Positions 1-64,000 of a stretch of DNA of 64,000 nucleotides are shown here, in pieces. How positions within the stretch are numbered: the stretch's first letter is position 1; each line of letters starts with the position of its first letter. A program made the translations under genes and the position numbers. The notes beneath the pieces are model-generated. The model was not told the DNA's origin, ran no database searches, and saw only the letters and a list, made by a program, of their open reading frames with translations. The stretch covers positions 46,744 through 110,743 of the forward strand of contig PAPI01000032.1 of NCBI GenBank assembly GCA_002708845.1. The letters are read 5' to 3'. This DNA comes from Leeuwenhoekiella sp. (GTDB lineage Bacteria; Bacteroidota; Bacteroidia; Flavobacteriales; Flavobacteriaceae).

Positions 1-438
1 GGCTCCACCATACATTTTCACGAATACATTTAATAGGAGTAGGATAAAACTAATATTGGTTTCTAAGCCAGAAAAAATATGAACTCCAAGTATAGTTTTG
101 AAGCCAACTATAAATCCCACTAAACCAGCACTAGTTAAAAAAATTAATCCCAAAATTCCTATGAAAAGGAACGAATTTATTAGAAGCGTCTTACATTCGT
201 CATACTCTTTACTTTGATATTTTAGCACAAACATATTTGCGGTTGCATCATTTAGCCCTAAATTGGTCATTGCAAATACTGTAGATATTGAAGTTATAAG
301 AATCCAATCAGCATATTTTTCAACACTCCATAATGTTATAAACAGAGGAACCATCGCAATTTGGTTTAGGAAAGTAATTCCCATACCAAAAGAACTTGCA
401 AAATAATTCTTTGCAATGGATTTATAAATTAAGGACAT
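1..438 (-). CDS. Polysaccharide flippase (Wzx/MATE-like), 3' end outside window
   Basis: Reading the minus strand from an ATG at 436-438 gives 146 codons that stay open to the window edge, so the C-terminal part is missing. The protein begins MSLIYKSIAKNYFAS and continues with hydrophobic membrane-spanning stretches separated by short polar loops. The N-terminal pattern (a short amphipathic start, then a transmembrane helix with GMGITFLNQIA, later GLNDATANMFV) resembles O-antigen or capsule repeat-unit exporters of the Wzx/polysaccharide biosynthesis family, which flip lipid-linked glycans across the inner membrane. It lies in the same orientation as the sugar-nucleotide genes that follow on the plus-strand map, which fits the role. 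The call rests on hydropathy and context; another multi-pass transporter cannot be excluded from this fragment. Confidence 0.7.
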   Translation of the reverse strand, partial: MSLIYKSIAKNYFASSFGMGITFLNQIAMVPLFITLWSVEKYADWILITSISTVFAMTNLGLNDATANMFVLKYQSKEYDECKTLLINSFLFIGILGLIFLTSAGLVGFIVGFKTILGVHIFSGLETNISFILLLLNVFVKMYGGA

Positions 439-1001
439 ATAGATGATTTAAGCATTTAAAATATGCTTTAATAAATTAAAAATCAATTGTTTACCGAAAT
501 TGAATTATTTTAATAACTTGGTCTTTCTCTATTATAAACTATCTCTTCAGAAGTCGTTGCTAGTCGCTTTTTTTGTCAGAGCGTATAAAATTTTCGAAAA
601 GTATTAACCACACTGAAAACTTGGTTTTCACTTACTGAGCAATGATAAAACATAGCTCAATCGAAATGAAGAGTACAGTAACTAAGATTGAAATCAATCC
701 TAATTAAAGATTAAGTCTGCACAAATTGCATCCAAGACTAGTAATATCTCAGTCACTTTTATTAATGAAATGTGCTAATTGGTTATATCCAAAAACAAAA
801 TTCTTATTTCAAATTTTCCTTTATTGCCGAATGCAGTAAAGTATTCTGAATAAAATTAAGACCAAGTCTTAGGAAAACAAACTACGATATTTGACCGAAA
901 TACTTGTTTTACCATCTTGTTGTATATAACCCGTTGATATTTAGACACTACCTCTAAGAATTTCGATATTAGATACAAAGTAGGTCAAATACACGGTATA
1001 C
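439..1001. other. Gene-free AT-rich spacer
   Basis: About 560 bases between the flippase start and the end of the GDP-fucose synthase gene. The stretch is AT-rich and I see no convincing open frame, RNA gene or known repeat in it. It presumably holds the 5' leader of the flippase gene, and it may mark the junction between the conserved sugar-nucleotide genes and the variable part of the polysaccharide cluster. Confidence 0.5.
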
Positions 1002-2120
1002 CTAAAACAGATACCAGTGATACGCCTGCTTCAATCCTTCAGTCAGGTCTACTTGATGCTTCCAGCCTAACGCATTCAGTTTGGAAACATCTGTAAGCTT
1101 TTTCATAGTGCCGTCGGGTTTGTCAGCATTGAAATACAATTCCCCTCCAAAGCCAATAGTCTGTTTTATTAAAGAGGCGAGATCCTTAATAGAGAGATCT
1201 TCACCGGTACCGATATTGATATGGGTATTGCGAATCTCTGGCTGCTCTCCCTCGGCTGCGATCGGTGTAACATCTTTAAAGTCTCGGTTTTCCATTATAA
1301 AGACACAGGCGTCAGCCATATCTTCACTCCAGAGAAACTCCCGCATAGGTTTACCACTGCCCCAGATTTCAACCTTTACCTGGGGTAAAGAGTCGGCAGT
1401 TTCAGCAGGCAGTGCGCATTGTATTCCATATTTAGATAAGATGCTAAGAATCTCACGTTCTGAAGCACTACCGTCAACCCCCTCAATAGGAAGTTTATTA
1501 AGATCAGCCCTCAGGGCTTCCCAATTGTTTTGCTCCAAATTTTTCCCCAGGTGCATCTTTCGAATCAATGCCGGTAATACATGGGATTTTTCGAGATCAA
1601 AATTATCATTGGGTCCATACAGATTGGTAGGCATCACCGAGATAAAATTGGTCCCGTATTGCAGATTATAGCTTTCACACATCTTGATCCCGGCAATCTT
1701 GGCGATGGCATAGGGCTCATTGGTATATTCAAGCACATCTGTAAGCAGGTATTCCTCTTTCATCGGCTGTGGGCAGTTTTTGGGGTAAATACAGGTACTG
1801 CCCAAAAACAACAGCTTCTCCACGCCGTGTAAATAAGCCTGATGAATCACATTATTTTGAATCATCAGGTTCTCGTAGATAAAATCAGCCCGATAAGTAT
1901 TGTTGGCGACTATCCCGCCCACTTTTGCCGCCGCCAGAAATACATACTCTGGCTTTTCGGCTTCAAAAAACGCAGCCACCTGAACTGCTTCCCGCAAATC
2001 CAACTCACTACTCGTACGATACACCAGATTGGTATAGCCCTGCTCCTGCAGATTTTTTACAATAGCTGAACCCACCAACCCGCGATGTCCCGCTACATAT
2101 ATTTTTGAATCTTTATTCAT
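1002..2120 (-). CDS. fcl: GDP-L-fucose synthase
   Basis: NADPH-dependent 3,5-epimerase/4-reductase that turns GDP-4-keto-6-deoxy-D-mannose into GDP-L-fucose in the cytoplasm. It is an extended SDR protein: the nucleotide-binding motif GHRGLVG is at residues 11-17, the catalytic serine at 108 (STCIYP), Tyr137 and Lys141 (YAIAK), and His180. These sit one residue from the positions known for the E. coli enzyme. I use the ATG at 2118-2120, giving 372 residues, because it lies just before the Rossmann motif; an in-frame ATG 60 bases upstream would add a 20-residue tail with no family support. At 372 residues it is longer than the roughly 320 of E. coli because of an insertion at about 193-247. 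It follows gmd, which supplies its substrate, with a 104-base spacer that contains a dispersed repeat. Confidence 0.95.
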   Translation of the reverse strand: MNKDSKIYVAGHRGLVGSAIVKNLQEQGYTNLVYRTSSELDLREAVQVAAFFEAEKPEYVFLAAAKVGGIVANNTYRADFIYENLMIQNNVIHQAYLHGVEKLLFLGSTCIYPKNCPQPMKEEYLLTDVLEYTNEPYAIAKIAGIKMCESYNLQYGTNFISVMPTNLYGPNDNFDLEKSHVLPALIRKMHLGKNLEQNNWEALRADLNKLPIEGVDGSASEREILSILSKYGIQCALPAETADSLPQVKVEIWGSGKPMREFLWSEDMADACVFIMENRDFKDVTPIAAEGEQPEIRNTHINIGTGEDLSIKDLASLIKQTIGFGGELYFNADKPDGTMKKLTDVSKLNALGWKHQVDLTEGLKQAYHWYLF

Positions 2121-2185
2121 AGTTTTTGAAATATCCCCAACCTCATATATTCTATAATTCCAAGACAATTTGTTACTCAAGTTAA

Positions 2186-2224
2186 CACCCTTCCCACCCC
2201 CAAGAGAAGGGCCGGGGGATGAGG
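2186..2224. repeat. Dispersed 'SPLER-type' GC-rich palindromic repeat
   Basis: A short GC-rich element in the spacer between gmd and fcl, with arms around CCCTTCCC and GAGAAGGG followed by CCGGGGGATGAGG. It belongs to the same family as copies at about 15691-15727 and 17666-17699 in the trp operon (consensus-like core: CTCTCC, a few bases, GGAGAG, then GGGGTGAGG). Confidence 0.6.
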
Positions 2225-3337
2225 TTACTCGAAGTAATTCAAAATACGATACCCGCCATCCTTCAGATACTGATCTTTCTTCATCAGTTTTAGATCGCTT
2301 TGCATCATATCGTTGACCAGGTCTTTCAGATCATATTCGGGTACCCATCCCAGTTTTTCTTTGGCTTTTGTCGCATCTCCTATCAACAGGTCAACTTCAG
2401 TAGGCCTAAAGTATTTAGGATCAACCGCTAATACTTCTTTCCCGATTTCCAGTTGATATTCAGGATTCGTACAGGCTTTTACATAGCCTTTTTCATCAAC
2501 CCCCTCTCCCTTAAACTCCAGCTCAATCCCGGCGTGACCAAAGGCCATACGTACAAACTCGCGTACCGGTGTGGTTTTATTGGTAGCAATCACCCAGTCT
2601 TCAGCCTCTTCGGCCTGCAAGATCATCCACATCATCCGCACATAATCCTTGGCATGCCCCCAATCGCGTTTAGCGTCCAGATTCCCCAGATACAATTTAT
2701 CCTGCAATCCCAAAGCGATTCGCGAAGCGGCACGGGTAATCTTACGGGTTACAAAAGTCTCCCCGCGTATGGGTGATTCATGATTAAACAAAATCCCGTT
2801 GCAGGCATACATTCCATAAGCTTCGCGGTAATTAACCGTAATCCAATAGGCATACATCTTGGCCACCGCATAAGGTGAACGCGGGTAAAAGGGAGTGGTC
2901 TCCGTTTGAGGCACTTCCTGCACCTTCCCGTACAATTCGGAAGTAGATGCCTGATAGATACGGGTTTTATTTCCCAAACCCAGCAAACGTACGGCATCGA
3001 GTATACGTAAAGTACCCAGACCATCCGCATTCCCGGTATATTCGGGCACTTCAAAAGACACCTGCACATGACTCATCGCGGCCAGATTGTAGATCTCATC
3101 GGGTTGAATTTCCTGAATCAGGCGAATCAGGTTTGTACTGTCCGTCATATCCCCGTAATGCAAAATAAAATTACGATGCTCTACATGAGGATCCTGGTAC
3201 AAATGATCAATACGATCAGTATTAAACAGGCTTGAGCGGCGCTTCAGCCCGTGTACTTCATAGCCTTTCTTCAATAAAAACTCACTTAGGTAAGCCCCGT
3301 CCTGCCCGGTAACCCCGGTGATTAATGCTACTTTCAT
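2225..3337 (-). CDS. gmd: GDP-mannose 4,6-dehydratase
   Basis: First committed step to GDP-L-fucose: it removes water from GDP-D-mannose to give the 4-keto-6-deoxy sugar, using tightly bound NADP(H). The 370-residue protein has the expected length. The motif GVTGQDG lies at 8-14, and Thr132, Glu134, Tyr156 and Lys160 fall at exactly the catalytic positions known for the E. coli enzyme. RRSS at 33-36 is the segment that contacts NADP and the neighbouring subunit in the tetramer. It is transcribed after ugd (29-base gap) and before fcl, so the three sugar-nucleotide genes are probably one transcript. Confidence 0.97.
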
Positions 3338-3365
3338 AATGTGGTATTAGTATTCCGTATAAAAA

Positions 3366-4763
3366 TTAAGAGCCTATGGCGTAAAATTCAAAACCTTTAG
3401 CCTTCAGCGTTTCTTTATCCAAGAGACGACGCCCGTCAAATAAAAAGGCCGGCTTCAGCATGTCCTTGTAGATTTGATCCCAGTCCAGGCTTACAAATTC
3501 ATCCCATTCGGTCATAATCGCGACCGCGTGGGCTTCATCAGTAGCTTCATAGGCGGTATTCACTACAGTAATAAGCTCCCGGTTTTCGGCTTCAGAGCGC
3601 GTACCCAGATAATCCAGGTCGGCCAGGATCTGTTCTTTGCTCACCTTGGGATCATATACCACCACCTCAGCCCGCTCATTCAGCAGATAGTCGGCTACAT
3701 AAATAGCAGCCGATTCCCGGGTATCATTGGTATCCTTTTTAAAGGCCCAGCCCAGCATCGCGATTTTTTTCCCGCTTACCGTATTATATAAGGTACGTAC
3801 GATGTTTTCGGCAAAACGCCTCTTTTGATGATCATTCATAATAATCACCTGCTCCCAGTAATCTGCCACTTCTTTTAAACCAAAGGACTGCGCGATATAA
3901 ACCAGGTTTAAAATATCCTTTTGAAAGCAGGAACCCCCAAAACCTACCGAGGCCTTTAAAAATTTAGGCCCTATTCGACTATCCTGTCCTATAGCTTTCG
4001 ATACCTCATTCACATCAGCTCCGGTCTTTTCACACAATTCAGAAAGCGCGTTGATCGATGACACCCGCTGTGCCAAAAACGCATTTGCGGTCAATTTAGA
4101 AAGCTCTGAGGACCACACATTGGTGGTAAGTATATGCTCCTGAGGCACCCAGTGTGCATACACATCAACCAAAGCCTGCATCGCCGCTTTTCCTTCTTCG
4201 GTATCCGGGTCTCCCCCAATTAATACCCGGTCTGGCGCGTGTAGATCTTCCACCGCGGTACCTTCTGCCAGGAACTCCGGATTGGAAAGTATTTGAAACT
4301 TCACCCCATTTCCGGTATTTTCAAGTATGCTTTTTAAGGCTTCAGCCGTACGTACCGGCAGGGTCGATTTCTCCACCACAATTTTATCAGTGGTAGATAC
4401 CCGCGCGATTTGCCGTGCACAAAGCTCAATCCATTTCAAATCGGCCGCCATGCCTTTCCCAATCCCGTAGGTCTTGGTAGGCGTGTTTACCGAAATAAAA
4501 ACCATATCCGCTTCGGCGATCGCCTCATCCACTTCCGTAGAAAAAAACAGGTTACGCCCCCGGGCTTCACCCACCACGGCATCAAGCCCCGGTTCATAAA
4601 CCGGCAGCTTCGAAAGGTCTGCATCATTCCACGCAGCAATTCGCTTTTCATTAATATCTACTACCGTTACTTTAATTCCGGGTGCCTTTTGGGCGATTAC
4701 CGCCATAGTAGGCCCACCTACATAACCTGCCCCGATACAACAGATGTTTTTTACTTGTGTCAT
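3366..4763 (-). CDS. ugd: UDP-glucose 6-dehydrogenase
   Basis: Two-step NAD-dependent oxidation of UDP-glucose to UDP-glucuronate, a precursor of acidic surface polysaccharides. The start at 4761-4763 ([16 protein letters not shown]) puts the NAD-binding GAGYVG at residues 11-16; an upstream in-frame extension of 22 residues has no family support. The catalytic cysteine is Cys279 in FGGSCFQKD. At 465 residues it is longer than the roughly 390-residue E. coli Ugd, and segments such as [10 protein letters not shown] and [12 protein letters not shown] resemble the animal-type UGDH subfamily. It is the second gene after the UpxY-like regulator, with a hairpin in between. Confidence 0.95.
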
Positions 4764-4856
4764 GAGTTTAAAAATTAAATCCTTTAAAAATAGCCAATTT
4801 TTACCATGGCTTCGCCTCGTGAGTCCCATTTAGAGTCCCACCGGGGTAAAATAAAT

Positions 4857-4880
4857 ACCGGAGCCTGTACAGGTTCCGGT
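4857..4880 (-). terminator. Hairpin between the upxY-like gene and ugd
   Basis: A 10-bp stem (4857-4866 with 4871-4880, one G-U pair, loop GTAC), read on the minus strand and followed by the T-rich run ATTTATTTTA. It lies directly after the stop of the upxY-like gene. It could be a weak intrinsic terminator that separates the regulator from the biosynthetic genes. Confidence 0.55.
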
Positions 4881-4896
4881 TATATAGAAACAGCCT

Positions 4897-5373
4897 TTAA
4901 GACACCAGGTCCCGGTAGCTGGCCTCGACGATAACGCCAAGATTTTTTAAAAGCAAACGCACCTTACGTGTGCCCGTCTGATCAATAATACCGCTTTGCC
5001 CCTTAAACACTCCGCTTTTAATCTCCACCCGATCTCCGGGATTAAATTGCTGCACCTGCACCTCTGCTACCCGCTCATCAGCCAGCCAGTTTTTAACGGT
5101 CTCCAGCTCCTCGTCCCGTACGATTGCCGGCTTACCCAGCCAAAATAAATACCGCACCACACTATGCACCGCAAACACCTGTTGCCGCTGGCTTTCCTCA
5201 AGACGTACAAACACATAGGATTTAAATAACGGCACTTTAACTTTCTTCTTGCGATCGCTCCACTGCCTTACTTCGGTCTTTGTGGGACAAAACACTTCAA
5301 GCCCCATCCGCTCCAAAGCCGAAGCGGTTTTTTTTTCAGTTTGCGACTTCACGTAGAGTACGTACCAGTTCAT
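4897..5373 (-). CDS. UpxY-like transcription antiterminator (NusG paralogue)
   Basis: A 158-residue specialised NusG paralogue. The N-terminal NGN domain starts MNWYVLYVKSQTEKK and contains the FKSYVFVRL segment; the C-terminal KOW domain holds GDRVEIKSGVFKGQSG at about 110-125. Bacteroides UpxY proteins of this size and position (first gene of a capsule locus) prevent premature termination in the long leader of their own operon. Here it is likewise the first gene before ugd, gmd and fcl, and a hairpin follows its stop. That it acts on this polysaccharide operon is inferred from position. Spt5/NusG itself is expected elsewhere near rpl genes, so this is not the housekeeping copy. Confidence 0.88.
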   Translation of the reverse strand: MNWYVLYVKSQTEKKTASALERMGLEVFCPTKTEVRQWSDRKKKVKVPLFKSYVFVRLEESQRQQVFAVHSVVRYLFWLGKPAIVRDEELETVKNWLADERVAEVQVQQFNPGDRVEIKSGVFKGQSGIIDQTGTRKVRLLLKNLGVIVEASYRDLVS

Positions 5374-5967
5374 TGAAATTCGGCGCTTTACAACCAGGCT
5401 TTACTGCTTAGTCTTTAACATTTCGGAAAGGCGAAAATAAGTAAAAACAGGCTCTAAACAAGGGTAAAATAACATTAAATTTCCTGATGAAGTCAAATAA
5501 ACGCAAACGACAAAACCGCGAAAACGTTTGAATATCAGCGCCTAAACCTCAAATAATAGTTTAGCGCATTGAACCCTAGTCAACTACATTGCTATAACCT
5601 ATAGCTTTATAAGTTTAACAAATAACGACTTTCCAAATTCTTAAATTTTAAGATAAAAAAAAACGGAACCATATGCCTCTGTTTAGCGCGCGAGGGTAGT
5701 AGTGGCACCTGAATTTCAAAAGCGCTGTTAACGATAAAGAATTACGCCTAAATTAAACCCTCGATTCTCGCTGTGTTAGGGTGCGATTAAAGCGCACGCA
5801 TAAAAAGCACAGAACCCCCGAAGAAAATCTGGGGACTTATTGCGGTTTTGCCCGATAAGGCAAAAAACCTCCTAAATGTGCCTGAGTCAATAGTGGCTAC
5901 AGAACCGCAATAGCGATAGGCACATGCAAGTTGACCAATTAAAAACCATAAAAACGACAGAATCAAA
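5374..5967. other. Leader/spacer upstream of the upxY-like gene
   Basis: Non-coding stretch that should contain the promoter and 5' leader of the polysaccharide operon (read on the minus strand). I could not fix a promoter. From about 5840 it carries a hairpin, TTTTGCC...AGGCAAAA, which resembles TTTTCGCC...GGCGAAAA at 9508-9527. This links it to the repeat island that follows. Confidence 0.5.
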
Positions 5968-6174
5968 AGCGTCTTTTCTTTTCGGCATCTGACGACCCCA
6001 GGGAAAGGAATGTACTGTTCCGAGAGAACTTTTAAGCATTCAAACGACGAAAGAGTCTCCTGGTAAACCGACGCCAGGAGATTCACGAGCTCCAAAACAA
6101 ATAAACAACAGCGAGATAAACCGACGCCAGGAGATTCACGAGCTCCAAAACCAATAAGCAATAGCGAGCTAAAG
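5968..6174. repeat. Composite repeat, block P copy 1 (two tail units)
   Basis: Starts with TCTTTTCTTTTCGGCATC, continues through a CGACGACCCCAGGGA segment, and ends with two consecutive copies (about 6066-6118 and 6120-6174) of a tail that begins AAACCGACG, contains the hairpin GGAG...CTCC (TTCACGAGCTCC) and ends AGCGAGCTAAA. The same block occurs at 6565-6720, 9169-9328 and 9536-9697. Apparent open frames through it are unlikely to be genes. Confidence 0.85.
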
Positions 6175-6175
6175 A

Positions 6176-6304
6176 AAAGGAAAGAAGATGCTATAGAACC
6201 CTTAATTTCTATTCTCCTTCCCTTTCTTTTGTAAAGTAAGCCGTTTCTTAGACAAGAACTAAAAATACTATTCTTATGTACTCCCTCGGTTCAGAATAGC
6301 CGCT
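6176..6304. repeat. Composite repeat, block Q copy 1
   Basis: Begins AAAGGAAAGAAGATG and ends CTCGGTTCAGAATAGCCGCT. It aligns along its whole length with 9338-9454, with a few substitutions and small gaps. In both places it follows block P, so the P-Q order is conserved between the two sides of the dipeptidase gene. Confidence 0.85.
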
Positions 6305-6362
6305 AGGACAGAGCGTTAAGAAAAGGTCTGGTAGACCTTTTTAGCGAATGAGCCAGGTGGCG
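6304..6362 (+). repeat. Hairpin repeat, copy 1 (plus orientation)
   Basis: GACAGAGCGTTAAG, then a perfect 9-bp stem AAAAGGTCT / AGACCTTTT (6321-6329 and 6333-6341) around loop GGT, then TAGCGAATGAGCC. The flanks and loop recur in opposite orientation at 6886-6950, but with different stem sequence that still pairs. Confidence 0.8.
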
Positions 6363-6424
6363 CATAGGCTTCAAGATCGCATCATTTTCTGGCATTCTCT
6401 TATTTACTTTTAAAATAGCAAATG

Positions 6425-6720
6425 CAGCGACGCGGAGCTGACAAGGCGGTTTTCACCCGTAAAATGGCTGTTGAGTCAAGCACTCTCCTCGCTAAAGGAC
6501 TAAATTAGTATCCAGGACCAGTTTAAGAAGTTTTGATCTCGACCATCGAGCGAAAAATTCCGAAGCGAGGGGCTCTTTTCTTTTCTGCATCCGACGACCG
6601 CAGGGAGAGGAATACACTGATCCGAGAGAACCTTTAAGCATTCAAACGACGTAGGTTTCTCCTGAGCAAACCGACGCCAGGAAATTCACGAGCTCCAAAA
6701 CCAATAAGCAACAGCGAGAT
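6425..6720. repeat. Composite repeat, blocks S and P copy 2
   Basis: Block S (6425-6564; AGCGACGCGGAGCTGAC through GCGAAAAATTCCGAA) joined to block P (6565-6720). Block S matches 9030-9168 over about 140 bases with few differences, and the S-P junction is identical on both sides of the dipeptidase gene. Confidence 0.85.
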
Positions 6721-6761
6721 ATATAAGAATAATTAAAACTATAACTCCCAACCTTAGTCCC

Positions 6762-6787
6762 TTTCTTTTGTCTTGATACAAAAGAAA
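6762..6787. repeat. Perfect 10-bp inverted repeat
   Basis: TTTCTTTTGT and ACAAAAGAAA flank a 6-base loop. It lies in the spacer between the two large repeat groups and is probably another dispersed palindromic element. Confidence 0.65.
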
Positions 6788-6885
6788 CAACACGTCTGGT
6801 CAGCCGGGCAGGAAAATCAAGGCTCACAAGACGGTATCTAAATTTATTGTTCGCTGCACTGCATTGTTTCTAGCTAAAATAGCCC

Positions 6886-6950
6886 AACGCGGCAAGCTGG
6901 CTCATTCGCTAGAATAGTCCACCGGACTATTCTTTAACGCTCTGCCCTAC
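6886..6950 (-). repeat. Hairpin repeat, copy 2 (minus orientation)
   Basis: Reverse-complement copy of 6304-6362. Its stem AGAATAGTCC / GGACTATTCT (6911-6920 and 6924-6933) differs from copy 1 in several base pairs but pairs perfectly, and the loop read on the minus strand is again GGT. Flanks GGCTCATTCGCT and TTAACGCTCTG match copy 1. Confidence 0.8.
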
Positions 6951-7109
6951 GATACCTTCTTGTAGGCCGTCTTCTGCATTAGAACTAAGAACTTTATCCT
7001 TTAGCCTTCTTATTCTTCAGTATAGCAAATTACTTCCCCTGAAATCATTTAACCTAAAAGATCAAACGAATTGGTGTTATTTGGAGAATGTAAAAACCGG
7101 CATATAGAA

Positions 7110-7216
7110 AAGATCTCGTAAAATTTGAGGTGAAGGCTTCGTAAAATTTTCTGCTGTCTGACCCGCAGGGGAGTTCAGAAAATTTAGAAGCCGAACGATA
7201 AATTTAGAGATCGTTT
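7110..7216. repeat. Long imperfect inverted repeat
   Basis: Two arms of about 40 bases (about 7111-7153 and 7176-7214), including GATCTC...GAGATC, GGCTTC...GAAGCC and AAAATTTTCTG...CAGAAAATTT, can fold into one long hairpin about 105 bases across. It lies upstream of the next repeat tail and after the dipeptidase gene (read on the minus strand). Confidence 0.75.
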
Positions 7217-7256
7217 CTTAAGCCTAGACTTTTTTGGTTCTTTTTTGGGCGATGCA

Positions 7257-7316
7257 AACCGACGATAGGAGGTTCACAAGCTCCAAAACCAATAAGTGAC
7301 AGCGAGCTAAAAAAGA
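7257..7316. repeat. Composite repeat, isolated tail unit
   Basis: A single tail unit (AAACCGACGATAGGAGG, then TTCACAAGCTCC, ending GACAGCGAGCTAAA) without the rest of block P. Confidence 0.8.
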
Positions 7317-7393
7317 ACAGGACAAACTTTAGAACCTATAACCTCCGTCTCACCCCTTCTTCTCCTGTAAAGCAACGCCTTTAAAAAATGGAA

Positions 7394-8839
7394 TTAAAAA
7401 TAAGCTTTTAAAAACGCCAGTGCATTGAGTCCCATAATACGATCTACAATAGCCCCGGCATCTAATTTGTTGAAGTCATGTTTAATTCGATCTTTTAGGA
7501 GATAGTTGTAAGCATGACGTTCCAAAAAATCACTCAGATAAGGGAGTTCTTCCGCAGTCCAGAACGCGTTTAACGGATCTATAATCCCATCGTAGTCTGA
7601 ACCTATCGCCATACAATCCCAGGCAAATAGTCCTTCAGCGTCTAAGACTTCCAGAATATGTTGAATCTGGTTCCAAAGCAGTTCAGAGCGATAATGCATA
7701 ATTTTATGACGGCGCGTGGCGTGACGGGTGGTTTTCAGGGTTTGTTCACTCGCAACCCTGCGCTCATCAAGTTGTAAACCAAGTATACCTCCGCTGCGTG
7801 CGATCATAACGAGCTCTTCATCATAAAAATTAATAGAAGTAGCCTGTAGTTTTTGGGCAGTCTCCGGATGCTGCATAACAGGCTCCTTTGGAGATTTAAG
7901 TCCGTTTGCAGCTCCATGACTTACGATAATCGGCAACTCGCCGTGGTTGTATTCAGAATCGAGGTAGGTATAATATTCATAACGCGCCTTTACACTCATA
8001 TGCTTGACGTCAATTAAAATGGACCTGCCCGCTTGTGGATCAAGCAGCAACTTCATCACTTCCCGGCCTAAGGGGGTAAACCCCAAACCCAAACCAAAGC
8101 TTTGATCCGCCTGTTTTTTAATAAGTCCGCTAAAGCTTTCTTCGTGTCCGCAGAGGTGATTCCAGAAGTGATGCGCCATCGTTACAAAAAGGGGAGGGTG
8201 TTCCCAGTTTTTGAGGGTTTTCAGATTTTGAAGCACCTCCTGCCTGTCGGGATCGGAAGACAAACCGGTATTCAGCACGTGCATACCTTCAATCGTGAGA
8301 ATCACACAAATACTAATGATACCATCCTGTTCCTCTTCGGCTTTGATAATCTCAATCTCGTTATACGAATTAACGATGCGATACCTAAACTTACCCTCCT
8401 TCAGTTTGATAACTTTTCCGTCCAGTTGTTTATAAAACGCATATTCAGCCTCGAGATCCTTAAAATATTCGGTAAAGCCCTGTATATGATCTATACGCTT
8501 CTTACCCAGACCCGTTGCGAAGTTGGCTGCAAGATCAAGCAGCAGCTCGTTGTTGACTTTATTGCGTACAAACCACTTTTCCATGGGGTAAAGCGAAACA
8601 CAGACCACACCTACTCCACCGTACGACATAGCAGTAAAGTTAGCCTGTGAAAACTTCGTAAGGCCGGTTAAGTAATTGAGTACTTTATCAAATACCGAAG
8701 GCGGATCGTAATGCCAGATTGAATGTTTAGAACTCCGTCGGGCTGTATTTTTACCTGCCGGTTTAGTATTAAAACTTTTACCAAAAGGTTTCAGTGCCGG
8801 ATGACAATGCAAATCGACGTAAAAATGAGAAGTATTCAT
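7394..8839 (-). CDS. Peptidase M19-type membrane dipeptidase homologue
   Basis: A 481-residue zinc-dependent amidohydrolase-fold protein of the M19 (renal dipeptidase) type, which hydrolyses dipeptides. Metal-ligand motifs are visible in order: DLHCHP near residue 9, ILTIEGMHVL (bridging Glu), VTMAHHFWN, VSHGAANG, and IGSDYDGI near the C-terminus (the family's terminal Asp). No signal peptide is visible, so a cytoplasmic location is likely. It is longer than bacterial M19 enzymes of about 350-400 residues. It stands alone, with large related repeats on both sides, and has no operon partner. Substrate is unknown. Confidence 0.8.
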   Translation of the reverse strand: MNTSHFYVDLHCHPALKPFGKSFNTKPAGKNTARRSSKHSIWHYDPPSVFDKVLNYLTGLTKFSQANFTAMSYGGVGVVCVSLYPMEKWFVRNKVNNELLLDLAANFATGLGKKRIDHIQGFTEYFKDLEAEYAFYKQLDGKVIKLKEGKFRYRIVNSYNEIEIIKAEEEQDGIISICVILTIEGMHVLNTGLSSDPDRQEVLQNLKTLKNWEHPPLFVTMAHHFWNHLCGHEESFSGLIKKQADQSFGLGLGFTPLGREVMKLLLDPQAGRSILIDVKHMSVKARYEYYTYLDSEYNHGELPIIVSHGAANGLKSPKEPVMQHPETAQKLQATSINFYDEELVMIARSGGILGLQLDERRVASEQTLKTTRHATRRHKIMHYRSELLWNQIQHILEVLDAEGLFAWDCMAIGSDYDGIIDPLNAFWTAEELPYLSDFLERHAYNYLLKDRIKHDFNKLDAGAIVDRIMGLNALAFLKAYF

Positions 8840-8984
8840 AACTTGAGTTTAGATGTACTCAGGGGTCATAAATGATAAAGGGATGGTAAGATAAGTATTT
8901 ATACTGAAAGTCAGTTACTTAAAATAGCCTCGAAATAGCAAACCAGCCCAAAATACGCAACCAAAAGCTTAACAAAGCTCAATC

Positions 8985-9328
8985 CCTTGCTTCAGAATGG
9001 CCGAAGAAGCTCCGAGATTCAGGAGCGACAGCGACGCCGAGCTGACAAGGCGGTTTTCGCCTGTAAAATGGGTGTTGAGTCAAGCACTCTCCTCGCTAAA
9101 GGACTAAATTATAATTCAGGACCAGTTTAAGAAGTTTTGATCTTGATCATCGAGCGAAAAATTCCGAAGCGAGGGGCTCTTTTCTTTTCTGCATCCTACG
9201 ACCGTAGGGAGCCAAATGCACTGTCACGAAACATTCTTTAATGATTTAAACGACCTAAGAGTCTCTTAAGCAAACCGACGAAAGGAGGTTCACGAGCTCC
9301 AAAACCAATAAGCAACAGCGAGTTAAAG
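8985..9328. repeat. Composite repeat, blocks S and P copy 3
   Basis: TTCAGAATGGCCG followed by the hairpin GCTCC...GGAGC (9009-9026), then block S (9030-9168) and block P (9169-9328). Block P here contains CCAAATGCACTGTCACGAAAC, also present in the copy at 9536. Confidence 0.85.
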
Positions 9329-9337
9329 AAAAAGGAA

Positions 9338-9454
9338 AGAAGATCTTATAGAAACCTTAATTTCTATTCTCTTTCCCTTCTTTTGTAAAGTAAGCCGTTT
9401 CTGAAACCAGAACTAAAAATACCATTCTTTAGTACTCCCTCGGTTCAGAATAGC
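9338..9454. repeat. Composite repeat, block Q copy 2
   Basis: Matches 6176-6304 from AAAGGAAAGAAGAT through GTTCAGAATAGCCGCT and, like it, follows a copy of block P. Confidence 0.85.
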
Positions 9455-9697
9455 CGCTGGAAGCTCCGAGATTCAGGAGCGATAGCGACGCGGAGCTGAC
9501 GAGGCGGTTTTCGCCATAAGGCGAAAAATTCCTAAGCGAGGGGCTCTTTTCTTTTCTGCATCCGACGACCGCAGGGAGCCAAATGCACTGTCACGAAACA
9601 ATCTTTAATGATTTAAACGACCTAAGAGTCTCTTAAGCAAACCGACGAAAGGAGGTTCACGAGCTCCAAAACCAATAAGCAACAGCGAGCTAAAGAA
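9455..9697. repeat. Composite repeat, shortened block S and block P copy 4
   Basis: Carries the GCTCC...GGAGC hairpin and a block S reduced to about 60 bases with the hairpin TTTTCGCC / GGCGAAAA, then a block P that is almost identical to 9169-9328 over about 160 bases. The near-identity points to recent duplication or gene-conversion-like exchange. Confidence 0.85.
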
Positions 9698-9731
9698 AAT
9701 GAACAGAACATGCTGAAGCAACTTAAAATAT

Positions 9732-9818
9732 ATAAATCGAGGTACGAGGTTGACGAACTCAAAAAAGCAATAAGCGACAGCGAGCTAAACCGACGACAGG
9801 AGGTTCACGAGCTCCAAA
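9732..9818. repeat. Composite repeat, two degenerate tail units
   Basis: Two diverged tail units in a row, the second being ACCGACGACAGGAGG followed by TTCACGAGCTCC. They end just before the terminator of the rhodanese gene and mark the right border of the repeat island. Confidence 0.75.
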
Positions 9819-9826
9819 ATAGTAAA

Positions 9827-9852
9827 CAAAAAAAAGAGCCCTTAAGGCTCTT
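9827..9852 (-). terminator. Intrinsic terminator of the rhodanese gene
   Basis: Stem AAGAGCC / GGCTCTT (9834-9840, 9846-9852), with a run of A on the plus strand at 9827-9835, which reads as T8-9 on the minus strand. It is placed directly after the rhodanese stop. Confidence 0.85.
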
Positions 9853-9875
9853 CTATACTATTTAAAACAAAAATC

Positions 9876-10196
9876 TTAATCCTCAGGATAAGCAACATCA
9901 CCATCCCACTCCATAAAACCACCCATCAGATTATAGGTTGTTTCAAAGCCCAGCTGATCCATCAATTGAGCAGCCTGCCCGCTTCGGTTACCTGAACGGC
10001 AGTAGACGTAATAGTTTTTAGACTTATCCAGTTTATTGACCTTATCAATAAAGCCCTGACCTTCATAAATATCAATATTATGCGAATCGGGGATGATTCC
10101 CTCGTCTACTTCATTTTGAGTGCGTACGTCCAATACAAAGGCATTATCGTCTGCGGCCAGTTTTCGGCGCCATTCTTCCTGGGTTAGATTTTTCAT
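9876..10196 (-). CDS. Rhodanese-like domain protein
   Basis: Single rhodanese domain of 106 residues starting at the ATG at 10194-10196 (MKNLTQEEWRRKL); a longer start 27 bases upstream only adds a lysine-rich tail. The active-site loop is YCRSGNRSG with Cys66, which fits persulfide transfer (thiosulfate or other sulfur donors). No signal peptide is visible, so it is probably cytoplasmic. It is followed by its own terminator. Two thioredoxin-fold genes lie upstream in the same direction, so a shared redox or sulfur role is possible but not shown. Confidence 0.9.
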   Translation of the reverse strand: MKNLTQEEWRRKLAADDNAFVLDVRTQNEVDEGIIPDSHNIDIYEGQGFIDKVNKLDKSKNYYVYCRSGNRSGQAAQLMDQLGFETTYNLMGGFMEWDGDVAYPED

Positions 10197-10259
10197 AAAT
10201 TTCTTTTTGAGGTTGAATACCAAAGTTAAGGCATTGGCTATTTTCTTCCTAAATTTTAT

Positions 10260-10880
10260 TTAGGCTTTGATGGAGCAACCTATGGCTTTGGTGTTGCTGG
10301 GCTCAACCGGTTTACCGGCAAGAAGAGCCTCAACTGCATCTACTACAAAGCGCTTGGTTACTGTAGCCTCATCGCGGGCACTATCGTCTATAGCTCCTAT
10401 ATATCGTACCATCAGGGATGCACCTTCTTTTTGCAAGATGTATACATGCGGGGTTTTGGTTGCTCCGTATTGCGGGTATATCTCCTGATTTTCGTCAAAA
10501 AGATAGGGAAAAGTGAAACCCTTTTCGCGGGCACGCTCCTGCATAGCCTCATAACTGTCACCGGGCTGGACTTCAGGATTATTAGGATTGATCGCAATCA
10601 CCGGATAGCCTTTAGACTTAAATTGTTTATCTAGTGCAATGATGCGGTCTTCGTTAGCGATAGCAAACGGGCAGGTGTTGCAGGTAAAAACCAAAATAAA
10701 TCCTTTGGCTTCTTCAAAATCGGCGAGTGAAACCAGCGTTCCGTTTACATTCTTCAGGCTAAAGTCTGTAGCGACATCTCCCACTTCATAGCCGCTCTCA
10801 AACGTATCAATTTGGGTAATAGCAAATGCTGAAACAACCAATAGTAAGGTTAAAACAACAAGAATTTTTAGGGATTTCAT
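10260..10880 (-). CDS. Exported thioredoxin-fold protein (AhpC/TSA-like)
   Basis: A 206-residue protein with an N-terminal hydrophobic signal (about residues 4-22) and a redoxin domain. The motif FTCNTCPFA places a CxxC at Cys67 and Cys70, followed by a TPHVYIL segment with the usual cis-proline region. Proteins of this type act in the periplasm as thiol-disulfide oxidoreductases or peroxidase-like enzymes; the substrate is not evident. It starts 12 bases after the stop of the TlpA-like gene, so the two are co-transcribed. Confidence 0.85.
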   Translation of the reverse strand: MKSLKILVVLTLLLVVSAFAITQIDTFESGYEVGDVATDFSLKNVNGTLVSLADFEEAKGFILVFTCNTCPFAIANEDRIIALDKQFKSKGYPVIAINPNNPEVQPGDSYEAMQERAREKGFTFPYLFDENQEIYPQYGATKTPHVYILQKEGASLMVRYIGAIDDSARDEATVTKRFVVDAVEALLAGKPVEPSNTKAIGCSIKA

Positions 10881-10892
10881 CGCATTACTAGT

Positions 10893-11435
10893 TTAATCAT
10901 TAAAGTCGCTTTTAAAAGAAAGTAATTCATGTTCCAGCGCCGGATATTCAAATGTACGCTCGTAAAAGCGGTATTCTTCTGAACTAATGAGTACCGTTGC
11001 CGGTATAGCTCCACTCCAGTCTTCTGATACCTTTGGGATCCAGACATCTCCGTGCGGGTCATCAAGTAGAATCACATCAGACTTAAGCTGGTTTTTAAGA
11101 ATAAAAGGAATCAATTTCTCCTGAACCTGATCGGGAAAATCAAGACTGACCAGTATAACCTCAACCTTTTTATCTTTATATTTTTCGTGTAAGGTTTCAA
11201 AAGCAGGCAACTCGGCCAAACACGGCTTACACCAGGTAGCCCAAAAGTTTACAACCCGCACCACATCCTTATCATTTACAGTTAAAAAAGGCTCGAAGTG
11301 GTCAAAATCATAAACAGCCAATTCGTACCTCTGCTCTTCCAGCACTTTTAAAGGTTTTGGCAACTCCCTCCCCTTGGTAGCATTGGTGCAACCCAGAGAC
11401 AAAAAAGCAACCAATAAAATTAAATATGATCTCAA
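10893..11435 (-). CDS. TlpA-family thioredoxin-like lipoprotein
   Basis: 180 residues. A lipobox (LSLGC, Cys16) predicts lipid anchoring after export. The thioredoxin core follows, with WCKPC (Cys69, Cys72) and IPATVLIS containing the cis-proline. TlpA/ResA-type proteins reduce disulfides in extracytoplasmic proteins such as apocytochromes. It is the first gene of a pair with the AhpC/TSA-like protein and is divergent from the MarR gene, with a 206-base intergenic region. Confidence 0.88.
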   Translation of the reverse strand: MRSYLILLVAFLSLGCTNATKGRELPKPLKVLEEQRYELAVYDFDHFEPFLTVNDKDVVRVVNFWATWCKPCLAELPAFETLHEKYKDKKVEVILVSLDFPDQVQEKLIPFILKNQLKSDVILLDDPHGDVWIPKVSEDWSGAIPATVLISSEEYRFYERTFEYPALEHELLSFKSDFND

Positions 11436-11607
11436 AAAATCAGTTTAAACCGGTTCAAAGCGGCTAAAACTAGTGTAAATCAACTGTTTTTGCACAGCCT
11501 TTAAGATTTGTATAACAGTTTATACGTCCCAGCTGACAAAAATTCGATGAGCTTCTTAATAAGGAGTTAAACTCAATCGCTTTACTTGCCAGAAAAGAAC
11601 TTTAGTA

Positions 11608-11626
11608 TACATTTGTATATACAAAT
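11608..11626 (+). promoter_or_regulatory. MarR operator overlapping promoter
   Basis: A perfect 16-bp palindrome ATTTGTATATACAAAT (11611-11626) overlaps a Bacteroidetes -7 element TACATTTG (11608-11615), 16 bases before the MarR-family start. A near-identical palindrome precedes yceI. Autoregulation by the MarR protein is inferred. Confidence 0.75.
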
Positions 11627-11641
11627 ATTGTATAGACGATA

Positions 11642-12100
11642 ATGACGATTGAAGAAGCTTTACATATTAGTGCGAAACTGGATTTAGAATCCAAGACGGC
11701 AATAAACCTGCAATACACTTCCCGCCTGCTGGAAGAAAAGTTTGCTGGCTTATTAAAAGAATACGATTTGACTACACCCCAGTTTAACGTACTTCGCATC
11801 CTAAGGGGACAAAAAGGAAACCCTGCTAGTTTAGCCTGTATTCAGGAACGTATGGTAGATCGCAACAGCAACACCACCCGTCTGGTAGATAAACTCATTA
11901 AAAAAGAATGGGTCAAGCGCAGGGTTTGTCCAGATAACCGAAGAATGGTTGAAATTGAAATAACCGCTGAAGGTCTTGCTGTTCTCAAACAACTGGATCC
12001 GCTTACCCGGGAGCTTAACGCTAAAAATGTAGAAGCACTAACAGAAGAAGAATTAGTAACCCTAAATACCCTTTTAGATAAATTAAAAACCAATGAGTAA
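11642..12100 (+). CDS. MarR-family transcriptional regulator
   Basis: A 152-residue winged-helix repressor-type protein. The DNA-binding region is visible at about 45-100 (LTTPQFNVLRIL, then NSNTTRLVDKLIKK as recognition helix and the RRMVEIEIT wing), with helical dimerisation ends. It is the first gene of a group with a nitroreductase (8-base overlap) and a YceI protein. This arrangement is common for MarR regulators that sense electrophiles or phenolic compounds; the ligand here is unknown. Palindromic sites upstream of this gene and of yceI are likely its operators. Confidence 0.9.
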   Translation: MTIEEALHISAKLDLESKTAINLQYTSRLLEEKFAGLLKEYDLTTPQFNVLRILRGQKGNPASLACIQERMVDRNSNTTRLVDKLIKKEWVKRRVCPDNRRMVEIEITAEGLAVLKQLDPLTRELNAKNVEALTEEELVTLNTLLDKLKTNE

Positions 12101-12725
12101 TTATTTAGATCATTTAAACTGGCGCTATGCCACCAAAAAATTTGATGCCGACAAAAAAATCAAGGCTGAAGATTTAGAAACCCTGAAAAAAGCCGTTCAA
12201 CTTTCTGCATCTTCCTACGGACTTCAACCTTATAAAATTTTGGTTGTGCAGGACGAAAAAATCAAAGCAAAGCTGAAAGAGGCCGGGTACGATCAAACGC
12301 AGTTTACCGATGCTTCAGAAATTTTTGTATTTGCACATCAAACCGATTTTGGCGCAGAACTGGTAGACTCTTACATCCAGTTGGCTGCAGATGCCAATGG
12401 CGTTAAGCCGGAAGATATGGAGCAATATGCCAATTTGATGAAGAACTCATTGCTCAACCTGCCGCAGGAAGCAAAAGCAGGCTGGACAGCCCGTCAGGCT
12501 TATCTGGCACTGGGCAACCTTTTAAGCGCTGCCGCAGCTCATAAAATTGACGCCTGCCCAATGGAAGGCTTTAACGCCGATGCATTTGATGAAATTCTAA
12601 ATCTTAAGGACACCAACTTACACGCTGTTGCTGTTGTTGCTGTAGGATACCGCAGCGAAGAAGACAAACATCAGCACGATCCTAAAGTAAGAAGACCTCA
12701 GGAGGAATTATTCAAAACCATTTAA
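12093..12725 (+). CDS. NAD(P)H-dependent nitroreductase-like flavoprotein
   Basis: A 210-residue nitroreductase-family (NfsB/YdgI-like) enzyme, a cytoplasmic FMN-dependent oxidoreductase acting on quinones or nitro compounds. The N-terminal segment WRYATKKFDADKKI and SASSYGLQPYKILVV carry the FMN-phosphate-binding Arg/Lys and Ser pattern, and the C-terminus has the conserved GYRSEEDK. The start overlaps the MarR stop by 8 bases, implying translational coupling. The length is normal for the family. Confidence 0.9.
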   Translation: MSNYLDHLNWRYATKKFDADKKIKAEDLETLKKAVQLSASSYGLQPYKILVVQDEKIKAKLKEAGYDQTQFTDASEIFVFAHQTDFGAELVDSYIQLAADANGVKPEDMEQYANLMKNSLLNLPQEAKAGWTARQAYLALGNLLSAAAAHKIDACPMEGFNADAFDEILNLKDTNLHAVAVVAVGYRSEEDKHQHDPKVRRPQEELFKTI

Positions 12726-12742
12726 TTTTTTTTTAGTCAAAC

Positions 12743-12758
12743 ATTTGTACATACAAAT
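12743..12758 (+). promoter_or_regulatory. Second MarR-type operator, upstream of yceI-like gene
   Basis: ATTTGTACATACAAAT, matching the palindrome at 11611-11626 at 15 of 16 positions, lies in the 47-base gap between the nitroreductase and the YceI gene. It probably controls an internal promoter. Confidence 0.7.
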
Positions 12759-12772
12759 AAAATCCTAAACCT

Positions 12773-13339
12773 ATGAAAACAGTAAAATCAATTTTAATTC
12801 TTGCAGTAGCAGTAGGCACTGCATCATTCACAACAAAAGCAATTATGGAAAAAGTAAGCGTAAAAACAAGTTCAATCACCTGGACCGGTAAAAAAGTAAC
12901 CGGTAAGCACGTAGGAACCATTGACCTGAAAGACGGGTTCTTTACAATGGAAAGCGACAACATCACCGGTGGTGAGTTTCATATCGATATGACCAGTATT
13001 GCATGCACCGATCTTTCCGGAGACAGCAAAGGCCAATTAGAAGGACACTTAAAAAGTGATGATTTCTTTGGTGTTGAAAACTACCCTACTGCAAAACTGG
13101 TTATCACCAATGCAGTTAAAGAAGGTAATACCTATACTGTAACCGGAGATCTCACGATCAAAAAAACCACAGAGCCGGTAACTTTTGAACTGGAGCGCGC
13201 CGGTAACAACTTCAGTACGGTGTTAACCATAGACCGCAGTAAATACGATGTGCGTTACGGTTCGGGAAGTTTCTTTGATAATTTAGGGGATAAGACCATC
13301 TACGATGACTTTACCTTAGACATCAATCTGTCTATCTAA
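12773..13339 (+). CDS. YceI-family periplasmic lipid-binding protein
   Basis: 188 residues with an N-terminal signal (about 1-23) and the lipocalin-like YceI fold: SSITWTGKKVTGKHVGTI, then HLKSDDFFGVENYPTAKL, and the DRSKYDVRYGSGSFF segment near the C-terminus. Known members bind polyisoprenoids or amphiphiles in the periplasm. It is placed after a MarR regulator and a nitroreductase and has its own palindromic site, which suggests it belongs to the same stress response. Confidence 0.93.
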   Translation: MKTVKSILILAVAVGTASFTTKAIMEKVSVKTSSITWTGKKVTGKHVGTIDLKDGFFTMESDNITGGEFHIDMTSIACTDLSGDSKGQLEGHLKSDDFFGVENYPTAKLVITNAVKEGNTYTVTGDLTIKKTTEPVTFELERAGNNFSTVLTIDRSKYDVRYGSGSFFDNLGDKTIYDDFTLDINLSI

Positions 13340-13367
13340 AATTTTTCAGAACTTAATTCCGATTTTG

Positions 13368-13398
13368 TTTGTTAACTAAGTAGCTATTTTTATCTTTG
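13368..13398 (+). promoter_or_regulatory. trp operon promoter
   Basis: TTTG (13368-13371), 19-base spacer, TATCTTTG (13391-13398): a full match to the Bacteroidetes sigma factor consensus TTTG-N19-TAnnTTTG. Transcription should start a few bases after 13398, only about 5 bases before the leader-peptide ATG. Confidence 0.85.
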
Positions 13399-13406
13399 AT
13401 GCACTT

Positions 13407-13454
13407 ATGAAAAACAGAATCACAAATACCTGGTGGTGGATCTCGCAACTTTAA
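13407..13454 (+). CDS. trpL: trp operon leader peptide (three consecutive Trp codons)
   Basis: A 15-residue frame, MKNRITNTWWWISQL, with three tandem TGG codons at 13431-13439. It starts just after the promoter and stops 44 bases before the terminator stem. The composition and position are those of an attenuation leader peptide: a ribosome starved of charged tRNA-Trp would stall on the TGG codons. Translation is inferred; there is almost no room for a Shine-Dalgarno site, so initiation would be nearly leaderless. Confidence 0.87.
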   Translation: MKNRITNTWWWISQL

Positions 13455-13455
13455 A

Positions 13456-13512
13456 GTCGTGATGCAACCTCGTATTTGATAAATACAATACTATAAAGGC
13501 CTGTCTCACGAC
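13456..13512 (+). promoter_or_regulatory. trp antiterminator pairing
   Basis: GTCGTGA (13456-13462), immediately after the leader stop codon, is exactly complementary to TCACGAC (13506-13512), which is the loop and the start of the 3' arm of the terminator. The two structures exclude each other. A ribosome at the leader stop would cover 13456-13462 and permit termination; one stalled at the Trp codons would leave it free. Confidence 0.75.
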
Positions 13513-13523
13513 AGGCTTTTTTT
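13499..13523 (+). terminator. trp attenuator terminator
   Basis: Stem GCCTGTC / GACAGGC (13499-13505, 13510-13516) with loop TCAC and T7 after it, upstream of trpE. It is a canonical intrinsic terminator inside the leader. Confidence 0.9.
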
Positions 13524-13581
13524 GTTTTCCGCAAAGCGGAAAAAACATGAAACAACTTAAGGTCGTTAAAACAATAGAAAG

Positions 13582-14979
13582 ATGAAATTCACCCTGAAGA
13601 CCCACAGTAAAAAAATACTGGCAGATACCATTACTCCGGTTTCGGTTTACCTGCGCTTGCGCGATAAATTCCCTAATAGCTTACTGCTCGAGAGTAGCGA
13701 TTACCGGGCCAATGACAATACCTTCAGCTACATTTGCTGCAATCCCATCGCTTCCATCTCGGTACAAAAGGAGCAGATCAAAGAAGTTTTTCCTGACGAA
13801 AGCATGCAGCATACCCCTATCGATTCAGATACCGATGTGGTGGGGATCATAGAAGGCTTTGCCCAAAAGTTTGAAACCCAAAACAACGATCGTAAGTTCA
13901 TTCAAAACGGACTCTTTGGCTATATGAGTTACGATGCGGTGCGCTATTTTGAAGATATCGAAATAACTAAAAAGGAAGGCGCACTTGAGATTCCCGACAT
14001 CTACTATGCGGTGTATCAAAACATCATCGCCATCAACCACTTCAACAACGAAGCCTACATTTTTTCGCACACCTATGAGGGTGAAAACAACCTTGATCAA
14101 ATCGCACAACTGCTTACCGTAAAGAGTTTCGCTGAATATTCGTTTAAGCTGGAAGGCGAGCGCGAGTCGATAATGACTGATGAAGCCTTTGTTGACCTGG
14201 TGCAAACATGTAAAAAGCATTGCCAGCGTGGGGATGTGTTTCAAATTGTACCTTCCAAGCGTTTTTCACAAAGCTTTAGTGGTGATGAGTTTAACGTATA
14301 CCGAAGCCTGCGCAGCGTAAACCCGTCTCCCTATCTGTTTTATTTCGACTACGGAAACTTTAAAATATTTGGCAGTTCACCTGAAGCACAACTTATCGTT
14401 CAGGATGGCAAAGCCGAAATTCATCCCATCGCCGGAACCTTCAAACGTACCGGTAATGACGAGCAGGATGCGGCATTAGCCAAAAAATTATCTGAAGACG
14501 CCAAAGAAAACAGCGAGCACGTCATGCTGGTTGATCTCGCCCGAAACGACCTAAGCCGAAACGGAAGTGATGTCAAAGTAGAGACCTACCGTGAAGTACA
14601 GTTTTTCTCACATGTGATTCATTTGGTAAGTAAAGTTACCGGAACCAAACATCCCGAAACCTCAACCATGCGTGTGGTGGCAGACACCTTTCCCGCTGGT
14701 ACACTAAGCGGAGCGCCTAAACACAATGCGATGAAATTGCTGGAGAACTACGAACCCATAAACCGTGATTTTTACGGAGGTGCCATTGGCTTTATGGATT
14801 TTAACGGCAATTTTAATCACGCGATTATCATCCGTTCCTTTTTAAGCAAAAATCACAAATTACACTATCAGGCAGGTGCCGGTGTGGTAAGCGATAGTGT
14901 TCCAGAAAAAGAGCTGGAAGAAGTGTATAATAAACTGGGCGCACTCACCAAAGCCCTCAAACTGGCAGAAGAGATTTAG
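13582..14979 (+). CDS. trpE: Anthranilate synthase component I
   Basis: Chorismate-utilising large subunit that forms anthranilate with ammonia from TrpG; first committed step of tryptophan synthesis. 465 residues. The N-terminal LLLESSDY (about 34-41) is the conserved element involved in tryptophan feedback binding. The C-terminal domain has IVPSKRFSQ, the PSPYLFYF segment, GSSPEAQL, HPIAGTFKRTG and AGTLSGAPK. It is the first structural gene, 59 bases after the attenuator terminator T-run. Confidence 0.97.
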   Translation: MKFTLKTHSKKILADTITPVSVYLRLRDKFPNSLLLESSDYRANDNTFSYICCNPIASISVQKEQIKEVFPDESMQHTPIDSDTDVVGIIEGFAQKFETQNNDRKFIQNGLFGYMSYDAVRYFEDIEITKKEGALEIPDIYYAVYQNIIAINHFNNEAYIFSHTYEGENNLDQIAQLLTVKSFAEYSFKLEGERESIMTDEAFVDLVQTCKKHCQRGDVFQIVPSKRFSQSFSGDEFNVYRSLRSVNPSPYLFYFDYGNFKIFGSSPEAQLIVQDGKAEIHPIAGTFKRTGNDEQDAALAKKLSEDAKENSEHVMLVDLARNDLSRNGSDVKVETYREVQFFSHVIHLVSKVTGTKHPETSTMRVVADTFPAGTLSGAPKHNAMKLLENYEPINRDFYGGAIGFMDFNGNFNHAIIIRSFLSKNHKLHYQAGAGVVSDSVPEKELEEVYNKLGALTKALKLAEEI

Positions 14980-15020
14980 ACCCAATTCAAAAAAATAAAG
15001 AATACTAAATAAAAGTACTA

Positions 15021-15599
15021 ATGGCGCAGCCAATTAAAATATTAGTCATCGATAATTACGACAGTTTTGTGTACAATCTGGTGCATTATCTGGAAGAGTT
15101 AGATTGTGTAGTGACGGTAAAACGAAACGACCAACTCAAACTTGAGGAAGTTGCAGACTATGACAAGGTGTTGCTTTCACCGGGTCCCGGTATTCCTGAT
15201 GAAGCCGGACTTTTAAAAGCGATTATAAAAGAATACGCTCCGTCAAAAAGTATGTTTGGTGTCTGTCTGGGACAGCAGGCTATCGGCGAAGTTTTTGGCG
15301 GAAGCCTAATCAATTTGGATAAAGTTTTTCACGGAGTAGCCACTTCGGCAAAACAGGTGGTCGATGACGAGCCGCTATTTAGAGACGTTCCGAAGGAATT
15401 TGAAATAGGCCGCTATCACTCCTGGGTTGTTGCTCCGGAAGATTTTCCGGAAGAATTAGAAATCACTTCGGTAGATGATAACGGACAAATCATGTCGCTG
15501 AGACATCGTAACTACGATGTGCGCGGCGTGCAATTCCATCCCGAATCGGTACTCACACCAGAAGGAAAAAAAATGATCAAAAATTGGGTAAATAGCTAA
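15021..15599 (+). CDS. trpG: Anthranilate synthase component II (glutamine amidotransferase)
   Basis: Class I glutamine amidotransferase that supplies ammonia to TrpE. 192 residues, with the DNYDSFVYNL start, oxyanion loop SPGPGIPDEAG, nucleophile Cys82 in GVCLGQQAIG, and the catalytic His and Glu in FHPES. It could also serve PabB in folate synthesis, as in other bacteria with a single copy; its place between trpE and trpD argues for the trp role. Confidence 0.96.
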   Translation: MAQPIKILVIDNYDSFVYNLVHYLEELDCVVTVKRNDQLKLEEVADYDKVLLSPGPGIPDEAGLLKAIIKEYAPSKSMFGVCLGQQAIGEVFGGSLINLDKVFHGVATSAKQVVDDEPLFRDVPKEFEIGRYHSWVVAPEDFPEELEITSVDDNGQIMSLRHRNYDVRGVQFHPESVLTPEGKKMIKNWVNS

Positions 15600-15730
15600 T
15601 CGTTTTTCTATTTCCGCCCTTCGACTGTCGCTCAGGCTAGACTTCGGCGGAAATCTTATAAAACACAATTACAAACATCAAAAATAATTCTCTCCCCTGG
15701 AGAGAGATGCCCAACGGGCAGAGAGGGCTT
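15600..15730. repeat. Two dispersed palindromic repeats between trpG and trpD
   Basis: About 15610-15655 has outer arms ATTTCCGCC / GGCGGAAAT around CTTCGACTGTCGCTCAGGC; related elements precede trpB and trpA. About 15691-15727 is a CTCTCC...GGAGAG element of the SPLER type. An in-frame start inside it would add 8 repeat-coded residues to TrpD. Confidence 0.75.
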
Positions 15731-16729
15731 ATGAAAACAATATTAAACAGACTCATCAATCACGATCAGCTTACCAAAACGGAAGCATGTGAAGTATTGG
15801 TCAATATTTCAGAAGGAAAATACAACACCAGTCAGATTGCGGCTTTTATGACCGTATATATGATGCGTAGCATTACGGTTGAGGAACTTGCGGGTTTTAG
15901 AGATGCCTTACTTGATTTATGCATCGCTGTTCCCTTTGAGGGATATAATGCGATTGATTTATGCGGTACGGGTGGTGACGGCAAAGACACCTTTAACATC
16001 TCGACGTTGTCTTCATTTGTTGCGGCAGGCGCCGGAATCCATGTAACCAAACACGGAAACTACGGAGTCTCCTCAGTAAGTGGTAGTAGTAATGTGATGG
16101 AGCATTTGGGTATTAAATTCAGTAATGAAAAGGATTTCCTGAAGCGATGCCTGGATGAAGCCGGTATTTGCGTATTGCATGCTCCCCTCTTTCACCCGGC
16201 GATGAAAAACGTAGGTCCCATTCGCCGCGAACTCGGTGTAAAAACCTTTTTCAACATGTTGGGCCCGATGGTAAATCCGGCATTTCCAGACAACCAATTG
16301 GTTGGGGTATTTAACCTGGAACTGGCCCGTATGTACGGGTATCTTTATCAAAAAACCGATAAGAATTTTACCATTTTACACAGTATTGATGGCTATGATG
16401 AAATCTCGCTTACCGGAGAGACCAAAGCCATTCGAAACAGTAGCGAACGTATGTTGACTGCGGAAGATTTTGGAGTTGAAACCATAAAACAGGAACAGAT
16501 TTATGGCGGAGACAGTATCGAGTCTTCAGCAGCCATCTTTAAAAAAGTAATCAGTGGCAAAGGCACCGAAGCGCAAAACAATGTGGTAGCTGCAAATGCA
16601 GGAATGGCCATCGCAACGGTAAAAAACCTCGACCCTAAAGCAGGTTTTAACATCGCCAAAGAATCCCTGCTCAGCGGTAAAGCCTTAGATCGCTTAGAGA
16701 AACTAATTCAACTTAGCTCGCGCGTCTAA
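15731..16729 (+). CDS. trpD: Anthranilate phosphoribosyltransferase
   Basis: Transfers phosphoribose from PRPP to anthranilate. 332 residues from the ATG at 15731 (MKTILNRLINHDQLT); this start is chosen because the 8 residues that precede it in frame are coded by a dispersed repeat. The PRPP/metal motif DLCGTGGDGKDTFN is followed by KHGNYGVSS and the family's HPAMKNVGPIRRELGVKT segment. Third gene of the trp operon. Confidence 0.96.
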   Translation: MKTILNRLINHDQLTKTEACEVLVNISEGKYNTSQIAAFMTVYMMRSITVEELAGFRDALLDLCIAVPFEGYNAIDLCGTGGDGKDTFNISTLSSFVAAGAGIHVTKHGNYGVSSVSGSSNVMEHLGIKFSNEKDFLKRCLDEAGICVLHAPLFHPAMKNVGPIRRELGVKTFFNMLGPMVNPAFPDNQLVGVFNLELARMYGYLYQKTDKNFTILHSIDGYDEISLTGETKAIRNSSERMLTAEDFGVETIKQEQIYGGDSIESSAAIFKKVISGKGTEAQNNVVAANAGMAIATVKNLDPKAGFNIAKESLLSGKALDRLEKLIQLSSRV

Positions 16730-16765
16730 TAGGTAATAGCAATAAAAATAATAATAGTAGTCGTT

Positions 16766-17548
16766 TTGAACATTCTAGATAAAATAATAGCAGACAAACG
16801 CAACGAAGTAGCCTTGCGCAAACAGCTGATTCCGGTGAGTCAGTTGGAACAATCGGTGCTTTTTGAGCGTACGAGTCCATCGCTTGCAGAAGCCTTAAAA
16901 GCCAGCAATTCGGGAATTATAGCCGAGCACAAACGCCGATCGCCCAGCAAACAGGTGATTAATCACAACCTCAACGTGCAGGATGTCGCGCAAGGTTATG
17001 AAAACGCCGGAGCCTGTGGGATGAGCGTGCTTACAGATGGCAAATACTTTGGAGGTTCGCTGGATGATTTACTTTTGGCCCGGGCCTCAAGCAGCTTTCC
17101 TTTATTGCGTAAAGAATTTATGATTGATGAATACCAAATTCTGGAAGCCAAAGCATACGGGGCAGACGTTATTTTGCTTATCGCTGCGGTACTTTCGCGA
17201 AGCGAAATAAAATCCCTTTCAGAGTCTGCGAAGTTCTTAGGAATGGATGTCCTGCTCGAAGTTCACAATCTCGAAGAATTACAAAAATCGATGATGCCTT
17301 CGCTTGATATGCTTGGCGTAAACAATCGAAACCTCAAAACCTTTGAAGTTAGCCTGGACATCAGCAAAAGCCTTTCGGAAGAAATCCCTAACGAGTTTGT
17401 TAAGGTTTCCGAAAGCGGTATTAGCAATATAGAAGCCATTACTGAACTAAAACCCTATGGCTATCAGGGCTTTTTAATAGGTGAAAATTTTATGAAAACC
17501 GACAATCCCGGCCAAAGCGCGGAAGCTTTTATCGAAGAACTCAAATAA
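16766..17548 (+). CDS. trpC: Indole-3-glycerol phosphate synthase
   Basis: TIM-barrel enzyme closing the indole ring from carboxyphenylamino-deoxyribulose phosphate. 260 residues; conserved IAEHKRRSPSK at about residues 51-61, DVAQGYENAGACGMSVLTD, LRKEFMIDEYQ with the catalytic Lys, GVNNRNLKTFEV, and SESGI. It is a separate protein from TrpF, unlike the fused E. coli enzyme. Confidence 0.96.
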   Translation: MNILDKIIADKRNEVALRKQLIPVSQLEQSVLFERTSPSLAEALKASNSGIIAEHKRRSPSKQVINHNLNVQDVAQGYENAGACGMSVLTDGKYFGGSLDDLLLARASSSFPLLRKEFMIDEYQILEAKAYGADVILLIAAVLSRSEIKSLSESAKFLGMDVLLEVHNLEELQKSMMPSLDMLGVNNRNLKTFEVSLDISKSLSEEIPNEFVKVSESGISNIEAITELKPYGYQGFLIGENFMKTDNPGQSAEAFIEELK

Positions 17549-17620
17549 AAGGCTCCCCTCCTTTAAAAGGAGGGGAACGTTTCAGCTTGCTGAAACAGGG
17601 GTGGTTATACTGCCCAGAGA
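17549..17620. repeat. Palindromic repeats between trpC and trpF
   Basis: Two adjacent hairpins: CCCCTCCTTT / AAAGGAGGGG (about 17555-17575) and GTTTCAGC / GCTGAAAC (about 17579-17597), followed by AGGGGTGGTT. They are dispersed-repeat type elements in the operon spacer and may act as processing or stability sites. Confidence 0.7.
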
Positions 17621-18394
17621 TTGAAAGAATCTATAATGAAAAACAAGGACATATCTAAAAAACAAACTCCCTCTCCTTTGGAGAGGGCTGGGGTGAGGAC
17701 TAAAGTCTGCGGCATGAAGCACAACACCGCTGATGTGGCAGCACTTGATCCGGACTACCTGGGCTTTATTTTTTTTGAGAAGAGTCCGCGTAATTACGAT
17801 TTAAATGAGATTCCGGAGCTGCATTCTGGAATCAAAAAAGTGGGTGTTTTTGTGAATGCCGAGTTGGATTTTGTGTTAGAAAAAGTCCGTCAATTTGGGT
17901 TTGAGGTTATTCAGCTACACGGTAACGAATCCCCCGAGTATTGTACGGAACTGAAAACCCGTCATGCTGAACTTGTTTCAGCATCGCATCCTAATTTAGG
18001 AATGCCTGTACCGAGCCCAATCGAGGTACCTGCACTGAGTTCAATCGAAGTGTGGAAAGTCTTTAGCATTAAAGACAGCTTTGATTTTTCAGTCCTAAAA
18101 GAATATGAACCCGTGGTTGACAAATTTTTGTTTGACACCAAAGGCAAAGAAAAGGGCGGCAACGGCTATACCTTTGACTGGAATGTCTTAAAAGACTACC
18201 CCTCATCAAAACCCTTTATCTTGAGCGGCGGTATTGGCCTGGAGGAAATCGACTCTGTAAGAGAACTGATGCAAACCGATTTACCGCTCTATGCGATTGA
18301 TGTAAATAGTAAATTTGAAGACCAACCCGGACTAAAGAATATTGAAAACTTAAAAAAATTGATTGATTCTTTTACCCCTACTAAAAGAACTTAA
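17621..18394 (+). CDS. trpF: Phosphoribosylanthranilate isomerase with repeat-derived insertions
   Basis: TIM-barrel isomerase of tryptophan synthesis. The core is clear: KVCGMKHNTADV (catalytic Cys30), GFIFFEKSPRNY, VGVFVNAELD, VIQLHGNESPEYC, and ILSGGIGLEEI with AIDVNSKFE near the end. At 257 residues it is about 45 longer than usual. Residues 16-26 (TPSPLERAGVR) and about 113-143 (from TRHAELVSASHP to PALSSIE) are encoded by dispersed palindromic repeats that stay in frame. The second lies in the loop between helix 4 and strand 5, the side of the barrel away from the active site. A start at 17636 is also possible. Because the frame is intact and the pathway complete, I expect it to be functional. 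Confidence 0.9.
   Translation: MKESIMKNKDISKKQTPSPLERAGVRTKVCGMKHNTADVAALDPDYLGFIFFEKSPRNYDLNEIPELHSGIKKVGVFVNAELDFVLEKVRQFGFEVIQLHGNESPEYCTELKTRHAELVSASHPNLGMPVPSPIEVPALSSIEVWKVFSIKDSFDFSVLKEYEPVVDKFLFDTKGKEKGGNGYTFDWNVLKDYPSSKPFILSGGIGLEEIDSVRELMQTDLPLYAIDVNSKFEDQPGLKNIENLKKLIDSFTPTKRT
17666..17699 (+). repeat. SPLER-type repeat inside the 5' end of trpF
   Basis: Core CCCTCTCC, TTTGGAGAGGG, then CTGGGGTGAGG; it encodes residues 16-26 of TrpF. Same family as 2186-2224 and 15691-15727. Confidence 0.75.
17957..18050 (+). repeat. Repeat cluster inside trpF coding sequence
   Basis: First a palindrome GATGCTGAAAC-like element (GTCATGCTGAAC / GTTTCAGCATC), then two short hairpins with the same core but different stems: GTACC / GGTAC and CACT / AGTG around GAG(C/T)(C/T)CAATCGA. 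The segment is in frame and translated within TrpF. Confidence 0.75.
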
Positions 18395-18420
18395 TAAAAA
18401 ATAGGAATAAGAATAAAAGA

Positions 18421-18470
18421 TTTCTGTCTGAGTCTATCCTGAGCGATAGCCGAAGGGCGGAAATGTCAAA
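18421..18470. repeat. Dispersed repeat upstream of trpB
   Basis: Contains TATCCTGAGCGATAGCCGAAG and GGGCGGAAAT, matching in reversed orientation the element after trpG and in the same orientation the element before trpA. Confidence 0.65.
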
Positions 18471-18478
18471 ACAAGATT

Positions 18479-19663
18479 ATGAACTACAACGTAAACGAAA
18501 AAGGTTATTATGGTGATTTTGGAGGAGCCTATATCCCGGAAATGCTGTATCCCAACGTAGAAGAACTGCGCCAGAATTACATCAAAGTGATGCAGGAACC
18601 CGAGTTTCAGGAGGAATTTCACAACTTGCTCAAAGAGTACGTAGGCCGCCCTACCCCACTCTATTTTGCGAAACGCTTTTCTGAAAAATACGGAACAAAA
18701 ATCTACCTGAAGCGTGAAGATTTGTGTCACACCGGGGCGCATAAAGTAAACAACACCATAGGTCAGATTTTAATGGCAAAACGCCTGGGCAAAACCCGCA
18801 TCATTGCAGAAACCGGTGCCGGTCAGCACGGGGTGGCTACCGCTACCGTTTGTGCCTTGATGGGTCTGGAATGCATCGTGTATATGGGTGCTGTAGACAT
18901 TAAACGTCAGGCACCTAACGTAGCCCGGATGAAGATGCTGGGCGCCAAAGTGGTTTCGGCAGAATCGGGCAGCAAGACTCTTAAAGATGCTACCAACGAA
19001 GCCATTCGCGACTGGATCAACAATCCAACAGATACGCATTACATCATAGGTAGCGTAGTTGGGCCACACCCCTATCCCGATATGGTGGCGCGTTTTCAAA
19101 GTGTGATTTCCGAAGAGGTAAAAAAACAATTGCTTGAGAAGGAAGGTCGTGAAAATCCGGATTATGTAGTGGCTTGCGTGGGCGGTGGTAGTAATGCAGC
19201 TGGCATTTACTATCATTATCTCGACAATCCCGAAGTGGGAATCATCGCGGTAGAAGCGGCCGGTAAAGGCATACATTCCGGGGAAAGTGCGGCAACCTCA
19301 GCATTGGGGAAAGAAGGCATCATTCACGGGAGCAAAACCCTGCTGATGCAAACCCCAGATGGGCAAATCACTGAGCCCTACTCCATCTCTGCTGGCCTTG
19401 ATTATCCCGGTGTGGGACCTATGCACGCCAACCTATTTAGAAGCGGGCGTGGTGAGTTCATCAGCGTCACCGATGACGATGCGATGCAGGCCGGTCTGGA
19501 GCTTAGCAAGCTGGAAGGCATCATCCCGGCAATTGAAACCTCACACGCCTTGGCAATTTTCAACGACCGAAAATTCAAAAAAGACGATGTGGTGGTGATT
19601 AATTTAAGTGGTCGAGGGGATAAAGACCTGAACACATATATAGAATATTTTGATTTAGCATAA
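18479..19663 (+). CDS. trpB: Tryptophan synthase beta chain
   Basis: PLP enzyme condensing indole and serine to tryptophan. 394 residues, typical TrpB1 length. The cofactor lysine is Lys89 in [15 protein letters not shown]; the phosphate loop is [20 protein letters not shown] carries the catalytic Glu. The start [16 protein letters not shown] fits the family. It pairs with TrpA encoded next. Confidence 0.97.
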
Positions 19664-19881
19664 GGGCGTTGCCCTGCTCAAAAAGCACGGCCGGGCTTTC
19701 GGCAGTCGCTTTTTTAAAGGTTTGCCTCGATACAATTTTCTAACGAAAATCACTCGGCAACCTTTAAAAAGAGCTCCAACAAAGCCTCAATCCCTAACGC
19801 AAGTCCATAAATAAAAAAGATTTCCGTTAAAGTTTATCCAGAGCGATAGTCGAAGGACGGAAATGACCAAAGAAGACAAAT
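19664..19881. repeat. Repeat-filled spacer between trpB and trpA
   Basis: Begins GGGCGTTGCCCTG and GGGCTTTCGGCAGTCGC, then a long inverted repeat TTTTTAAAGGTTTGCC / GGCAACCTTTAAAAA (19711-19726, 19756-19770), then at about 19822-19866 an element with arms ATTTCCGT / ACGGAAAT. At 218 bases this is the longest spacer of the operon. Confidence 0.75.
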
Positions 19882-20646
19882 ATGAACAGAATAAATAAAA
19901 AGTTACAGGAAGATAAAAAGCTGCTTTCCATTTACTTTACAGCAGGGTATCCCAAATTAGAGGATACCACAACCGTGATTCACGAACTCGTAAATGCCGG
20001 AGTAGATATGATCGAAATTGGTTTGCCCTTTAGTGATCCGCTCGCGGACGGTCCTACGATTCAAGAGAGTTCGACTGCTGCGCTCAAAAACGGAATGACC
20101 ACCGCAAAACTTTTTGATCAGATCAAAGACATTCGGAAAACGGTTGATATTCCGCTTATTGTAATGGGCTACTTCAATCCGATGCTTCAGTATGGGGTCG
20201 AGGCCTTTTGCGCCAAATGTGCCGAGATCGGCATCGACGGACTCATCATGCCCGATCTTCCGCTTGCGGAATATGAAGAGCATTATAAAGACATCTTTGA
20301 AAAATACGATCTAAAGATGATCTTCCTCATTACTCCCCAAACTTCAGATGCGCGGATCAGACAAATAGATGCTGCCAGTGATGCGTTTATCTATATGGTG
20401 AGTAGTGCGAGCACTACGGGTAAAACCTCAGGTTTCAGCAATGTACAAACCGACTATTTTGAACGCATTGCAAACCTTCAGCTAAAAAACCCTCAAATTG
20501 TTGGCTTCGGAATTAAAGATGAAGAAACCTTTCAAGCCGCCACTCAAACGGCTAAGGGAGCCATTATCGGTTCTGCTTTTATAAAAGATTTGACCACAAA
20601 TGGTATTAAAGGTATCGCCTCTTTTATTTCAAATATTCGATCCTAA
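19882..20646 (+). CDS. trpA: Tryptophan synthase alpha chain
   Basis: Cleaves indole-3-glycerol phosphate to indole and glyceraldehyde 3-phosphate and channels indole to TrpB. 254 residues; the catalytic pair is Glu45 (MIEIGLPFSDP) and Asp56 (LADGPTIQ). FLITPQTSD and VSSASTTGKTSG loop 6 are present, as is VGFGIKDEETF. Last gene of the trp operon. Confidence 0.97.
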   Translation: MNRINKKLQEDKKLLSIYFTAGYPKLEDTTTVIHELVNAGVDMIEIGLPFSDPLADGPTIQESSTAALKNGMTTAKLFDQIKDIRKTVDIPLIVMGYFNPMLQYGVEAFCAKCAEIGIDGLIMPDLPLAEYEEHYKDIFEKYDLKMIFLITPQTSDARIRQIDAASDAFIYMVSSASTTGKTSGFSNVQTDYFERIANLQLKNPQIVGFGIKDEETFQAATQTAKGAIIGSAFIKDLTTNGIKGIASFISNIRS

Positions 20647-20765
20647 AAAATTAAGTTGCTGACTGTAAGCCTTTTTTGATTAATTTAACGGGAACTTAAT
20701 AGGATGTTATCAGTATTTAACACGCGCTATCGCTATCTTGAAATGAATTTAAAAAAGATAGTACA

Positions 20766-20900
20766 ATGGCAAAGAAATTTGAAAGAACAGTAGATCAAAA
20801 AGATAGTGACCCTACTAGCAGTATGGGTGACCGTAAAAAGCAAACCAACAAAGTTGATATTGATGAAAAAACCATCAAAGATCAGCAGAATAAAAAATAA
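20766..20900 (+). CDS. Small hydrophilic protein of unknown function
   Basis: A 44-residue, lysine- and aspartate-rich frame (MAKKFERTVDQKDSDPTSSM to DQQNKK) with no hydrophobic segment, so probably cytoplasmic and possibly disordered. It is short, but has a clean ATG, protein-like composition and a strong terminator 52 bases downstream, which supports a real gene. I do not recognise a family. Confidence 0.6.
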   Translation: MAKKFERTVDQKDSDPTSSMGDRKKQTNKVDIDEKTIKDQQNKK

Positions 20901-20952
20901 GATTTACATCGTAATGTAAATTCCATTTTCGCCCAACTTTGTAAAAATGGAA

Positions 20953-20985
20953 GCCGGTGCACTTAGGTGTACCGGCATTTTTTTT
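20953..20985 (+). terminator. Intrinsic terminator
   Basis: 10-bp stem GCCGGTGCAC / GTGTACCGGC (one G-U pair), loop TTAG, then a T9 run. Confidence 0.9.
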
Positions 20986-20999
20986 TGGAAAGAAGGCTT

Positions 21000-21746
21000 C
21001 TAAAAAACCAGTTTACCCAACAAAACAGGATTGGTAATATCTTCTGCATTCAGTTCATACTGCCTCAATTCAGACGCACCAATGACCAGCAAATGATTGT
21101 CTCTAATGATGACATCAAAAGCGTCAATCTCAATACCTCCCAGCAGATCAGGCTCAGCAGGATTTGTCACGTCAAAAATACGCACCGTGCCTTGGTCTGT
21201 TACCAGCAAATAGTTATTGTAAAGTCCAAGTCCTATGGGGCGATCCATTTCCACTGTAGTGAGCAAAATAGGTTCACGCGGATTTTTAGTATCATATACT
21301 TGAAGCTCATTGATGTTCCCCTGACATACCGCATTGGTATGTAGTGTGACATAGGTATAATCACCACTAGAAACCACAGGATCACAACTGCGCACATGCT
21401 GAACTTCAGAAAGTTTCAATGGAAATTTAGGGTCTGTAATATCGTAAATAAACATACCCAGTCTACTACCCATAAATAAATAGTCATCAAGCGCGTAAAG
21501 CGTTTCGATATCAAAACCAATATACTTATCCCCGGTCTTCACTGGTTTATCAGGATCTGTAATATCAAAAATGTTTAATGCCTGATCGTCTACGGTGTAA
21601 AGATAATCCCCAACCAGAGCAAAACGAGCAAGAGAACCGCCCTGACCATCCCCACCGGCAACATCATTGCTTACGGCACTGGTGTCCCCTTCACAGGAAG
21701 TGAGAATTGAAACCAACAGTAATAAAGTGTATAACGTATTTTTCAT
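21000..21746 (-). CDS. LVIVD-repeat-like lipoprotein
   Basis: 248 residues with a lipobox (ILTSC, Cys18). The body consists of beta-propeller-like repeats with the pattern 'LYTVDD..LNIFDITDPDKPVKTG', 'LFMGSRLGMFIYDITDPKFP', 'LLVTDQGTVRIFDVTNPAEP', which resemble LVIVD repeats of surface proteins. Probably outer-membrane anchored. It starts 3 bases after the related gene at 21750-22268, so the two are one operon. No enzymatic motif seen. Confidence 0.8.
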   Translation of the reverse strand: MKNTLYTLLLLVSILTSCEGDTSAVSNDVAGGDGQGGSLARFALVGDYLYTVDDQALNIFDITDPDKPVKTGDKYIGFDIETLYALDDYLFMGSRLGMFIYDITDPKFPLKLSEVQHVRSCDPVVSSGDYTYVTLHTNAVCQGNINELQVYDTKNPREPILLTTVEMDRPIGLGLYNNYLLVTDQGTVRIFDVTNPAEPDLLGGIEIDAFDVIIRDNHLLVIGASELRQYELNAEDITNPVLLGKLVF

Positions 21747-21749
21747 GAC

Positions 21750-22268
21750 TTAGTCTTCTTTTAGTTTATACCCCACAACAACCAACTCTTCGTCTACTCC
21801 ATAACTTTCAGGAGTTAAACCTTCCGGAGATATCAAAGCCGGAAATGCATTTTGCTCCCGGTGTAAAAGTTCTAACTCATCATTGCCTCTTACATAGCGG
21901 AAAGCGACGAGATCAATAAGATGATGGGAGTACATCACATCCCCCCGTATGGCCAGATCAGTACTTTTGGGAATACTAATAAAAGCCAGAGATTGCGGAT
22001 CATCAGGATCTGTATTATCAAAGACATGAAAACCTTCCTGCTTTTCATTGATGTACATCATATTATCTTTTATGTAAATCTTACCGGCATTTTGTACGGG
22101 ACGGGAAGGCAGCAGTTTTATGGTTTCTTCAAAATCGGTGCGGGTTTGAGTAATGGGCTCGTAGGCTACATAATAAGGGTCTACAAGCTCAGCCCCATCG
22201 TCATCTGTGGTGTACCAACACGACTGTAACAGCAGTGCAACACCAAACAGGAAGTACATCTTTTTCAT
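21750..22268 (-). CDS. Lipoprotein with LVIVD-like repeats (short)
   Basis: 172 residues; signal and lipobox LLLQSC (Cys17). Contains a motif IYIKDNMMYINEKQEGFHVFDN and 'TDPDDPQSLAFISIP' like the repeats of its downstream neighbour, but fewer of them. First gene of a two-gene operon. It could be a shorter partner of the neighbour or the remnant of a larger propeller. Function unknown. Confidence 0.75.
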   Translation of the reverse strand: MKKMYFLFGVALLLQSCWYTTDDDGAELVDPYYVAYEPITQTRTDFEETIKLLPSRPVQNAGKIYIKDNMMYINEKQEGFHVFDNTDPDDPQSLAFISIPKSTDLAIRGDVMYSHHLIDLVAFRYVRGNDELELLHREQNAFPALISPEGLTPESYGVDEELVVVGYKLKED

Positions 22269-22559
22269 AATTAATTGGTTTAGTTTGTTTTGAAGATGCA
22301 GATTAAAGCAAAAGGTTGCTTACTTCTTACTCTATTTTCGAAATAATTTCACCAAATGACAATCATAAGCTTAATCTTTTAAGAGTATTCCTAAGGGAAT
22401 TTAAAATTGACACACAGGACAAATTAAGATTCGCTTGAAGCTATATTTGCAAAGTTTATAATCGAAGAAGGTAACAGAAGTACCCGTTAAACTTATACTA
22501 ATCCGCTATCGGCTAACCCAAAGCGAATTGAAATACTTTATTTTCGTAAAAAAGCATTT

Positions 22560-23831
22560 ATGAGAAAACTAGTTTACAGTCTTGCTTTAATGACAGCTTT
22601 TACAGCTTGCAAGAATAATAAATCGGTCTCTGAAGAGACTAAAGAAGAATTGGCTGATAATGGCGGCGTTACAGTTGAAACTACGGTTGGGCCACTAGAA
22701 TTACCGGCTCCCTTTGCATCAGAATCAGTTACTAAAGAAAGTAAGGTAGTAGCCTGGCCCCAGGGAAAAACCCCGGTTGCTCCCGAAGGTTTTACAGTTA
22801 CACGCTTTGCAGATGAACTGCAACACCCCCGCTGGACGTACGTCGCTCCCAACAACGATATTTTTGTAGCGGAATCCAATACCCGCAACAGCGCCAATCA
22901 GGTCACTTTATTGCGGGACACCGATCAGGACGGAAGTGTAGACGAGCGTTTTGTATTTAAGGACGGGCTCAACCAAAATTTTGGGATGCTGGTGTTAGGT
23001 GACTATTTCTATATCGCCAATACAGACGGACTTTACCGCTATCCCTACACCGAAGGTCAAACCAAACTGGAAGGAGAGGGCGAAAAAATAGTTGAGCTTT
23101 CTGCAAGCGGGTACAATAACCATTGGACGCGGAATATCATCACTAACGAAGCTAAAGACAAAATATACATTTCGGTAGGTTCTGCCAGTAACGTAGGTGA
23201 ACAGGGAATGGAAAAAGAAGAACGCCGCGCGGTAATTCTGGAGGTTAATCCGGATGGTAGCGGTGAAATTACCTACGCTTCGGGATTGAGAAATCCGGTA
23301 GGTATGGACTGGAATCCCGTCACCGGCGAACTCTGGACCGCAGTTAACGAGCGTGACAAATTGGGAAACAATCTGGTACCCGATTACGCAACAAGTGTTA
23401 AAAAAGGCGGTTGGTACGGCTGGCCCTACAGCTATTACGGGCAAATCAATGATCCACGCTGGGAAGATGATCCCCACCAGGAATTGGTAGATAAGGCCAT
23501 TGTGCCCGATGTGCCGTTGGGACCACACACCGCTTCTTTAGGGTTTACCTTTTATACAGCAGATGGGTTTCCCGCCAAATACCAAAACGGAGCCTTTGTA
23601 GGCCAGCATGGTTCATGGAATCGCGAACCTTTTTCGGGCTACAAAGTGGTTTTTATTCCGTTTGAAAATGGCAAACCGCAACCCGCAGTAGATTTTCTTA
23701 CCGGCTTTATTCCCGATGAAAATGGTAATGAAGTTTACGGCCGACCGGTAGCAACAACGGTTGCACCTGATGGTTCACTATTGGTTAACGATGATGACAG
23801 CGGTATAATCTGGAAGGTTTCGGCTAAGTAA
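22560..23831 (+). CDS. PQQ-dependent glucose/sorbosone dehydrogenase-like lipoprotein
   Basis: 423 residues, signal with lipobox (FTAC, Cys17), then a six-bladed propeller of the glucose/sorbosone dehydrogenase type: HPRWTYVAPNNDIFVAES, GLRNPVGMDWNPVTGELWTAVNERD, and QHGSWNREPFSGYKV near the C-terminus. Such proteins oxidise aldoses or sugar derivatives in the periplasm with PQQ, though many homologues are unproven. The stop is directly followed by the ATG of a TonB-dependent receptor, so both are made from one transcript. Confidence 0.85.
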   Translation: MRKLVYSLALMTAFTACKNNKSVSEETKEELADNGGVTVETTVGPLELPAPFASESVTKESKVVAWPQGKTPVAPEGFTVTRFADELQHPRWTYVAPNNDIFVAESNTRNSANQVTLLRDTDQDGSVDERFVFKDGLNQNFGMLVLGDYFYIANTDGLYRYPYTEGQTKLEGEGEKIVELSASGYNNHWTRNIITNEAKDKIYISVGSASNVGEQGMEKEERRAVILEVNPDGSGEITYASGLRNPVGMDWNPVTGELWTAVNERDKLGNNLVPDYATSVKKGGWYGWPYSYYGQINDPRWEDDPHQELVDKAIVPDVPLGPHTASLGFTFYTADGFPAKYQNGAFVGQHGSWNREPFSGYKVVFIPFENGKPQPAVDFLTGFIPDENGNEVYGRPVATTVAPDGSLLVNDDDSGIIWKVSAK

Positions 23832-25913
23832 ATGAAAAAACTGTTCCTAATTAGCGTATTTCTGGTAATGACCTTTGGGTTTTCTCAGGAAAAAAAAGTT
23901 TCAGATTCCTTAATTCCACGCAATACGCTGGGCGAAATCCTGATAACCGCGACCCCGGTTCAAAACCAGTTGCAGCGCATACCGGCCGCAGTAGCTGTGA
24001 TTTCTGCCCAAAATTTAGAGCGCGGCGATCAGCTATCGGTTGCTAACGAACTCAATAAAATTCCGGGAATTCAGATGCAGCAGGGCGCGCTCAACACCAG
24101 CCGCATCAGCATTCGCGGCCTTGGGGCGCGCAGCCAGTATTCAACCAATCGGGTTAAGGCCTATTTGGAAGGAATTCCACTTACTACTGGCGAAGGAGAG
24201 ACCACTCTGGAAGATATTGACCTGAGCCTGATTCAAAATATGGAAATCATCAAAGGCCCGGCAAGCAGCAGTTACGGTGCAGGTTTGGGTGGTGCTATGT
24301 TGCTTTCAGTTATCAAACCCAAGGAGCCTGGATTTTCGGCACGCACTAATTCCCTGGCGGGTTCTTATGGTCTTTTTAAAACAGGAGTGACCGGCTTGTT
24401 TGCAAATGAAAACACACAGGGATTTCTAAGTTACAACCACTTAGAACGTGATGGTTACCGCGATAACAGCGGCTACAACCGCAACAGTATAACTGCGTAT
24501 GCCAAAACCCAACTCAATGAAGCATCCAGCCTGAGTTTTTTCGGAAATTACATACGTCTAAAGGCCTATATCCCCAGTTCGATCAATGCTACGGATTTTA
24601 AGGAGAATCCACAAAAAGCGGCCTTCACCTGGAATCAGGCACGAGGCTACGAGTCTTATGATAAGGTTTTGGCAGGACTATCCTATAACTGGGAAATAAA
24701 TGACCAGAATTTGTGGACTACCAGCGTTTTTACCAATACCCGTGACGGTTATGAGCCACGTCCTTTTGATATTCTGGACGAAGACACCTTTGCCTTTGGG
24801 ATACGCAGCAATCTGAACTCTCAGTTTTCGATTTTTCAGCTTGCCGCGAAAAGCAGTATTGGGGTTGAATATTTTGATGAAAACTACAAGGCTCAATTTT
24901 TTGAGAACGACTATGAAAGCAATCCGGGTAACGGAAGCATTCAGGGAAACCGCTTTGCCAGTCAGGAACAGGACCGTAAATACCTGAATCTCTTTGCCCA
25001 GATTCAACTTCAATTTACTGAGCGATTAACCGGAGACTTTGGCCTCAATTACAATCACAGCAGGTATATTTTGGATGATATTTTAAGCGAAAGTACTACT
25101 GACAATTCGGGTAAGTACACGTATCCTCGTATTTTCTTGCCGCAGGCGGGGTTAACCTACGAGGCGTTTCAAGACAAGTTTGTATATGCCAGTCTGGCCC
25201 GGGGTTTTTCGCTTCCCACAGTAGCAGAAACCTTAACCCCTGAAGGTGCCATCAACCCCGACATCAAACCGGAAACCGGCATCAATTACGAAATAGGTTT
25301 TAAAGCCCAATGGCTCGATAAGCGATTGTATACAGAACTCGCTTTATACAGCATACAGGTATCTGATTTACTCGTCGCTGAACGCGTGGGCAACGATCAG
25401 TATGTAGGTCGCAATGCCGGAAAAACCGATCATAACGGACTGGAATTTTTTGTGCAATACCGCGATTATTTAACGGACGTGTTGATGATTCAACCCTATG
25501 CTTCGGTGGCTTTAAACGATTATTCCTTCGAAAAATTCACTGACCGTGACGTCGATTACAGCGGAAATGATCTTACTGGTGTTGCAGACAAGGTGATTAA
25601 TCTTGGACTGGATGTTCAATGGAACACAATTTCTATAAACCTCAACTACCGTCACACCGGAAGCATTCCGTTAGATGATGCAAATACGCTGTACAGCGAC
25701 TCGTATAATCTGGTCAATTTGCGTTCCGATTATGGTTTTGAACTGGGTAGTATGGTAGATCTAAACGTTTTTGGAGGCATCAACAATCTTTTTGATACTG
25801 CCTATGCGGCTCAAATCTTACCCAATGCCACCGGTTTTGGAGGAAGCCTGCCCCGGTATTATTATCCCGGTGAACCGATTAATTTTTATTTGGGGCTTGG
25901 TCTAAATTTCTAA
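23832..25913 (+). CDS. TonB-dependent outer membrane receptor
   Basis: 693 residues with a signal peptide (FGFSQ cleavage region), a plug domain (LGEILITATPV, IPGIQMQQGALNTSRISIRG, MEIIKGPASSSYGAGLGG) and a 22-strand-type barrel ending in YLGLGLNF with a terminal Phe. There is no N-terminal CarboxypepD_reg domain, so it is not of the SusC type. It imports a ligand through the outer membrane with TonB energy. Translational adjacency to a PQQ-dependent dehydrogenase suggests the ligand could be PQQ or a sugar, which is inference. Confidence 0.92.
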   Translation: MKKLFLISVFLVMTFGFSQEKKVSDSLIPRNTLGEILITATPVQNQLQRIPAAVAVISAQNLERGDQLSVANELNKIPGIQMQQGALNTSRISIRGLGARSQYSTNRVKAYLEGIPLTTGEGETTLEDIDLSLIQNMEIIKGPASSSYGAGLGGAMLLSVIKPKEPGFSARTNSLAGSYGLFKTGVTGLFANENTQGFLSYNHLERDGYRDNSGYNRNSITAYAKTQLNEASSLSFFGNYIRLKAYIPSSINATDFKENPQKAAFTWNQARGYESYDKVLAGLSYNWEINDQNLWTTSVFTNTRDGYEPRPFDILDEDTFAFGIRSNLNSQFSIFQLAAKSSIGVEYFDENYKAQFFENDYESNPGNGSIQGNRFASQEQDRKYLNLFAQIQLQFTERLTGDFGLNYNHSRYILDDILSESTTDNSGKYTYPRIFLPQAGLTYEAFQDKFVYASLARGFSLPTVAETLTPEGAINPDIKPETGINYEIGFKAQWLDKRLYTELALYSIQVSDLLVAERVGNDQYVGRNAGKTDHNGLEFFVQYRDYLTDVLMIQPYASVALNDYSFEKFTDRDVDYSGNDLTGVADKVINLGLDVQWNTISINLNYRHTGSIPLDDANTLYSDSYNLVNLRSDYGFELGSMVDLNVFGGINNLFDTAYAAQILPNATGFGGSLPRYYYPGEPINFYLGLGLNF

Positions 25914-25952
25914 ATTAGAGATTCAGATTTGTTGAAGTAATCTATAATAGCT

Positions 25953-26732
25953 TCAGTTATCTCCGGGCAGCGTAGCACCTTCCTCTTTAAACTTTTTAAT
26001 CTCCGCATTAAAGCTTTCGCTCAATGCCAATAACTCTTTTAAAAGATCAAGCTGATGTTCGGGTTCTAAAAGAATGCCATCCAGATTTACGGCTCCTACA
26101 TATTCAAAAAAGAGATTTTGATATTCGGCTTCGATTTTAAGTTGTTGTCTTAGAAACTTTTCGTCAAAATAGGCATCGCTGGCAAACAATTGCTGAATAC
26201 GTTCATAAGAGATAACCCCATAATCTTTTGTCTTTTTAGAAGGGTCTTTTTTAAACAAACTCGCAAAGCGTTTGGCCAGCATGATAAAGTCGATGCCATT
26301 TGTAGCATACTTTGGGCGGTATTCCTGTGGGTTAAGTTCATAATCCCTTCTAACCAGATTATTGACCTTAGCAGTATATTCCTCCTGATTAAATTCTTTA
26401 GGTTTTGGAGCTTCGGTAAGGCGCACCTCATCCAGTTCGTTGAGATTTTCATTTAATGCAACCACCCAGCGTTGCTCCAATTGCGACTGTTCAACAATAA
26501 AAACCTGAGTTTCCATAAAGGGCGCGCTAAAAACCAGCGAATCATTGAGGCGTGCCGCGATGCTAAAATCTCCTGCATCGGTAGTAACGGTTGACTTGTT
26601 TTGGGTTCGGTTTTCAACTAAAACACCCGGTACTCGCTTATCACCGGCATACACCTTACCCGAGGTGTTTTGAGCTAGTACCGATGCGGAAATAGCTAAT
26701 AAGCAAATCGTAAAAACACATTTTATATTCAT
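25953..26732 (-). CDS. Exported CarboxypepD-regulatory-like domain protein
   Basis: 259 residues with a signal (ISASVLAQ) and an N-terminal beta-sandwich of the carboxypeptidase-regulatory-like type: GKVYAGDKRVPGVLVENRTQNKS, AGDFSIAA, DSLVFSAPFMETQVF. The rest is charged and helical. It is a paralogue of the upstream gene at 26759-27517 (shared 'GKVYA.DK', 'LNELDEVRLT', 'GIDFI'). Probably periplasmic or envelope associated; function unknown. Confidence 0.75.
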   Translation of the reverse strand: MNIKCVFTICLLAISASVLAQNTSGKVYAGDKRVPGVLVENRTQNKSTVTTDAGDFSIAARLNDSLVFSAPFMETQVFIVEQSQLEQRWVVALNENLNELDEVRLTEAPKPKEFNQEEYTAKVNNLVRRDYELNPQEYRPKYATNGIDFIMLAKRFASLFKKDPSKKTKDYGVISYERIQQLFASDAYFDEKFLRQQLKIEAEYQNLFFEYVGAVNLDGILLEPEHQLDLLKELLALSESFNAEIKKFKEEGATLPGDN

Positions 26733-26758
26733 AACGGTATAGGTTGTAATACCTACTT

Positions 26759-27517
26759 TTAATCTAAAGTTTCTTGCGACAACTGATGAAATTCTTTGCT
26801 CAGTTTTAACAAATAGTCTAAAAACCGCAACTGATTTTTCTCCTGAAGCAAACGCGCATCAAATTGTTGACTCTCACAATAATCAAAAAACATACCTTCT
26901 TGTTTGGCGCTAATTTGCAATTGATTTCTCAACAGATTTTCATCAAAAAAATCATCGGTTTTAAAAAATGCTACTAGTTCTTCGAGCTCCAAGACTCTAA
27001 AACGATTGGGATCAGGCTTTTCTTTCTTACGCTTCTTCTTATTCTTGAAAATCAATTTAGCAATAGCAATAAAGTCAATCCCTGAAGAAGTTGGTTTAGG
27101 ACTGTACAAAAACCAATTTTTCTGAATATCCTCCTGCAGCCAGTCGTTAAAATTCTTATCGTATTCCTCCACATTGAATTCTTCAATTTTTGGAGTGGTG
27201 CCTGTAAGTCGCACTTCATCTAATTCATTTAAAACTTCTTTAAGTTCTACCACCCACTGTTCTTTAAGCTGATACGGCTGCACTCTAAATTTTTGAGTCC
27301 CAAAAAACGAAGCACTAAAAATAAGGGAATCTCCTACTGCTGCTACGATTTCAAAATTCCCCCATTTGTCTGTAGATACCATTTTATCTTGAGTAGTGTT
27401 GATGATAAGCACACTTTCTTTAGTCTTATCATTAGCGTATACTTTACCTGCAGTAGTTTGAGAGTGGGTTTTGACTCCAATGAAAATAATAAATAAGCAA
27501 CTAAAAATTCTTGGCAT
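26759..27517 (-). CDS. Exported CarboxypepD-regulatory-like domain protein (paralogue)
   Basis: 252 residues from the ATG at 27515-27517 (MPRIFSCLFIIFIG), chosen because it starts the signal peptide; a longer in-frame start adds 16 charged residues. Same architecture as the downstream gene, 26 bases away: signal, GKVYANDKTKESVLI beta-sandwich, WVVELKEVLNELDEVRLTG, then helical tail. The pair appears to come from tandem duplication and is well diverged. Confidence 0.75.
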   Translation of the reverse strand: MPRIFSCLFIIFIGVKTHSQTTAGKVYANDKTKESVLIINTTQDKMVSTDKWGNFEIVAAVGDSLIFSASFFGTQKFRVQPYQLKEQWVVELKEVLNELDEVRLTGTTPKIEEFNVEEYDKNFNDWLQEDIQKNWFLYSPKPTSSGIDFIAIAKLIFKNKKKRKKEKPDPNRFRVLELEELVAFFKTDDFFDENLLRNQLQISAKQEGMFFDYCESQQFDARLLQEKNQLRFLDYLLKLSKEFHQLSQETLD

Positions 27518-27568
27518 AAACTTGGTCTGTATTTTAAAGACCTGAGTTTTAGACCTTCGTTGCATCTA

Positions 27569-28021
27569 TTAGATGCGCACGGCATCAGGTACCAGTCCGG
27601 TGTAATCCCCACCGTTGCGTATTACATCCCTTACAATAGAAGATGATATGTAACTCTTACCGGAAGAAGTAAGCAAAAACACGGTCTCAATCTGGGCCAG
27701 TTTCCGGTTGGTGTGTGCGATTGCTTTTTCGAACTCAAAATCTGCCGGATTACGCAAGCCGCGTAGAATAAAACCCGATTCGGTTTTATTACAAAAATCA
27801 ACAGTTAAACCTTCGTAGGTCATCACCTTGATTTTGGGTTCGTCTTTAAAAGACTCTTTTAGAAATGCTTCGCGCTGATCTAAAGTAAACATATATTTCT
27901 TTTCGGCATTAACCCCGATTGCAAGAATGATCTCATCAAAAAGCTTAAGGCCTCGTTCAATAATATCGTAGTGCCCTAAAGTAAGCGGGTCAAATGATCC
28001 TGGAAATACTGCGCGTTTCAT
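27569..28021 (-). CDS. coaD: Phosphopantetheine adenylyltransferase
   Basis: Fourth step of coenzyme A synthesis: transfers AMP from ATP to 4'-phosphopantetheine. 150 residues; nucleotidyltransferase motif PGSFDPLTLGHYDII contains the (T/H)xGH signature, RGLRNPADFEFE binds substrate, and YISSSIVRDV is the C-terminal ISSS motif. Normal length. Cytoplasmic. Shares a minus-strand run with ddl and a beta-barrel gene (4-base gap). Confidence 0.97.
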   Translation of the reverse strand: MKRAVFPGSFDPLTLGHYDIIERGLKLFDEIILAIGVNAEKKYMFTLDQREAFLKESFKDEPKIKVMTYEGLTVDFCNKTESGFILRGLRNPADFEFEKAIAHTNRKLAQIETVFLLTSSGKSYISSSIVRDVIRNGGDYTGLVPDAVRI

Positions 28022-28025
28022 ATCT

Positions 28026-28589
28026 TCAATTTAAGAAATAACCAACAGAAAAAGTCACATTATAATGACTTAAAGAAAAATCATCCGATTTAAACCGATC
28101 CAAATAAGGATCAAATGCTAAATGAAGTTGAAAAAGTAAATCTTTATAGGATCGAAATGAAAAACCACTAACTATTGCCGGGTTAAAAAAAACGTTACCC
28201 TTCCAAACTTCATCAAAATAGGGACCTGTAATCTTTTCCCTAACTAGGAAATCTCCACGAATTCCAAGATCAAATCTAAACTTTTTGGTTATTGAAGTCT
28301 GAATCAAGAAGGGAATGGAAATATAATTCCTAAAATCCCTCAAGTTTTTGATATTGCTATTGTATAAATCATATTGAAAATAAGCAAGTAAAAACTCGGT
28401 ATGCAATCCAAAGGTTCTGTTCAATTTGTACTCTGCCATCCCTCCCAATTCATATCCAAAGCTTTCATCAAAAACAGCCTCAGAGACAGGAAAATTATTA
28501 AAAATAACTCCTGCTTTAACTCCATAATCAATTTGAGCCATTGCTTGAAATCCTAATAGTAAAGTCAACAGCAAGAATATTTTCCTCAT
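28026..28589 (-). CDS. Outer membrane beta-barrel protein (PorT-like family)
   Basis: 187 residues with a signal (LLLGFQAMAQ) and alternating hydrophobic/polar strands typical of an eight-stranded barrel: IDYGVKAGVIFNN, YELGGMAEYKLNRTFGLHTEF, SVGYFLN at the C-terminus. It belongs to the broad 'outer membrane beta-barrel' group of Bacteroidetes; specific role unknown. It sits between ddl and coaD with 1- and 4-base gaps, so all three are co-transcribed. Confidence 0.8.
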   Translation of the reverse strand: MRKIFLLLTLLLGFQAMAQIDYGVKAGVIFNNFPVSEAVFDESFGYELGGMAEYKLNRTFGLHTEFLLAYFQYDLYNSNIKNLRDFRNYISIPFLIQTSITKKFRFDLGIRGDFLVREKITGPYFDEVWKGNVFFNPAIVSGFSFRSYKDLLFQLHLAFDPYLDRFKSDDFSLSHYNVTFSVGYFLN

Positions 28590-28590
28590 T

Positions 28591-29571
28591 CTATTGGTTT
28601 AGTGCATTTGAAATTACTGAATCAAACAACTCAGTCAGCGTAATCCCGGCTACTTTGGCTTGCTGGGGGATGATACTTGCCGGACTAAGCCCGGGAGTTG
28701 TATTGACTTCCAGAAAGTGCGGTTCGTCGTTATGAAAGATAAATTCGGCCCGCGTAAGTCCTTTCAGCTTTAAAATTTTAAAGACCTTTTCAGCTTCACG
28801 CTGTACGGCTTCGGTTTGAGCTTCAGAGATGCGTGCCGGTGTGATTTCCTGAGACTTCCCTGCATATTTAGCCTCATAATCAAAAAAGTCGTTTTCACTT
28901 ACAATTTCGGTAACCGGCAAGGCAGTAATCTTTCCGTTGTAGTTGATAACGCCGACGGAAACTTCAGTTCCTTCTAAGAACGATTCAATAATGATCTCGT
29001 CATCTTCCTGAAACGAGTTTTCAATCGCTGCTTCTAAATCTTCCGCAGCATAAACCTTTGAGACTCCAAAGCTACTCCCCGCTTTATTGGCTTTTACAAA
29101 ACATGGCAAACCTACTTTGCTGACAATCGCTTCAGTATTAATAATATCGCCCTGATTGATAAAATAATTAGTCGCAGTCTTAATACCATAAGCTTTAAGT
29201 ACACTAATACAATCGCGTTTATTGAAGGTTAGCGCAGCTTCATAATAATTACATGCCGTTTGAGGAATGTTGAGCAGGCCTAAGTACGCCTGAATACGCC
29301 CGTCTTCCCCGGGAGTACCGTGAATGGTATTAAAAACACAGTCAAATTTGATTTTTGTCCCGTCAACTGTAATTGTAAAATCACTTTTATCTACCGGAAT
29401 GGGCTTGTGATCGGGATGCGTACAATGCCACCCCTCCTTTAAGAGTGAAATAGGGTAAACCGTGTATTTTGAAGGGTCGAGATGTTTACAGACGGTGTTT
29501 CCGCTCATTTGTGAGATCGCAGCTTCGCTGGAATATCCACCCATCAGGACTGCAATAGTTAACTTTGACAT
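28591..29571 (-). CDS. ddl: D-alanine--D-alanine ligase
   Basis: ATP-grasp enzyme that makes the D-Ala-D-Ala dipeptide for peptidoglycan. 326 residues: GGYSSEAAIS at 11-20, NTIHGTPGEDG, the substrate/ATP loop KANKAGSSFGVSKV, IIESFLEGTEVSVG, and metal-binding EVNTTPGLSPAS. Cytoplasmic. It is divergent from a PASTA-domain protein, which in turn binds peptidoglycan-like ligands, with a shared 215-base intergenic region. Confidence 0.97.
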   Translation of the reverse strand: MSKLTIAVLMGGYSSEAAISQMSGNTVCKHLDPSKYTVYPISLLKEGWHCTHPDHKPIPVDKSDFTITVDGTKIKFDCVFNTIHGTPGEDGRIQAYLGLLNIPQTACNYYEAALTFNKRDCISVLKAYGIKTATNYFINQGDIINTEAIVSKVGLPCFVKANKAGSSFGVSKVYAAEDLEAAIENSFQEDDEIIIESFLEGTEVSVGVINYNGKITALPVTEIVSENDFFDYEAKYAGKSQEITPARISEAQTEAVQREAEKVFKILKLKGLTRAEFIFHNDEPHFLEVNTTPGLSPASIIPQQAKVAGITLTELFDSVISNALNQ

Positions 29572-29658
29572 AGTAAAAACGAAAGCTTTACGTTAGGTAT
29601 TCTTTAGAGCCCCAAAGAACGCCAATTTTAGAATAAATAGGCAAAAAAAATGATTGTA

Positions 29659-29690
29659 ATTGAGCTTCAGCGTAAATTACGCTAAGTTTG
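29659..29690 (+). promoter_or_regulatory. Promoter of the PASTA/rluA-type operon
   Basis: ATTG, 20-base spacer, TAAGTTTG (29683-29690): matches the Bacteroidetes consensus apart from the first base. It lies about 96 bases before the PASTA gene. Confidence 0.6.
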
Positions 29691-29786
29691 CAAACGCATC
29701 CCGACAACCTTTAATAAAGCATCTATACGTTTTACAAAAGGCTGTCGTTTTAAACTAAATAAAAGCGCTCCTGGAAGCACAGATAT

Positions 29787-30440
29787 ATGGGATTTTTTAA
29801 ATTTTTATTCAGTAAGACCTTTTTAAAACAACTGCTTTTTGCAGTACTTGTTTTGGTTGTTTTGGGTTTTGGCGTGGTGTTTTGGCTTGACAGTTCAACC
29901 AATCACGACCAGCGCATTGCGGTACCAGACCTCAGCAAGATGACGTTAAGCCTCGTTGAGCAGGAACTCGATAACGCCGACTTGCGCTACGTAGTTATAG
30001 ATTCTTCAAATTTTAATCCGGATTATCCAAGATACTCGGTAATTGAACAAAACCCGGCTCCGGGTAAATTTGTAAAGGAAGACCGAAAAATTTACCTAGT
30101 ACTCAATCCATCGGGTTATCGTCAGATTACGTTACCCCAGCTCGTAGGCCGTACTCAGCGCCAGGTAGAGCCTACCCTTCTGGCTTTAGGATTTAAAATA
30201 GGTAAAATAGACCTGCGCGATCACATTTCTGAAGATGAAGTACTGGAGTTACGCCACGATGGCAGAACTTTAAAAGAAGGGGATGCTTTACGCAAAACAT
30301 CGGTAATTGATCTGGTTGTGGGTAATGGTAAAGGTCGTTATGTACCTGGTAACGATGAGCCAATGGAAAACTACGATGACACGTATGTTCCTGACGATGA
30401 ATTTATAGATGATGAAGCCACAGACGATGCAGGAATTTAA
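29787..30440 (+). CDS. Membrane-anchored PASTA-domain protein
   Basis: 217 residues: one N-terminal transmembrane helix (about 13-32), then two or three PASTA domains (VPDLSKMTLSLVEQELDNADL, YSVIEQNPAPGKFVKEDRKI, LPQLVGRTQRQVEPTLLALG) and an acidic tail. PASTA domains bind muropeptides or beta-lactam-like ligands in the periplasm. Unlike PASTA kinases there is no kinase domain. Its stop lies inside the start region of the next gene. Confidence 0.88.
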   Translation: MGFFKFLFSKTFLKQLLFAVLVLVVLGFGVVFWLDSSTNHDQRIAVPDLSKMTLSLVEQELDNADLRYVVIDSSNFNPDYPRYSVIEQNPAPGKFVKEDRKIYLVLNPSGYRQITLPQLVGRTQRQVEPTLLALGFKIGKIDLRDHISEDEVLELRHDGRTLKEGDALRKTSVIDLVVGNGKGRYVPGNDEPMENYDDTYVPDDEFIDDEATDDAGI

Positions 30441-31461
30441 AACCGAAGACCCCGAAGAAGGAGACGACGATCTGTATGAACATTACAGCTTTACCGCTGG
30501 TAAAGGACAGGAACCCTTACGCGTAGATAAATTTTTAATGAATTTCATTGAAAAGGCGACCCGTAATAAAATACAGCAGGCTGCTAAAAACGGAAACATC
30601 GAAGTCAATGGCGCCGTAGTTAAGCAAAATTATAAGGTAAAAGCCGGTGATGTGGTACGTGTACTTTTTGAACACCCGCCTTATGAGTTTTTACTAACGC
30701 CTGAAAATATTCCGCTAGACATTGTTTATGAAGACGACACCTTATTAGTAGTCAATAAACCAGCCGGAATGGTTGTACACCCCGGCCACGGAAACTACAG
30801 CGGTACACTCATCAATGCACTTATTTACCATTTTGAAAACCTCCCCGAAAACAGCAGTGGGCGCCCGGGTCTGGTGCACCGTATCGATAAGGACACCAGC
30901 GGCTTGCTTGTAGTCGCAAAGACCGAAGAAGCGATGACGCATTTGGCTAAACAATTTTTTGACAAAACCAGTGAACGCGAATACATCGCTATTGTATGGG
31001 GTAATGTTGAGGCAGAAAGTGGCACTGTAGAAGGGCATATAGGGCGCCATCCCAAAAACCGTATGCAAAATACAGTTTACGAGGATGGAGATCAGGGTAA
31101 AGAAGCCGTGACACACTACAAAGTAATTGAACGCCTGGGTTACGTGACCAAAATTTCCTGTAAGCTGGAGACCGGTCGTACGCACCAGATCAGGGTACAC
31201 ATGAAATATATAGGCCACACCCTGTTTAATGACGAGCGCTACGGGGGTGATGCTATTTTAAAGGGTACCACATTCACTAAATACAAGCAGTTTGTAGAAA
31301 ATTGCTTTAAAATTTTACCAAGACAAGCCTTACACGCCAAGACTTTGGGCTTTGAACATCCCAAGACCGGTGAGTGGATGCGCTTTGACAGCGAGATTCC
31401 TGAAGACATGACGGCCTGTATTGAAAAGTGGCGTACCTACGCAAAACACGCAATGGAGTAA
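30427..31461 (+). CDS. RluA-family 23S/tRNA pseudouridine synthase
   Basis: Converts uridine to pseudouridine in structured RNA. From the ATG at 30427 (MQEFKTEDPEEGDDD) it has 344 residues; another in-frame ATG at 30409 is possible and both overlap the PASTA gene end. An S4 RNA-binding domain (RVDKFLMNFIEKATRNKIQQ) precedes the catalytic domain with HRIDKDTSGLLVVAK (catalytic Asp) and GRTHQIRVHMKYIGH. Length and S4 domain resemble RluD (helix 69 of 23S rRNA), but the exact target is not provable here. Confidence 0.93.
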   Translation: MQEFKTEDPEEGDDDLYEHYSFTAGKGQEPLRVDKFLMNFIEKATRNKIQQAAKNGNIEVNGAVVKQNYKVKAGDVVRVLFEHPPYEFLLTPENIPLDIVYEDDTLLVVNKPAGMVVHPGHGNYSGTLINALIYHFENLPENSSGRPGLVHRIDKDTSGLLVVAKTEEAMTHLAKQFFDKTSEREYIAIVWGNVEAESGTVEGHIGRHPKNRMQNTVYEDGDQGKEAVTHYKVIERLGYVTKISCKLETGRTHQIRVHMKYIGHTLFNDERYGGDAILKGTTFTKYKQFVENCFKILPRQALHAKTLGFEHPKTGEWMRFDSEIPEDMTACIEKWRTYAKHAME

Positions 31462-31500
31462 TGCGTGGCTTAAAAGATCGTATTTCAATACCTTTACGTT

Positions 31501-31686
31501 ATGTTTGATTTTATACCCGAAAGTTTACAGCCCATCCTGATTATCGTTGTTCTGGCTGTGTTGTTTTTTGCAGTAATGGCCAACAATCGAAAGAATCAAA
31601 GCAAATTACGTGAGCATCGGAAGCGTAATTTTAGAGCAGATTATACGAGACGTAAAGCAGAGCGCGAAAAATCGCGTAAAGATTAA
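31501..31686 (+). CDS. Small single-pass membrane protein
   Basis: 61 residues: one transmembrane helix (about 11-27, LQPILIIVVLAVLFFAVMA) followed by a strongly basic, helical tail rich in Arg and Lys. It lies between rluA-type and cobalamin genes, 39 bases after the former. The shape is typical of small Bacteroidetes membrane proteins of unknown role. Confidence 0.7.
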   Translation: MFDFIPESLQPILIIVVLAVLFFAVMANNRKNQSKLREHRKRNFRADYTRRKAEREKSRKD

Positions 31687-31702
31687 GCTAAAAAAAACAC
31701 CC

Positions 31703-32278
31703 GTGAAAATTTATACTAAAACAGGAGACGATGGTACAACGGCACTTTTCGGCGGTACCCGGGTTTCCAAACATCACATACGCATTGACAGTTACGGCAC
31801 ACTAGATGAGCTCAACTCGTACCTGGGCTTGTTACGCGATCAGAAAATTGACAGCCACAGCAGGGAAATACTCTTGAAAATTCAGGAAAAGCTTTTTGTG
31901 ATAGGGGCTATTTTAGCTACAGATCCTGAGAAGGAAATCCTAAAAAACGGTAAAAAACGTCTGGACATTAAACGTATCTCAGATGAAGACATTAATCTGT
32001 TGGAAGCCGAAATGGACGCGATGGATGAAACCCTGCCTCCTATGACGCACTTCATACTTCCCGGCGGACATCAGACCGTGTCATTCTGTCACGTAGCCCG
32101 CTCGGTTTGTCGAAGGGCAGAACGTTTAGCCACAGCACTTTATCAACACAGCCCTTTTGAAGCAAATGCTCTAAAATACTTAAACCGCCTATCTGACTAT
32201 CTATTTGTACTGGCACGTTTCTTGTCAAAACACGTACAGGCAGAAGAAATTAAATGGATTCCCGAAAAGGAAAAGTAG
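31703..32278 (+). CDS. Corrinoid adenosyltransferase, PduO type
   Basis: Transfers adenosyl from ATP to cob(I)alamin to form coenzyme B12. I take the GTG at 31703 as start, giving 191 residues beginning (M)KIYTKTGDDGTTAL, the conserved N-terminus of the family; an ATG at 31610 would overlap the previous gene by 77 bases and add an unrelated tail. Later motifs: LDELNSYLG, ARSVCRRAER and LNRLSDYLFVLAR. The position beside an RNA-modification gene is not informative. Confidence 0.93.
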   Translation: MKIYTKTGDDGTTALFGGTRVSKHHIRIDSYGTLDELNSYLGLLRDQKIDSHSREILLKIQEKLFVIGAILATDPEKEILKNGKKRLDIKRISDEDINLLEAEMDAMDETLPPMTHFILPGGHQTVSFCHVARSVCRRAERLATALYQHSPFEANALKYLNRLSDYLFVLARFLSKHVQAEEIKWIPEKEK

Positions 32279-32371
32279 CCTTTTGATATTCGATAAAAAT
32301 GCCTTTAACGCCAATAATTACAGGTAGTTATAATCGTTCTTAAAAATAATTTCGAATTAATTGATAATTTA

Positions 32372-32402
32372 CTTGGTTATTACGTTAATAAATTTATTTT
32401 TG
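32372..32402 (+). promoter_or_regulatory. Promoter of the DUF2795 gene
   Basis: CTTG (32372-32375), 19-base spacer, TATTTTTG (32395-32402), 22 bases before the ATG. Close match to the Bacteroidetes consensus. Confidence 0.7.
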
Positions 32403-32424
32403 CAAAAATTAAATACGTTAACTT

Positions 32425-32646
32425 ATGTACTGGACATTAGAACTAGCTTCTCACCTGAGTGACGCACCCTGGCCTGCAACCAAAGATGAATTGATTGATT
32501 ATGCGATTAGAACGGGAGCTCCCTTGGAGGTTGTAGAAAACTTGCAGTCTATGGAGGATGAAGGTGACTCTTACGATTCTATCGATGAGATATGGCCAGA
32601 CTATCCGTCTGATGATGACTACCTCTGGAATGAGGATGAATATTAA
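32425..32646 (+). CDS. DUF2795 small acidic protein
   Basis: 73 residues: MYWTLELASHLSDAPWP, TKDELIDYAIRTGAPLEVVENL, then a very acidic tail. This small helical domain (DUF2795) is known in flavobacteria next to secA, as here. It has its own promoter and terminator. Function is unknown; the negative charge and helix pattern allow a protein-binding role. Confidence 0.85.
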   Translation: MYWTLELASHLSDAPWPATKDELIDYAIRTGAPLEVVENLQSMEDEGDSYDSIDEIWPDYPSDDDYLWNEDEY

Positions 32647-32671
32647 TAGTTACCACAGGTAAACCTAATAA

Positions 32672-32697
32672 AAGTCTCGCTTTGAGGCTTTTTTTTT
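32672..32697 (+). terminator. Intrinsic terminator
   Basis: Stem AAGTCTC / GAGGCTT (one G-U pair), loop GCTTT, then T7, 26 bases after the DUF2795 stop. Confidence 0.85.
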
Positions 32698-32886
32698 GCT
32701 TAAATTTGAACCCGTTTTCACAGGTACTTAGCCTGTTTAAACAGCTCGATACATAAAATTAACATCAAAATCAGTAATAGGTTTTGATTACAGGATAAAG
32801 CCTTCTAAATAAAGGCATACAGAGATTAATCAACCGGACAAACCGCATACTATGGCGGGAACGTTTCGGAAAAACACAAACCAGTT

Positions 32887-35800
32887 ATGGGATTATTAGA
32901 TAAAGTTTTAAAGGTTTTTGTAGGAGACAAATCAAAACAGGATGTCGCTTCTATTCAACCTATTGTAAATAAAATCAAGAGTTTTGAAGCTGAGCTTGAA
33001 AAACTTTCGCACGATGAACTCAGAGCTAAAACTACCGCCTTCAAGGCTAAAATAGCTGAGGCTCTTTCAGACAATAACGCAGAGCGTCTCAAACTGGAAG
33101 CTGAGGCTGATGAGACCGAAGATATTGATCGTAAAGAGGAAATTTACACCCATATTGATAAACTCAAGGATGAAGCCTATGAAATTAGTGAAAACATCCT
33201 CAACGAGATCCTTCCCGAAGCTTTTGCAGTGGTTAAAGAAACCGCTAAGCGCTTTTTCCATAACGAAACCATACAGGTTACTGCCAGTGCCTTTGATCGC
33301 GAACTGAGCGCTGAAAAAGATTTTGTCACCCTTGAAGGTGATAATGCCCTCTGGTCTAACAGCTGGGATGCCGCAGGAAAACCCATCACCTGGGATATGA
33401 TTCACTACGATGTGCAGCTTATAGGTGGTGTGGCAATGCACCAGGGTAAAATTGCAGAGATGCAAACGGGTGAAGGTAAAACTCTTGTGGCTACCCTTCC
33501 GGTGTATTTAAATGCACTTACCGGTAAAGGGGTTCACCTCGTAACCGTAAACGACTACCTGGCAAAACGGGATAGTGCCTGGATGGCACCCCTGTTCAAC
33601 TTTCATGGACTTACCGTAGACTGCATCGATTATCACAGACCTAATTCTGCAGCGCGCCGTAAAGCTTATGCCGCAGATATTACCTACGGCACCAATAATG
33701 AATTTGGTTTTGATTACCTGCGTGATAATATGGCACACGCGCCTAATGATTTGGTTCAGCGTGACCCCAATTATGCTATTGTAGATGAGGTTGACTCGGT
33801 ATTAGTAGATGACGCACGTACACCGCTTATCATCTCAGGGCCGGTACCCAAAGGAGATCAGCATGAATTTGATGCTCTTAAGCCAAAAATTGATAGTCTT
33901 GTTAGTATACAGCGTCAAAATCTTACCGGTGTTTTAGCAGAAGCTAAAAAATTAATCGCGGCTGGTGATACCAAAGAAGGAGCTATATTATTGCTTCGTG
34001 TTTACCGCGGTCTTCCAAAAAATAAAGCCCTTATCAAATATTTAAGTGAAGAGGGAATTCGTCAACTCCTGCAGAAAACTGAAAATCACTACATGCAGGA
34101 TAACAATCGCGAAATGCACGTGATTGACGCCGAACTTTATTTCACCATTGACGAGAAAAACAATCAAATAGAACTTACTGATAAAGGAATTGAGCATCTT
34201 TCAGGTAAAGACGATCCTAATTTCTTTGTAATGCCCGAAATGGGTATAGAAATCAGTAAGATTGAAAACGCCAATCTTACTCCTGAAGAAGAAGCTCAAA
34301 AGAAAGAAGAATTGTTCCGCGAGTTCAGCATCAAGAGTGAGCGTATTCACACGATGAACCAGCTGCTTAAAGCCTATACCCTGTTTGAAAAAGATACAGA
34401 ATATGTGGTGATTGACAACAAGGTGAAAATCGTTGATGAGCAAACCGGTCGTATCATGGACGGTCGTCGTTATAGCGATGGCTTACACCAGGCGATTGAA
34501 GCAAAAGAAAATGTAAAGATTGAAGATGCTACCCAGACTTTTGCGACAGTAACACTTCAGAATTACTTTAGAATGTACCGCAAACTCAGCGGTATGACCG
34601 GTACTGCAGTTACCGAAGCGGGTGAATTATGGGAAATCTATAAGCTGGATGTGGTAGAAATCCCAACCAACCGACCTATTGCCCGTGATGATAAAGACGA
34701 CAAGGTTTATAAAACCAAACGTGAGAAATACAACGCAGTTATTGACGAAGTACAGAATCTGGTTGAACAAAACAGACCGGTACTTATTGGTACTACTTCA
34801 GTAGAAATATCTGAATTGCTAAGTCGCATGCTTTCGCTTCGTAAAATCAACCACAACGTGTTGAACGCGAAACTGCATAAAAAAGAGGCCGACATTGTAG
34901 CAGACGCCGGTAACTCAGGTCAGGTAACCATCGCCACCAATATGGCCGGGCGTGGTACCGACATCAAGCTAAGCAAAGAAGTTAAAGAAGCCGGTGGTTT
35001 GGCCATCATAGGTACAGAACGCCACGACTCCCGTCGCGTTGACCGCCAGTTACGTGGTCGTTCGGGACGTCAGGGAGATCCGGGTAGTTCTCAATTCTAC
35101 GTATCGCTTGAAGATAACCTGATGCGCCTCTTTGGTTCTGAACGTATCGCCAAGATGATGGACCGTATGGGTCTGAAAGAAGGTGAAGTGATTCAGCACG
35201 GAATGATCTCAAAATCTATAGAACGTGCGCAGAAAAAGGTAGAGGAAAACAACTTTGGGGTACGTAAGCGCCTGCTGGAATACGATGATGTGATGAATGC
35301 ACAGCGTGAAGTAATTTACAAGCGTCGTTACCATGCCTTATTCGGAGAGCGTTTACGTGTAGATATCGCAAATATGATTTACGATACTTGTGAGCTGATT
35401 GCTGAAACCAATAAAATGGCTCAGGATTATAAGAATTTTGAGTTTGAATTGATCCGTTTCTTCTCGATGAGCAGTCCGGTTGAAGAAGCAGAATTTGCAA
35501 AACTTTCTGCGAAAGACCTGGCTGTACGTATTTATGACGCGGCATTAAAACACTATCGCGAAAAAATGGAGCGCAATGCTGCTATTGCTTTCCCGATAAT
35601 CAGCAATGTATACGAGAACCCAAATAGCAACTACGAGCGTATTGTGGTGCCCTTCTCTGACGGAAACAAAGAGCTGAAGGTTGTGACAAACCTGAAAGAC
35701 GCCTACGAGTCTAAAGGTAAACAGCTGATCACCGATTTTGAGAAAAACATCACCCTTGCAATCATTGATGATGCCTGGAAGACGCATTTGCGCAAAATGG

Positions 35801-36249
35801 ATGAATTGAAGCAAAGTGTGCAGCTTGCGGTTCACGAGCAAAAAGACCCATTACTCATTTATAAGTTTGAAGCATTTGAACTCTTCAAGCAAATGATTGA
35901 TCAGGTAAATAAAGATGTGATTTCATTCCTGTTTAAAGGGGAATTGCCGGTTCAGCAAGAAAATCAAATTCGGGAGGCACGTCAGGTTCAAAAGTCTGAG
36001 CAAACGCAAACTTCTAAAGAAGAAATACCGAATCTGGATGAGCGTGCAGCACAGAGTCGCGCTGCAAGCGGAAATACACAACCGCAGCGTCAGCAAATAA
36101 CCGAAACCATCACTCGGGAGCGCCCCAAAATAGGACGTAACGATAAGGTAACTATCAAGCACGTGATGAATGGAGAAAATAAAACCATGAAGTACAAACA
36201 GGCCATTCCGCTTTTAGATAAAGGCGACTGGGTGCTGGTAGAAGAATAG
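32887..36249 (+). CDS. secA: Preprotein translocase ATPase SecA
   Basis: Motor ATPase that pushes preproteins through SecYEG. 1120 residues, longer than the 901 of E. coli, due to insertions including about 335-420. The Walker A motif MQTGEGKT is near residue 192 and [15 protein letters not shown] (Walker B and following) near 299; [12 protein letters not shown] and [14 protein letters not shown] are helicase motifs V and VI. The C-terminus ends KGDWVLVEE without the cysteine-rich zinc-binding tail, so SecB-type binding through that tail is not expected. A strong terminator follows. Confidence 0.98.
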
Positions 36250-36274
36250 ACTCATTCTTCCCCAACAATTCAGA

Positions 36275-36304
36275 AGCCCGAAGATTTCCTTCGGGCTTTT
36301 TTTC
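36275..36304 (+). terminator. secA terminator
   Basis: Perfect 9-bp stem AGCCCGAAG / CTTCGGGCT, loop ATTTC, then a run of T. Confidence 0.92.
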
Positions 36305-36460
36305 TGTTTGAAATTCAGCGGCTTATCTGTAAATAAATACTTAACACTAACTTAATATTGAGGTTTGTTGTGCAATAACATAAACCTTACTTTCGCTCAA
36401 AATTCTATCAAATTGTTTTCTAAAGAACGCTTACATAACGAATTACTGAACGCTACAAAT

Positions 36461-36769
36461 ATGAACGCAGTAGAACTGCGCGCCTGGTTGCGTACCGATA
36501 TTGCACCCATTACCGTAGCCAATTACAAAGACGCTCCTTCTCTGGACCTGTCAAATAAGCTGCTGCGTATCCTGATGAAAACAACTGAAGAGCTTACCCG
36601 CACCGATTGTCTTATCATTCAAAGTGTACTGCAGCGCATCAAATACCTTAAAGCCAACCGATCCCGTGATTCATTCTTGCGATTAGACTGGGAAAACAGT
36701 TTGCGAAATCTGGGTTATGATCTCAAAAAATCTGCTACTAAAGCGAAAGAAACAAAGGCTGTTTATTAA
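36461..36769 (+). CDS. Small conserved-looking hypothetical protein
   Basis: 102 residues from the ATG at 36461 (MNAVELRAWLRTDI); an upstream TTG in the same frame could add 32 residues without clear support. Mostly helical and basic towards the end (NSLRNLGYDLKKSATKAK), no signal peptide or membrane helix. I do not recognise a family. It lies alone between secA and the DUF4199 gene. Confidence 0.6.
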   Translation: MNAVELRAWLRTDIAPITVANYKDAPSLDLSNKLLRILMKTTEELTRTDCLIIQSVLQRIKYLKANRSRDSFLRLDWENSLRNLGYDLKKSATKAKETKAVY

Positions 36770-36836
36770 ACAGACCACAATTTCAAAAGCTTCTGCCTTA
36801 ACCTGATTTGTAGTATCTTAGGATAAAAATTAAGGA

Positions 36837-37313
36837 ATGATTTCGTTTAGACTTGAATTTAAATGGGCGGTGATTTATACCCTTTTCCTGTTTATCTGGA
36901 TGATTTTTGAAGTCTGGATGGGATGGCACGACAAGCATATTGCTCGGCACCACATCTATACCTTGTTTTTTTATATTCCGGCTGCATTAATTTACTACCT
37001 GGCGTTGACTGATAAGCGGAATAATTTTTATGGCGGAATTATGACCTACAAACAGGGGTTTGTCGCCGGACTCATCATTACACTATTTATTGCACTCCTT
37101 GCCGCACCTGCTCAATACATTATAAGCACATACATCACGCCTGATTATTTTGAGAATGTAAAAGCCTATGCAGTAGAAAAGGAAAAAACAACCATAGAAG
37201 AGGCTGAAGAATTTTTCAACCTCAAAAGCTATATGATACAATCTGTTGTTGCGGCTATTATCTCCGGGCTTTTATTCACGACCCTACTCGGACTTTTTGT
37301 AAAAAGGAAATAA
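36837..37313 (+). CDS. DUF4199-family membrane protein
   Basis: 158 residues with four hydrophobic helices (about 10-27, 42-57, 77-95, 134-154), and the conserved 'MTYKQGFVAGLIITLF' and 'EEAEEFFN' segments of DUF4199, an integral membrane family common in Bacteroidetes. Role unknown; in related genomes it often sits near lipid or glycosyl transfer genes, which is not the case here. Confidence 0.8.
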   Translation: MISFRLEFKWAVIYTLFLFIWMIFEVWMGWHDKHIARHHIYTLFFYIPAALIYYLALTDKRNNFYGGIMTYKQGFVAGLIITLFIALLAAPAQYIISTYITPDYFENVKAYAVEKEKTTIEEAEEFFNLKSYMIQSVVAAIISGLLFTTLLGLFVKRK

Positions 37314-37356
37314 ATTATCTGTGTTTTCTGAAAAATACAATCTGTATTTTTACTTT

Positions 37357-38178
37357 ATGAACTCAAACATCAAACTCATTTGCTCTGATATTGACGGTAC
37401 ACTTTTAAATGCTGATCGTGATATCGCTCCTGAAACAGCTTCGGCTTTTAATAGACTTCCTAAGGATTTTCCAGTAATTCTGGCTTCTTCGCGAATGCCT
37501 TCGGCAATGTATTATTTGCAGGAAAAAATTGGCTGTTTTGGCAGTCCGCTTATTTGTTATAATGGCGCATTGGTTTTAGACGAAAAGGGAAATGCACTGC
37601 AGTCACACACCATATCCTTAGACTTGCTCAACTCAATTATTGATCACCATCAAAACTACGATTACAACATCAGTACGCATTGCACCGATACCTGGCGTAC
37701 CGAGAAAATGGATTACTGGACCATGCGCGAAATACGCAGCACCCGTATGCAACCTGTTTATGTGCCACTTAAAGACCTCATCCCCTCTCTAAAAGCCGTA
37801 AAAGAAGAGCCCCATAAAATTATGTGCATGGGATCTCCAAAGGCTTTAGACAACCTAATTACACTTTTAGAAGAAAAGCATCCCGGTGAAGCGCACCTGT
37901 ACCGCTCTAAAGACAGTTATGTTGAGATTTCGGCAAAAAATATTGATAAGAGCACAGCGCTCTACGATTTGATTAAGAGCAAATACAATCTTGAACTAAT
38001 TAATGTTATGGCTTTTGGTGATAATTTTAACGATACCCAGCTCATCAAAAGAGCCGGTCTGGGGGTAGCAATGGCCAATGCAGCACAGGAGGTAAAAGAT
38101 GTTGCTGATTTTGTTAGTGAGTACACAAACAAGCAACACGCAGTGGCTAAAGCCATTGAGAAATTCTTAATATCCTAA
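37357..38178 (+). CDS. Cof-type HAD-IIB phosphatase
   Basis: 273 residues from the ATG at 37357 (MNSNIKLICSDIDGTLLN). HAD motifs: nucleophile Asp in DIDGTLL, Ser in ILASSR, Lys and the final DD-type motif in FGDNFNDTQL. The cap of the IIB type lies in the middle. Such enzymes dephosphorylate sugar phosphates, nucleotides or cofactors; the substrate is not predictable. Cytoplasmic. Confidence 0.92.
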   Translation: MNSNIKLICSDIDGTLLNADRDIAPETASAFNRLPKDFPVILASSRMPSAMYYLQEKIGCFGSPLICYNGALVLDEKGNALQSHTISLDLLNSIIDHHQNYDYNISTHCTDTWRTEKMDYWTMREIRSTRMQPVYVPLKDLIPSLKAVKEEPHKIMCMGSPKALDNLITLLEEKHPGEAHLYRSKDSYVEISAKNIDKSTALYDLIKSKYNLELINVMAFGDNFNDTQLIKRAGLGVAMANAAQEVKDVADFVSEYTNKQHAVAKAIEKFLIS

Positions 38179-38241
38179 TTTGAATAGCCGCAACTTAAAG
38201 GTCTTTTGAACGACGTATGGATTTATCCCATTGGCGGTGTT

Positions 38242-38282
38242 AAAAAAAAAGAGGCACACTCCAACCAAAAAGTGCACCTCTT
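38242..38282 (-). terminator. Convergent terminator hairpin
   Basis: Arms AAGAGGCACACT and AGTGCACCTCTT (two mismatched pairs) with A9 on the plus strand at 38242-38250, giving T9 on the minus strand. It ends the ABC1 kinase operon and may also serve the HAD gene from the other side. Confidence 0.75.
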
Positions 38283-38313
38283 CAAACAACCTAACCAATA
38301 ATCTTAAATACTC

Positions 38314-39621
38314 TTATATATAATTTTTATAATTATTCACCTTAATTTTTGCTCCCAGATCGTGCATCAGGTTATATAAACCGAAAAAGGTTCGGTTGAT
38401 ATAGAGAAAATGCTTGCTGCCGCGATTACCATTCATTTTTCTGAGTTGGGTATCTTTTGAGTATTTGTCACTCAAATCGGCGATTTTAGCGAAGAATGTC
38501 TCATCGCTAAAATCAAACGTATCGAGGTGAAAGGGCTGAGTAAATAAACTCAGCATTTCATGAAATAATTCGGAAAAAAATTGGAGTTCTTCAGGGGAAT
38601 CCTCTTCACGAAGTATTTCAAGTTCAAACATTTTCTCTTTAAAAATCTCTGGATTATTTATATTTTCTGGATTAGCCAGTTCAAAGTAGGGGATATAAAA
38701 TTCTTCAGGCACTTGCTTAATGCAACCAAAATCAATCGCGATAAGATTATAGTTCTTATCGACCAAAAAATTTCCGGGATGTGGATCTGCGTGCACCGCT
38801 TTGAGATGATGCATTTGATACATATAAAAATCCCACAAGGTTTGCCCTACCTGATCTGCAGCCTCTTTATTAGTATTACGCGCGGTAAATTCACTTAGGT
38901 GTTCCCCTTGCATCCAGTCCATCGTAATAATTCGTTCGCTGGACAGTTCTGGGTAGTATTTTGGAAACTTGAGATTGGGAATAACACTACATTTTTCAGT
39001 TATTTCCTGACTTTGCTTTACCTCAAGAATGTAATCTGTCTCTTCAAGAAGTTTATCTTCTACTTCTTTGAAATACTTTTCTTTGTCTTTTCCTTTCAAA
39101 TTAAACATCCTGCTAGCGACCGGCTTCACTAGAGCCAGGTCGCTGCTGATGCTGTCTGCAACGCCGGGATATTGTATTTTCACAGCAAGTTTTTTCCCAT
39201 CTTTCGTGGCCTGATGCACCTGACCGATGCTGGCCGCATTAACGCTTTGGGTTGCAAACGTATCGTATAATTCTTCAGGATATTTATTCAAATAATTTTT
39301 AAAAGTCTTTCTAACCAATGCCGCGCTTAATGGTGGAACGGAAAACTGAGACAATGAAAATTTTTCAACATACGCCTTGGGCAAAATATTTTTTTCCATA
39401 CTCAGCATCTGCGCAACTTTAAGCGCACTGCCTTTTAAGCTTTTAAGACCATCATAAATGTCTTCGGCATTGTCATCGTCAAGCTCTTCTCGACTTAAAT
39501 CTGCATTAAATGCTTTCTTACCATAATATTTGGCATAATTACCACCTACTTTAATACCGGTCTTCACGAGCTGAGAAGCGCGCTGCAACTTATTGGTTGG
39601 TATGTAATCGATGGTTTTCAT
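38314..39621 (-). CDS. AarF/ABC1/UbiB-family atypical kinase
   Basis: 435 residues. The ABC1 family core is clear: LKGSALKVAQMLSME is the KxGQ-type motif, but here it reads KVAQ; then IGQVHQATKDGKKLAVKIQYPG (ATP-lysine), LLEETDYILEV, and HADPHPGNFLVDKN with IAIDFG. In proteobacteria UbiB supports ubiquinone synthesis; Bacteroidetes use menaquinone, so the role here is open (lipid or quinone handling). Transcribed with a TetR regulator 5 bases upstream. Confidence 0.88.
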   Translation of the reverse strand: MKTIDYIPTNKLQRASQLVKTGIKVGGNYAKYYGKKAFNADLSREELDDDNAEDIYDGLKSLKGSALKVAQMLSMEKNILPKAYVEKFSLSQFSVPPLSAALVRKTFKNYLNKYPEELYDTFATQSVNAASIGQVHQATKDGKKLAVKIQYPGVADSISSDLALVKPVASRMFNLKGKDKEKYFKEVEDKLLEETDYILEVKQSQEITEKCSVIPNLKFPKYYPELSSERIITMDWMQGEHLSEFTARNTNKEAADQVGQTLWDFYMYQMHHLKAVHADPHPGNFLVDKNYNLIAIDFGCIKQVPEEFYIPYFELANPENINNPEIFKEKMFELEILREEDSPEELQFFSELFHEMLSLFTQPFHLDTFDFSDETFFAKIADLSDKYSKDTQLRKMNGNRGSKHFLYINRTFFGLYNLMHDLGAKIKVNNYKNYI

Positions 39622-39626
39622 ACTAT

Positions 39627-40313
39627 TTATTTAGTCTTTGTAAAATTTTCTTTAAGAAGGAACTTTCCAAAATCAAGTACACTTTCTAAAGGTGTTGTAT
39701 TAAATACGTCAAAAATAGCATTGACGGATTTCTCTATAGCTACATCTGTCTTTTCAAAACGGGCAGAATTGTCGTCCATCCAATATTTTAAAAGAAATAA
39801 AGTCTGTAACCACGCACCCTCACTGAATATAGAAACCGGATTTTTACTCAATCTTGAAGATTTCTCATCATTTGCCTGTTCTATCAAATCTCCAGCAAAT
39901 TCGCGTACTTTAATACGTAAGTCTCTCAATTGAGCCAAACTCTTAAGCTGATTCTTCTCCTCCTCCAAAGCAAAAAGTACGTAACTTCGATTGGCAGTTA
40001 AGACTTCGAAAAATGTATAAAAGAAGGCAAGCATTTTTTCTCTGTTGGGATATGCTTTATAGTCCAGATTTTTATGTAATACACTTATGGTATTCTCATA
40101 AAATGCAATCCAAATAGACTCGCGAATTCCTTGGAAAGATCCAAAAAGGTTGTAAAATTCGCCCTCCTGTATTTTATGATCTTTACAAAATTTAAATACC
40201 GAAGCAGGACGTTTTCCGTTCTCAAGAACGTACTCCATATACATGGTCATAACTGCTTCTTCAGTAAGTTCCTTTTTACTTGACTTTGTGGATGTTGCTT
40301 TCTTTGCTACCAT
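39627..40313 (-). CDS. TetR-like transcriptional regulator
   Basis: 228 residues: lysine-rich N-terminus, HTH region of TetR type at about 18-75 (EEAVMTMYMEYVLENG, ASVFKFCKDHKIQEGEFYNLFGSF), then a helical ligand domain with ALEEEKNQL and LLKYWMDDNS. The first gene of a pair with the ABC1 kinase, which it probably regulates. Ligand unknown. Confidence 0.8.
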   Translation of the reverse strand: MVAKKATSTKSSKKELTEEAVMTMYMEYVLENGKRPASVFKFCKDHKIQEGEFYNLFGSFQGIRESIWIAFYENTISVLHKNLDYKAYPNREKMLAFFYTFFEVLTANRSYVLFALEEEKNQLKSLAQLRDLRIKVREFAGDLIEQANDEKSSRLSKNPVSIFSEGAWLQTLFLLKYWMDDNSARFEKTDVAIEKSVNAIFDVFNTTPLESVLDFGKFLLKENFTKTK

Positions 40314-40516
40314 ATTTTAATCTTCTTATGTAAAATTAACCCTGTTTAACCTTTTATCAAAACGCTTAAACAAAATGTTACGTTAATGTTCTTTCATAAA
40401 ATTTGAAACTTGTGCCAGTTTGTCACAACCCGCTCTTTGGTATTTTTTTTGAAAAACGGAGATACAAAACATCTTAAAATTAATTGCGCCAAAGGCGCTT
40501 AAATCCAAAATACATT

Positions 40517-42406
40517 ATGTCCACAGGTAAAATAAATGTTGCTGTAGAGAACATTTTTCCGTTGATCAAAAAGTTTTTATACAGCGATCACGAGATTTTC
40601 TTACGCGAGTTAGTATCAAATTCAACTGATGCTACTATTAAGCTAAAACATCTTACCAGCATAGGTGAGGCAAAAGTTGAGTATGGTAATCCCATCATCG
40701 AAGTAAAAGTTGATAAGGATGCTAAAAAACTTCATATCATTGATCAGGGTATCGGGATGACCGAAGCTGAAGTGCAGAAGTACATTAACGATATCGCATT
40801 TTCAGGAGCTGAAGAGTTCTTAGATAAATATAAGGATACGGCTAAAGACAGCGGAATTATAGGTCATTTTGGTCTTGGTTTTTATTCAGCATTTATGGTT
40901 GCCAGCAAGGTTGAAATCATCACCAAATCTTATAAAGATGAGCCGGCTGTTCATTGGGTTTGTGACGGTTCACCTGAATTTGAACTCACCGCATCAGACA
41001 AATCAGAACGCGGTACTGAGATCATCTTACATATTGCAGAAGACTCCACTGAATTTTTAGAAGAAAGTCGCATCCGCGAATTGCTTACTAAGTACAATAA
41101 ATTTATGCCGGTACCTATTAAGTTTGGTACTAAAGAAGAAGAGCTTCCGTTACCCGAAGATGCTGCTGAAGATGCCGAGCCCGAGACTAAGACGGTTGAT
41201 AATATAATCAACAACCCGAATCCGGCCTGGACTAAGCAGCCTACAGACTTAGAGGAGAAAGACTATAAAGATTTCTACCGAGAGCTCTACCCAATGCAAT
41301 TTGAAGAGCCGCTTTTTCATATACACTTAAATGTAGATTATCCTTTTAACCTGACCGGTATTCTGTATTTCCCACGATTGGGTCAGGATATGAATATTCA
41401 GCGGGATAAAATTCAACTGTACCAAAACCAGGTTTTTGTAACCGATAATGTGGAAGGTATCGTACCGGAATTTTTAACGATGCTACGAGGGGTGATTGAT
41501 TCACCAGATATTCCGCTTAATGTTTCGCGCTCGTACTTACAGGCCGATGGCGCCGTTAAAAAAATATCAAGCTACATTACCCGTAAAGTAGCCGATAAAT
41601 TAAAATCGCTATTCAACGAAGATCGTGCTGACTTTGAAAAGAAATGGGACGACATCAAAGTAGTTATTGAGTACGGAATGCTCAGCGAAGAAAAATTCTT
41701 CGATAAAGCTGAGGCCTTTGCCCTCTACCCTACTGTTGACGGCACCTATTATACATATCCGGAGCTTGAAGAAAAAATTAAAGAAAACCAGACTGATAAG
41801 GATGGTAAATTGGTTATTCTCTACGCTTCAGACAAAGATGCTCAGCACAGCTATATTGCTGCTGCAAAAGACAAAGGTTATGAAGTATTATTGCTCAACT
41901 CACCCATAGTCTCTCACCTGTTACAAAAGCTTGAGACATCAAAAGATAATGTGAGTTTTGTACGTGTAGATGGTGATGACGTCAACAACCTTATCAAAAA
42001 AGATGAAGAGCAAATTTCTAAACTTTCAGACGAAGAAAAAGAAAATCTGAAAAAGCTACTTGACGAGACTATTGCAGATAAGTCATATACCGTAAAGCTG
42101 GAAGCAATGGATAGCAATACTGCTCCCTTTACCATTACGCAGCCTGAGTTTATGCGCCGAATGAAAGAAATGCAGGCTACCGGCGGTGGCGGTGGAATGT
42201 TTGGTATGGGAAATATGCCAGATATGTACAATCTTGTAGTCAATACAAACAGTGAGTTGGTAGGTGAAATCCTAAATACCAAGACCCGTAAAAAACAGGA
42301 ACGTTTGATTAGTCAGTCATTAGATTTGGCTCGTTTGTCTCAGGGCTTGCTTAAAGGCGAAGCTTTAACTAACTTTGTCAAACGCTCCTATGAAATGATT
42401 AAATAG
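40517..42406 (+). CDS. htpG: Hsp90-family chaperone HtpG
   Basis: ATP-dependent dimeric chaperone. 629 residues from the ATG at 40517 (MSTGKINVAVENIFPLIKKF). Bergerat-fold motifs: FLRELVSNSTDAT with catalytic Glu, IIDQGIGMT, and GHFGLGFYSAFMVA. The middle domain contains NVSRSYLQ with its ATP-contacting Arg. It ends without an MEEVD tail as expected of bacteria. Monocistronic with a strong terminator. Confidence 0.97.
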   Translation: MSTGKINVAVENIFPLIKKFLYSDHEIFLRELVSNSTDATIKLKHLTSIGEAKVEYGNPIIEVKVDKDAKKLHIIDQGIGMTEAEVQKYINDIAFSGAEEFLDKYKDTAKDSGIIGHFGLGFYSAFMVASKVEIITKSYKDEPAVHWVCDGSPEFELTASDKSERGTEIILHIAEDSTEFLEESRIRELLTKYNKFMPVPIKFGTKEEELPLPEDAAEDAEPETKTVDNIINNPNPAWTKQPTDLEEKDYKDFYRELYPMQFEEPLFHIHLNVDYPFNLTGILYFPRLGQDMNIQRDKIQLYQNQVFVTDNVEGIVPEFLTMLRGVIDSPDIPLNVSRSYLQADGAVKKISSYITRKVADKLKSLFNEDRADFEKKWDDIKVVIEYGMLSEEKFFDKAEAFALYPTVDGTYYTYPELEEKIKENQTDKDGKLVILYASDKDAQHSYIAAAKDKGYEVLLLNSPIVSHLLQKLETSKDNVSFVRVDGDDVNNLIKKDEEQISKLSDEEKENLKKLLDETIADKSYTVKLEAMDSNTAPFTITQPEFMRRMKEMQATGGGGGMFGMGNMPDMYNLVVNTNSELVGEILNTKTRKKQERLISQSLDLARLSQGLLKGEALTNFVKRSYEMIK

Positions 42407-42460
42407 GTAGTTAGATCGTAGATTTGAGAACCTTGATCTAGAAACCCTGACTTCATATTA

Positions 42461-42489
42461 AAAACCGTCCATTTTTGGACGGTTTTTTT
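42461..42489 (+). terminator. htpG terminator
   Basis: AAAACCGTCC / GGACGGTTTT with a 6-base loop and T-run. Confidence 0.9.
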
Positions 42490-42584
42490 ATGCTTCACAG
42501 GCAACCAAACACTAACGTTTCTTTAACCTCATAAGCTGCCGAATTCCTTCTTTTTTAGGTAACTTTCGGCACTCAACCAAAGCT

Positions 42585-43985
42585 ATGTTTCACTTCACCG
42601 CAACCTATACAGATCTGTACCAGCTGAGTATGGCTCAGGTTTACTTCAATAAAAATGAAAATCAGCAGGCTGTTTTTGACTACTACTTCCGCAACCTGCC
42701 TTATAAAGGCGGATATGCCGTTTTTGCCGGGCTTGAAGAGTTATTGGATATTATTGAAACCCTTCGCTTTTCTGAAACAGATCTAGAATATCTGAAAAGC
42801 CACGATTTTGAACCCTCTTTTTTAAACTACCTTAAAGACTTTCGCTTTAGCGGAAACATTAAAAGTATGGCCGAAGGTGAAGTCGTTTTTCCAAATGCAC
42901 CGATTCTGGAGGTCGAAGCAAACCTTATCGAAGCCCAGATAATTGAAACCATTTTGCTAAACATTCTGAATTTCCAGACCCTGATAGCAACTAAGGCCAG
43001 CCGCATTCGCAACGTAGCCGGCAATAAAACCCTTCTCGATTTTGGTTTACGTCGTGCGCAGGGTCCCGGCGGATATTATGCATCAAGAGCAGCTATGGTG
43101 GGTGGCTTTGATGGAAGCAGTAATGTAGTGACAGGACGGGATTTTGGGATTTCGATAAGCGGCACTATGGCTCACGCCTTTGTACAGAGCTATGACGACG
43201 AGTTAACAGCCTTTCGGGATTTTGCAAAAAATAGACCTAAGAATTGTGTTTTGCTTGTAGATACCTATGATACATTAAAAAGTGGTGTTCCCAATGCCAT
43301 TACGGTGGCTAAAGAAATGGAAGAACGCAATCAAAAATTATTGGCGATACGTCTGGACAGCGGGGATCTTGCTTACCTCGCAAAACGCAGCCGTAAATTA
43401 TTAGATGACGCCGGCCTTAATTACGTAAAAATCGCAGCTTCTAATCAACTGGACGAGTATGTTATACAAAGTTTACAGAATCAGGATGCACCGATTGATA
43501 TCTATGGCGTAGGAACAAACCTGGTTATTGGCAAACCCGATGGTGCCCTGGATGGCGTTTACAAGCTGGCTTTCGCTAACGGAAAGCCTCGCATTAAAAT
43601 TTCGGAAAGTATTTCTAAAGTGACACTTCCGCATAAAAAGCAGGTATACCGTGTATTTACAGAAGACGGAGCGATGGTAGGTGCAGATGCGGTGGCGCTA
43701 GAAGAAGAGTGGCACATTAACCGTATGCACCATCCCGTTGAGCCTTTTAAAAATCTCGTTTTAACAAGCCTCAGGCAAGAACAAATGCTGTATCCCGTAA
43801 TGACTTCGGGTAAACGCGTCAACCCCAAAAAAAACATTCAGGAAATCGCTGCATTTAGTCGCAGGCAGATTAACGCCTTGCCTGATGAGTACAAACGTTT
43901 TGACAATCCGCATATATATAAAGTAGGTATCAGCACCAAACTCAAGGAAGAACGCGACAAACTAATTGAAAAACACAAAGAATAA
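42585..43985 (+). CDS. pncB: Nicotinate phosphoribosyltransferase
   Basis: Joins nicotinate to PRPP to give NaMN in NAD salvage. 466 residues; conserved start FTATYTDLYQLSMAQVYF, LLDFGLRRAQGPGGYYASRAA, and GVGTNLVIGKPDGALDGVYK. The His-containing GTMAHAFVQSYDD carries the residue phosphorylated in the family. pncA, 543 bases downstream, supplies nicotinate. Confidence 0.96.
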   Translation: MFHFTATYTDLYQLSMAQVYFNKNENQQAVFDYYFRNLPYKGGYAVFAGLEELLDIIETLRFSETDLEYLKSHDFEPSFLNYLKDFRFSGNIKSMAEGEVVFPNAPILEVEANLIEAQIIETILLNILNFQTLIATKASRIRNVAGNKTLLDFGLRRAQGPGGYYASRAAMVGGFDGSSNVVTGRDFGISISGTMAHAFVQSYDDELTAFRDFAKNRPKNCVLLVDTYDTLKSGVPNAITVAKEMEERNQKLLAIRLDSGDLAYLAKRSRKLLDDAGLNYVKIAASNQLDEYVIQSLQNQDAPIDIYGVGTNLVIGKPDGALDGVYKLAFANGKPRIKISESISKVTLPHKKQVYRVFTEDGAMVGADAVALEEEWHINRMHHPVEPFKNLVLTSLRQEQMLYPVMTSGKRVNPKKNIQEIAAFSRRQINALPDEYKRFDNPHIYKVGISTKLKEERDKLIEKHKE

Positions 43986-43987
43986 TT

Positions 43988-44515
43988 ATGCGAAAATTTA
44001 CTTTGTTTCTGTTACTACTTATTTCGTTGTCAAAAATTTCCGCTCAATCAGAAAATAACAAGGATTATCTTACCAGAGAAGATAATGTTGCGTGGTTAGA
44101 ATCCTTTAAGAATTTAGAGACCGAAGAGCTTCAACTCCAGGCAATAAGAGAAAAAATTTACAGCGACAGTCTTTACATTGCTCCTAGACCTGGAATTTCG
44201 TATACCGGTTTGTCTAGTGAATCTAGGAAACGTTTAAAAGCCAGACAGGATTCTTTGCCCAAAGTAACTTCTGATTGTAAGATTTTAATGATATTAAATT
44301 CAGAACAAAATCAGACCGAAATTAATTTGGAAAAAAATCCAAAATCTATAGAATGGGTTGAAAAGCTCATTCCACAAAATATTGAAAGCATTCAAATACT
44401 GGAAGGTACCGAAGCTACGGCACTCTACGGCTCACGTACCAGGGGCTGTGCCGTGCTACTTTTAAAAGCGTCAATAGGTAAGCTAAGCATTCCTTCAACC
44501 GAAACAAACCATTAG
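43988..44515 (+). CDS. Exported protein with a stand-alone TonB-plug-like end
   Basis: 175 residues with a signal peptide (KISAQ). The last third contains IPQNIESIQILEGTEATALYGSR followed by TRGCAVLLLK, matching the C-terminal end of TonB-dependent receptor plug domains ('IESIEVLKGPSATALYGSRAANGVIL'). No barrel follows. It begins 2 bases after pncB and ends 13 before pncA, so it is part of the salvage operon. It is either a decayed receptor or a free plug-fold protein; function unknown. Confidence 0.7.
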   Translation: MRKFTLFLLLLISLSKISAQSENNKDYLTREDNVAWLESFKNLETEELQLQAIREKIYSDSLYIAPRPGISYTGLSSESRKRLKARQDSLPKVTSDCKILMILNSEQNQTEINLEKNPKSIEWVEKLIPQNIESIQILEGTEATALYGSRTRGCAVLLLKASIGKLSIPSTETNH

Positions 44516-44528
44516 AAATTCAGTTTTT

Positions 44529-45137
44529 ATGAAAGCACTTCTAATTATAGATATGCAAAATGATTTTATGCCTGGAGGAGCTCTGGCTGTACCCGGAGGA
44601 GATCAGATTATTCCGCTTGTAAATAAGCTACAGGATAAATTTGATCTGGTAATTGCTACTCAGGATTGGCATCCAGAAAATCACTCAAGCTTCGCCGACA
44701 ATCATCACAATAAAAATGAATTTGAGACCATTGAAATTGAAGGTCTCGAGCAGACGCTTTGGCCTGTACACTGTATTCAGACTTCAGACGGCGCAGATTT
44801 TCACCCACACCTCAACGCCTCTCGCATCGAAGCTATTTTTAGAAAAGGTACAAACCCAAAAATTGACAGTTACAGCGGCTTTTATGATAATGCACATCGA
44901 AAATCTACAGGACTATCCGGCTATTTGAAAGAAAAGGGCGTTACCTCAATCTATTTTTGTGGTCTTGCTGCAGAATACTGTGTAGGCTATTCGGTTCTTG
45001 ATGCACTTACGGAAGGGTTTAAGGCTACTTTATTTGAAGATGCTACCCGAGCTTTAAATGAGGATGCTTTTGAGGCTACAAAAGAACAGATTCTTGATAA
45101 AGGCGGTAGAATACGCCTGGCAGAAGACATACTTTAA
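44529..45137 (+). CDS. pncA: Nicotinamidase
   Basis: Hydrolyses nicotinamide to nicotinate. 202 residues: Asp8 in LLIIDMQNDFMPGGAL, metal ligands in QDWHPENHSSF, catalytic Lys in IFRKGTNPKIDS, and nucleophile Cys in CGLAAEYCVGYS. Shares its operon with pncB, forming a two-step salvage route to NaMN. Confidence 0.96.
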   Translation: MKALLIIDMQNDFMPGGALAVPGGDQIIPLVNKLQDKFDLVIATQDWHPENHSSFADNHHNKNEFETIEIEGLEQTLWPVHCIQTSDGADFHPHLNASRIEAIFRKGTNPKIDSYSGFYDNAHRKSTGLSGYLKEKGVTSIYFCGLAAEYCVGYSVLDALTEGFKATLFEDATRALNEDAFEATKEQILDKGGRIRLAEDIL

Positions 45138-45163
45138 GGTAAAAGATCCAGAACATTTTTCGC

Positions 45164-45922
45164 TCAATTTGATTGTCCTACAACGATTTTAAGTCCTTCC
45201 CGCTCCCGGGCATCTGGAACTACAAATAACGTATGTAGCTTTTTGGCGTTAATTTGCACGTTGGTTTGAAGCCTTTCTAGAGGAGAATTTTTAGACCTCA
45301 GAATAAAGGTATAATCCGCCGGACTAATTATCTGTGCGGCATGAATCTTAGCATAGTTTGCGGTACCAAAGTCTGAAGATGACTTCTCCCCTTCAGCTCG
45401 ATCAAATCCCGTTATACTTAATGGCACTTCATAAGGCACAAGATTAACCCATCGCAATTCTGCACTGTTTTGTCCACCCTCATATTGATCATCAAGCAGG
45501 CGTAATTGGGGTAAGAAACCATTATCTGTTTTAGCTTCTTCGCCACTCACAATACGGTGCAATTTAGTATTTGTAGTTTCAGCGTTAAGCTTCGGTTCAT
45601 CAGACAATTTACCGTACACAATAAGTGTAAATTTTGCTCCCCGGGCAAGTCCGATTTTTTTCTTTAAAATAGGTTTTGATTTAACGCTTACCGTAACCGT
45701 ATAATTTGATGATGGCAACGTTATGTATTCTGAAAGATCTGAATAAGAGAGTGTCTGTATTTTTTCAGCTTTATCAGATTTAAGAGCAATCGAAACACGT
45801 TCCGAAGTATCTAAAAATTGACCGAAACGAATTTGAAGCGTATCATCTTTTCTTTGATCACATCCAAAGAAAAAAACCAAAATTAAAAGCCCCAGAAAAT
45901 TAGTTCTATTTATTATCATCAT
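45164..45922 (-). CDS. DUF4397-like lipoprotein
   Basis: 252 residues; lipobox VFFFGC (Cys21). Two similar beta-rich halves: one with FLDTSERVSIALK, YITLPSSNYTVTV and KFTLIVYG, and a second with RWVNLVPYEVPLSI and SPADYTFILRSKNS, the pattern of DUF4397 domains. Probably outer-membrane lipoprotein. It overlaps the preceding permease gene by 17 bases, which suggests coupled translation. Confidence 0.75.
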   Translation of the reverse strand: MMIINRTNFLGLLILVFFFGCDQRKDDTLQIRFGQFLDTSERVSIALKSDKAEKIQTLSYSDLSEYITLPSSNYTVTVSVKSKPILKKKIGLARGAKFTLIVYGKLSDEPKLNAETTNTKLHRIVSGEEAKTDNGFLPQLRLLDDQYEGGQNSAELRWVNLVPYEVPLSITGFDRAEGEKSSSDFGTANYAKIHAAQIISPADYTFILRSKNSPLERLQTNVQINAKKLHTLFVVPDAREREGLKIVVGQSN

Positions 45923-47189
45923 TTCGTTTAATAGTTTTTTTCAGGATATAAGGTCTTCCGAAAATAATTACCAAAACGATAAATCCTACTGCAACAAGTG
46001 CTATGGGCTTAGATATGACAAGCCTAAAAATAAGTGCTAACCCAATGATACTGCTCATCACAATGCCAAAAGCAGGTATCGCTTTTCGGGAATCTGATTC
46101 TTTATAAGCAATCCAGTTTACGATGCCAAATGTGCATAAAAAAGCCAGACTGGCCGCTTCTACCAGCGAACCCAGGCTCCCTATTACCGCCAGTGTAGCT
46201 GCCAGAGCCCCCAGCACAATTATAGAGCGATCAGGAATATCATTGCCATTGGTATGGTTAAACCAGGAAGGCAACTCATTTTGTGAAGCAATGCGCTTAG
46301 CCAGATTGGCCGTTGAGAATAACGTAGAATTAATTGCGGCAGCGGTTGCAAAACCGGCAGCGATAGTCATTATGACGATACCTGTTGACCCCAGAGCATC
46401 CTGTGCCGCAATACTTAGAGCAATTTCTTTAAAACGTATTAGCGGTAAAGCTCCTCCTAGCATTGTAGCACCAATTGCGACAAGAATGTACAAAATCACT
46501 ACAAATCCTACCGCACTTATTAGTGTAGGCATCAGATTTTTCTTAGGGTTTTTAATTTTATCGTATTCATAACTTAAGAGTTGAAATCCTTCATAGGCCA
46601 TAAAAATTGCCGCACCTCCAATCAAGCTTGACCAAAACGGTCTGGGTTCTATACCAGAAGTGAGTTGAACAGGATCCCAATGCGCGATTCCATAAATTGC
46701 CAAACTAAATAATACAACGAGATTAACCGTTACGATTGCTATCTCAACTTTAGAAAGTTTACCTACTCCAGCCAAATTGAGCAAAACTAACGCAGCAACA
46801 ATACCCAGAGCAAGTAAACGGGTGATCCAGGGCCCGAAGTTAAAGGCAAAAGAGACATAATGTCCAAAAGCAAAAGCGTACACGGATATGGTAAGCACAT
46901 AACCCAGGATAAGCATCCAGGCCAGATTACCCGCCATGGCTTTGGCCTTTATTTCTTCAAGAAAAACAAAAACCCCACCCTCTTTTTTAAATTTATTGGT
47001 TAAGAATACATAACTATAAGCAGATGGTAATGCTATCAACCCCGTAAGTAAAAAGGCCAGCCAGGCCCATTGTGCAGATACAGCGATTACTACACCCAGT
47101 ACGGTGTATATGCCACCGCCTACCATTCCTCCGGCAGCCAAAGCCCAAACTGCGAGCACACCAAGATTACCTTTTGATTTTGTCGCCAT
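45906..47189 (-). CDS. APC-family amino acid permease
   Basis: 427 residues, about 12 transmembrane helices, beginning KGNLGVLAVWALAAGGMVGGG. The glycine-rich GMVGGGIYTV in helix 1 is the substrate-binding break of APC transporters, and the IGATMLGGALPL and AAINSTLFSTANLAK segments fit the family. It imports amino acids or related amines by proton or ion symport; substrate unknown. Confidence 0.9.
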   Translation of the reverse strand: MATKSKGNLGVLAVWALAAGGMVGGGIYTVLGVVIAVSAQWAWLAFLLTGLIALPSAYSYVFLTNKFKKEGGVFVFLEEIKAKAMAGNLAWMLILGYVLTISVYAFAFGHYVSFAFNFGPWITRLLALGIVAALVLLNLAGVGKLSKVEIAIVTVNLVVLFSLAIYGIAHWDPVQLTSGIEPRPFWSSLIGGAAIFMAYEGFQLLSYEYDKIKNPKKNLMPTLISAVGFVVILYILVAIGATMLGGALPLIRFKEIALSIAAQDALGSTGIVIMTIAAGFATAAAINSTLFSTANLAKRIASQNELPSWFNHTNGNDIPDRSIIVLGALAATLAVIGSLGSLVEAASLAFLCTFGIVNWIAYKESDSRKAIPAFGIVMSSIIGLALIFRLVISKPIALVAVGFIVLVIIFGRPYILKKTIKRNDDNK

Positions 47190-47393
47190 TAATATTATTA
47201 CGTTTTGTAATTACAAGTTAGAGAGACTCCAGAAACAAACCTCAATAAACACCAGCTTTAAACTAGTTTTAACGCTAATCTTAATTTTTTTAGCATAAAG
47301 AATTATGAATTTTCAATCGAAAAAGTAGTTACATTAGATGCGATCAATACATCCTATAAAGCAACTTACCAGGCGGGTTACCCGCTTAAAATT

Positions 47394-47999
47394 ATGATAC
47401 ACCCACACACCGAAATCCGATTTATAAATGACCAAAAGGGTCACGGCGTAGTCGCCACACAATTCATTCCGGCAGGTACGATTACCTGGGCACTTGATAA
47501 ACTCGATCGGGAATTCACTGTTTCTGATTTTCAAAAACTAGACTCCCTTTATCAAAATATTTTGGAGACCTACACCTACCGTAATAAAAACGGAAATCTT
47601 GTTTTATGCTGGGACAATGGCAGATTTGTAAATCACAGTTTTAAATCCAATTGCTTAAGCACTGCTTATGATTTTGAGATCGCCATAAGGGATATTCATC
47701 CCGGGGAAGAATTAACTGATGACTATGGTTATCTCAATGTAACAAGTCCGTTTGAAGGTATAGATGAAGGTACCTCTAGAAAGGTTGTTTACCCTGATGA
47801 TCTTTTGAATTTTTCGCACATTTGGGATGCGCAGATAAATACCGTTTTCCCTAAAATACTTGAAGTCAATCAGCCTCTTAAAAATTTGATTTCTGATGAA
47901 GTGTGGTCTAGAATTGAGGCTATCAACGCCGGTAAAGCTACGATGGCATCAATAGCAGAAAATTACTTTCAACCCATACATGCTAAAAAACTAATCTAG
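47394..47999 (+). CDS. SET-domain protein
   Basis: 201 residues with a compact SET domain: KGHGVVATQFIPAGTI (first SET motif), FVNHSFKSNC (NHS cofactor motif), and GEELTDDYGY (ELxxDY motif with the catalytic Tyr). SET domains transfer methyl from SAM to lysines. There is no pre-SET or post-SET zinc cluster, so it resembles the short bacterial forms. The target is unknown. It is followed by a DUF429 gene, 43 bases later. Confidence 0.87.
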   Translation: MIHPHTEIRFINDQKGHGVVATQFIPAGTITWALDKLDREFTVSDFQKLDSLYQNILETYTYRNKNGNLVLCWDNGRFVNHSFKSNCLSTAYDFEIAIRDIHPGEELTDDYGYLNVTSPFEGIDEGTSRKVVYPDDLLNFSHIWDAQINTVFPKILEVNQPLKNLISDEVWSRIEAINAGKATMASIAENYFQPIHAKKLI

Positions 48000-48042
48000 C
48001 ACTCCCAGCAATTATTTAAACCGTATTTTTCGTCAAAAAGAG

Positions 48043-48759
48043 ATGATTTTTGGAGGAATAGATGGTTGCAAGGCGGGATGGCTGACGATTACCTATAGTT
48101 CAGGACACTACGACTGGAAAGTCCTGCCTGAGATAAGTAAAATTACTTTTCATTTAAATAAAAAATCCCGTGTATTTATAGACATGCCTATTGGCCTGGC
48201 TTCTAAAGAATTTCCGCGTACTATCGAACAGGTTTTGAGACGGGAATTAGGAAACCGCAGCTCAACCGTTTTCAGTGTACCTGCAAGAGCTGCTGTTTTT
48301 GAAAACAACCGCGAGCAAGCTAAACAACTTAATATAGAAGCAACCGGAAAAAGCCTTTCAGAACAGTCACTAAATATTAAGTCTAAAATCCTCGAAGTTG
48401 ATCTGTTTATACGCGAAACCTTTTCTTCTATTGAATTGATTGAATCACATCCTGAATTGTGTTTTAAATATTTAAATGGAAGCATTCTTCAGTCAAAAAA
48501 GTCTCAAGAAGAAGGAATTGAAGAGCGTCTTGACATCATAAATAAATATGACCCCAATTGCGGGGCGCTTTTTTATGACATACTCAAAAATACCCTGCGC
48601 AAACACGTTAAGCCCGATGACATTGCAGATGCTCTTGTTTTATGTTTGGCTAATAAGCTTAATTTAAAACAGCAACCTGACTTCTTAATTGATGATCATC
48701 CTCAAGATGCATTTAAAATCCCTATACGAATAGGTTATTACCAGCCTTTAAAAAAATAA
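48043..48759 (+). CDS. DUF429-family nuclease-like protein
   Basis: 238 residues, starting GGIDGCKAGWLTITY and with IDMPIGLASKEFPR, both conserved acidic motifs of DUF429, an RNase H-like fold family predicted to include nucleases. ESHPELCFKYLNG and DDIADALVLCLAN provide further acidic residues. Cytoplasmic. Biological role unknown. Confidence 0.85.
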   Translation: MIFGGIDGCKAGWLTITYSSGHYDWKVLPEISKITFHLNKKSRVFIDMPIGLASKEFPRTIEQVLRRELGNRSSTVFSVPARAAVFENNREQAKQLNIEATGKSLSEQSLNIKSKILEVDLFIRETFSSIELIESHPELCFKYLNGSILQSKKSQEEGIEERLDIINKYDPNCGALFYDILKNTLRKHVKPDDIADALVLCLANKLNLKQQPDFLIDDHPQDAFKIPIRIGYYQPLKK

Positions 48760-48870
48760 AATTGGTTTTTACGGAATTCCATAAGATCTTAAGTCTTTGA
48801 ATGCCTATATTAGTCCACGCCTAACTTCACTGTAAATAAATTTATAAATATTTGACCTCGATATTTACTC

Positions 48871-49275
48871 ATGATTTCACTTAAGTACAGAAAACGCAAG
48901 CGTTATCTTAATCTTACACTTGGCCTACTTTGGATAATAATTTTAGTATTCAGAATTGGCCTAAATCAAAAACTGGAAGCATTTGATTTTTGGATCATTG
49001 GCTTTGCGCTATTTTTCATCCTGTATTTCATATATCTGACTAAATGGCCTGTAATTACCCTTAGTGAAACTCAAATTATAAGGCATCGTTTTTTGGGAGA
49101 TAAAATTCTTTTCATAAATGATTTGGTAGAATTTAAAGTCAACGCAAAAGGAGATTATGTACTTAAATCAAATTCGGGCAACACGATATGTTTTAAACCG
49201 GTATATTTAGACAAGAAATCTTTAGGAGTATTTAAAAAATATTTAGCCGTACTTATTTCTGAAAGAAAATTGTAG
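48871..49275 (+). CDS. Small membrane protein with PH-like end
   Basis: 134 residues: two transmembrane helices (about 14-31, 40-57) and a C-terminal beta-rich segment (VITLSETQIIRHRFLGDK, LVEFKVNAKGDYVLKS) like bacterial PH domains. I do not recognise a specific family. A similar arrangement is seen in the protein at 53651-54154. Confidence 0.65.
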   Translation: MISLKYRKRKRYLNLTLGLLWIIILVFRIGLNQKLEAFDFWIIGFALFFILYFIYLTKWPVITLSETQIIRHRFLGDKILFINDLVEFKVNAKGDYVLKSNSGNTICFKPVYLDKKSLGVFKKYLAVLISERKL

Positions 49276-49306
49276 GCATTTGCAGCTCCTGTAAAAAATT
49301 AGATCT

Positions 49307-49669
49307 ATGATTGAGGCCCCTTGGCATTATTACATAATGGCAGCAATGTATATTATCGCCGGCGTTATGCATTTTATAAAGCCAAAAGCTTATATGCGCA
49401 TCATGCCAAGATATCTGCCAGCTCATAAAAGCCTTGTATACCTTAGTGGTTTGGCAGAGGTAATCTTAGGTGTTCTTTTATTTTTTAGCTCGACTCAAGT
49501 TCTGGCAATCTGGGGAATAATAACGATACTTGGTGTTTTTCTCCTAGTTCATGTGTATATGCTTTCGAATGAAAAAGCAGGTCTTAACTTACCAAAATGG
49601 CTGCTTTGGTTTAGGTTATTTTTACAATTTGGCCTTATGTATTGGGCCTATTTCTACCTGAACGCATAA
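49307..49669 (+). CDS. DoxX-like membrane protein
   Basis: 120 residues with four transmembrane helices and the DoxX-type start MAAMYIIAGVMHFIKPKAYM and GLAEVILGVLLFF. DoxX-family proteins are linked to redox homeostasis or thiosulfate oxidation; the short form here has no assigned job. A bidirectional terminator follows. Confidence 0.82.
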   Translation: MIEAPWHYYIMAAMYIIAGVMHFIKPKAYMRIMPRYLPAHKSLVYLSGLAEVILGVLLFFSSTQVLAIWGIITILGVFLLVHVYMLSNEKAGLNLPKWLLWFRLFLQFGLMYWAYFYLNA

Positions 49670-49671
49670 AA

Positions 49672-49694
49672 AAACCCACGTATAACGTGGGTTT
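49672..49694. terminator. Bidirectional terminator
   Basis: Perfect stem AAACCCACG / CGTGGGTTT, loop TATAA, between convergent genes. Confidence 0.88.
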
Positions 49695-49718
49695 ATATAA
49701 AATCAACCTATTGGATGA

Positions 49719-50303
49719 TTATTGAAGTGTGATGGATTTAGTGAAATTGTCATTTCCTATAGACACTCCTATTCTATAAGTTCCTGCCGGCAAAGCATTT
49801 AAGTCTAATGCCTGCTTTACAATAAGTTCTTTATTGGAAAGAGATTCGATAATCTCACCATTCTCATCATAAATACGAGTTGTCGTTTTAACTTCTTTAG
49901 GATTTGTAAAGGAAATCAATACAATACCATCGTTTACTTTGTAACTAGGTTTAAAAATAGTTTTACTCTCATCGCTTACAATATCGAGACCATCAGAATT
50001 TCGCGAAATTGTGGTGTATGATTTTGCATATGCATCTTCGTAGATAAGATAATACTTTCCAACGGGAAGCTGCTCAAGACTTAAAGTCTTGCTATCATTT
50101 GAGGCAGTGCCCGCATATTCAGTATACAAGCGCTCTCCGGCTACATCTTCAAGATATATTTGAGCACCTTCTATAGCATTAGTATAAGCTACATTTACGC
50201 GGAAATTTTCATTTACGGTTACTGCTATTCCGTCTGCTGCGTTTACGTTTAGACTTAAAAGAATCATCGTAAACAGTGCCAAAGTTTTAAATAGAGTTTT
50301 CAT
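49719..50303 (-). CDS. Secreted beta-sandwich protein of unknown function
   Basis: 194 residues with a signal peptide (LLSLNVNAADG). Two repeated beta domains: one with VTVNENFRVNVAYTN and LPVGKYYLIYEDAY, another with YKVNDGIVLISFTNPKEV, LNALPAGTYRIGVS and FTKSITLQ. The second half resembles the type A sorting domain of type IX secretion substrates (fibronectin-like tail with 'AGTYRIGV' and final 'KSITL'), although the terminal Lys/Arg motif is weak. Function unknown. Confidence 0.65.
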   Translation of the reverse strand: MKTLFKTLALFTMILLSLNVNAADGIAVTVNENFRVNVAYTNAIEGAQIYLEDVAGERLYTEYAGTASNDSKTLSLEQLPVGKYYLIYEDAYAKSYTTISRNSDGLDIVSDESKTIFKPSYKVNDGIVLISFTNPKEVKTTTRIYDENGEIIESLSNKELIVKQALDLNALPAGTYRIGVSIGNDNFTKSITLQ

Positions 50304-50505
50304 AGTTTTGGGTTTTTCAATTTGTTTGATACAAACTTAGGTTGATTTTCTACCCCTAAATAGAAGCCATTATGCATATTTATGTCCTATTTTAACTCCA
50401 CAATCGATTTAAAAATTACTTTTGCGAAAAATATACATATTAAGGTTAAAATAGCATAGTTGGTTATGCCTGCTCTTAACTAATTTTAGAAAAAGATTTC
50501 TAATT

Positions 50506-51384
50506 ATGATTAAATCCCCAAAACCTGCTTTTGAAAAAATTGAACCCGGTTTTGGCAGTTCATTTTCTTATAGGACTTACGATGAAAACCATGAGAACAA
50601 CAATCTCAATTTTTGGCACTATCATCCGGAGTTGGAGCTGGTATACGTAAAAAAAGGTACTGGTAAAAGACAAGTAGGAAGCCATATCTCCTATTATAGA
50701 AACGGAGAACTAATACTGATTGGCTCTAACCTGCCCCATTGTGGTTTTACAGACTCCTTAAGTAATTATGAGCGCGAAACCGTTATCCAGATGAAACCTG
50801 ATTTTCTTGGAGAATCATTTTTTGAAATACCTGAAATGCGAAGCATACACGGTCTATTTGAAAGAGCAAAAATGGGGATCGTATTTCATGGAGACACCAA
50901 GCGGGAGATTGGCGCAAAGATTGAGTCACTAAAAGATTTACAAAGCTACGAACGTCTTCTTGGTCTTCTTGAAATTCTGAAACTTCTGGATAGAACAGAT
51001 AATTATACCATTTTGAATGCTCAGGGCTTTATTCTGGAAACAGAATTACAAGACAACAATCGTATAAATGTCATTTTCAATTTTGTAAAAGAAGAATTTA
51101 AAAGACAAATCTCTCTTGAAGAGATTTCTGAGTTGGTAAATATGACCGTTCCTGCATTTTGTAGGTATTTTAAAAAAATTACCGGAAAGACCTTTACTCA
51201 GTTTGTCAATGAGTATCGCCTGGTTCACGCGGCAAAGCTTCTACACGAAAAGCCCATAAGTATAACCGACGTATGTTTTGAGAGTGGATTTAATAATTTC
51301 AGCCATTTTAATAAACAATTCAAAAAGTTTACTGGTAAAACGCCTTCAACTTACCGAAACGAACTTAAAAATGTGGTTTCCTAA
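50506..51384 (+). CDS. AraC-family transcriptional regulator with cupin domain
   Basis: 292 residues: an N-terminal cupin (FWHYHPELELVYVKKGTGK, GELILIGSNLPHCG) that should bind a small ligand, and a C-terminal pair of HTH motifs (ISLEEISELVNMTVPAFCRYFKKITG and ITDVCFESGFNNFSHFNKQFKKFTG). Preceded by a promoter-like TACTTTTG (50417-50424). Bacteroidetes homologues often control carbohydrate uptake; target unknown. Confidence 0.92.
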   Translation: MIKSPKPAFEKIEPGFGSSFSYRTYDENHENNNLNFWHYHPELELVYVKKGTGKRQVGSHISYYRNGELILIGSNLPHCGFTDSLSNYERETVIQMKPDFLGESFFEIPEMRSIHGLFERAKMGIVFHGDTKREIGAKIESLKDLQSYERLLGLLEILKLLDRTDNYTILNAQGFILETELQDNNRINVIFNFVKEEFKRQISLEEISELVNMTVPAFCRYFKKITGKTFTQFVNEYRLVHAAKLLHEKPISITDVCFESGFNNFSHFNKQFKKFTGKTPSTYRNELKNVVS

Positions 51385-51686
51385 TATCTCATCCTGCGCA
51401 GATTAAATACTTGTAAAATTCTTCAAAACAGAGGAATAAATGTGAAATTAAACCTATTTACTAAAGTGGGAAGATTATTTTAATTACATTTAATTTCCCT
51501 CAAATTCAATCTTCCCTAGACTATTTTATCATCATTTTGACGTAATTTTATGCCGCCTTGTAGGATTTATATTCTTACGAATTTGTTAAATTATTGGTCA
51601 AGCTGTAACTTTTAATGGTTTGTGCTACCTATAAGTATTGATCCATTAGAATTATAATGTTTAAAATCTAAAAATCATACCCAACC
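51385..51686. promoter_or_regulatory. Spacer with promoter-like element
   Basis: 302 bases with no gene. TTTG (51582-51585), 20-base spacer and TAACTTTT (51606-51613) resemble the Bacteroidetes promoter of the following AraC gene. Confidence 0.5.
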
Positions 51687-52550
51687 ATGATTCTACTCAA
51701 TTGGCAAGAAATCTTTTATATAAATAGATTTACAACGTCGAGGTGGGATGCTCCAAGTCGTGAAGATGTTTATTTTGAAATGATTCTTATAGAAGAGGGA
51801 AGTGGGCGCATAAGTCTTAATGGAAAGACAATAAATTACAAAAGCAGAGACAGTTTTGTATTTTCTCAGGATGAAAAACCTGATATAAAAGTCTACGAGA
51901 CTACTACATTTATAGTCTATCGCCTGACACAACTCATGTTCTCCAGCAAAATCAATCTTAATGAACGCCAATACTGGCTCAGAAGGTGTGAATATATCTT
52001 CAATCATCCCAAACGACGTTTTGATACCGCATTGCGCAAAATGGAGGATCAGGACCTCGTCTGGCGTATTATCTTTCTCATAAATAAAGAAAATATAAAT
52101 AAAGAACAGTACTACCTTGAGATTATAGCGAATATGCTTAGCACGCTGCTAAGTATTTTGGCGCGGAATGTAACAGATACTCAATTTTCAAAGGAGTTAT
52201 TACTGAAGTCAGCTAAAAAGACGGAACGTATTGATGAGATTTACGCATATATCAGATACAATATTTACGATTCTAAAAAGCTTAAGATCGCTAACATAGC
52301 TAAACACTTTCATATTACGAGTAGTACCTTAAGCAACTATTTCAAAAAGGAAACGGGCAATTCACTTCACAATTACATCATACTTTACAAACTGGAAATT
52401 ATAAAGGATCGTTTATTAAATTCTGAGTTTACAGTCTCACAGATTGCTATTCAATTAGGATTTACAGATGAGAGCCATCTCACCCGAATTTTCAAAAAAT
52501 ACTGCGATAGCACCCCAAAACAATTCAAAATCGACCACGGCCAGGATTAA
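51687..52550 (+). CDS. AraC-family transcriptional regulator (second)
   Basis: 287 residues. Cupin-like N-terminus (IEEGSGRISLNGKTINY) and C-terminal AraC HTH pair (KIANIAKHFHITSSTLSNYFKKETG, VSQIAIQLGFTDESHLTRIFKKY). It is not closely similar to the previous AraC protein. Possible regulator of a neighbour, but no target is clear. Confidence 0.9.
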   Translation: MILLNWQEIFYINRFTTSRWDAPSREDVYFEMILIEEGSGRISLNGKTINYKSRDSFVFSQDEKPDIKVYETTTFIVYRLTQLMFSSKINLNERQYWLRRCEYIFNHPKRRFDTALRKMEDQDLVWRIIFLINKENINKEQYYLEIIANMLSTLLSILARNVTDTQFSKELLLKSAKKTERIDEIYAYIRYNIYDSKKLKIANIAKHFHITSSTLSNYFKKETGNSLHNYIILYKLEIIKDRLLNSEFTVSQIAIQLGFTDESHLTRIFKKYCDSTPKQFKIDHGQD

Positions 52551-52577
52551 AGTATAGGTTTGAAACGAATCTTTTAA

Positions 52578-53354
52578 TTAATTGAAAATTCGGTTTAAAA
52601 CCGCAGCTAATCGAACACCTCCTTTTTGCAGTTGTTGTGTAACCAGATTCATATAGTCCGCGCTATATTGGTAACCCAATTTTTCTCCAATTGCTGCAGA
52701 GTCATAAACTGTATTCGCCAAAGCCTGACCTTCTTCAACCCAGGATATCAAATCACCTGATGCAAGAACCTTATATTCTTTTTTAGACACATTGCCAAAA
52801 TTGGCGCTCAGCTCGCTATATGACATACCGTAACTCTCAATCATTTTTGTATCCCAAACGGAATGCAGATTGGTACCGTCATTGAACCAACGCACTTGAA
52901 AGTCGTTTCCGCCCTTATCATCTGAGTGCCCTAAATGCAGGGGTTGATGCAAATCTCCTATAAGGTGAATAAGCAATTTTAAGTGAAAAATCTTTTCTTC
53001 CTTTGAACTTGAATCATCCATTAGTACCTCTTCACAAGTTCTAACAGCCATTACCAAATCGCCATATTTACTTTTTTCCGACTCTGCGTAACTTAGCCCA
53101 GGCTCAATATTCACGTAATGCCAACTACTGTATTTTCGATATTCATCGTAGCTTTTGATCTCATCTGCATAGGTAGACACAGTTACCAAAGTCTCATCAT
53201 CGAGTATTTTCTCGATAGCCTTTTTGGCTTTACCTGTTAAATATTTAGATGCGATTGCTGCCGTTGCTCTATGACCTTTTTTACCCCAGTCATCGGCATA
53301 ACTCGAAAAACAGGATATTACTATCAAAAAGATGCAAATATGTGATTTTATCAT
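52578..53354 (-). CDS. S1/P1-type nuclease
   Basis: 258 residues with a signal peptide (SCFSSYADDWG). Zinc ligands follow the S1/P1 pattern: mature N-terminal Trp in DDWGKKGHRA with His, then SSWHYVNI, LLIHLIGDLHQPLHL and GHSDDKGGNDFQV. Secreted or periplasmic endonuclease of single-stranded nucleic acid, possibly used in phosphate or nucleotide scavenging. Monocistronic. Confidence 0.93.
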   Translation of the reverse strand: MIKSHICIFLIVISCFSSYADDWGKKGHRATAAIASKYLTGKAKKAIEKILDDETLVTVSTYADEIKSYDEYRKYSSWHYVNIEPGLSYAESEKSKYGDLVMAVRTCEEVLMDDSSSKEEKIFHLKLLIHLIGDLHQPLHLGHSDDKGGNDFQVRWFNDGTNLHSVWDTKMIESYGMSYSELSANFGNVSKKEYKVLASGDLISWVEEGQALANTVYDSAAIGEKLGYQYSADYMNLVTQQLQKGGVRLAAVLNRIFN

Positions 53355-53588
53355 TGTTTAATTTTTTCGCAAAAGTAAGCATTATAAAAGGCAGAAACGA
53401 CCCTTTTAGCACAGAGCAAAATCTAGAAATCTATTTTTATTTGGTTATCAGATGATTACAGCCTAATTATCCTTTATTTTTCTAAATTCCAGATCTTTTG
53501 AACCCGTTTACACACTTTGGAATACTTTTAGATAGGTGACGAGATGTCTAAAGCTGTAACAAATAACGCTATCTTACGTTTAATTCTG

Positions 53589-53618
53589 GTTGAGCCTAGA
53601 TTTTTCTTAATAACTTTG
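53589..53618 (+). promoter_or_regulatory. Promoter
   Basis: GTTG (53589-53592), 18-base spacer, TAACTTTG (53611-53618), about 33 bases before the gene at 53651. Confidence 0.6.
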
Positions 53619-53650
53619 ATACAACTTAATACTTATAGATTTGGTCCCAT

Positions 53651-54154
53651 ATGAATACCTTTAAAGAAGTACAACGATTTGACCAATGGTGGTTAAGACT
53701 ACTTTTAGTCGTAATACTTGCTCTTGCAGTGAGTCCGCTTATAATGGATTGGGACACCTTAAAGTTATCACGCTTTGAGATTGCATCAGTTGTACTAAGT
53801 ATTTTGGTGATTTTGGGAGTGTTCTTAGGATTTTGGTATGTCTTCAAGCTTGAAACGTTAATTGACGCCAAAGGCATTACCTACCGATTTTTTCCGTTCC
53901 ATATAAAATCCCGATTTAAGGCCTGGGAAGAAATTAAAAGCGCTACGGTACGCAAGTATAATCCTATACGTGAGTATGGGGGTTGGGGCTATAGAATATC
54001 GTTTACAAAACGAAAAGCACTAAACACTAAAGGCAATAAAGGTGTTCAACTTTATTTTAAGGATGGTAACGAATTACTTCTAGGAACTCAATATCCGGAA
54101 AAGATAAAAAAGATTCTTGACTACTATAAAATTCCGGTAAACTCTACTTTATAA
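53651..54154 (+). CDS. Membrane protein with bacterial PH-like domain
   Basis: 167 residues, two transmembrane helices (about 15-33, 45-66) followed by a beta-rich PH-like domain (LETLIDAKGITYRFFPFHIKS, WGYRISFTKRKAL, GVQLYFKDGNELLLGTQ). The stop overlaps the start of the next gene (TAATG), so the pair is translationally coupled. Role unknown. Confidence 0.75.
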   Translation: MNTFKEVQRFDQWWLRLLLVVILALAVSPLIMDWDTLKLSRFEIASVVLSILVILGVFLGFWYVFKLETLIDAKGITYRFFPFHIKSRFKAWEEIKSATVRKYNPIREYGGWGYRISFTKRKALNTKGNKGVQLYFKDGNELLLGTQYPEKIKKILDYYKIPVNSTL

Positions 54155-55083
54155 TGAAATCATTTCTTTATGTGATTATTCTAGTTCTATCCTTTTCTTT
54201 GAGTGCTCAGGAATGGACTGAATCGGAAATACGTATAAATGAACTCATAAGCGGCACCTTACTGGAACCCATTACCAAGACGGACACACTTGCTATAATT
54301 ATAGCAGGATCAGGTCCTACCGATCGCAATGGAAACCAGCAAATGCAGCAAAATAACAGTTTAAAAAAACTGGCTGAGGCGCTTACCCTTGAAGGTATTG
54401 CCACCTATCGGTATGACAAAAGAATACTCAAGCTTCTTCGCAATAACACATTAAAAGAAGAAAATTTACGCTTTGAAGACTTTGTAGATGACGCTGAAAG
54501 TGTTGTTCGCTATTTTAAGAATCGTAATTTTAAACATATCGTTCTCATAGGTCACAGTCAGGGTGCACTTGTTGCAAGCCTTACAGCTGCGAACGAACCG
54601 GTAGATATGCTCGTGTCGCTTGCAGGCAGTGGTCAACCTCTTGACTTACTTATTCTGGACCAACTCGCTAAACAGGCCCCAGGCTTGGTTGAAAATGCGA
54701 AGCAGGCTTTTGAAGATTTAAAAAATAAGGGGAAAGCCGAAAACTTCAGCATAGGTCTAGCCTCCCTACTAAGACCTTCAGTTCAGCCCTTTATGAAGAG
54801 CTGGATGCTTTATGATCCTGCTCTGGTTATTCAAAATCTTGAGATACCTATATTACTTGTATCAGGCTCTAAAGATATCCAGGTGCCTCCCAGCGAATCC
54901 CAGTTACTCAAAGACGCTAAACCGGAAGCAAAACTTGTGTTTATTGATTCTATGAATCACGTTCTTAAAGAAGTGAACGGAGACGATCTGGACAATGCAA
55001 AAACCTATAGTAATCCCAGTCTTCCCGTTATAAAGAAGCTTATAGTAGAAATCACCTCTTTCATAAGAGAAGGTCAGAAGTAA
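54154..55083 (+). CDS. Exported alpha/beta hydrolase
   Basis: 309 residues: signal peptide (SFSLSAQEW), then an alpha/beta hydrolase of the DLH/esterase type: IIAGSGPTDRNGNQ, nucleophile Ser in LIGHSQGALVA, Asp in SGSKDIQVPPSES and His in DSMNHVLKEV. Periplasmic esterase-like enzyme; substrate unknown. Coupled with a PH-like membrane protein. Confidence 0.88.
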   Translation: MKSFLYVIILVLSFSLSAQEWTESEIRINELISGTLLEPITKTDTLAIIIAGSGPTDRNGNQQMQQNNSLKKLAEALTLEGIATYRYDKRILKLLRNNTLKEENLRFEDFVDDAESVVRYFKNRNFKHIVLIGHSQGALVASLTAANEPVDMLVSLAGSGQPLDLLILDQLAKQAPGLVENAKQAFEDLKNKGKAENFSIGLASLLRPSVQPFMKSWMLYDPALVIQNLEIPILLVSGSKDIQVPPSESQLLKDAKPEAKLVFIDSMNHVLKEVNGDDLDNAKTYSNPSLPVIKKLIVEITSFIREGQK

Positions 55084-55183
55084 TTATTCAGTTAGGTCCG
55101 TCATTTTATCAAATTTAAGGAGCCTTTTATACTGGTATATCTTATAGAATTTAGGCATATTTGTATCCCTCAAAAACAACCTT

Positions 55184-55945
55184 ATGCAGATTAAAAATTT
55201 ACTTATTTATGTTTTGCTTTTCACAACTTTGCTCAGCTGCAGCAAGAGTGGGAACTTCGTTCTAACCGGAAAAGTAAACGGTTTACGAAAAGGGATTCTC
55301 TACCTTCAAAAGGTTGAGGACACCGTGCTAGTTAATCTGGACAGCGTTGTTATTGATGGCGATCCTGAGTTTGAACTCTATGCAGATCTTAAAGAACCTC
55401 AGGTTGTTTACCTTACTTTAGAGAAAGTTGACGCTTCAGACTATGATGATCGTATCTTGATTTTTGCAGAGCCCGGTGAGATGACTTTAAACACTTCTCT
55501 CAAAAACTTTCAGAGTCAGGTAGCCATTACAGGTTCTGAAAACCAATTAAAGCTAGAAGAATATAATAAAGTTTTACGCAGGTTTAATGATGAAAACCTT
55601 AACCTTATTAAAAAGAGCTTTGAGGTTCGTAAAGATGAGAATGAAGATTCCATAATCTTTTATGACCAAAAGATTCAAAATCTTATCAAACGAAAATATC
55701 TGTACACGGTTAACTTTGCAATGAACAATAAGGATTATGAGATCGCCCCTTACCTGGCTGTGTCCGAAATTTTTGATGCAAATGTTAAGTACCTGGATAC
55801 AATTTACAAATCGTTAGAACCAAAGGTGAGACGGTCTAAATATGGTAAAGTTCTTAAAGATTATATCGAAGAACGTGAGAACACCAACATTGAAGACCAG
55901 ACCATGACCAAAACCATCTCGGAAACAGACAGCATCGAAGAATAG
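55184..55945 (+). CDS. DUF4369 lipoprotein
   Basis: 253 residues; lipobox TLLSC (Cys19) and an N-terminal DUF4369 domain (FVLTGKVNGLRKGILYLQK, DSVVIDGDPEFELYADLKEPQVVYLTL). In Bacteroidetes this domain often precedes a thioredoxin domain, but here the remainder is a helical segment and no CxxC is present. Function unknown. Confidence 0.82.
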   Translation: MQIKNLLIYVLLFTTLLSCSKSGNFVLTGKVNGLRKGILYLQKVEDTVLVNLDSVVIDGDPEFELYADLKEPQVVYLTLEKVDASDYDDRILIFAEPGEMTLNTSLKNFQSQVAITGSENQLKLEEYNKVLRRFNDENLNLIKKSFEVRKDENEDSIIFYDQKIQNLIKRKYLYTVNFAMNNKDYEIAPYLAVSEIFDANVKYLDTIYKSLEPKVRRSKYGKVLKDYIEERENTNIEDQTMTKTISETDSIEE

Positions 55946-55968
55946 GATGTATTTCTTATTAAAATAAA

Positions 55969-55998
55969 AAAGCCGGTAATACATTATTACCGGCTTTT
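55969..55998. terminator. Bidirectional terminator
   Basis: AGCCGGTAAT / ATTACCGGCT, loop ACATT, with A and T runs on both sides, between convergent genes. Confidence 0.9.
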
Positions 55999-56018
55999 TG
56001 TTTGATATGATTATAAGA

Positions 56019-56285
56019 TTAGAGTGCGTTAACCCTATCTGCCAATTTACTCGCTTTTTCTTCAAGCTCTGCATTAACTGCTTTAAGATGTTTTCTTCTA
56101 TTCTCTACGGATTGATCGTTTACTTTTGCAATTAACTCATCAAATAAAGCTATAGAATCATCTACGATAGCCTCTGCTTCTTTATGATCTTCCTTAGGAT
56201 TGGAAGCCTCCCAGAAATAGGCTGCTTCAATAATATCACCCAATACAAAATTGATGTCTTTTTTTAAGTCTCTTATACTTGCCAT
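56019..56285 (-). CDS. Small helical protein of unknown function
   Basis: 88 residues, no signal peptide; alpha-helical with charged coiled-coil-like stretches (SVENRRKHLKAVNAELEEKA). Clean ATG and a neighbouring bidirectional terminator. It precedes no gene in its own transcript. Not recognised. Confidence 0.7.
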   Translation of the reverse strand: MASIRDLKKDINFVLGDIIEAAYFWEASNPKEDHKEAEAIVDDSIALFDELIAKVNDQSVENRRKHLKAVNAELEEKASKLADRVNAL

Positions 56286-56350
56286 AATTCTAAATTTTCA
56301 GCAAAAGTAAGTCTATTTTAAGTAGCAATTTAATGATTGCGAAAAAACTC

Positions 56351-57319
56351 TTATAGATAAACCTCTAAGACTTCACAAGCTTCAGCTGAGATTGTAATCC
56401 CGCTATTTTCCGCAGGCACTAACAAAGTATGCCCGGCTTTAAGAGAGCCAGAGCCACCGCTACCTTCATATGTTAGGCTTCCTGAGACTACGATGAGAAT
56501 CGTAAATGAATCATTACGATCTATTTGGTATTTATCATCCTCAATTTTTAACCAGTCGGTTTTAAAATAGGTATGATGTTTAAGTGTTTGAGGCGTATTA
56601 CTTGCTTCCCTATCGTATTCCAGCTTAAAATCCTGAGTTAGCTCAAAGTCGAGCACTTCACGGGATTCAGAAACGTGTAAGTCCCTTAAATTGCCTGAAT
56701 CATCTTTACGGTTGTAATCGTAAACCCGATAGGTAACATCTGAAGTTTGTTGAATTTCGGCCAACAAAACCCCACCTCCAATAGCGTGGATACGACCGGC
56801 ATTAATAAAGAATGAATCCCCCTCGGTAACAACGTGAGTATCCATTACTTCTTCTATTGAAAGATCTTCAATGCGCTTATCGTATTCTTCTTTGGTAATC
56901 TTTTGATTAAATCCTACCGTTAATAAGGCACCGGGATCAGCCTGCATGATGTACCACATTTCGGTCTTACCGGTTCCTGTAGGCGAAGTTTCGTCTGTAG
57001 GATGGACCTGAATAGAAAGATCCTTAGCAGCATCTATAAATTTTATAAGCAATGGAAAGTTTTTGCCAAATCGCTCATAAACCTTTTTGCCTAACAAAGC
57101 TTCCGGATTCATCTCAATAAGTTCATGCAGGCTTTTACCCTTCAAATCTCCACTCTTTACCATACTTTGCCCCTCAGGAAGATCTGCAATTTCCCAACTC
57201 TCTCCCATTTTTGCCTGAGCGTCATTGCCCTTTTGAAATAGGGAATTTAGTTTTTGTCCTCCCCATATTTTTTCTTTTAATACGGGCTGAAAAGTAAACG
57301 GATAAAATGATGTTTGCAT
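56351..57319 (-). CDS. manA: Mannose-6-phosphate isomerase, class I
   Basis: Interconverts fructose 6-phosphate and mannose 6-phosphate, feeding GDP-mannose and so the gmd/fcl genes of this window. 322 residues of the short bacterial type: KEKIWGGQKLN, zinc site in LSIQVHPTDE and GKTEMWYI, and FINAGRIHAIG. Cytoplasmic zinc enzyme. It begins 24 bases after queD. Confidence 0.94.
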   Translation of the reverse strand: MQTSFYPFTFQPVLKEKIWGGQKLNSLFQKGNDAQAKMGESWEIADLPEGQSMVKSGDLKGKSLHELIEMNPEALLGKKVYERFGKNFPLLIKFIDAAKDLSIQVHPTDETSPTGTGKTEMWYIMQADPGALLTVGFNQKITKEEYDKRIEDLSIEEVMDTHVVTEGDSFFINAGRIHAIGGGVLLAEIQQTSDVTYRVYDYNRKDDSGNLRDLHVSESREVLDFELTQDFKLEYDREASNTPQTLKHHTYFKTDWLKIEDDKYQIDRNDSFTILIVVSGSLTYEGSGGSGSLKAGHTLLVPAENSGITISAEACEVLEVYL

Positions 57320-57343
57320 AATATTATCAGTAATTGTTTTTAT

Positions 57344-57757
57344 TTAAGTTCCTGAATAGGTTACAAAATTACGTGCTGTCTCGTAGAGGGTTATTTCGAG
57401 GTCAAATTTAGGATCAAGTCTGTTTTTTAATTTATTGTAGATAACCACACAAATATTTTCTGCTGTTGGATTCAGACTTTTGAATTCGGGTAAATCCTCA
57501 TTTAAGTTTTTATGATCAAAATGATCCTCTATCTCCTCTTTTATCAGGTCTTTAAGTACCTTTAAATCGATCACAAATCCGGTTTCAGGATCAATTGCTC
57601 CGGTTACACTTACTATCAAATCGTAATTATGACCGTGATAATTTGGGTAACTGCATTTACCAAAAACTTCCAGATTCTTTTGATCATCCCAATCAGCTCT
57701 AAAAAGCCTGTGCGCTGCATTGAAATGCGCCTTACGTTTTACGGTTACTCGGGTCAT
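57344..57757 (-). CDS. queD: 6-carboxy-tetrahydropterin synthase (QueD family)
   Basis: 137 residues. Zinc ligands His16 (HFNAAHRL), His41 and His43 (YHGHNY), catalytic Cys35 in GKCSYP. The enzyme makes 6-carboxytetrahydropterin for queuosine synthesis from dihydroneopterin triphosphate. PTPS homologues with other roles exist, but the CxxxxHGHN arrangement favours QueD. Overlaps the idi gene by 4 bases. Confidence 0.88.
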   Translation of the reverse strand: MTRVTVKRKAHFNAAHRLFRADWDDQKNLEVFGKCSYPNYHGHNYDLIVSVTGAIDPETGFVIDLKVLKDLIKEEIEDHFDHKNLNEDLPEFKSLNPTAENICVVIYNKLKNRLDPKFDLEITLYETARNFVTYSGT

Positions 57758-58272
57758 TGCTCGATATGATTATAGAACTTCTCGAAAATAATTTTAAACC
57801 AGGCTGTATACAATTGCGGGTTCTTCTCCATATCAATTTTAATGTCTGGCAACGACATCCATTTCCAGGCTGCAACTTCTTCAGGGTTTAAATTGGGTTC
57901 TCCATCGTAGGATCCCGTTAGTATATGGTCATACTCATGTTCCGTAAGACCATTGTCAAATGGAGCTTTATAAATGAATGAGATGCTTTCTTCAAGGTCT
58001 GTTGTAAATCCCATTTCTTCCATCAGACGTCTCTTCCCTGCTGCAATATGACTCTCCCCTTCCCGCTGATGGCTGCAACACGTATTGGTCCACAATCCGG
58101 GGGAATGATATTTTGATAGCGCACGTTGCTGTATCATCAATTCTTTAGCATCATTAAATACAAACACCGAAAATGCTCTGTGTAACAATGCCTTTTCATG
58201 TGCTTCCATTTTTGGCATCAGGCCTACCTGGTTATCGTTTTCATCAACAAGAATTACCAGTTCTTCTGTCAT
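57754..58272 (-). CDS. idi: Isopentenyl-diphosphate isomerase, type I
   Basis: 172 residues, Nudix fold. Interconverts IPP and DMAPP. Catalytic Cys in TNTCCSHQREGES, Glu in the Nudix-like block AAGKRRLMEEMGF, and the catalytic Glu in YDHILTGSYDGEPNLNPEEV. Cytoplasmic. First gene of idi-queD-manA. Confidence 0.95.
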   Translation of the reverse strand: MTEELVILVDENDNQVGLMPKMEAHEKALLHRAFSVFVFNDAKELMIQQRALSKYHSPGLWTNTCCSHQREGESHIAAGKRRLMEEMGFTTDLEESISFIYKAPFDNGLTEHEYDHILTGSYDGEPNLNPEEVAAWKWMSLPDIKIDMEKNPQLYTAWFKIIFEKFYNHIEQ

Positions 58273-58321
58273 AGTTTACTTTTTTGGTAAATGTACAAAT
58301 ACACTTCAGGCCTAACAATAT

Positions 58322-58349
58322 AAAAAAGCCTTCTTATTCAGAAGGCTTT
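58322..58349 (-). terminator. Terminator of the type IX secretion operon
   Basis: Perfect 10-bp stem AAAGCCTTCT / AGAAGGCTTT with loop TATTC; A-run at 58322-58327 reads as T on the minus strand, 25 bases after the OmpA gene stop. Confidence 0.88.
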
Positions 58350-58374
58350 AGGGTTTTGTTATGTAAGATGCGTA

Positions 58375-60297
58375 TTAATAATCCTGAACAATGAATTCGC
58401 TACGTCTGTTAAGCTGGTGTTGCTCTTCCGTACAAGGCACACCATTACTACACTCATTAAGCAGCTGTGATTCGCCATAGCCTCTACCTGTTAAGCGATC
58501 ACGTTCTATACCCCCTTTCTCTACGATATAATCAATTGTTGATTTATTGCGTCGTTCTGAAAGCGCCATATTATACACATCGTTACCACGGCTATCTGTG
58601 TGCGAGCGCACATCAATATGAAGCTGAGGGTATTCTTTCATAATTTCGATAATCTTAGCAAGCTCTACAGCAGCATCAGGCCTTATAAATGATTTATCAA
58701 AATCAAAATATATTGGATTAATTAATTTACCCAGGTCAAAATCTGGCGGAATATCAACAATTGAAGGTTCAAGTTCAATTACAACAAGTACTTCACTGGA
58801 TTTTTCGGGAATCGTAACATTCTTTTCGGCTGTTGCGTAGCCTTCCATCTCAGCTCTGGCAAAATAATCAGCTCCACAGTCGGGATTCTGGTAACTAAAT
58901 TTAGCGTCAGGAACTTCAGCAACACCTGAAATTACAAGATCATTATCTATATTACGTATGCCTACCAGGGCTCCATTTAACGGCTCTCGAGTGTTTTTAT
59001 CAATTACCTGTACAATCAGTGTACTCTCGCAGGCCGCTCTGGTAAATGTATATATATCGTCATCCAGAGGATCATTCGAACGGTTTGATGCAAAGTAGCC
59101 TTTACCGGATTCTGTATTATAGATAAAGGTAAAATCGTCCTTAGGACTGTTTATAGGCTCTCCTAAATTTGTAATACTATTCTTTTCAGAATCATAAACA
59201 TAAACATCAAGACCTCCCAGGCCACCACGACCATCAGTCGAGAAATACAGCTTACCATCTGCGTCTACAAATGGAAATGTATCTCTCCCCGGAGTATTTA
59301 TAGCAGTACCAAGATTTTCTACCGGTCCGTATCCATTTTCAGTAATCTCAACCATCCATATATCAGATTCGCCATTACTACCGTCACGATCTGATGAAAA
59401 GTAAAGTATTTTACCATCTGGTGAAACTGCCGGATGTGCTGTAGAGAAGCTGTCACTATTGAAAGGTAGCTCCTGTACATTACCAAAAGAACCATTTCCT
59501 GTTCTGTTGGCCTTATAAAGTTTTAATTTATTGGTATTCTTCTTATCGGTACGATACGTCTCATTGGTATAATTATTTCGCGTAAAATAAAGGGTGTTTC
59601 CATCTGGGGAAAGGCTTGCTGTACTCTCATGAAATTCAGTATTGATGCTTCCATCCAATTTGGAAACACCATTTATCTGACCCTGATCTGTAATATCTCC
59701 AACATATAAATCTAAAAAAGGCTGGTTATTCCAGGAATGAATTCGAGTGGTCAAAGTACCGGTATCGCGTGTTGAAGAAAACAACAATTTTTCATCAAAA
59801 AAGGCTGGCGCAAAATCGGAATACCCAACACTGTTAGCACTTAGACGTTCAATCTCAAAAGTACCTAAACCATTACCCGATTTTATCTCACTTACTGATG
59901 CAGAATTGTAGTAGTCATCGCCTTCTGCCTGAACTAATTCCTCATATTTTTTAATCATTTGATCTGAAGTCTCGTAATCTTCAGTAGCCCGTAAAGCCTG
60001 AGCGTATCTAAAATATTGATTAGGTGCTACTTCCTGTGGATATTTTTCAACCAATTTACCATACCACAGCGCTGCATCGTCATAATCTGCATTATAGTAA
60101 TAACTATCAGCAAGTTTTCCAAAAAGATCTGCAGACTCATACCCCTCTTCCGCCACGCGTAAGAAAATCTTTTGAGAATCTACAAAAGCATATTGATTAA
60201 ACTTCTTTGTCCCTTTGGCCAAATCGCGTTCTTGAGCATTGACGAAAGTGCTAAAACAAACCAGAACTAATATTGAAAGCTGTAATTTTTTAAACAT
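58375..60297 (-). CDS. OmpA-family protein with PD40 propeller repeats
   Basis: 640 residues from the ATG at 60297 (signal to STFVNAQ); another ATG 9 bases upstream is possible. TPR-like helical N-terminus, then PD40/WD40-like repeats (HPAVSPDGKILYFSSDRDG, TASLSPDGNTLYFTRNN), a carboxypeptidase-regulatory-like domain, and a C-terminal OmpA peptidoglycan-binding domain with DVRSHTDSRGND and NMALSERRNKST. This architecture is seen in SprE/PorE-related type IX secretion accessory proteins. Third gene of an operon with a PorP/SprF protein and a giant adhesin. Confidence 0.9.
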   Translation of the reverse strand: MFKKLQLSILVLVCFSTFVNAQERDLAKGTKKFNQYAFVDSQKIFLRVAEEGYESADLFGKLADSYYYNADYDDAALWYGKLVEKYPQEVAPNQYFRYAQALRATEDYETSDQMIKKYEELVQAEGDDYYNSASVSEIKSGNGLGTFEIERLSANSVGYSDFAPAFFDEKLLFSSTRDTGTLTTRIHSWNNQPFLDLYVGDITDQGQINGVSKLDGSINTEFHESTASLSPDGNTLYFTRNNYTNETYRTDKKNTNKLKLYKANRTGNGSFGNVQELPFNSDSFSTAHPAVSPDGKILYFSSDRDGSNGESDIWMVEITENGYGPVENLGTAINTPGRDTFPFVDADGKLYFSTDGRGGLGGLDVYVYDSEKNSITNLGEPINSPKDDFTFIYNTESGKGYFASNRSNDPLDDDIYTFTRAACESTLIVQVIDKNTREPLNGALVGIRNIDNDLVISGVAEVPDAKFSYQNPDCGADYFARAEMEGYATAEKNVTIPEKSSEVLVVIELEPSIVDIPPDFDLGKLINPIYFDFDKSFIRPDAAVELAKIIEIMKEYPQLHIDVRSHTDSRGNDVYNMALSERRNKSTIDYIVEKGGIERDRLTGRGYGESQLLNECSNGVPCTEEQHQLNRRSEFIVQDY

Positions 60298-60317
60298 AAG
60301 GTCCATAGTTTTAAATT

Positions 60318-61262
60318 TTAGAAGAATCGAGGCGTTAGCATTCTATCGTACTCTTTAAACAATTCAAAGCGTAAAAAGACCTCATACGTGCCATCATTAT
60401 AAGTTGCATTACCCAATTCCGTACTTTCACGATCGTATGCAAAACCTACGAGTAAACCATCATTTATTTGAAAGCCAACCAAACCACTTAGAGCAGCACT
60501 CCAGCGATATGAAGCTCCCAGGGTAAGTTTCTCGTAGAATAAAAAGTTAGCATTAATATCTACAGCTAAAGGTGCTCCTGAGACCATTTTAACCAAGGTT
60601 GAGGGTTTAAACTTAATATCATTATTCAGATCAAATACATAACCCGCTAAACCATAGTAGTGAATACGCTCTTCTGCAACAAAGGTTTCTGCACTCTGCG
60701 TACCGCTTCGGTCAAAATGGTTGGTTTGTAATAAATGTGGTGCAGATAGACCTCCGTAGAATTTTTCATTATGATAAAAAATACCTACCCCGACATTAGG
60801 AGATAGCTTATTGTCTATATTGATCAAAAAGGGATCTCCAACATTAAAAGGATTGGTTCTTGCGAAATCTACATCGAGAAGATTAAGAGATCCTTTTAAA
60901 CCAAAACTGAGCTTACCCTCCATTCCGGTCTCAATTGTATAACTAAAATCGGCATTGAAATACGTTTCACGTGCAGGTCCTAAGGCGTCATTAACCAAAC
61001 TAAAACCAAGTCCTACTTTTCCTAAACCTATGGGACTGTGAACAGAAAGATTTTGGGTTCTTGGAGCTCCATCAAGACCTACCCACTGGCTGCGGTGTAG
61101 CATCAATATACTCGTCACTCCACGGTTACCCGCATATGCAGGATTTATTACCAAAGGATTGTAAATATACTGTGTATATTGAGGATCCTGTTGTGCCTGA
61201 GCAGTAAAGCTCAAAAGCACAACACCACCACAAAGTAGACCTTTCATTATTCTTTTCATCAT
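60318..61262 (-). CDS. PorP/SprF-family type IX secretion membrane protein
   Basis: 314 residues from the ATG at 61262, chosen because it starts the signal (KGLLCGGVVLLSFTAQAQ). Then the family start DPQYTQYIYNPLVINPAYAGNRG, barrel strands such as GLGFSLVNDALGPARETYF, and EVFLRFELFKEYDRMLTPRFF at the end. SprF helps export SprB-type gliding adhesins; here it directly follows the gene of such an adhesin. Confidence 0.94.
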   Translation of the reverse strand: MMKRIMKGLLCGGVVLLSFTAQAQQDPQYTQYIYNPLVINPAYAGNRGVTSILMLHRSQWVGLDGAPRTQNLSVHSPIGLGKVGLGFSLVNDALGPARETYFNADFSYTIETGMEGKLSFGLKGSLNLLDVDFARTNPFNVGDPFLINIDNKLSPNVGVGIFYHNEKFYGGLSAPHLLQTNHFDRSGTQSAETFVAEERIHYYGLAGYVFDLNNDIKFKPSTLVKMVSGAPLAVDINANFLFYEKLTLGASYRWSAALSGLVGFQINDGLLVGFAYDRESTELGNATYNDGTYEVFLRFELFKEYDRMLTPRFF

Positions 61263-61303
61263 TACCTGCTTGTTTTTATAAATTCTCATCTAATGATGTT
61301 TTA

Positions 61304-64000
61304 TTAGTTAATGTATAAGAATGAAGCCAACTGTCGTATCTCTCCATTGTCACGCTCATATTCAATGACATAATAGTACGTACCTGTAGGTAATCGCTCA
61401 CCTCTTCTTACTGTCGCACGACCGTCTGAGAATCCTCTAAAGGCATTATCACCATTAGGATTATATCCTGTAGTACTAAATACTTCTACACCCCACCGGT
61501 TAAATATTTTAACCGAATTATTCGGGAAGTTCTCAATGTTCTTAATCATAAAGATATCATTCAATCCATCACCGTTAGGAGTCATCACATTGTAAACGAT
61601 TATGTCTTCAACGTTTTCAACACCCTGTAACGGTGTGAACGTGGCGTCATCAGGTTCTCCATCACCTTCTAGATCTTCATCTGTAGTATTATTTGGATCA
61701 TCTGAAAGGTCTTCTATCACGTCACCATTAGACAACACCCCACTAGCTATAGCTTGGTTAGTTACACCTGCTGATTCAATATCTGCCTGAGTGATCGTAT
61801 AAATTGCACTAAAGGTTGAAGAATCAACTACTCCCGGAGCAAGATCAACAGGACCACCTGTAACAGGCACCAAAGGATCGTCTATTACAATATCAAATAT
61901 TGAAGTTTCACCGGTATTATAAACCGTGAACGTGTAAGTAATAGTCTCCCCTACGTCTGGAATACCGTCACCATCCTCATCGTTGAAAACACCTATTTTC
62001 TCAACACTCATTCCTGTAACACCAGGAGTTGTTGTTATTGTAGGATCATTACCTGGATCGCCGTCACCGTCATCATCGGCAAGCTCATCTCCGTTATCGG
62101 AAACATCAGTAACTTCTTCTCCAAACTGATCGGTACCTGCGGCGATTGCACTGTTGACTACAAAACCGGCTTCAATGTCATCCTGAGTAATCGTATATAC
62201 GGCCGTTGCAGTACCACTTTCACCAGGAGTTAATGTTGCAGGATTTAGTTCTAAACCTGAAACTTCCAGCCTTTCATCACTTATCACAATATCACTTACA
62301 CTTGTATTACCCGTATTGGTAACAGTGAAGGTGTAGGTAATTGTTTCTCCAACCTGTGCGAAAGCATCTTGATTTTCATCATTGAGCTCTGCAGTTTTTA
62401 CAAATTGAAGTTTTGATACCGGTGATTCTTCGATTATGATGTAGACCGTTGCAACATCTGTAGCTACAGGCGAACCTGCATCAAATATTTGATACGTAAA
62501 CTGATCTGTTCCTGTAAAGCCATCATTTGGTGTATACGTAAATGTACCATCACTATTAATAACTACACTACCATTTGCAGGAGCTACTATTGGAGATACA
62601 GAAGTATCTACAGTCTGAGCTTGACCTTCTGGATCAGAATCATTATCAAGTACATTACCAGTCACCGGAGTATTTACCTCTCCATAATAAGCATCATCAT
62701 TAGCAACAGTTGTGTTACCAGTATCAGCAATTACCTCAATGGTTACTGTTCCTGTTGCACATGCCTGCGGATCTCCATCATCACAAACTGTATATTCAAA
62801 ACTATCCTGACCTGAATAACCTGTGTCTGGTGTATAAGTATACGTACCATCAGGGTTAATCACTACAGTTCCGTGTTCTGGGTCTGTATTGTCAGTTACT
62901 GTAATTGGATCTCCATCTGGATCAAAGTCATTGCTCAGTACATTACCGTCTATAGGAACACCAACTTCTGTAATATTTGTATCATCATTCGCAACAGGAG
63001 GATCATTAGTCGTGGTTGGGAATGGAATCACCTGGATGATCACATCTGCCTGATCACAAGCCTGTGGGCTACCACCATCACACACTTCATAAGTGAAGGT
63101 GTCCTCACCGATAAAGCCATCGTTTGGCGTGTACGTATACGTTCCGTCTGCATTGAAGACCAAAGTACCGTTGGCTGGCTGGGTTACCACCGTGTAAACC
63201 TCACTGCCCGCAGGGCCGTCTGGGTTCTCATCGTTGGTCCCTACATCACCACTCACCGGCTGACCTTCAAAGGTATCGTTGATGTCATTGATCGCTAAAA
63301 TGTCGTTTCCGCCATTCTCGCTAGGATCAATACTGATGTATACTGTGGCGGTATCTGTCGCTCCGTTAGCATCAGTGATCGTATAGGTAAACTGGTCTGT
63401 TCCGCTATAACCCATCGCTGGTGTATAAGTGAACTCACCATTTGCTGAGATTGAAACGCTACCGTGTGCAGGACTTGTATTACCTGTTACACTAAAGCTA
63501 TCACCTTCAGGATCGCTGTCGTTATCCGTTACATTACCGGTGATGTCATCGCCGATAAACCCGAAGTACGCATCGTCATTAGCTACTACCGTATTGCCGT
63601 TATCAGCAGTTACCTCAATAGTTACTTTTCCTGTTGCACAAGCTTGTGGGTCGGCATCATCACATACAGTGTACGTGAAGCTGTCCTCGCCTACAAAACC
63701 AGGCTCCGGAGTATAGGTGAACGTTCCCTCAGGGTTTACTACAACACTACCATTATCTGGCTGAGTATTGGCCGTTACCGTGATTGGATCGCCGTCTGGA
63801 TCAAAGTCATTTACCAGTACATTACCGTCTACAGGTACTCCTGTCTCGGTAATTGCGGTATCATCATTAGCAACTGGTGCTGCATTATCAGGTCCTCCTA
63901 CAGGGATCACCTGGATGATCACATCTGCCTGATCACAAGCCTGTGGGCTACCACCATCACATACTTCATAAGTGAAGGTGTCCTCACCGATAAAGCCGTC
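61304..64000 (-). CDS. Giant repeat adhesin with gliding-motility C-terminal domain (5' end outside window)
   Basis: The frame is open to the window edge, so at least 898 residues are present and the N-terminus is missing. It consists of tandem Ig/cadherin-like domains of about 95 residues (motifs 'PVANDDT', 'NVLVNDFDPDGDPITVT', 'GTFTYTPEPGF.GEDSFTYTVC', 'ACDQADVIIQVIP'), then two DUF11 domains (GETITYTFTVTNTGNTSVSD and VGETITYTFTVYNTGETSIF), and a C-terminal CHU_C-type domain (TPNGDGLNDIFMI, FNRWGVEVFSTTGY, GRATVRRGERLPTGTYYYV) that directs type IX secretion. Cell-surface adhesin like SprB. Start, length and N-terminal signal cannot be seen. Confidence 0.93.
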   Translation of the reverse strand, partial: DGFIGEDTFTYEVCDGGSPQACDQADVIIQVIPVGGPDNAAPVANDDTAITETGVPVDGNVLVNDFDPDGDPITVTANTQPDNGSVVVNPEGTFTYTPEPGFVGEDSFTYTVCDDADPQACATGKVTIEVTADNGNTVVANDDAYFGFIGDDITGNVTDNDSDPEGDSFSVTGNTSPAHGSVSISANGEFTYTPAMGYSGTDQFTYTITDANGATDTATVYISIDPSENGGNDILAINDINDTFEGQPVSGDVGTNDENPDGPAGSEVYTVVTQPANGTLVFNADGTYTYTPNDGFIGEDTFTYEVCDGGSPQACDQADVIIQVIPFPTTTNDPPVANDDTNITEVGVPIDGNVLSNDFDPDGDPITVTDNTDPEHGTVVINPDGTYTYTPDTGYSGQDSFEYTVCDDGDPQACATGTVTIEVIADTGNTTVANDDAYYGEVNTPVTGNVLDNDSDPEGQAQTVDTSVSPIVAPANGSVVINSDGTFTYTPNDGFTGTDQFTYQIFDAGSPVATDVATVYIIIEESPVSKLQFVKTAELNDENQDAFAQVGETITYTFTVTNTGNTSVSDIVISDERLEVSGLELNPATLTPGESGTATAVYTITQDDIEAGFVVNSAIAAGTDQFGEEVTDVSDNGDELADDDGDGDPGNDPTITTTPGVTGMSVEKIGVFNDEDGDGIPDVGETITYTFTVYNTGETSIFDIVIDDPLVPVTGGPVDLAPGVVDSSTFSAIYTITQADIESAGVTNQAIASGVLSNGDVIEDLSDDPNNTTDEDLEGDGEPDDATFTPLQGVENVEDIIVYNVMTPNGDGLNDIFMIKNIENFPNNSVKIFNRWGVEVFSTTGYNPNGDNAFRGFSDGRATVRRGERLPTGTYYYVIEYERDNGEIRQLASFLYIN

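Follow-up and report, generated by a model that had tools for sequence, protein, structure and literature searches.

Palindromic elements in the reading frame of trpF in Flavobacteriaceae and a probable recurrent landing site in the α4-β5 loop

Based on our findings, we propose that TrpF of a Leeuwenhoekiella sp. and of related genera carries protein-coding palindromes that entered the gene in frame, and that the loop between helix α4 and strand β5 is very probably a recurrent landing site for them. The proposal is drawn from the sequence identity of the elements, their copies elsewhere, their frame, position and recurrence, and the complementary variation of their stems. Short dispersed hairpins would have entered trpF in frame, those of two families (F2 and F1) at the α4-β5 loop and those of a third (F3) at the N-terminus. 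In related genera, different families would enter the α4-β5 loop, multiply in tandem, get lost and replace each other. The elements may be tolerated because they sit in a surface loop and in an N-terminal tail of the (βα)8 barrel, and we infer that the hot spot arises from this tolerance together with a local preference of insertion or repair, which for F1 would be microhomology with the β5 codons. The events would be insertions rather than growth in situ, and the peptides are presumably translated.

The window, the whole stretch of 64,000 nucleotides that was analysed, belongs to a genome (G000) of 4.35 Mb that is 98% complete and has species of Leeuwenhoekiella as its closest named relatives. 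Its trp genes lie in the order trpE, trpG, trpD, trpC, trpF, trpB, trpA, named from reading the translations and, for TrpF, by Pfam. The open reading frame at 17621-18394 is TrpF (Pfam PRAI, 5.1e-34) with an intact frame, and it is the single match when G000 is searched with this TrpF. An ATG at 17636 is a likelier start than the TTG at 17621, which would give 257 amino acids. In an alignment of 50 TrpF sequences C25 and D167, which we take to be the catalytic Cys and Asp, are invariant. Elsewhere in the window, direct repeats of 78-300 nt (GCAAACCGACGCCAGGAGATTCACGAGCTCC...) are scattered over 5951-9862 together with inverted repeats, and 62516-64000 is repetitive at intervals of about 290-300 nt, possibly within a large surface protein. 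The features of the trp region are as follows.

17636-18394, plus strand: trpF, 252 aa from the ATG
17669-17698, plus strand: F3 palindrome of the CTCTCC/GGAGAG type, CCCTCTCCTTTGGAGAGGG + CTGGGGTGAGG, in frame as PSPLERAGVR and abutting TKVCGM
17960-17988, plus strand: F2, a CGTC-tagged REP with stem ATGCTGAA/TTCAGCAT and loop CTTGT, peptide RHAELVSAS
18008-18030, plus strand: F1 hairpin, copy a, GTACC-GAGCCCAATCGA-GGTAC
18033-18052, plus strand: F1 hairpin, copy b, CACT-GAGTTCAATCGA-AGTG
17553-17605, plus strand: palindromic stretch in the trpC-trpF gap, CTCCCCTCCTTTAAAAGGAGGGG ... TTTCAGCTTGCTGAAA ... GGGGTGG
15611-15633, minus strand: F1-like core in the trpG-trpD gap, GAGCGACAGTCGAAGGGCGGAAA
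18441-18463, plus strand: F1-like core in the trpF-trpB gap, GAGCGATAGCCGAAGGGCGGAAA
19841-19863, plus strand: F1-like core in the trpB-trpA gap, GAGCGATAGTCGAAGGACGGAAA

An earlier note on this DNA had derived TPSPLERAGVR (residues 16-26 of the 257-aa reading) from a palindrome, which is what we find at 17669-17698. It had also derived RHAELVSAS, encoded by CGTCATGCTGAACTTGTTTCAGCAT at 17960-17984, from a second palindrome followed by two small hairpins with stems GTACC/GGTAC and CACT/AGTG; these are present as described, and the 3' arm of F1 copy b overlaps the first β5 codons (IEV). The cores of the two hairpins, said to be identical, agree in 10 of 12 bases (GAGCCCAATCGA vs GAGTTCAATCGA). 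The non-coding copies of the first palindrome claimed at 2186-2224 and 15691-15727 did not hold up: their scores as F3 copies, 23 and 22, are at chance level, and they are unsupported because both fall below the mean best score of 20 shuffled windows (24.4) and below the score of the reversed query (26). The stretch in the trpC-trpF gap is F3-like by architecture only, with an alignment score at chance level. The F1-like hairpins of the three other gaps carry a GGCGGAAA or GACGGAAA extension. The earlier observation is thus partly borne out, and its interpretation as palindromes within TrpF is supported.

The position of the internal insert agrees with the placement first suggested, between helix 4 and strand 5. 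In the AlphaFold2 model (mean pLDDT 87.7), α4 spans residues 100-116 and β5 138-145; pLDDT is about 61 at 121-130, about 62 at 1-20, 51 at 171-180 and 52 in the last block, and above 90 in most other blocks. The eleven best fold matches of the model are PRAI structures. Because pLDDT is low at the inserts and the fold matches are PRAI, the barrel of the predicted structure looks intact, and the inserts look like flexible additions to it, one a loop and the other a tail. In a TIM barrel, the α-β loops lie on the side opposite the catalytic face. Relatives lacking the internal segment, which the note had proposed to look for, were found: when T. maritima PRAI is compared with the window TrpF by phmmer, query residues 109-136 are unmatched, between PRAI residues 94 and 96, and many TrpF proteins of the family align in two pieces, stopping near 113 and resuming near 140 of the query.

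The elements have copies elsewhere in the genome, as had been anticipated, although their number in G000 is low. Against reversed-pattern controls of 0, G000 has 7 copies of the exact F1 core, 3 of the exact F2 core including that of trpF, 5 of a longer F2 form with up to 3 mismatches, and 2 of strict F3, one in trpF and one in hemD; strict F4 occurs once, and the one-mismatch F1 pattern GAGCNNAGTCGAAG shows no excess (10 vs 11 in the control). Genome-wide counts for F1 and F2 (23 genomes, with L050 and L064 left out) give F1 in 23/23 genomes at 2-72 copies each vs 0-2 reversed, and F2 in 15/23 at up to 26 copies vs 0. F4 was found in 8/10 genomes vs 0 reversed; as its pattern is a palindrome, matches were divided by two, which gives 2-25 places in each of the six genomes with an F4 or F4b loop and 0-1 in three other Aquimarina. 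The F4, F4b and F5 patterns were derived from TrpF loops, so for these only copies outside trpF count toward dispersal, and the genome-wide dispersal counts cover F1-F4. Strict F3 was found 7 times, in 6 of the 16 genomes searched, vs 0 reversed: three in trpF (G000, G006 and a Dokdonia MAG), two in frame in HemD (G000, G114), one directly ahead of an ATG, and one that lies within or next to a short frame. By this strict pattern, F3 is mostly confined to trpF and hemD and is barely dispersed.

The structure of the copies is also consistent. The F2 consensus CGTCAnnCTGAACTTGTTTCAGnnTCTCA has a CGTC tag and a stem whose first position is A-T and whose second is variable yet complementary, with a mostly CTCA unpaired tail. 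The tag ahead of the stem reads C76 G86 T86 C84 (%) in 46 Dokdonia copies and C87 G100 T100 C87 in eight copies of G000 found with a looser core; the outer A-T stem positions stand at 86 and 91%. Pairing at outward positions 2 and 3 is 85% and 99% in 75 distinct F2 copies vs 25% and 45% shuffled, and at outward position 3 of F1 it is 89% of 88 copies vs 39%, in statistics that include the trpF copies and from which the relatedness of copies was not removed. A G-T pair stands at outward position 2 in 9/75 F2 copies. In G113, 24 of 25 F2 copies pair perfectly, with six different complementary dinucleotides, and in G114 17 of 21 do so, the other four having one G-T pair; for G113, G114 and G100 a part of the total of copies was examined. 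The F1 consensus is (T)GAGCnnnGTCGA(A) with variable stems. Its tag in 30 Aequorivita copies reads T76 G66 T80 C70 (%), being exactly TGTC in 18, and both F1 copies of the window are without it. The F2 stem of the window with its loop spans 17964-17984, within the rule of an 8-9 bp stem and a 4-5 nt loop.

These features recall known systems. Rickettsia palindromic elements (RPE-1) are in-frame palindromes within conserved enzymes. The TrpF elements would work like these coding palindromes, with the difference that there is one long element there and several short families here. The likeness to Rickettsia, already drawn in the earlier note, is apt: the intragenic CGTC-tagged repeats of R. conorii correspond to RPE-4 and RPE-6 (PMC3733652). 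As described there, CGTC-tagged REPs resemble F1 and F2 in the terminal tag (CGTC, or TGTC and CCTC), the 8-9 bp stem that varies complementarily, the 4-5 nt loop, and dispersal, sometimes intragenic, without a dedicated transposase. Their unpaired tail fits CCA and their first two stem positions are complementary A-T, where the F2 of Flavobacteriaceae has mostly CTCA and a second position that varies but pairs. F2, and the F1 of other genomes, thus have the tag, stem and variation of CGTC-tagged REPs, with an inexact tail. Intragenic REPs are already known; what sets our case apart from those in PMC3733652 is the host, Flavobacteriaceae, and the repeated arrival of different families at one TrpF loop, for which that paper gives a single parallel: recB of two Xanthomonas species, in which different REPs lie at nearly the same position. 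The imperfect short dispersed hairpins of REP-RAYT systems (PMC6006769) are also like F1 and F2. Y1 transposase (PF01797, Y1_Tnp) has no match in G000, at 98% completeness, nor in 9 others of the 23 genomes; matches occur in 13 of the 23, above the family cut-off in 12. RAYT-driven spread was therefore rejected for G000.

The recurrence at the loop is seen in 110 TrpF loci, giving 100 unique proteins, a sample ranked by similarity and biased toward relatives of the window TrpF (matches in G075, G085, G093 and G094 were left out of the set). An F1-F5 match lies in the α4-β5 loop in 46 of these 100, some being weak single matches (e.g., L060, L017). Within Leeuwenhoekiella, 8 of 13 genomes have a loop element. 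Outside the genus, it is found in 4 of 57 taxonomically sampled TrpF (L017, L023, L027, L029), of which 17 + 38 were scanned by pattern and 2 (L244, L250) read by eye; the hot spot is therefore limited to some genera. The 38 scanned loci are from 40 further ones (L213-L252) and gave 0 element matches. For F1, the loops (7.6 kb) contain 46 matches, the TrpF body (54 kb) 5 and other coding sequence (254 kb) 32, against 6, 2 and 33 for the reversed control; the densities are 6.05, 0.09 and 0.13 per kb, the last equal to its reversed control. For F2 the counts are 18, 1 and 20 (reversed 0, 3 and 8), for F4 5, 0 and 3, and for F5 4, 0 and 1. In intergenic DNA of the trp loci, F1 is at background (6 vs 5 reversed), and in nearby coding DNA element density is near background. 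A scan of TrpF by hairpin strength gave 12 strong hairpins in loops (1.58/kb) vs 19 elsewhere (0.32/kb); since such a scan misses weak hairpins, the family patterns were used instead.

The peptides in this loop differ between lineages: RHAELVSAS-type in Algibacter, Wocania and Aestuariibaculum, TEPVEV in Aquimarina, RPHRSSRPVRS in Aquimarina atlantica, CQIERSRD or CQVERSRD in Leeuwenhoekiella and Aequorivita, EERNDAVI-type in Mariniflexile, and LSSGEGWGE (from F3) in a Dokdonia MAG. Five Dokdonia loci have, one each, F2, F3, F1 with F2, a palindrome outside F1-F5 (L058) and none (L083). On a tree of the TrpF core with the loop omitted, presence and absence require at least 24 changes, 9 of them forced by the starred, well-supported branches, and seven loop classes require 34, counts made imprecise by the long branches of one short protein and by weak support at 57 of 123 inner branches. 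The tree has 126 of 140 rows: 26 of the 40 loci L213-L252 entered, L246 having no ORF and 13 failing the anchor patterns. These 26 were labelled element-free ahead of the scan that later covered 38 of the 40.

Could random insertion, with only functionless loops keeping the elements and no special attraction to TrpF, account for this? We consider such plain tolerance quite possible, with somewhat less than an even chance. The α4-β5 loop varies in length even without elements, and in Aequorivita lipolytica F1 lies in four other ORFs (5/26 copies), so several genes accept elements. By an informal expectation, however, tens of copies per genome should rarely hit a 30-codon loop, yet 8 of 13 Leeuwenhoekiella are hit, as are several Aquimarina, Algibacter and Aestuariibaculum loci. 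Random insertion also sits poorly with a shared end point: the last F1 core, exact or with one mismatch, ends 7 nt upstream of the KVF lysine codon in 17 of 22 F1 loops, its 3' arm doubling as the β5 codons (V/I)E(V/I). Either microhomology may have guided the entry to this common end, or a long-standing F1 copy may have been renewed by conversion. The latter leads to another explanation, that most F1 cases go back to a single ancestral insertion at this loop, which gene conversion and tandem slippage have maintained. The common end point would fit it, as would the placement of most F1 rows in one broad part of the tree and the near-identical tandem units in L025, L022, L053 and L064; but other species, some of them sisters, have F2, F3, F4 or F5 at this loop, and close relatives are element-free (L011/L012 beside L009; L026 beside L015), and we regard it as rather improbable. 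Same-family neighbours within 250 bp outside trpF accompany 3/6 F4, 4/16 F2, 1/1 F3 and 1/4 F5 loops, counts from few lineages that are not independent; for F1 there is no excess (4/25, expected 4.0).

It is also conceivable that selection maintains the hairpins because they act in the trp mRNA, in pausing, decay or control of termination, the peptide being a by-product. The stems are conserved through compensating changes, including the G-T pairs of F2, and in the hairpin of L098 vs L099, read by eye, four base changes give four amino acid changes, two of the changed bases being an exchanged complementary pair. An F1-like hairpin also stands in each of three gaps of the operon in the window, trpG-trpD, trpF-trpB and trpB-trpA. 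However, copies far from trp show the same stem behaviour, among the TrpF loci examined about half lack a loop element, and the families are unlike in sequence, and this explanation seems very unlikely to us. Recurrent in-frame entry at a tolerant and locally preferred loop remains our reading.

At the N-terminus, F3 or a degenerate form of it abuts K(V/I)CGM in Leeuwenhoekiella, Aequorivita, Algibacter, Mariniflexile, Tamlana and Flavivirga (12 loci by pattern), and 5.5 kb of sequence at this end contain 12 hits, compared with 1 in the 254 kb of other coding sequence. A GTG precedes the Lys by three codons in 11 loci (L007, L008, L014, L022, L044, L047, L056, L058, L070, L083, L101) and by four in L087 and L105; the F3 of the window gives an in-frame GTG three codons ahead of the K of KVCGM. 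F3 could therefore supply the start codon, and N-terminal F3 might be an untranslated leader element that provides GTG where ATG usually stands. We find this unlikely, because five loci (L085, L090, L091, L097, L108) have no ATG, GTG or TTG within six codons and have an open in-frame ATG 24-25 codons upstream, so that translation through F3 is likely at least in these five, and because an in-frame upstream ATG is present in 21 of the 23 loci that we read as having an N-terminal extension (none in L009 and L014).

Copies in other coding frames, for which the note had proposed a search, occur in the genome of the window in HsdM and HemD and in other genomes in PurL, trehalase and further genes. 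HsdM of G000 (L149, G000:C15, around 101700) has F2 in frame as NNAQRHPELVSGSHAPY, with the peptide RHPELVSGSH; in the HemD frame of G000 (L255), F3 lies ahead of the HemD domain and also inside it, as PPLLEERAGVR. PurL (L135) and a trehalase (L138) carry F1 in frame, and so do four further ORFs of G100 (L196, L200, L205, L207), presumably MnmE, a peptidase, an α-2-macroglobulin-like protein and a helicase. The F1 copies of A. lipolytica counted above lie well inside their ORFs (5 of the 26 examined). In two Dokdonia genomes, 1 of 46 F2 copies lies inside an ORF, of 100 codons, and one at the extreme end of a 468-codon ORF.

The HemD ORF of G000 (L255/L283, G000:C4, about 185700-186500) begins with a DUF559 domain, and this domain may be the partner of F3. 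PF04480 (DUF559) is present in 20 of 20 genomes searched, with 52 matches, 20 of them in open frames of at least 377 aa. Of these 20, 13 were read: DUF559 is inside LeuS (5), MetH (2) and RecG (2) and in front of HemD (4), and Pfam confirms one of each with DUF559. In LeuS, residues 238 and 243 of T. thermophilus LeuRS flank query 317 to 453, and in RecG, residues 515 and 519 of T. maritima RecG flank query 432 to 586. The LeuS cassettes end in F3-type palindromes; by eye, the left one reads approximately as the right one reverse-complemented. The density of F3-like hairpins per kb-strand is 2.96 next to DUF559, about 20 times that in the rest of these loci (0.141) and about 150 times that in control loci (0.020); they were found at 11 of 18 DUF559 loci, at both ends in 5 and at neither end in 7, the 18 coming from 30 loci of which 12 were dropped by an orientation or length rule. 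The in-frame DUF559 loci L263, L264, L265, L266, L269, L272, L279, L284 and L291 are palindrome-bounded in most of those read.

LeuS appears to repeat the TrpF loop pattern, because its site holds a cassette, an F1 REP, other repeats or nothing. Among 13 Leeuwenhoekiella LeuS, the cassette is present in 7 in one alignment and in G012 in pieces, and 5 lack it: G002 has an F1 REP (TGTCACTTCGAGCGCAGTCGAGAAG) where G009, its sister in the TrpF tree, has the DUF559 cassette; repeats of the AATTCAGAATTC type stand there in G003, G007 and G010; and in G011 there is neither the REP nor such repeats. The tandem AATTCAGAATTC-type repeats in LeuS of L300, L301 and L303 read QNSEFKI or similar. In LeuS of G012 (L305), the cassette is flanked on both sides by a nuclease-free paired unit of left-end and right-end palindromes, as if nuclease-free copies exist.

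Since its in-frame cassettes are bounded by the same palindrome type, the DUF559 nuclease would be the likeliest partner of F3. PMC12907096 describes a DUF559 protein of Caulobacter as a Vsr-like member of the PD-(D/E)XK superfamily that is responsible for an SOS response. We tentatively suggest that F3 represents the ends of a mobile DUF559 cassette, solo F3 being nuclease-free derivatives and the tolerant loops exchangeable docking sites, a scheme that is possible rather than probable. In this scheme, a Vsr-like DUF559 cassette bounded by inverted palindromes would insert in frame, with the host protein staying readable, into loops of the essential enzymes LeuS, MetH and RecG and the front of HemD. 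The solo F3 in TrpF and HemD of G000 would be its nuclease-free derivatives, and DUF559 cassettes, CGTC-type REPs and other palindromes would swap at a few tolerant loops of housekeeping enzymes. Mobilisation of F3 by DUF559 is conceivable, the observation that bears on it being the presence or absence of the cassette in related species. Homing endonuclease and intein cassettes are comparable in layout, since they too place the ORF of a nuclease in frame within essential enzymes and are distributed patchily among sister species, but the cassette here has a DUF559 domain and palindromic ends.

In the open-access literature searched, no title or start of an abstract on palindromes in TrpF or on DUF559 with palindromes was found, and searches with six element core sequences gave nothing; relative to that literature, the recurrent swapping of families at one loop and the link to DUF559 appear to be new. 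Protein-coding palindromes are usually seen as isolated curiosities. The TrpF loop would record many entries by several families across genera, so that rate, target choice, selection for frame and loss become measurable. DUF559 offers a candidate enzyme for moving one palindrome family. A catalogue of sites in essential enzymes that accept about 10 to 150 extra residues would be useful for protein engineering and annotation.
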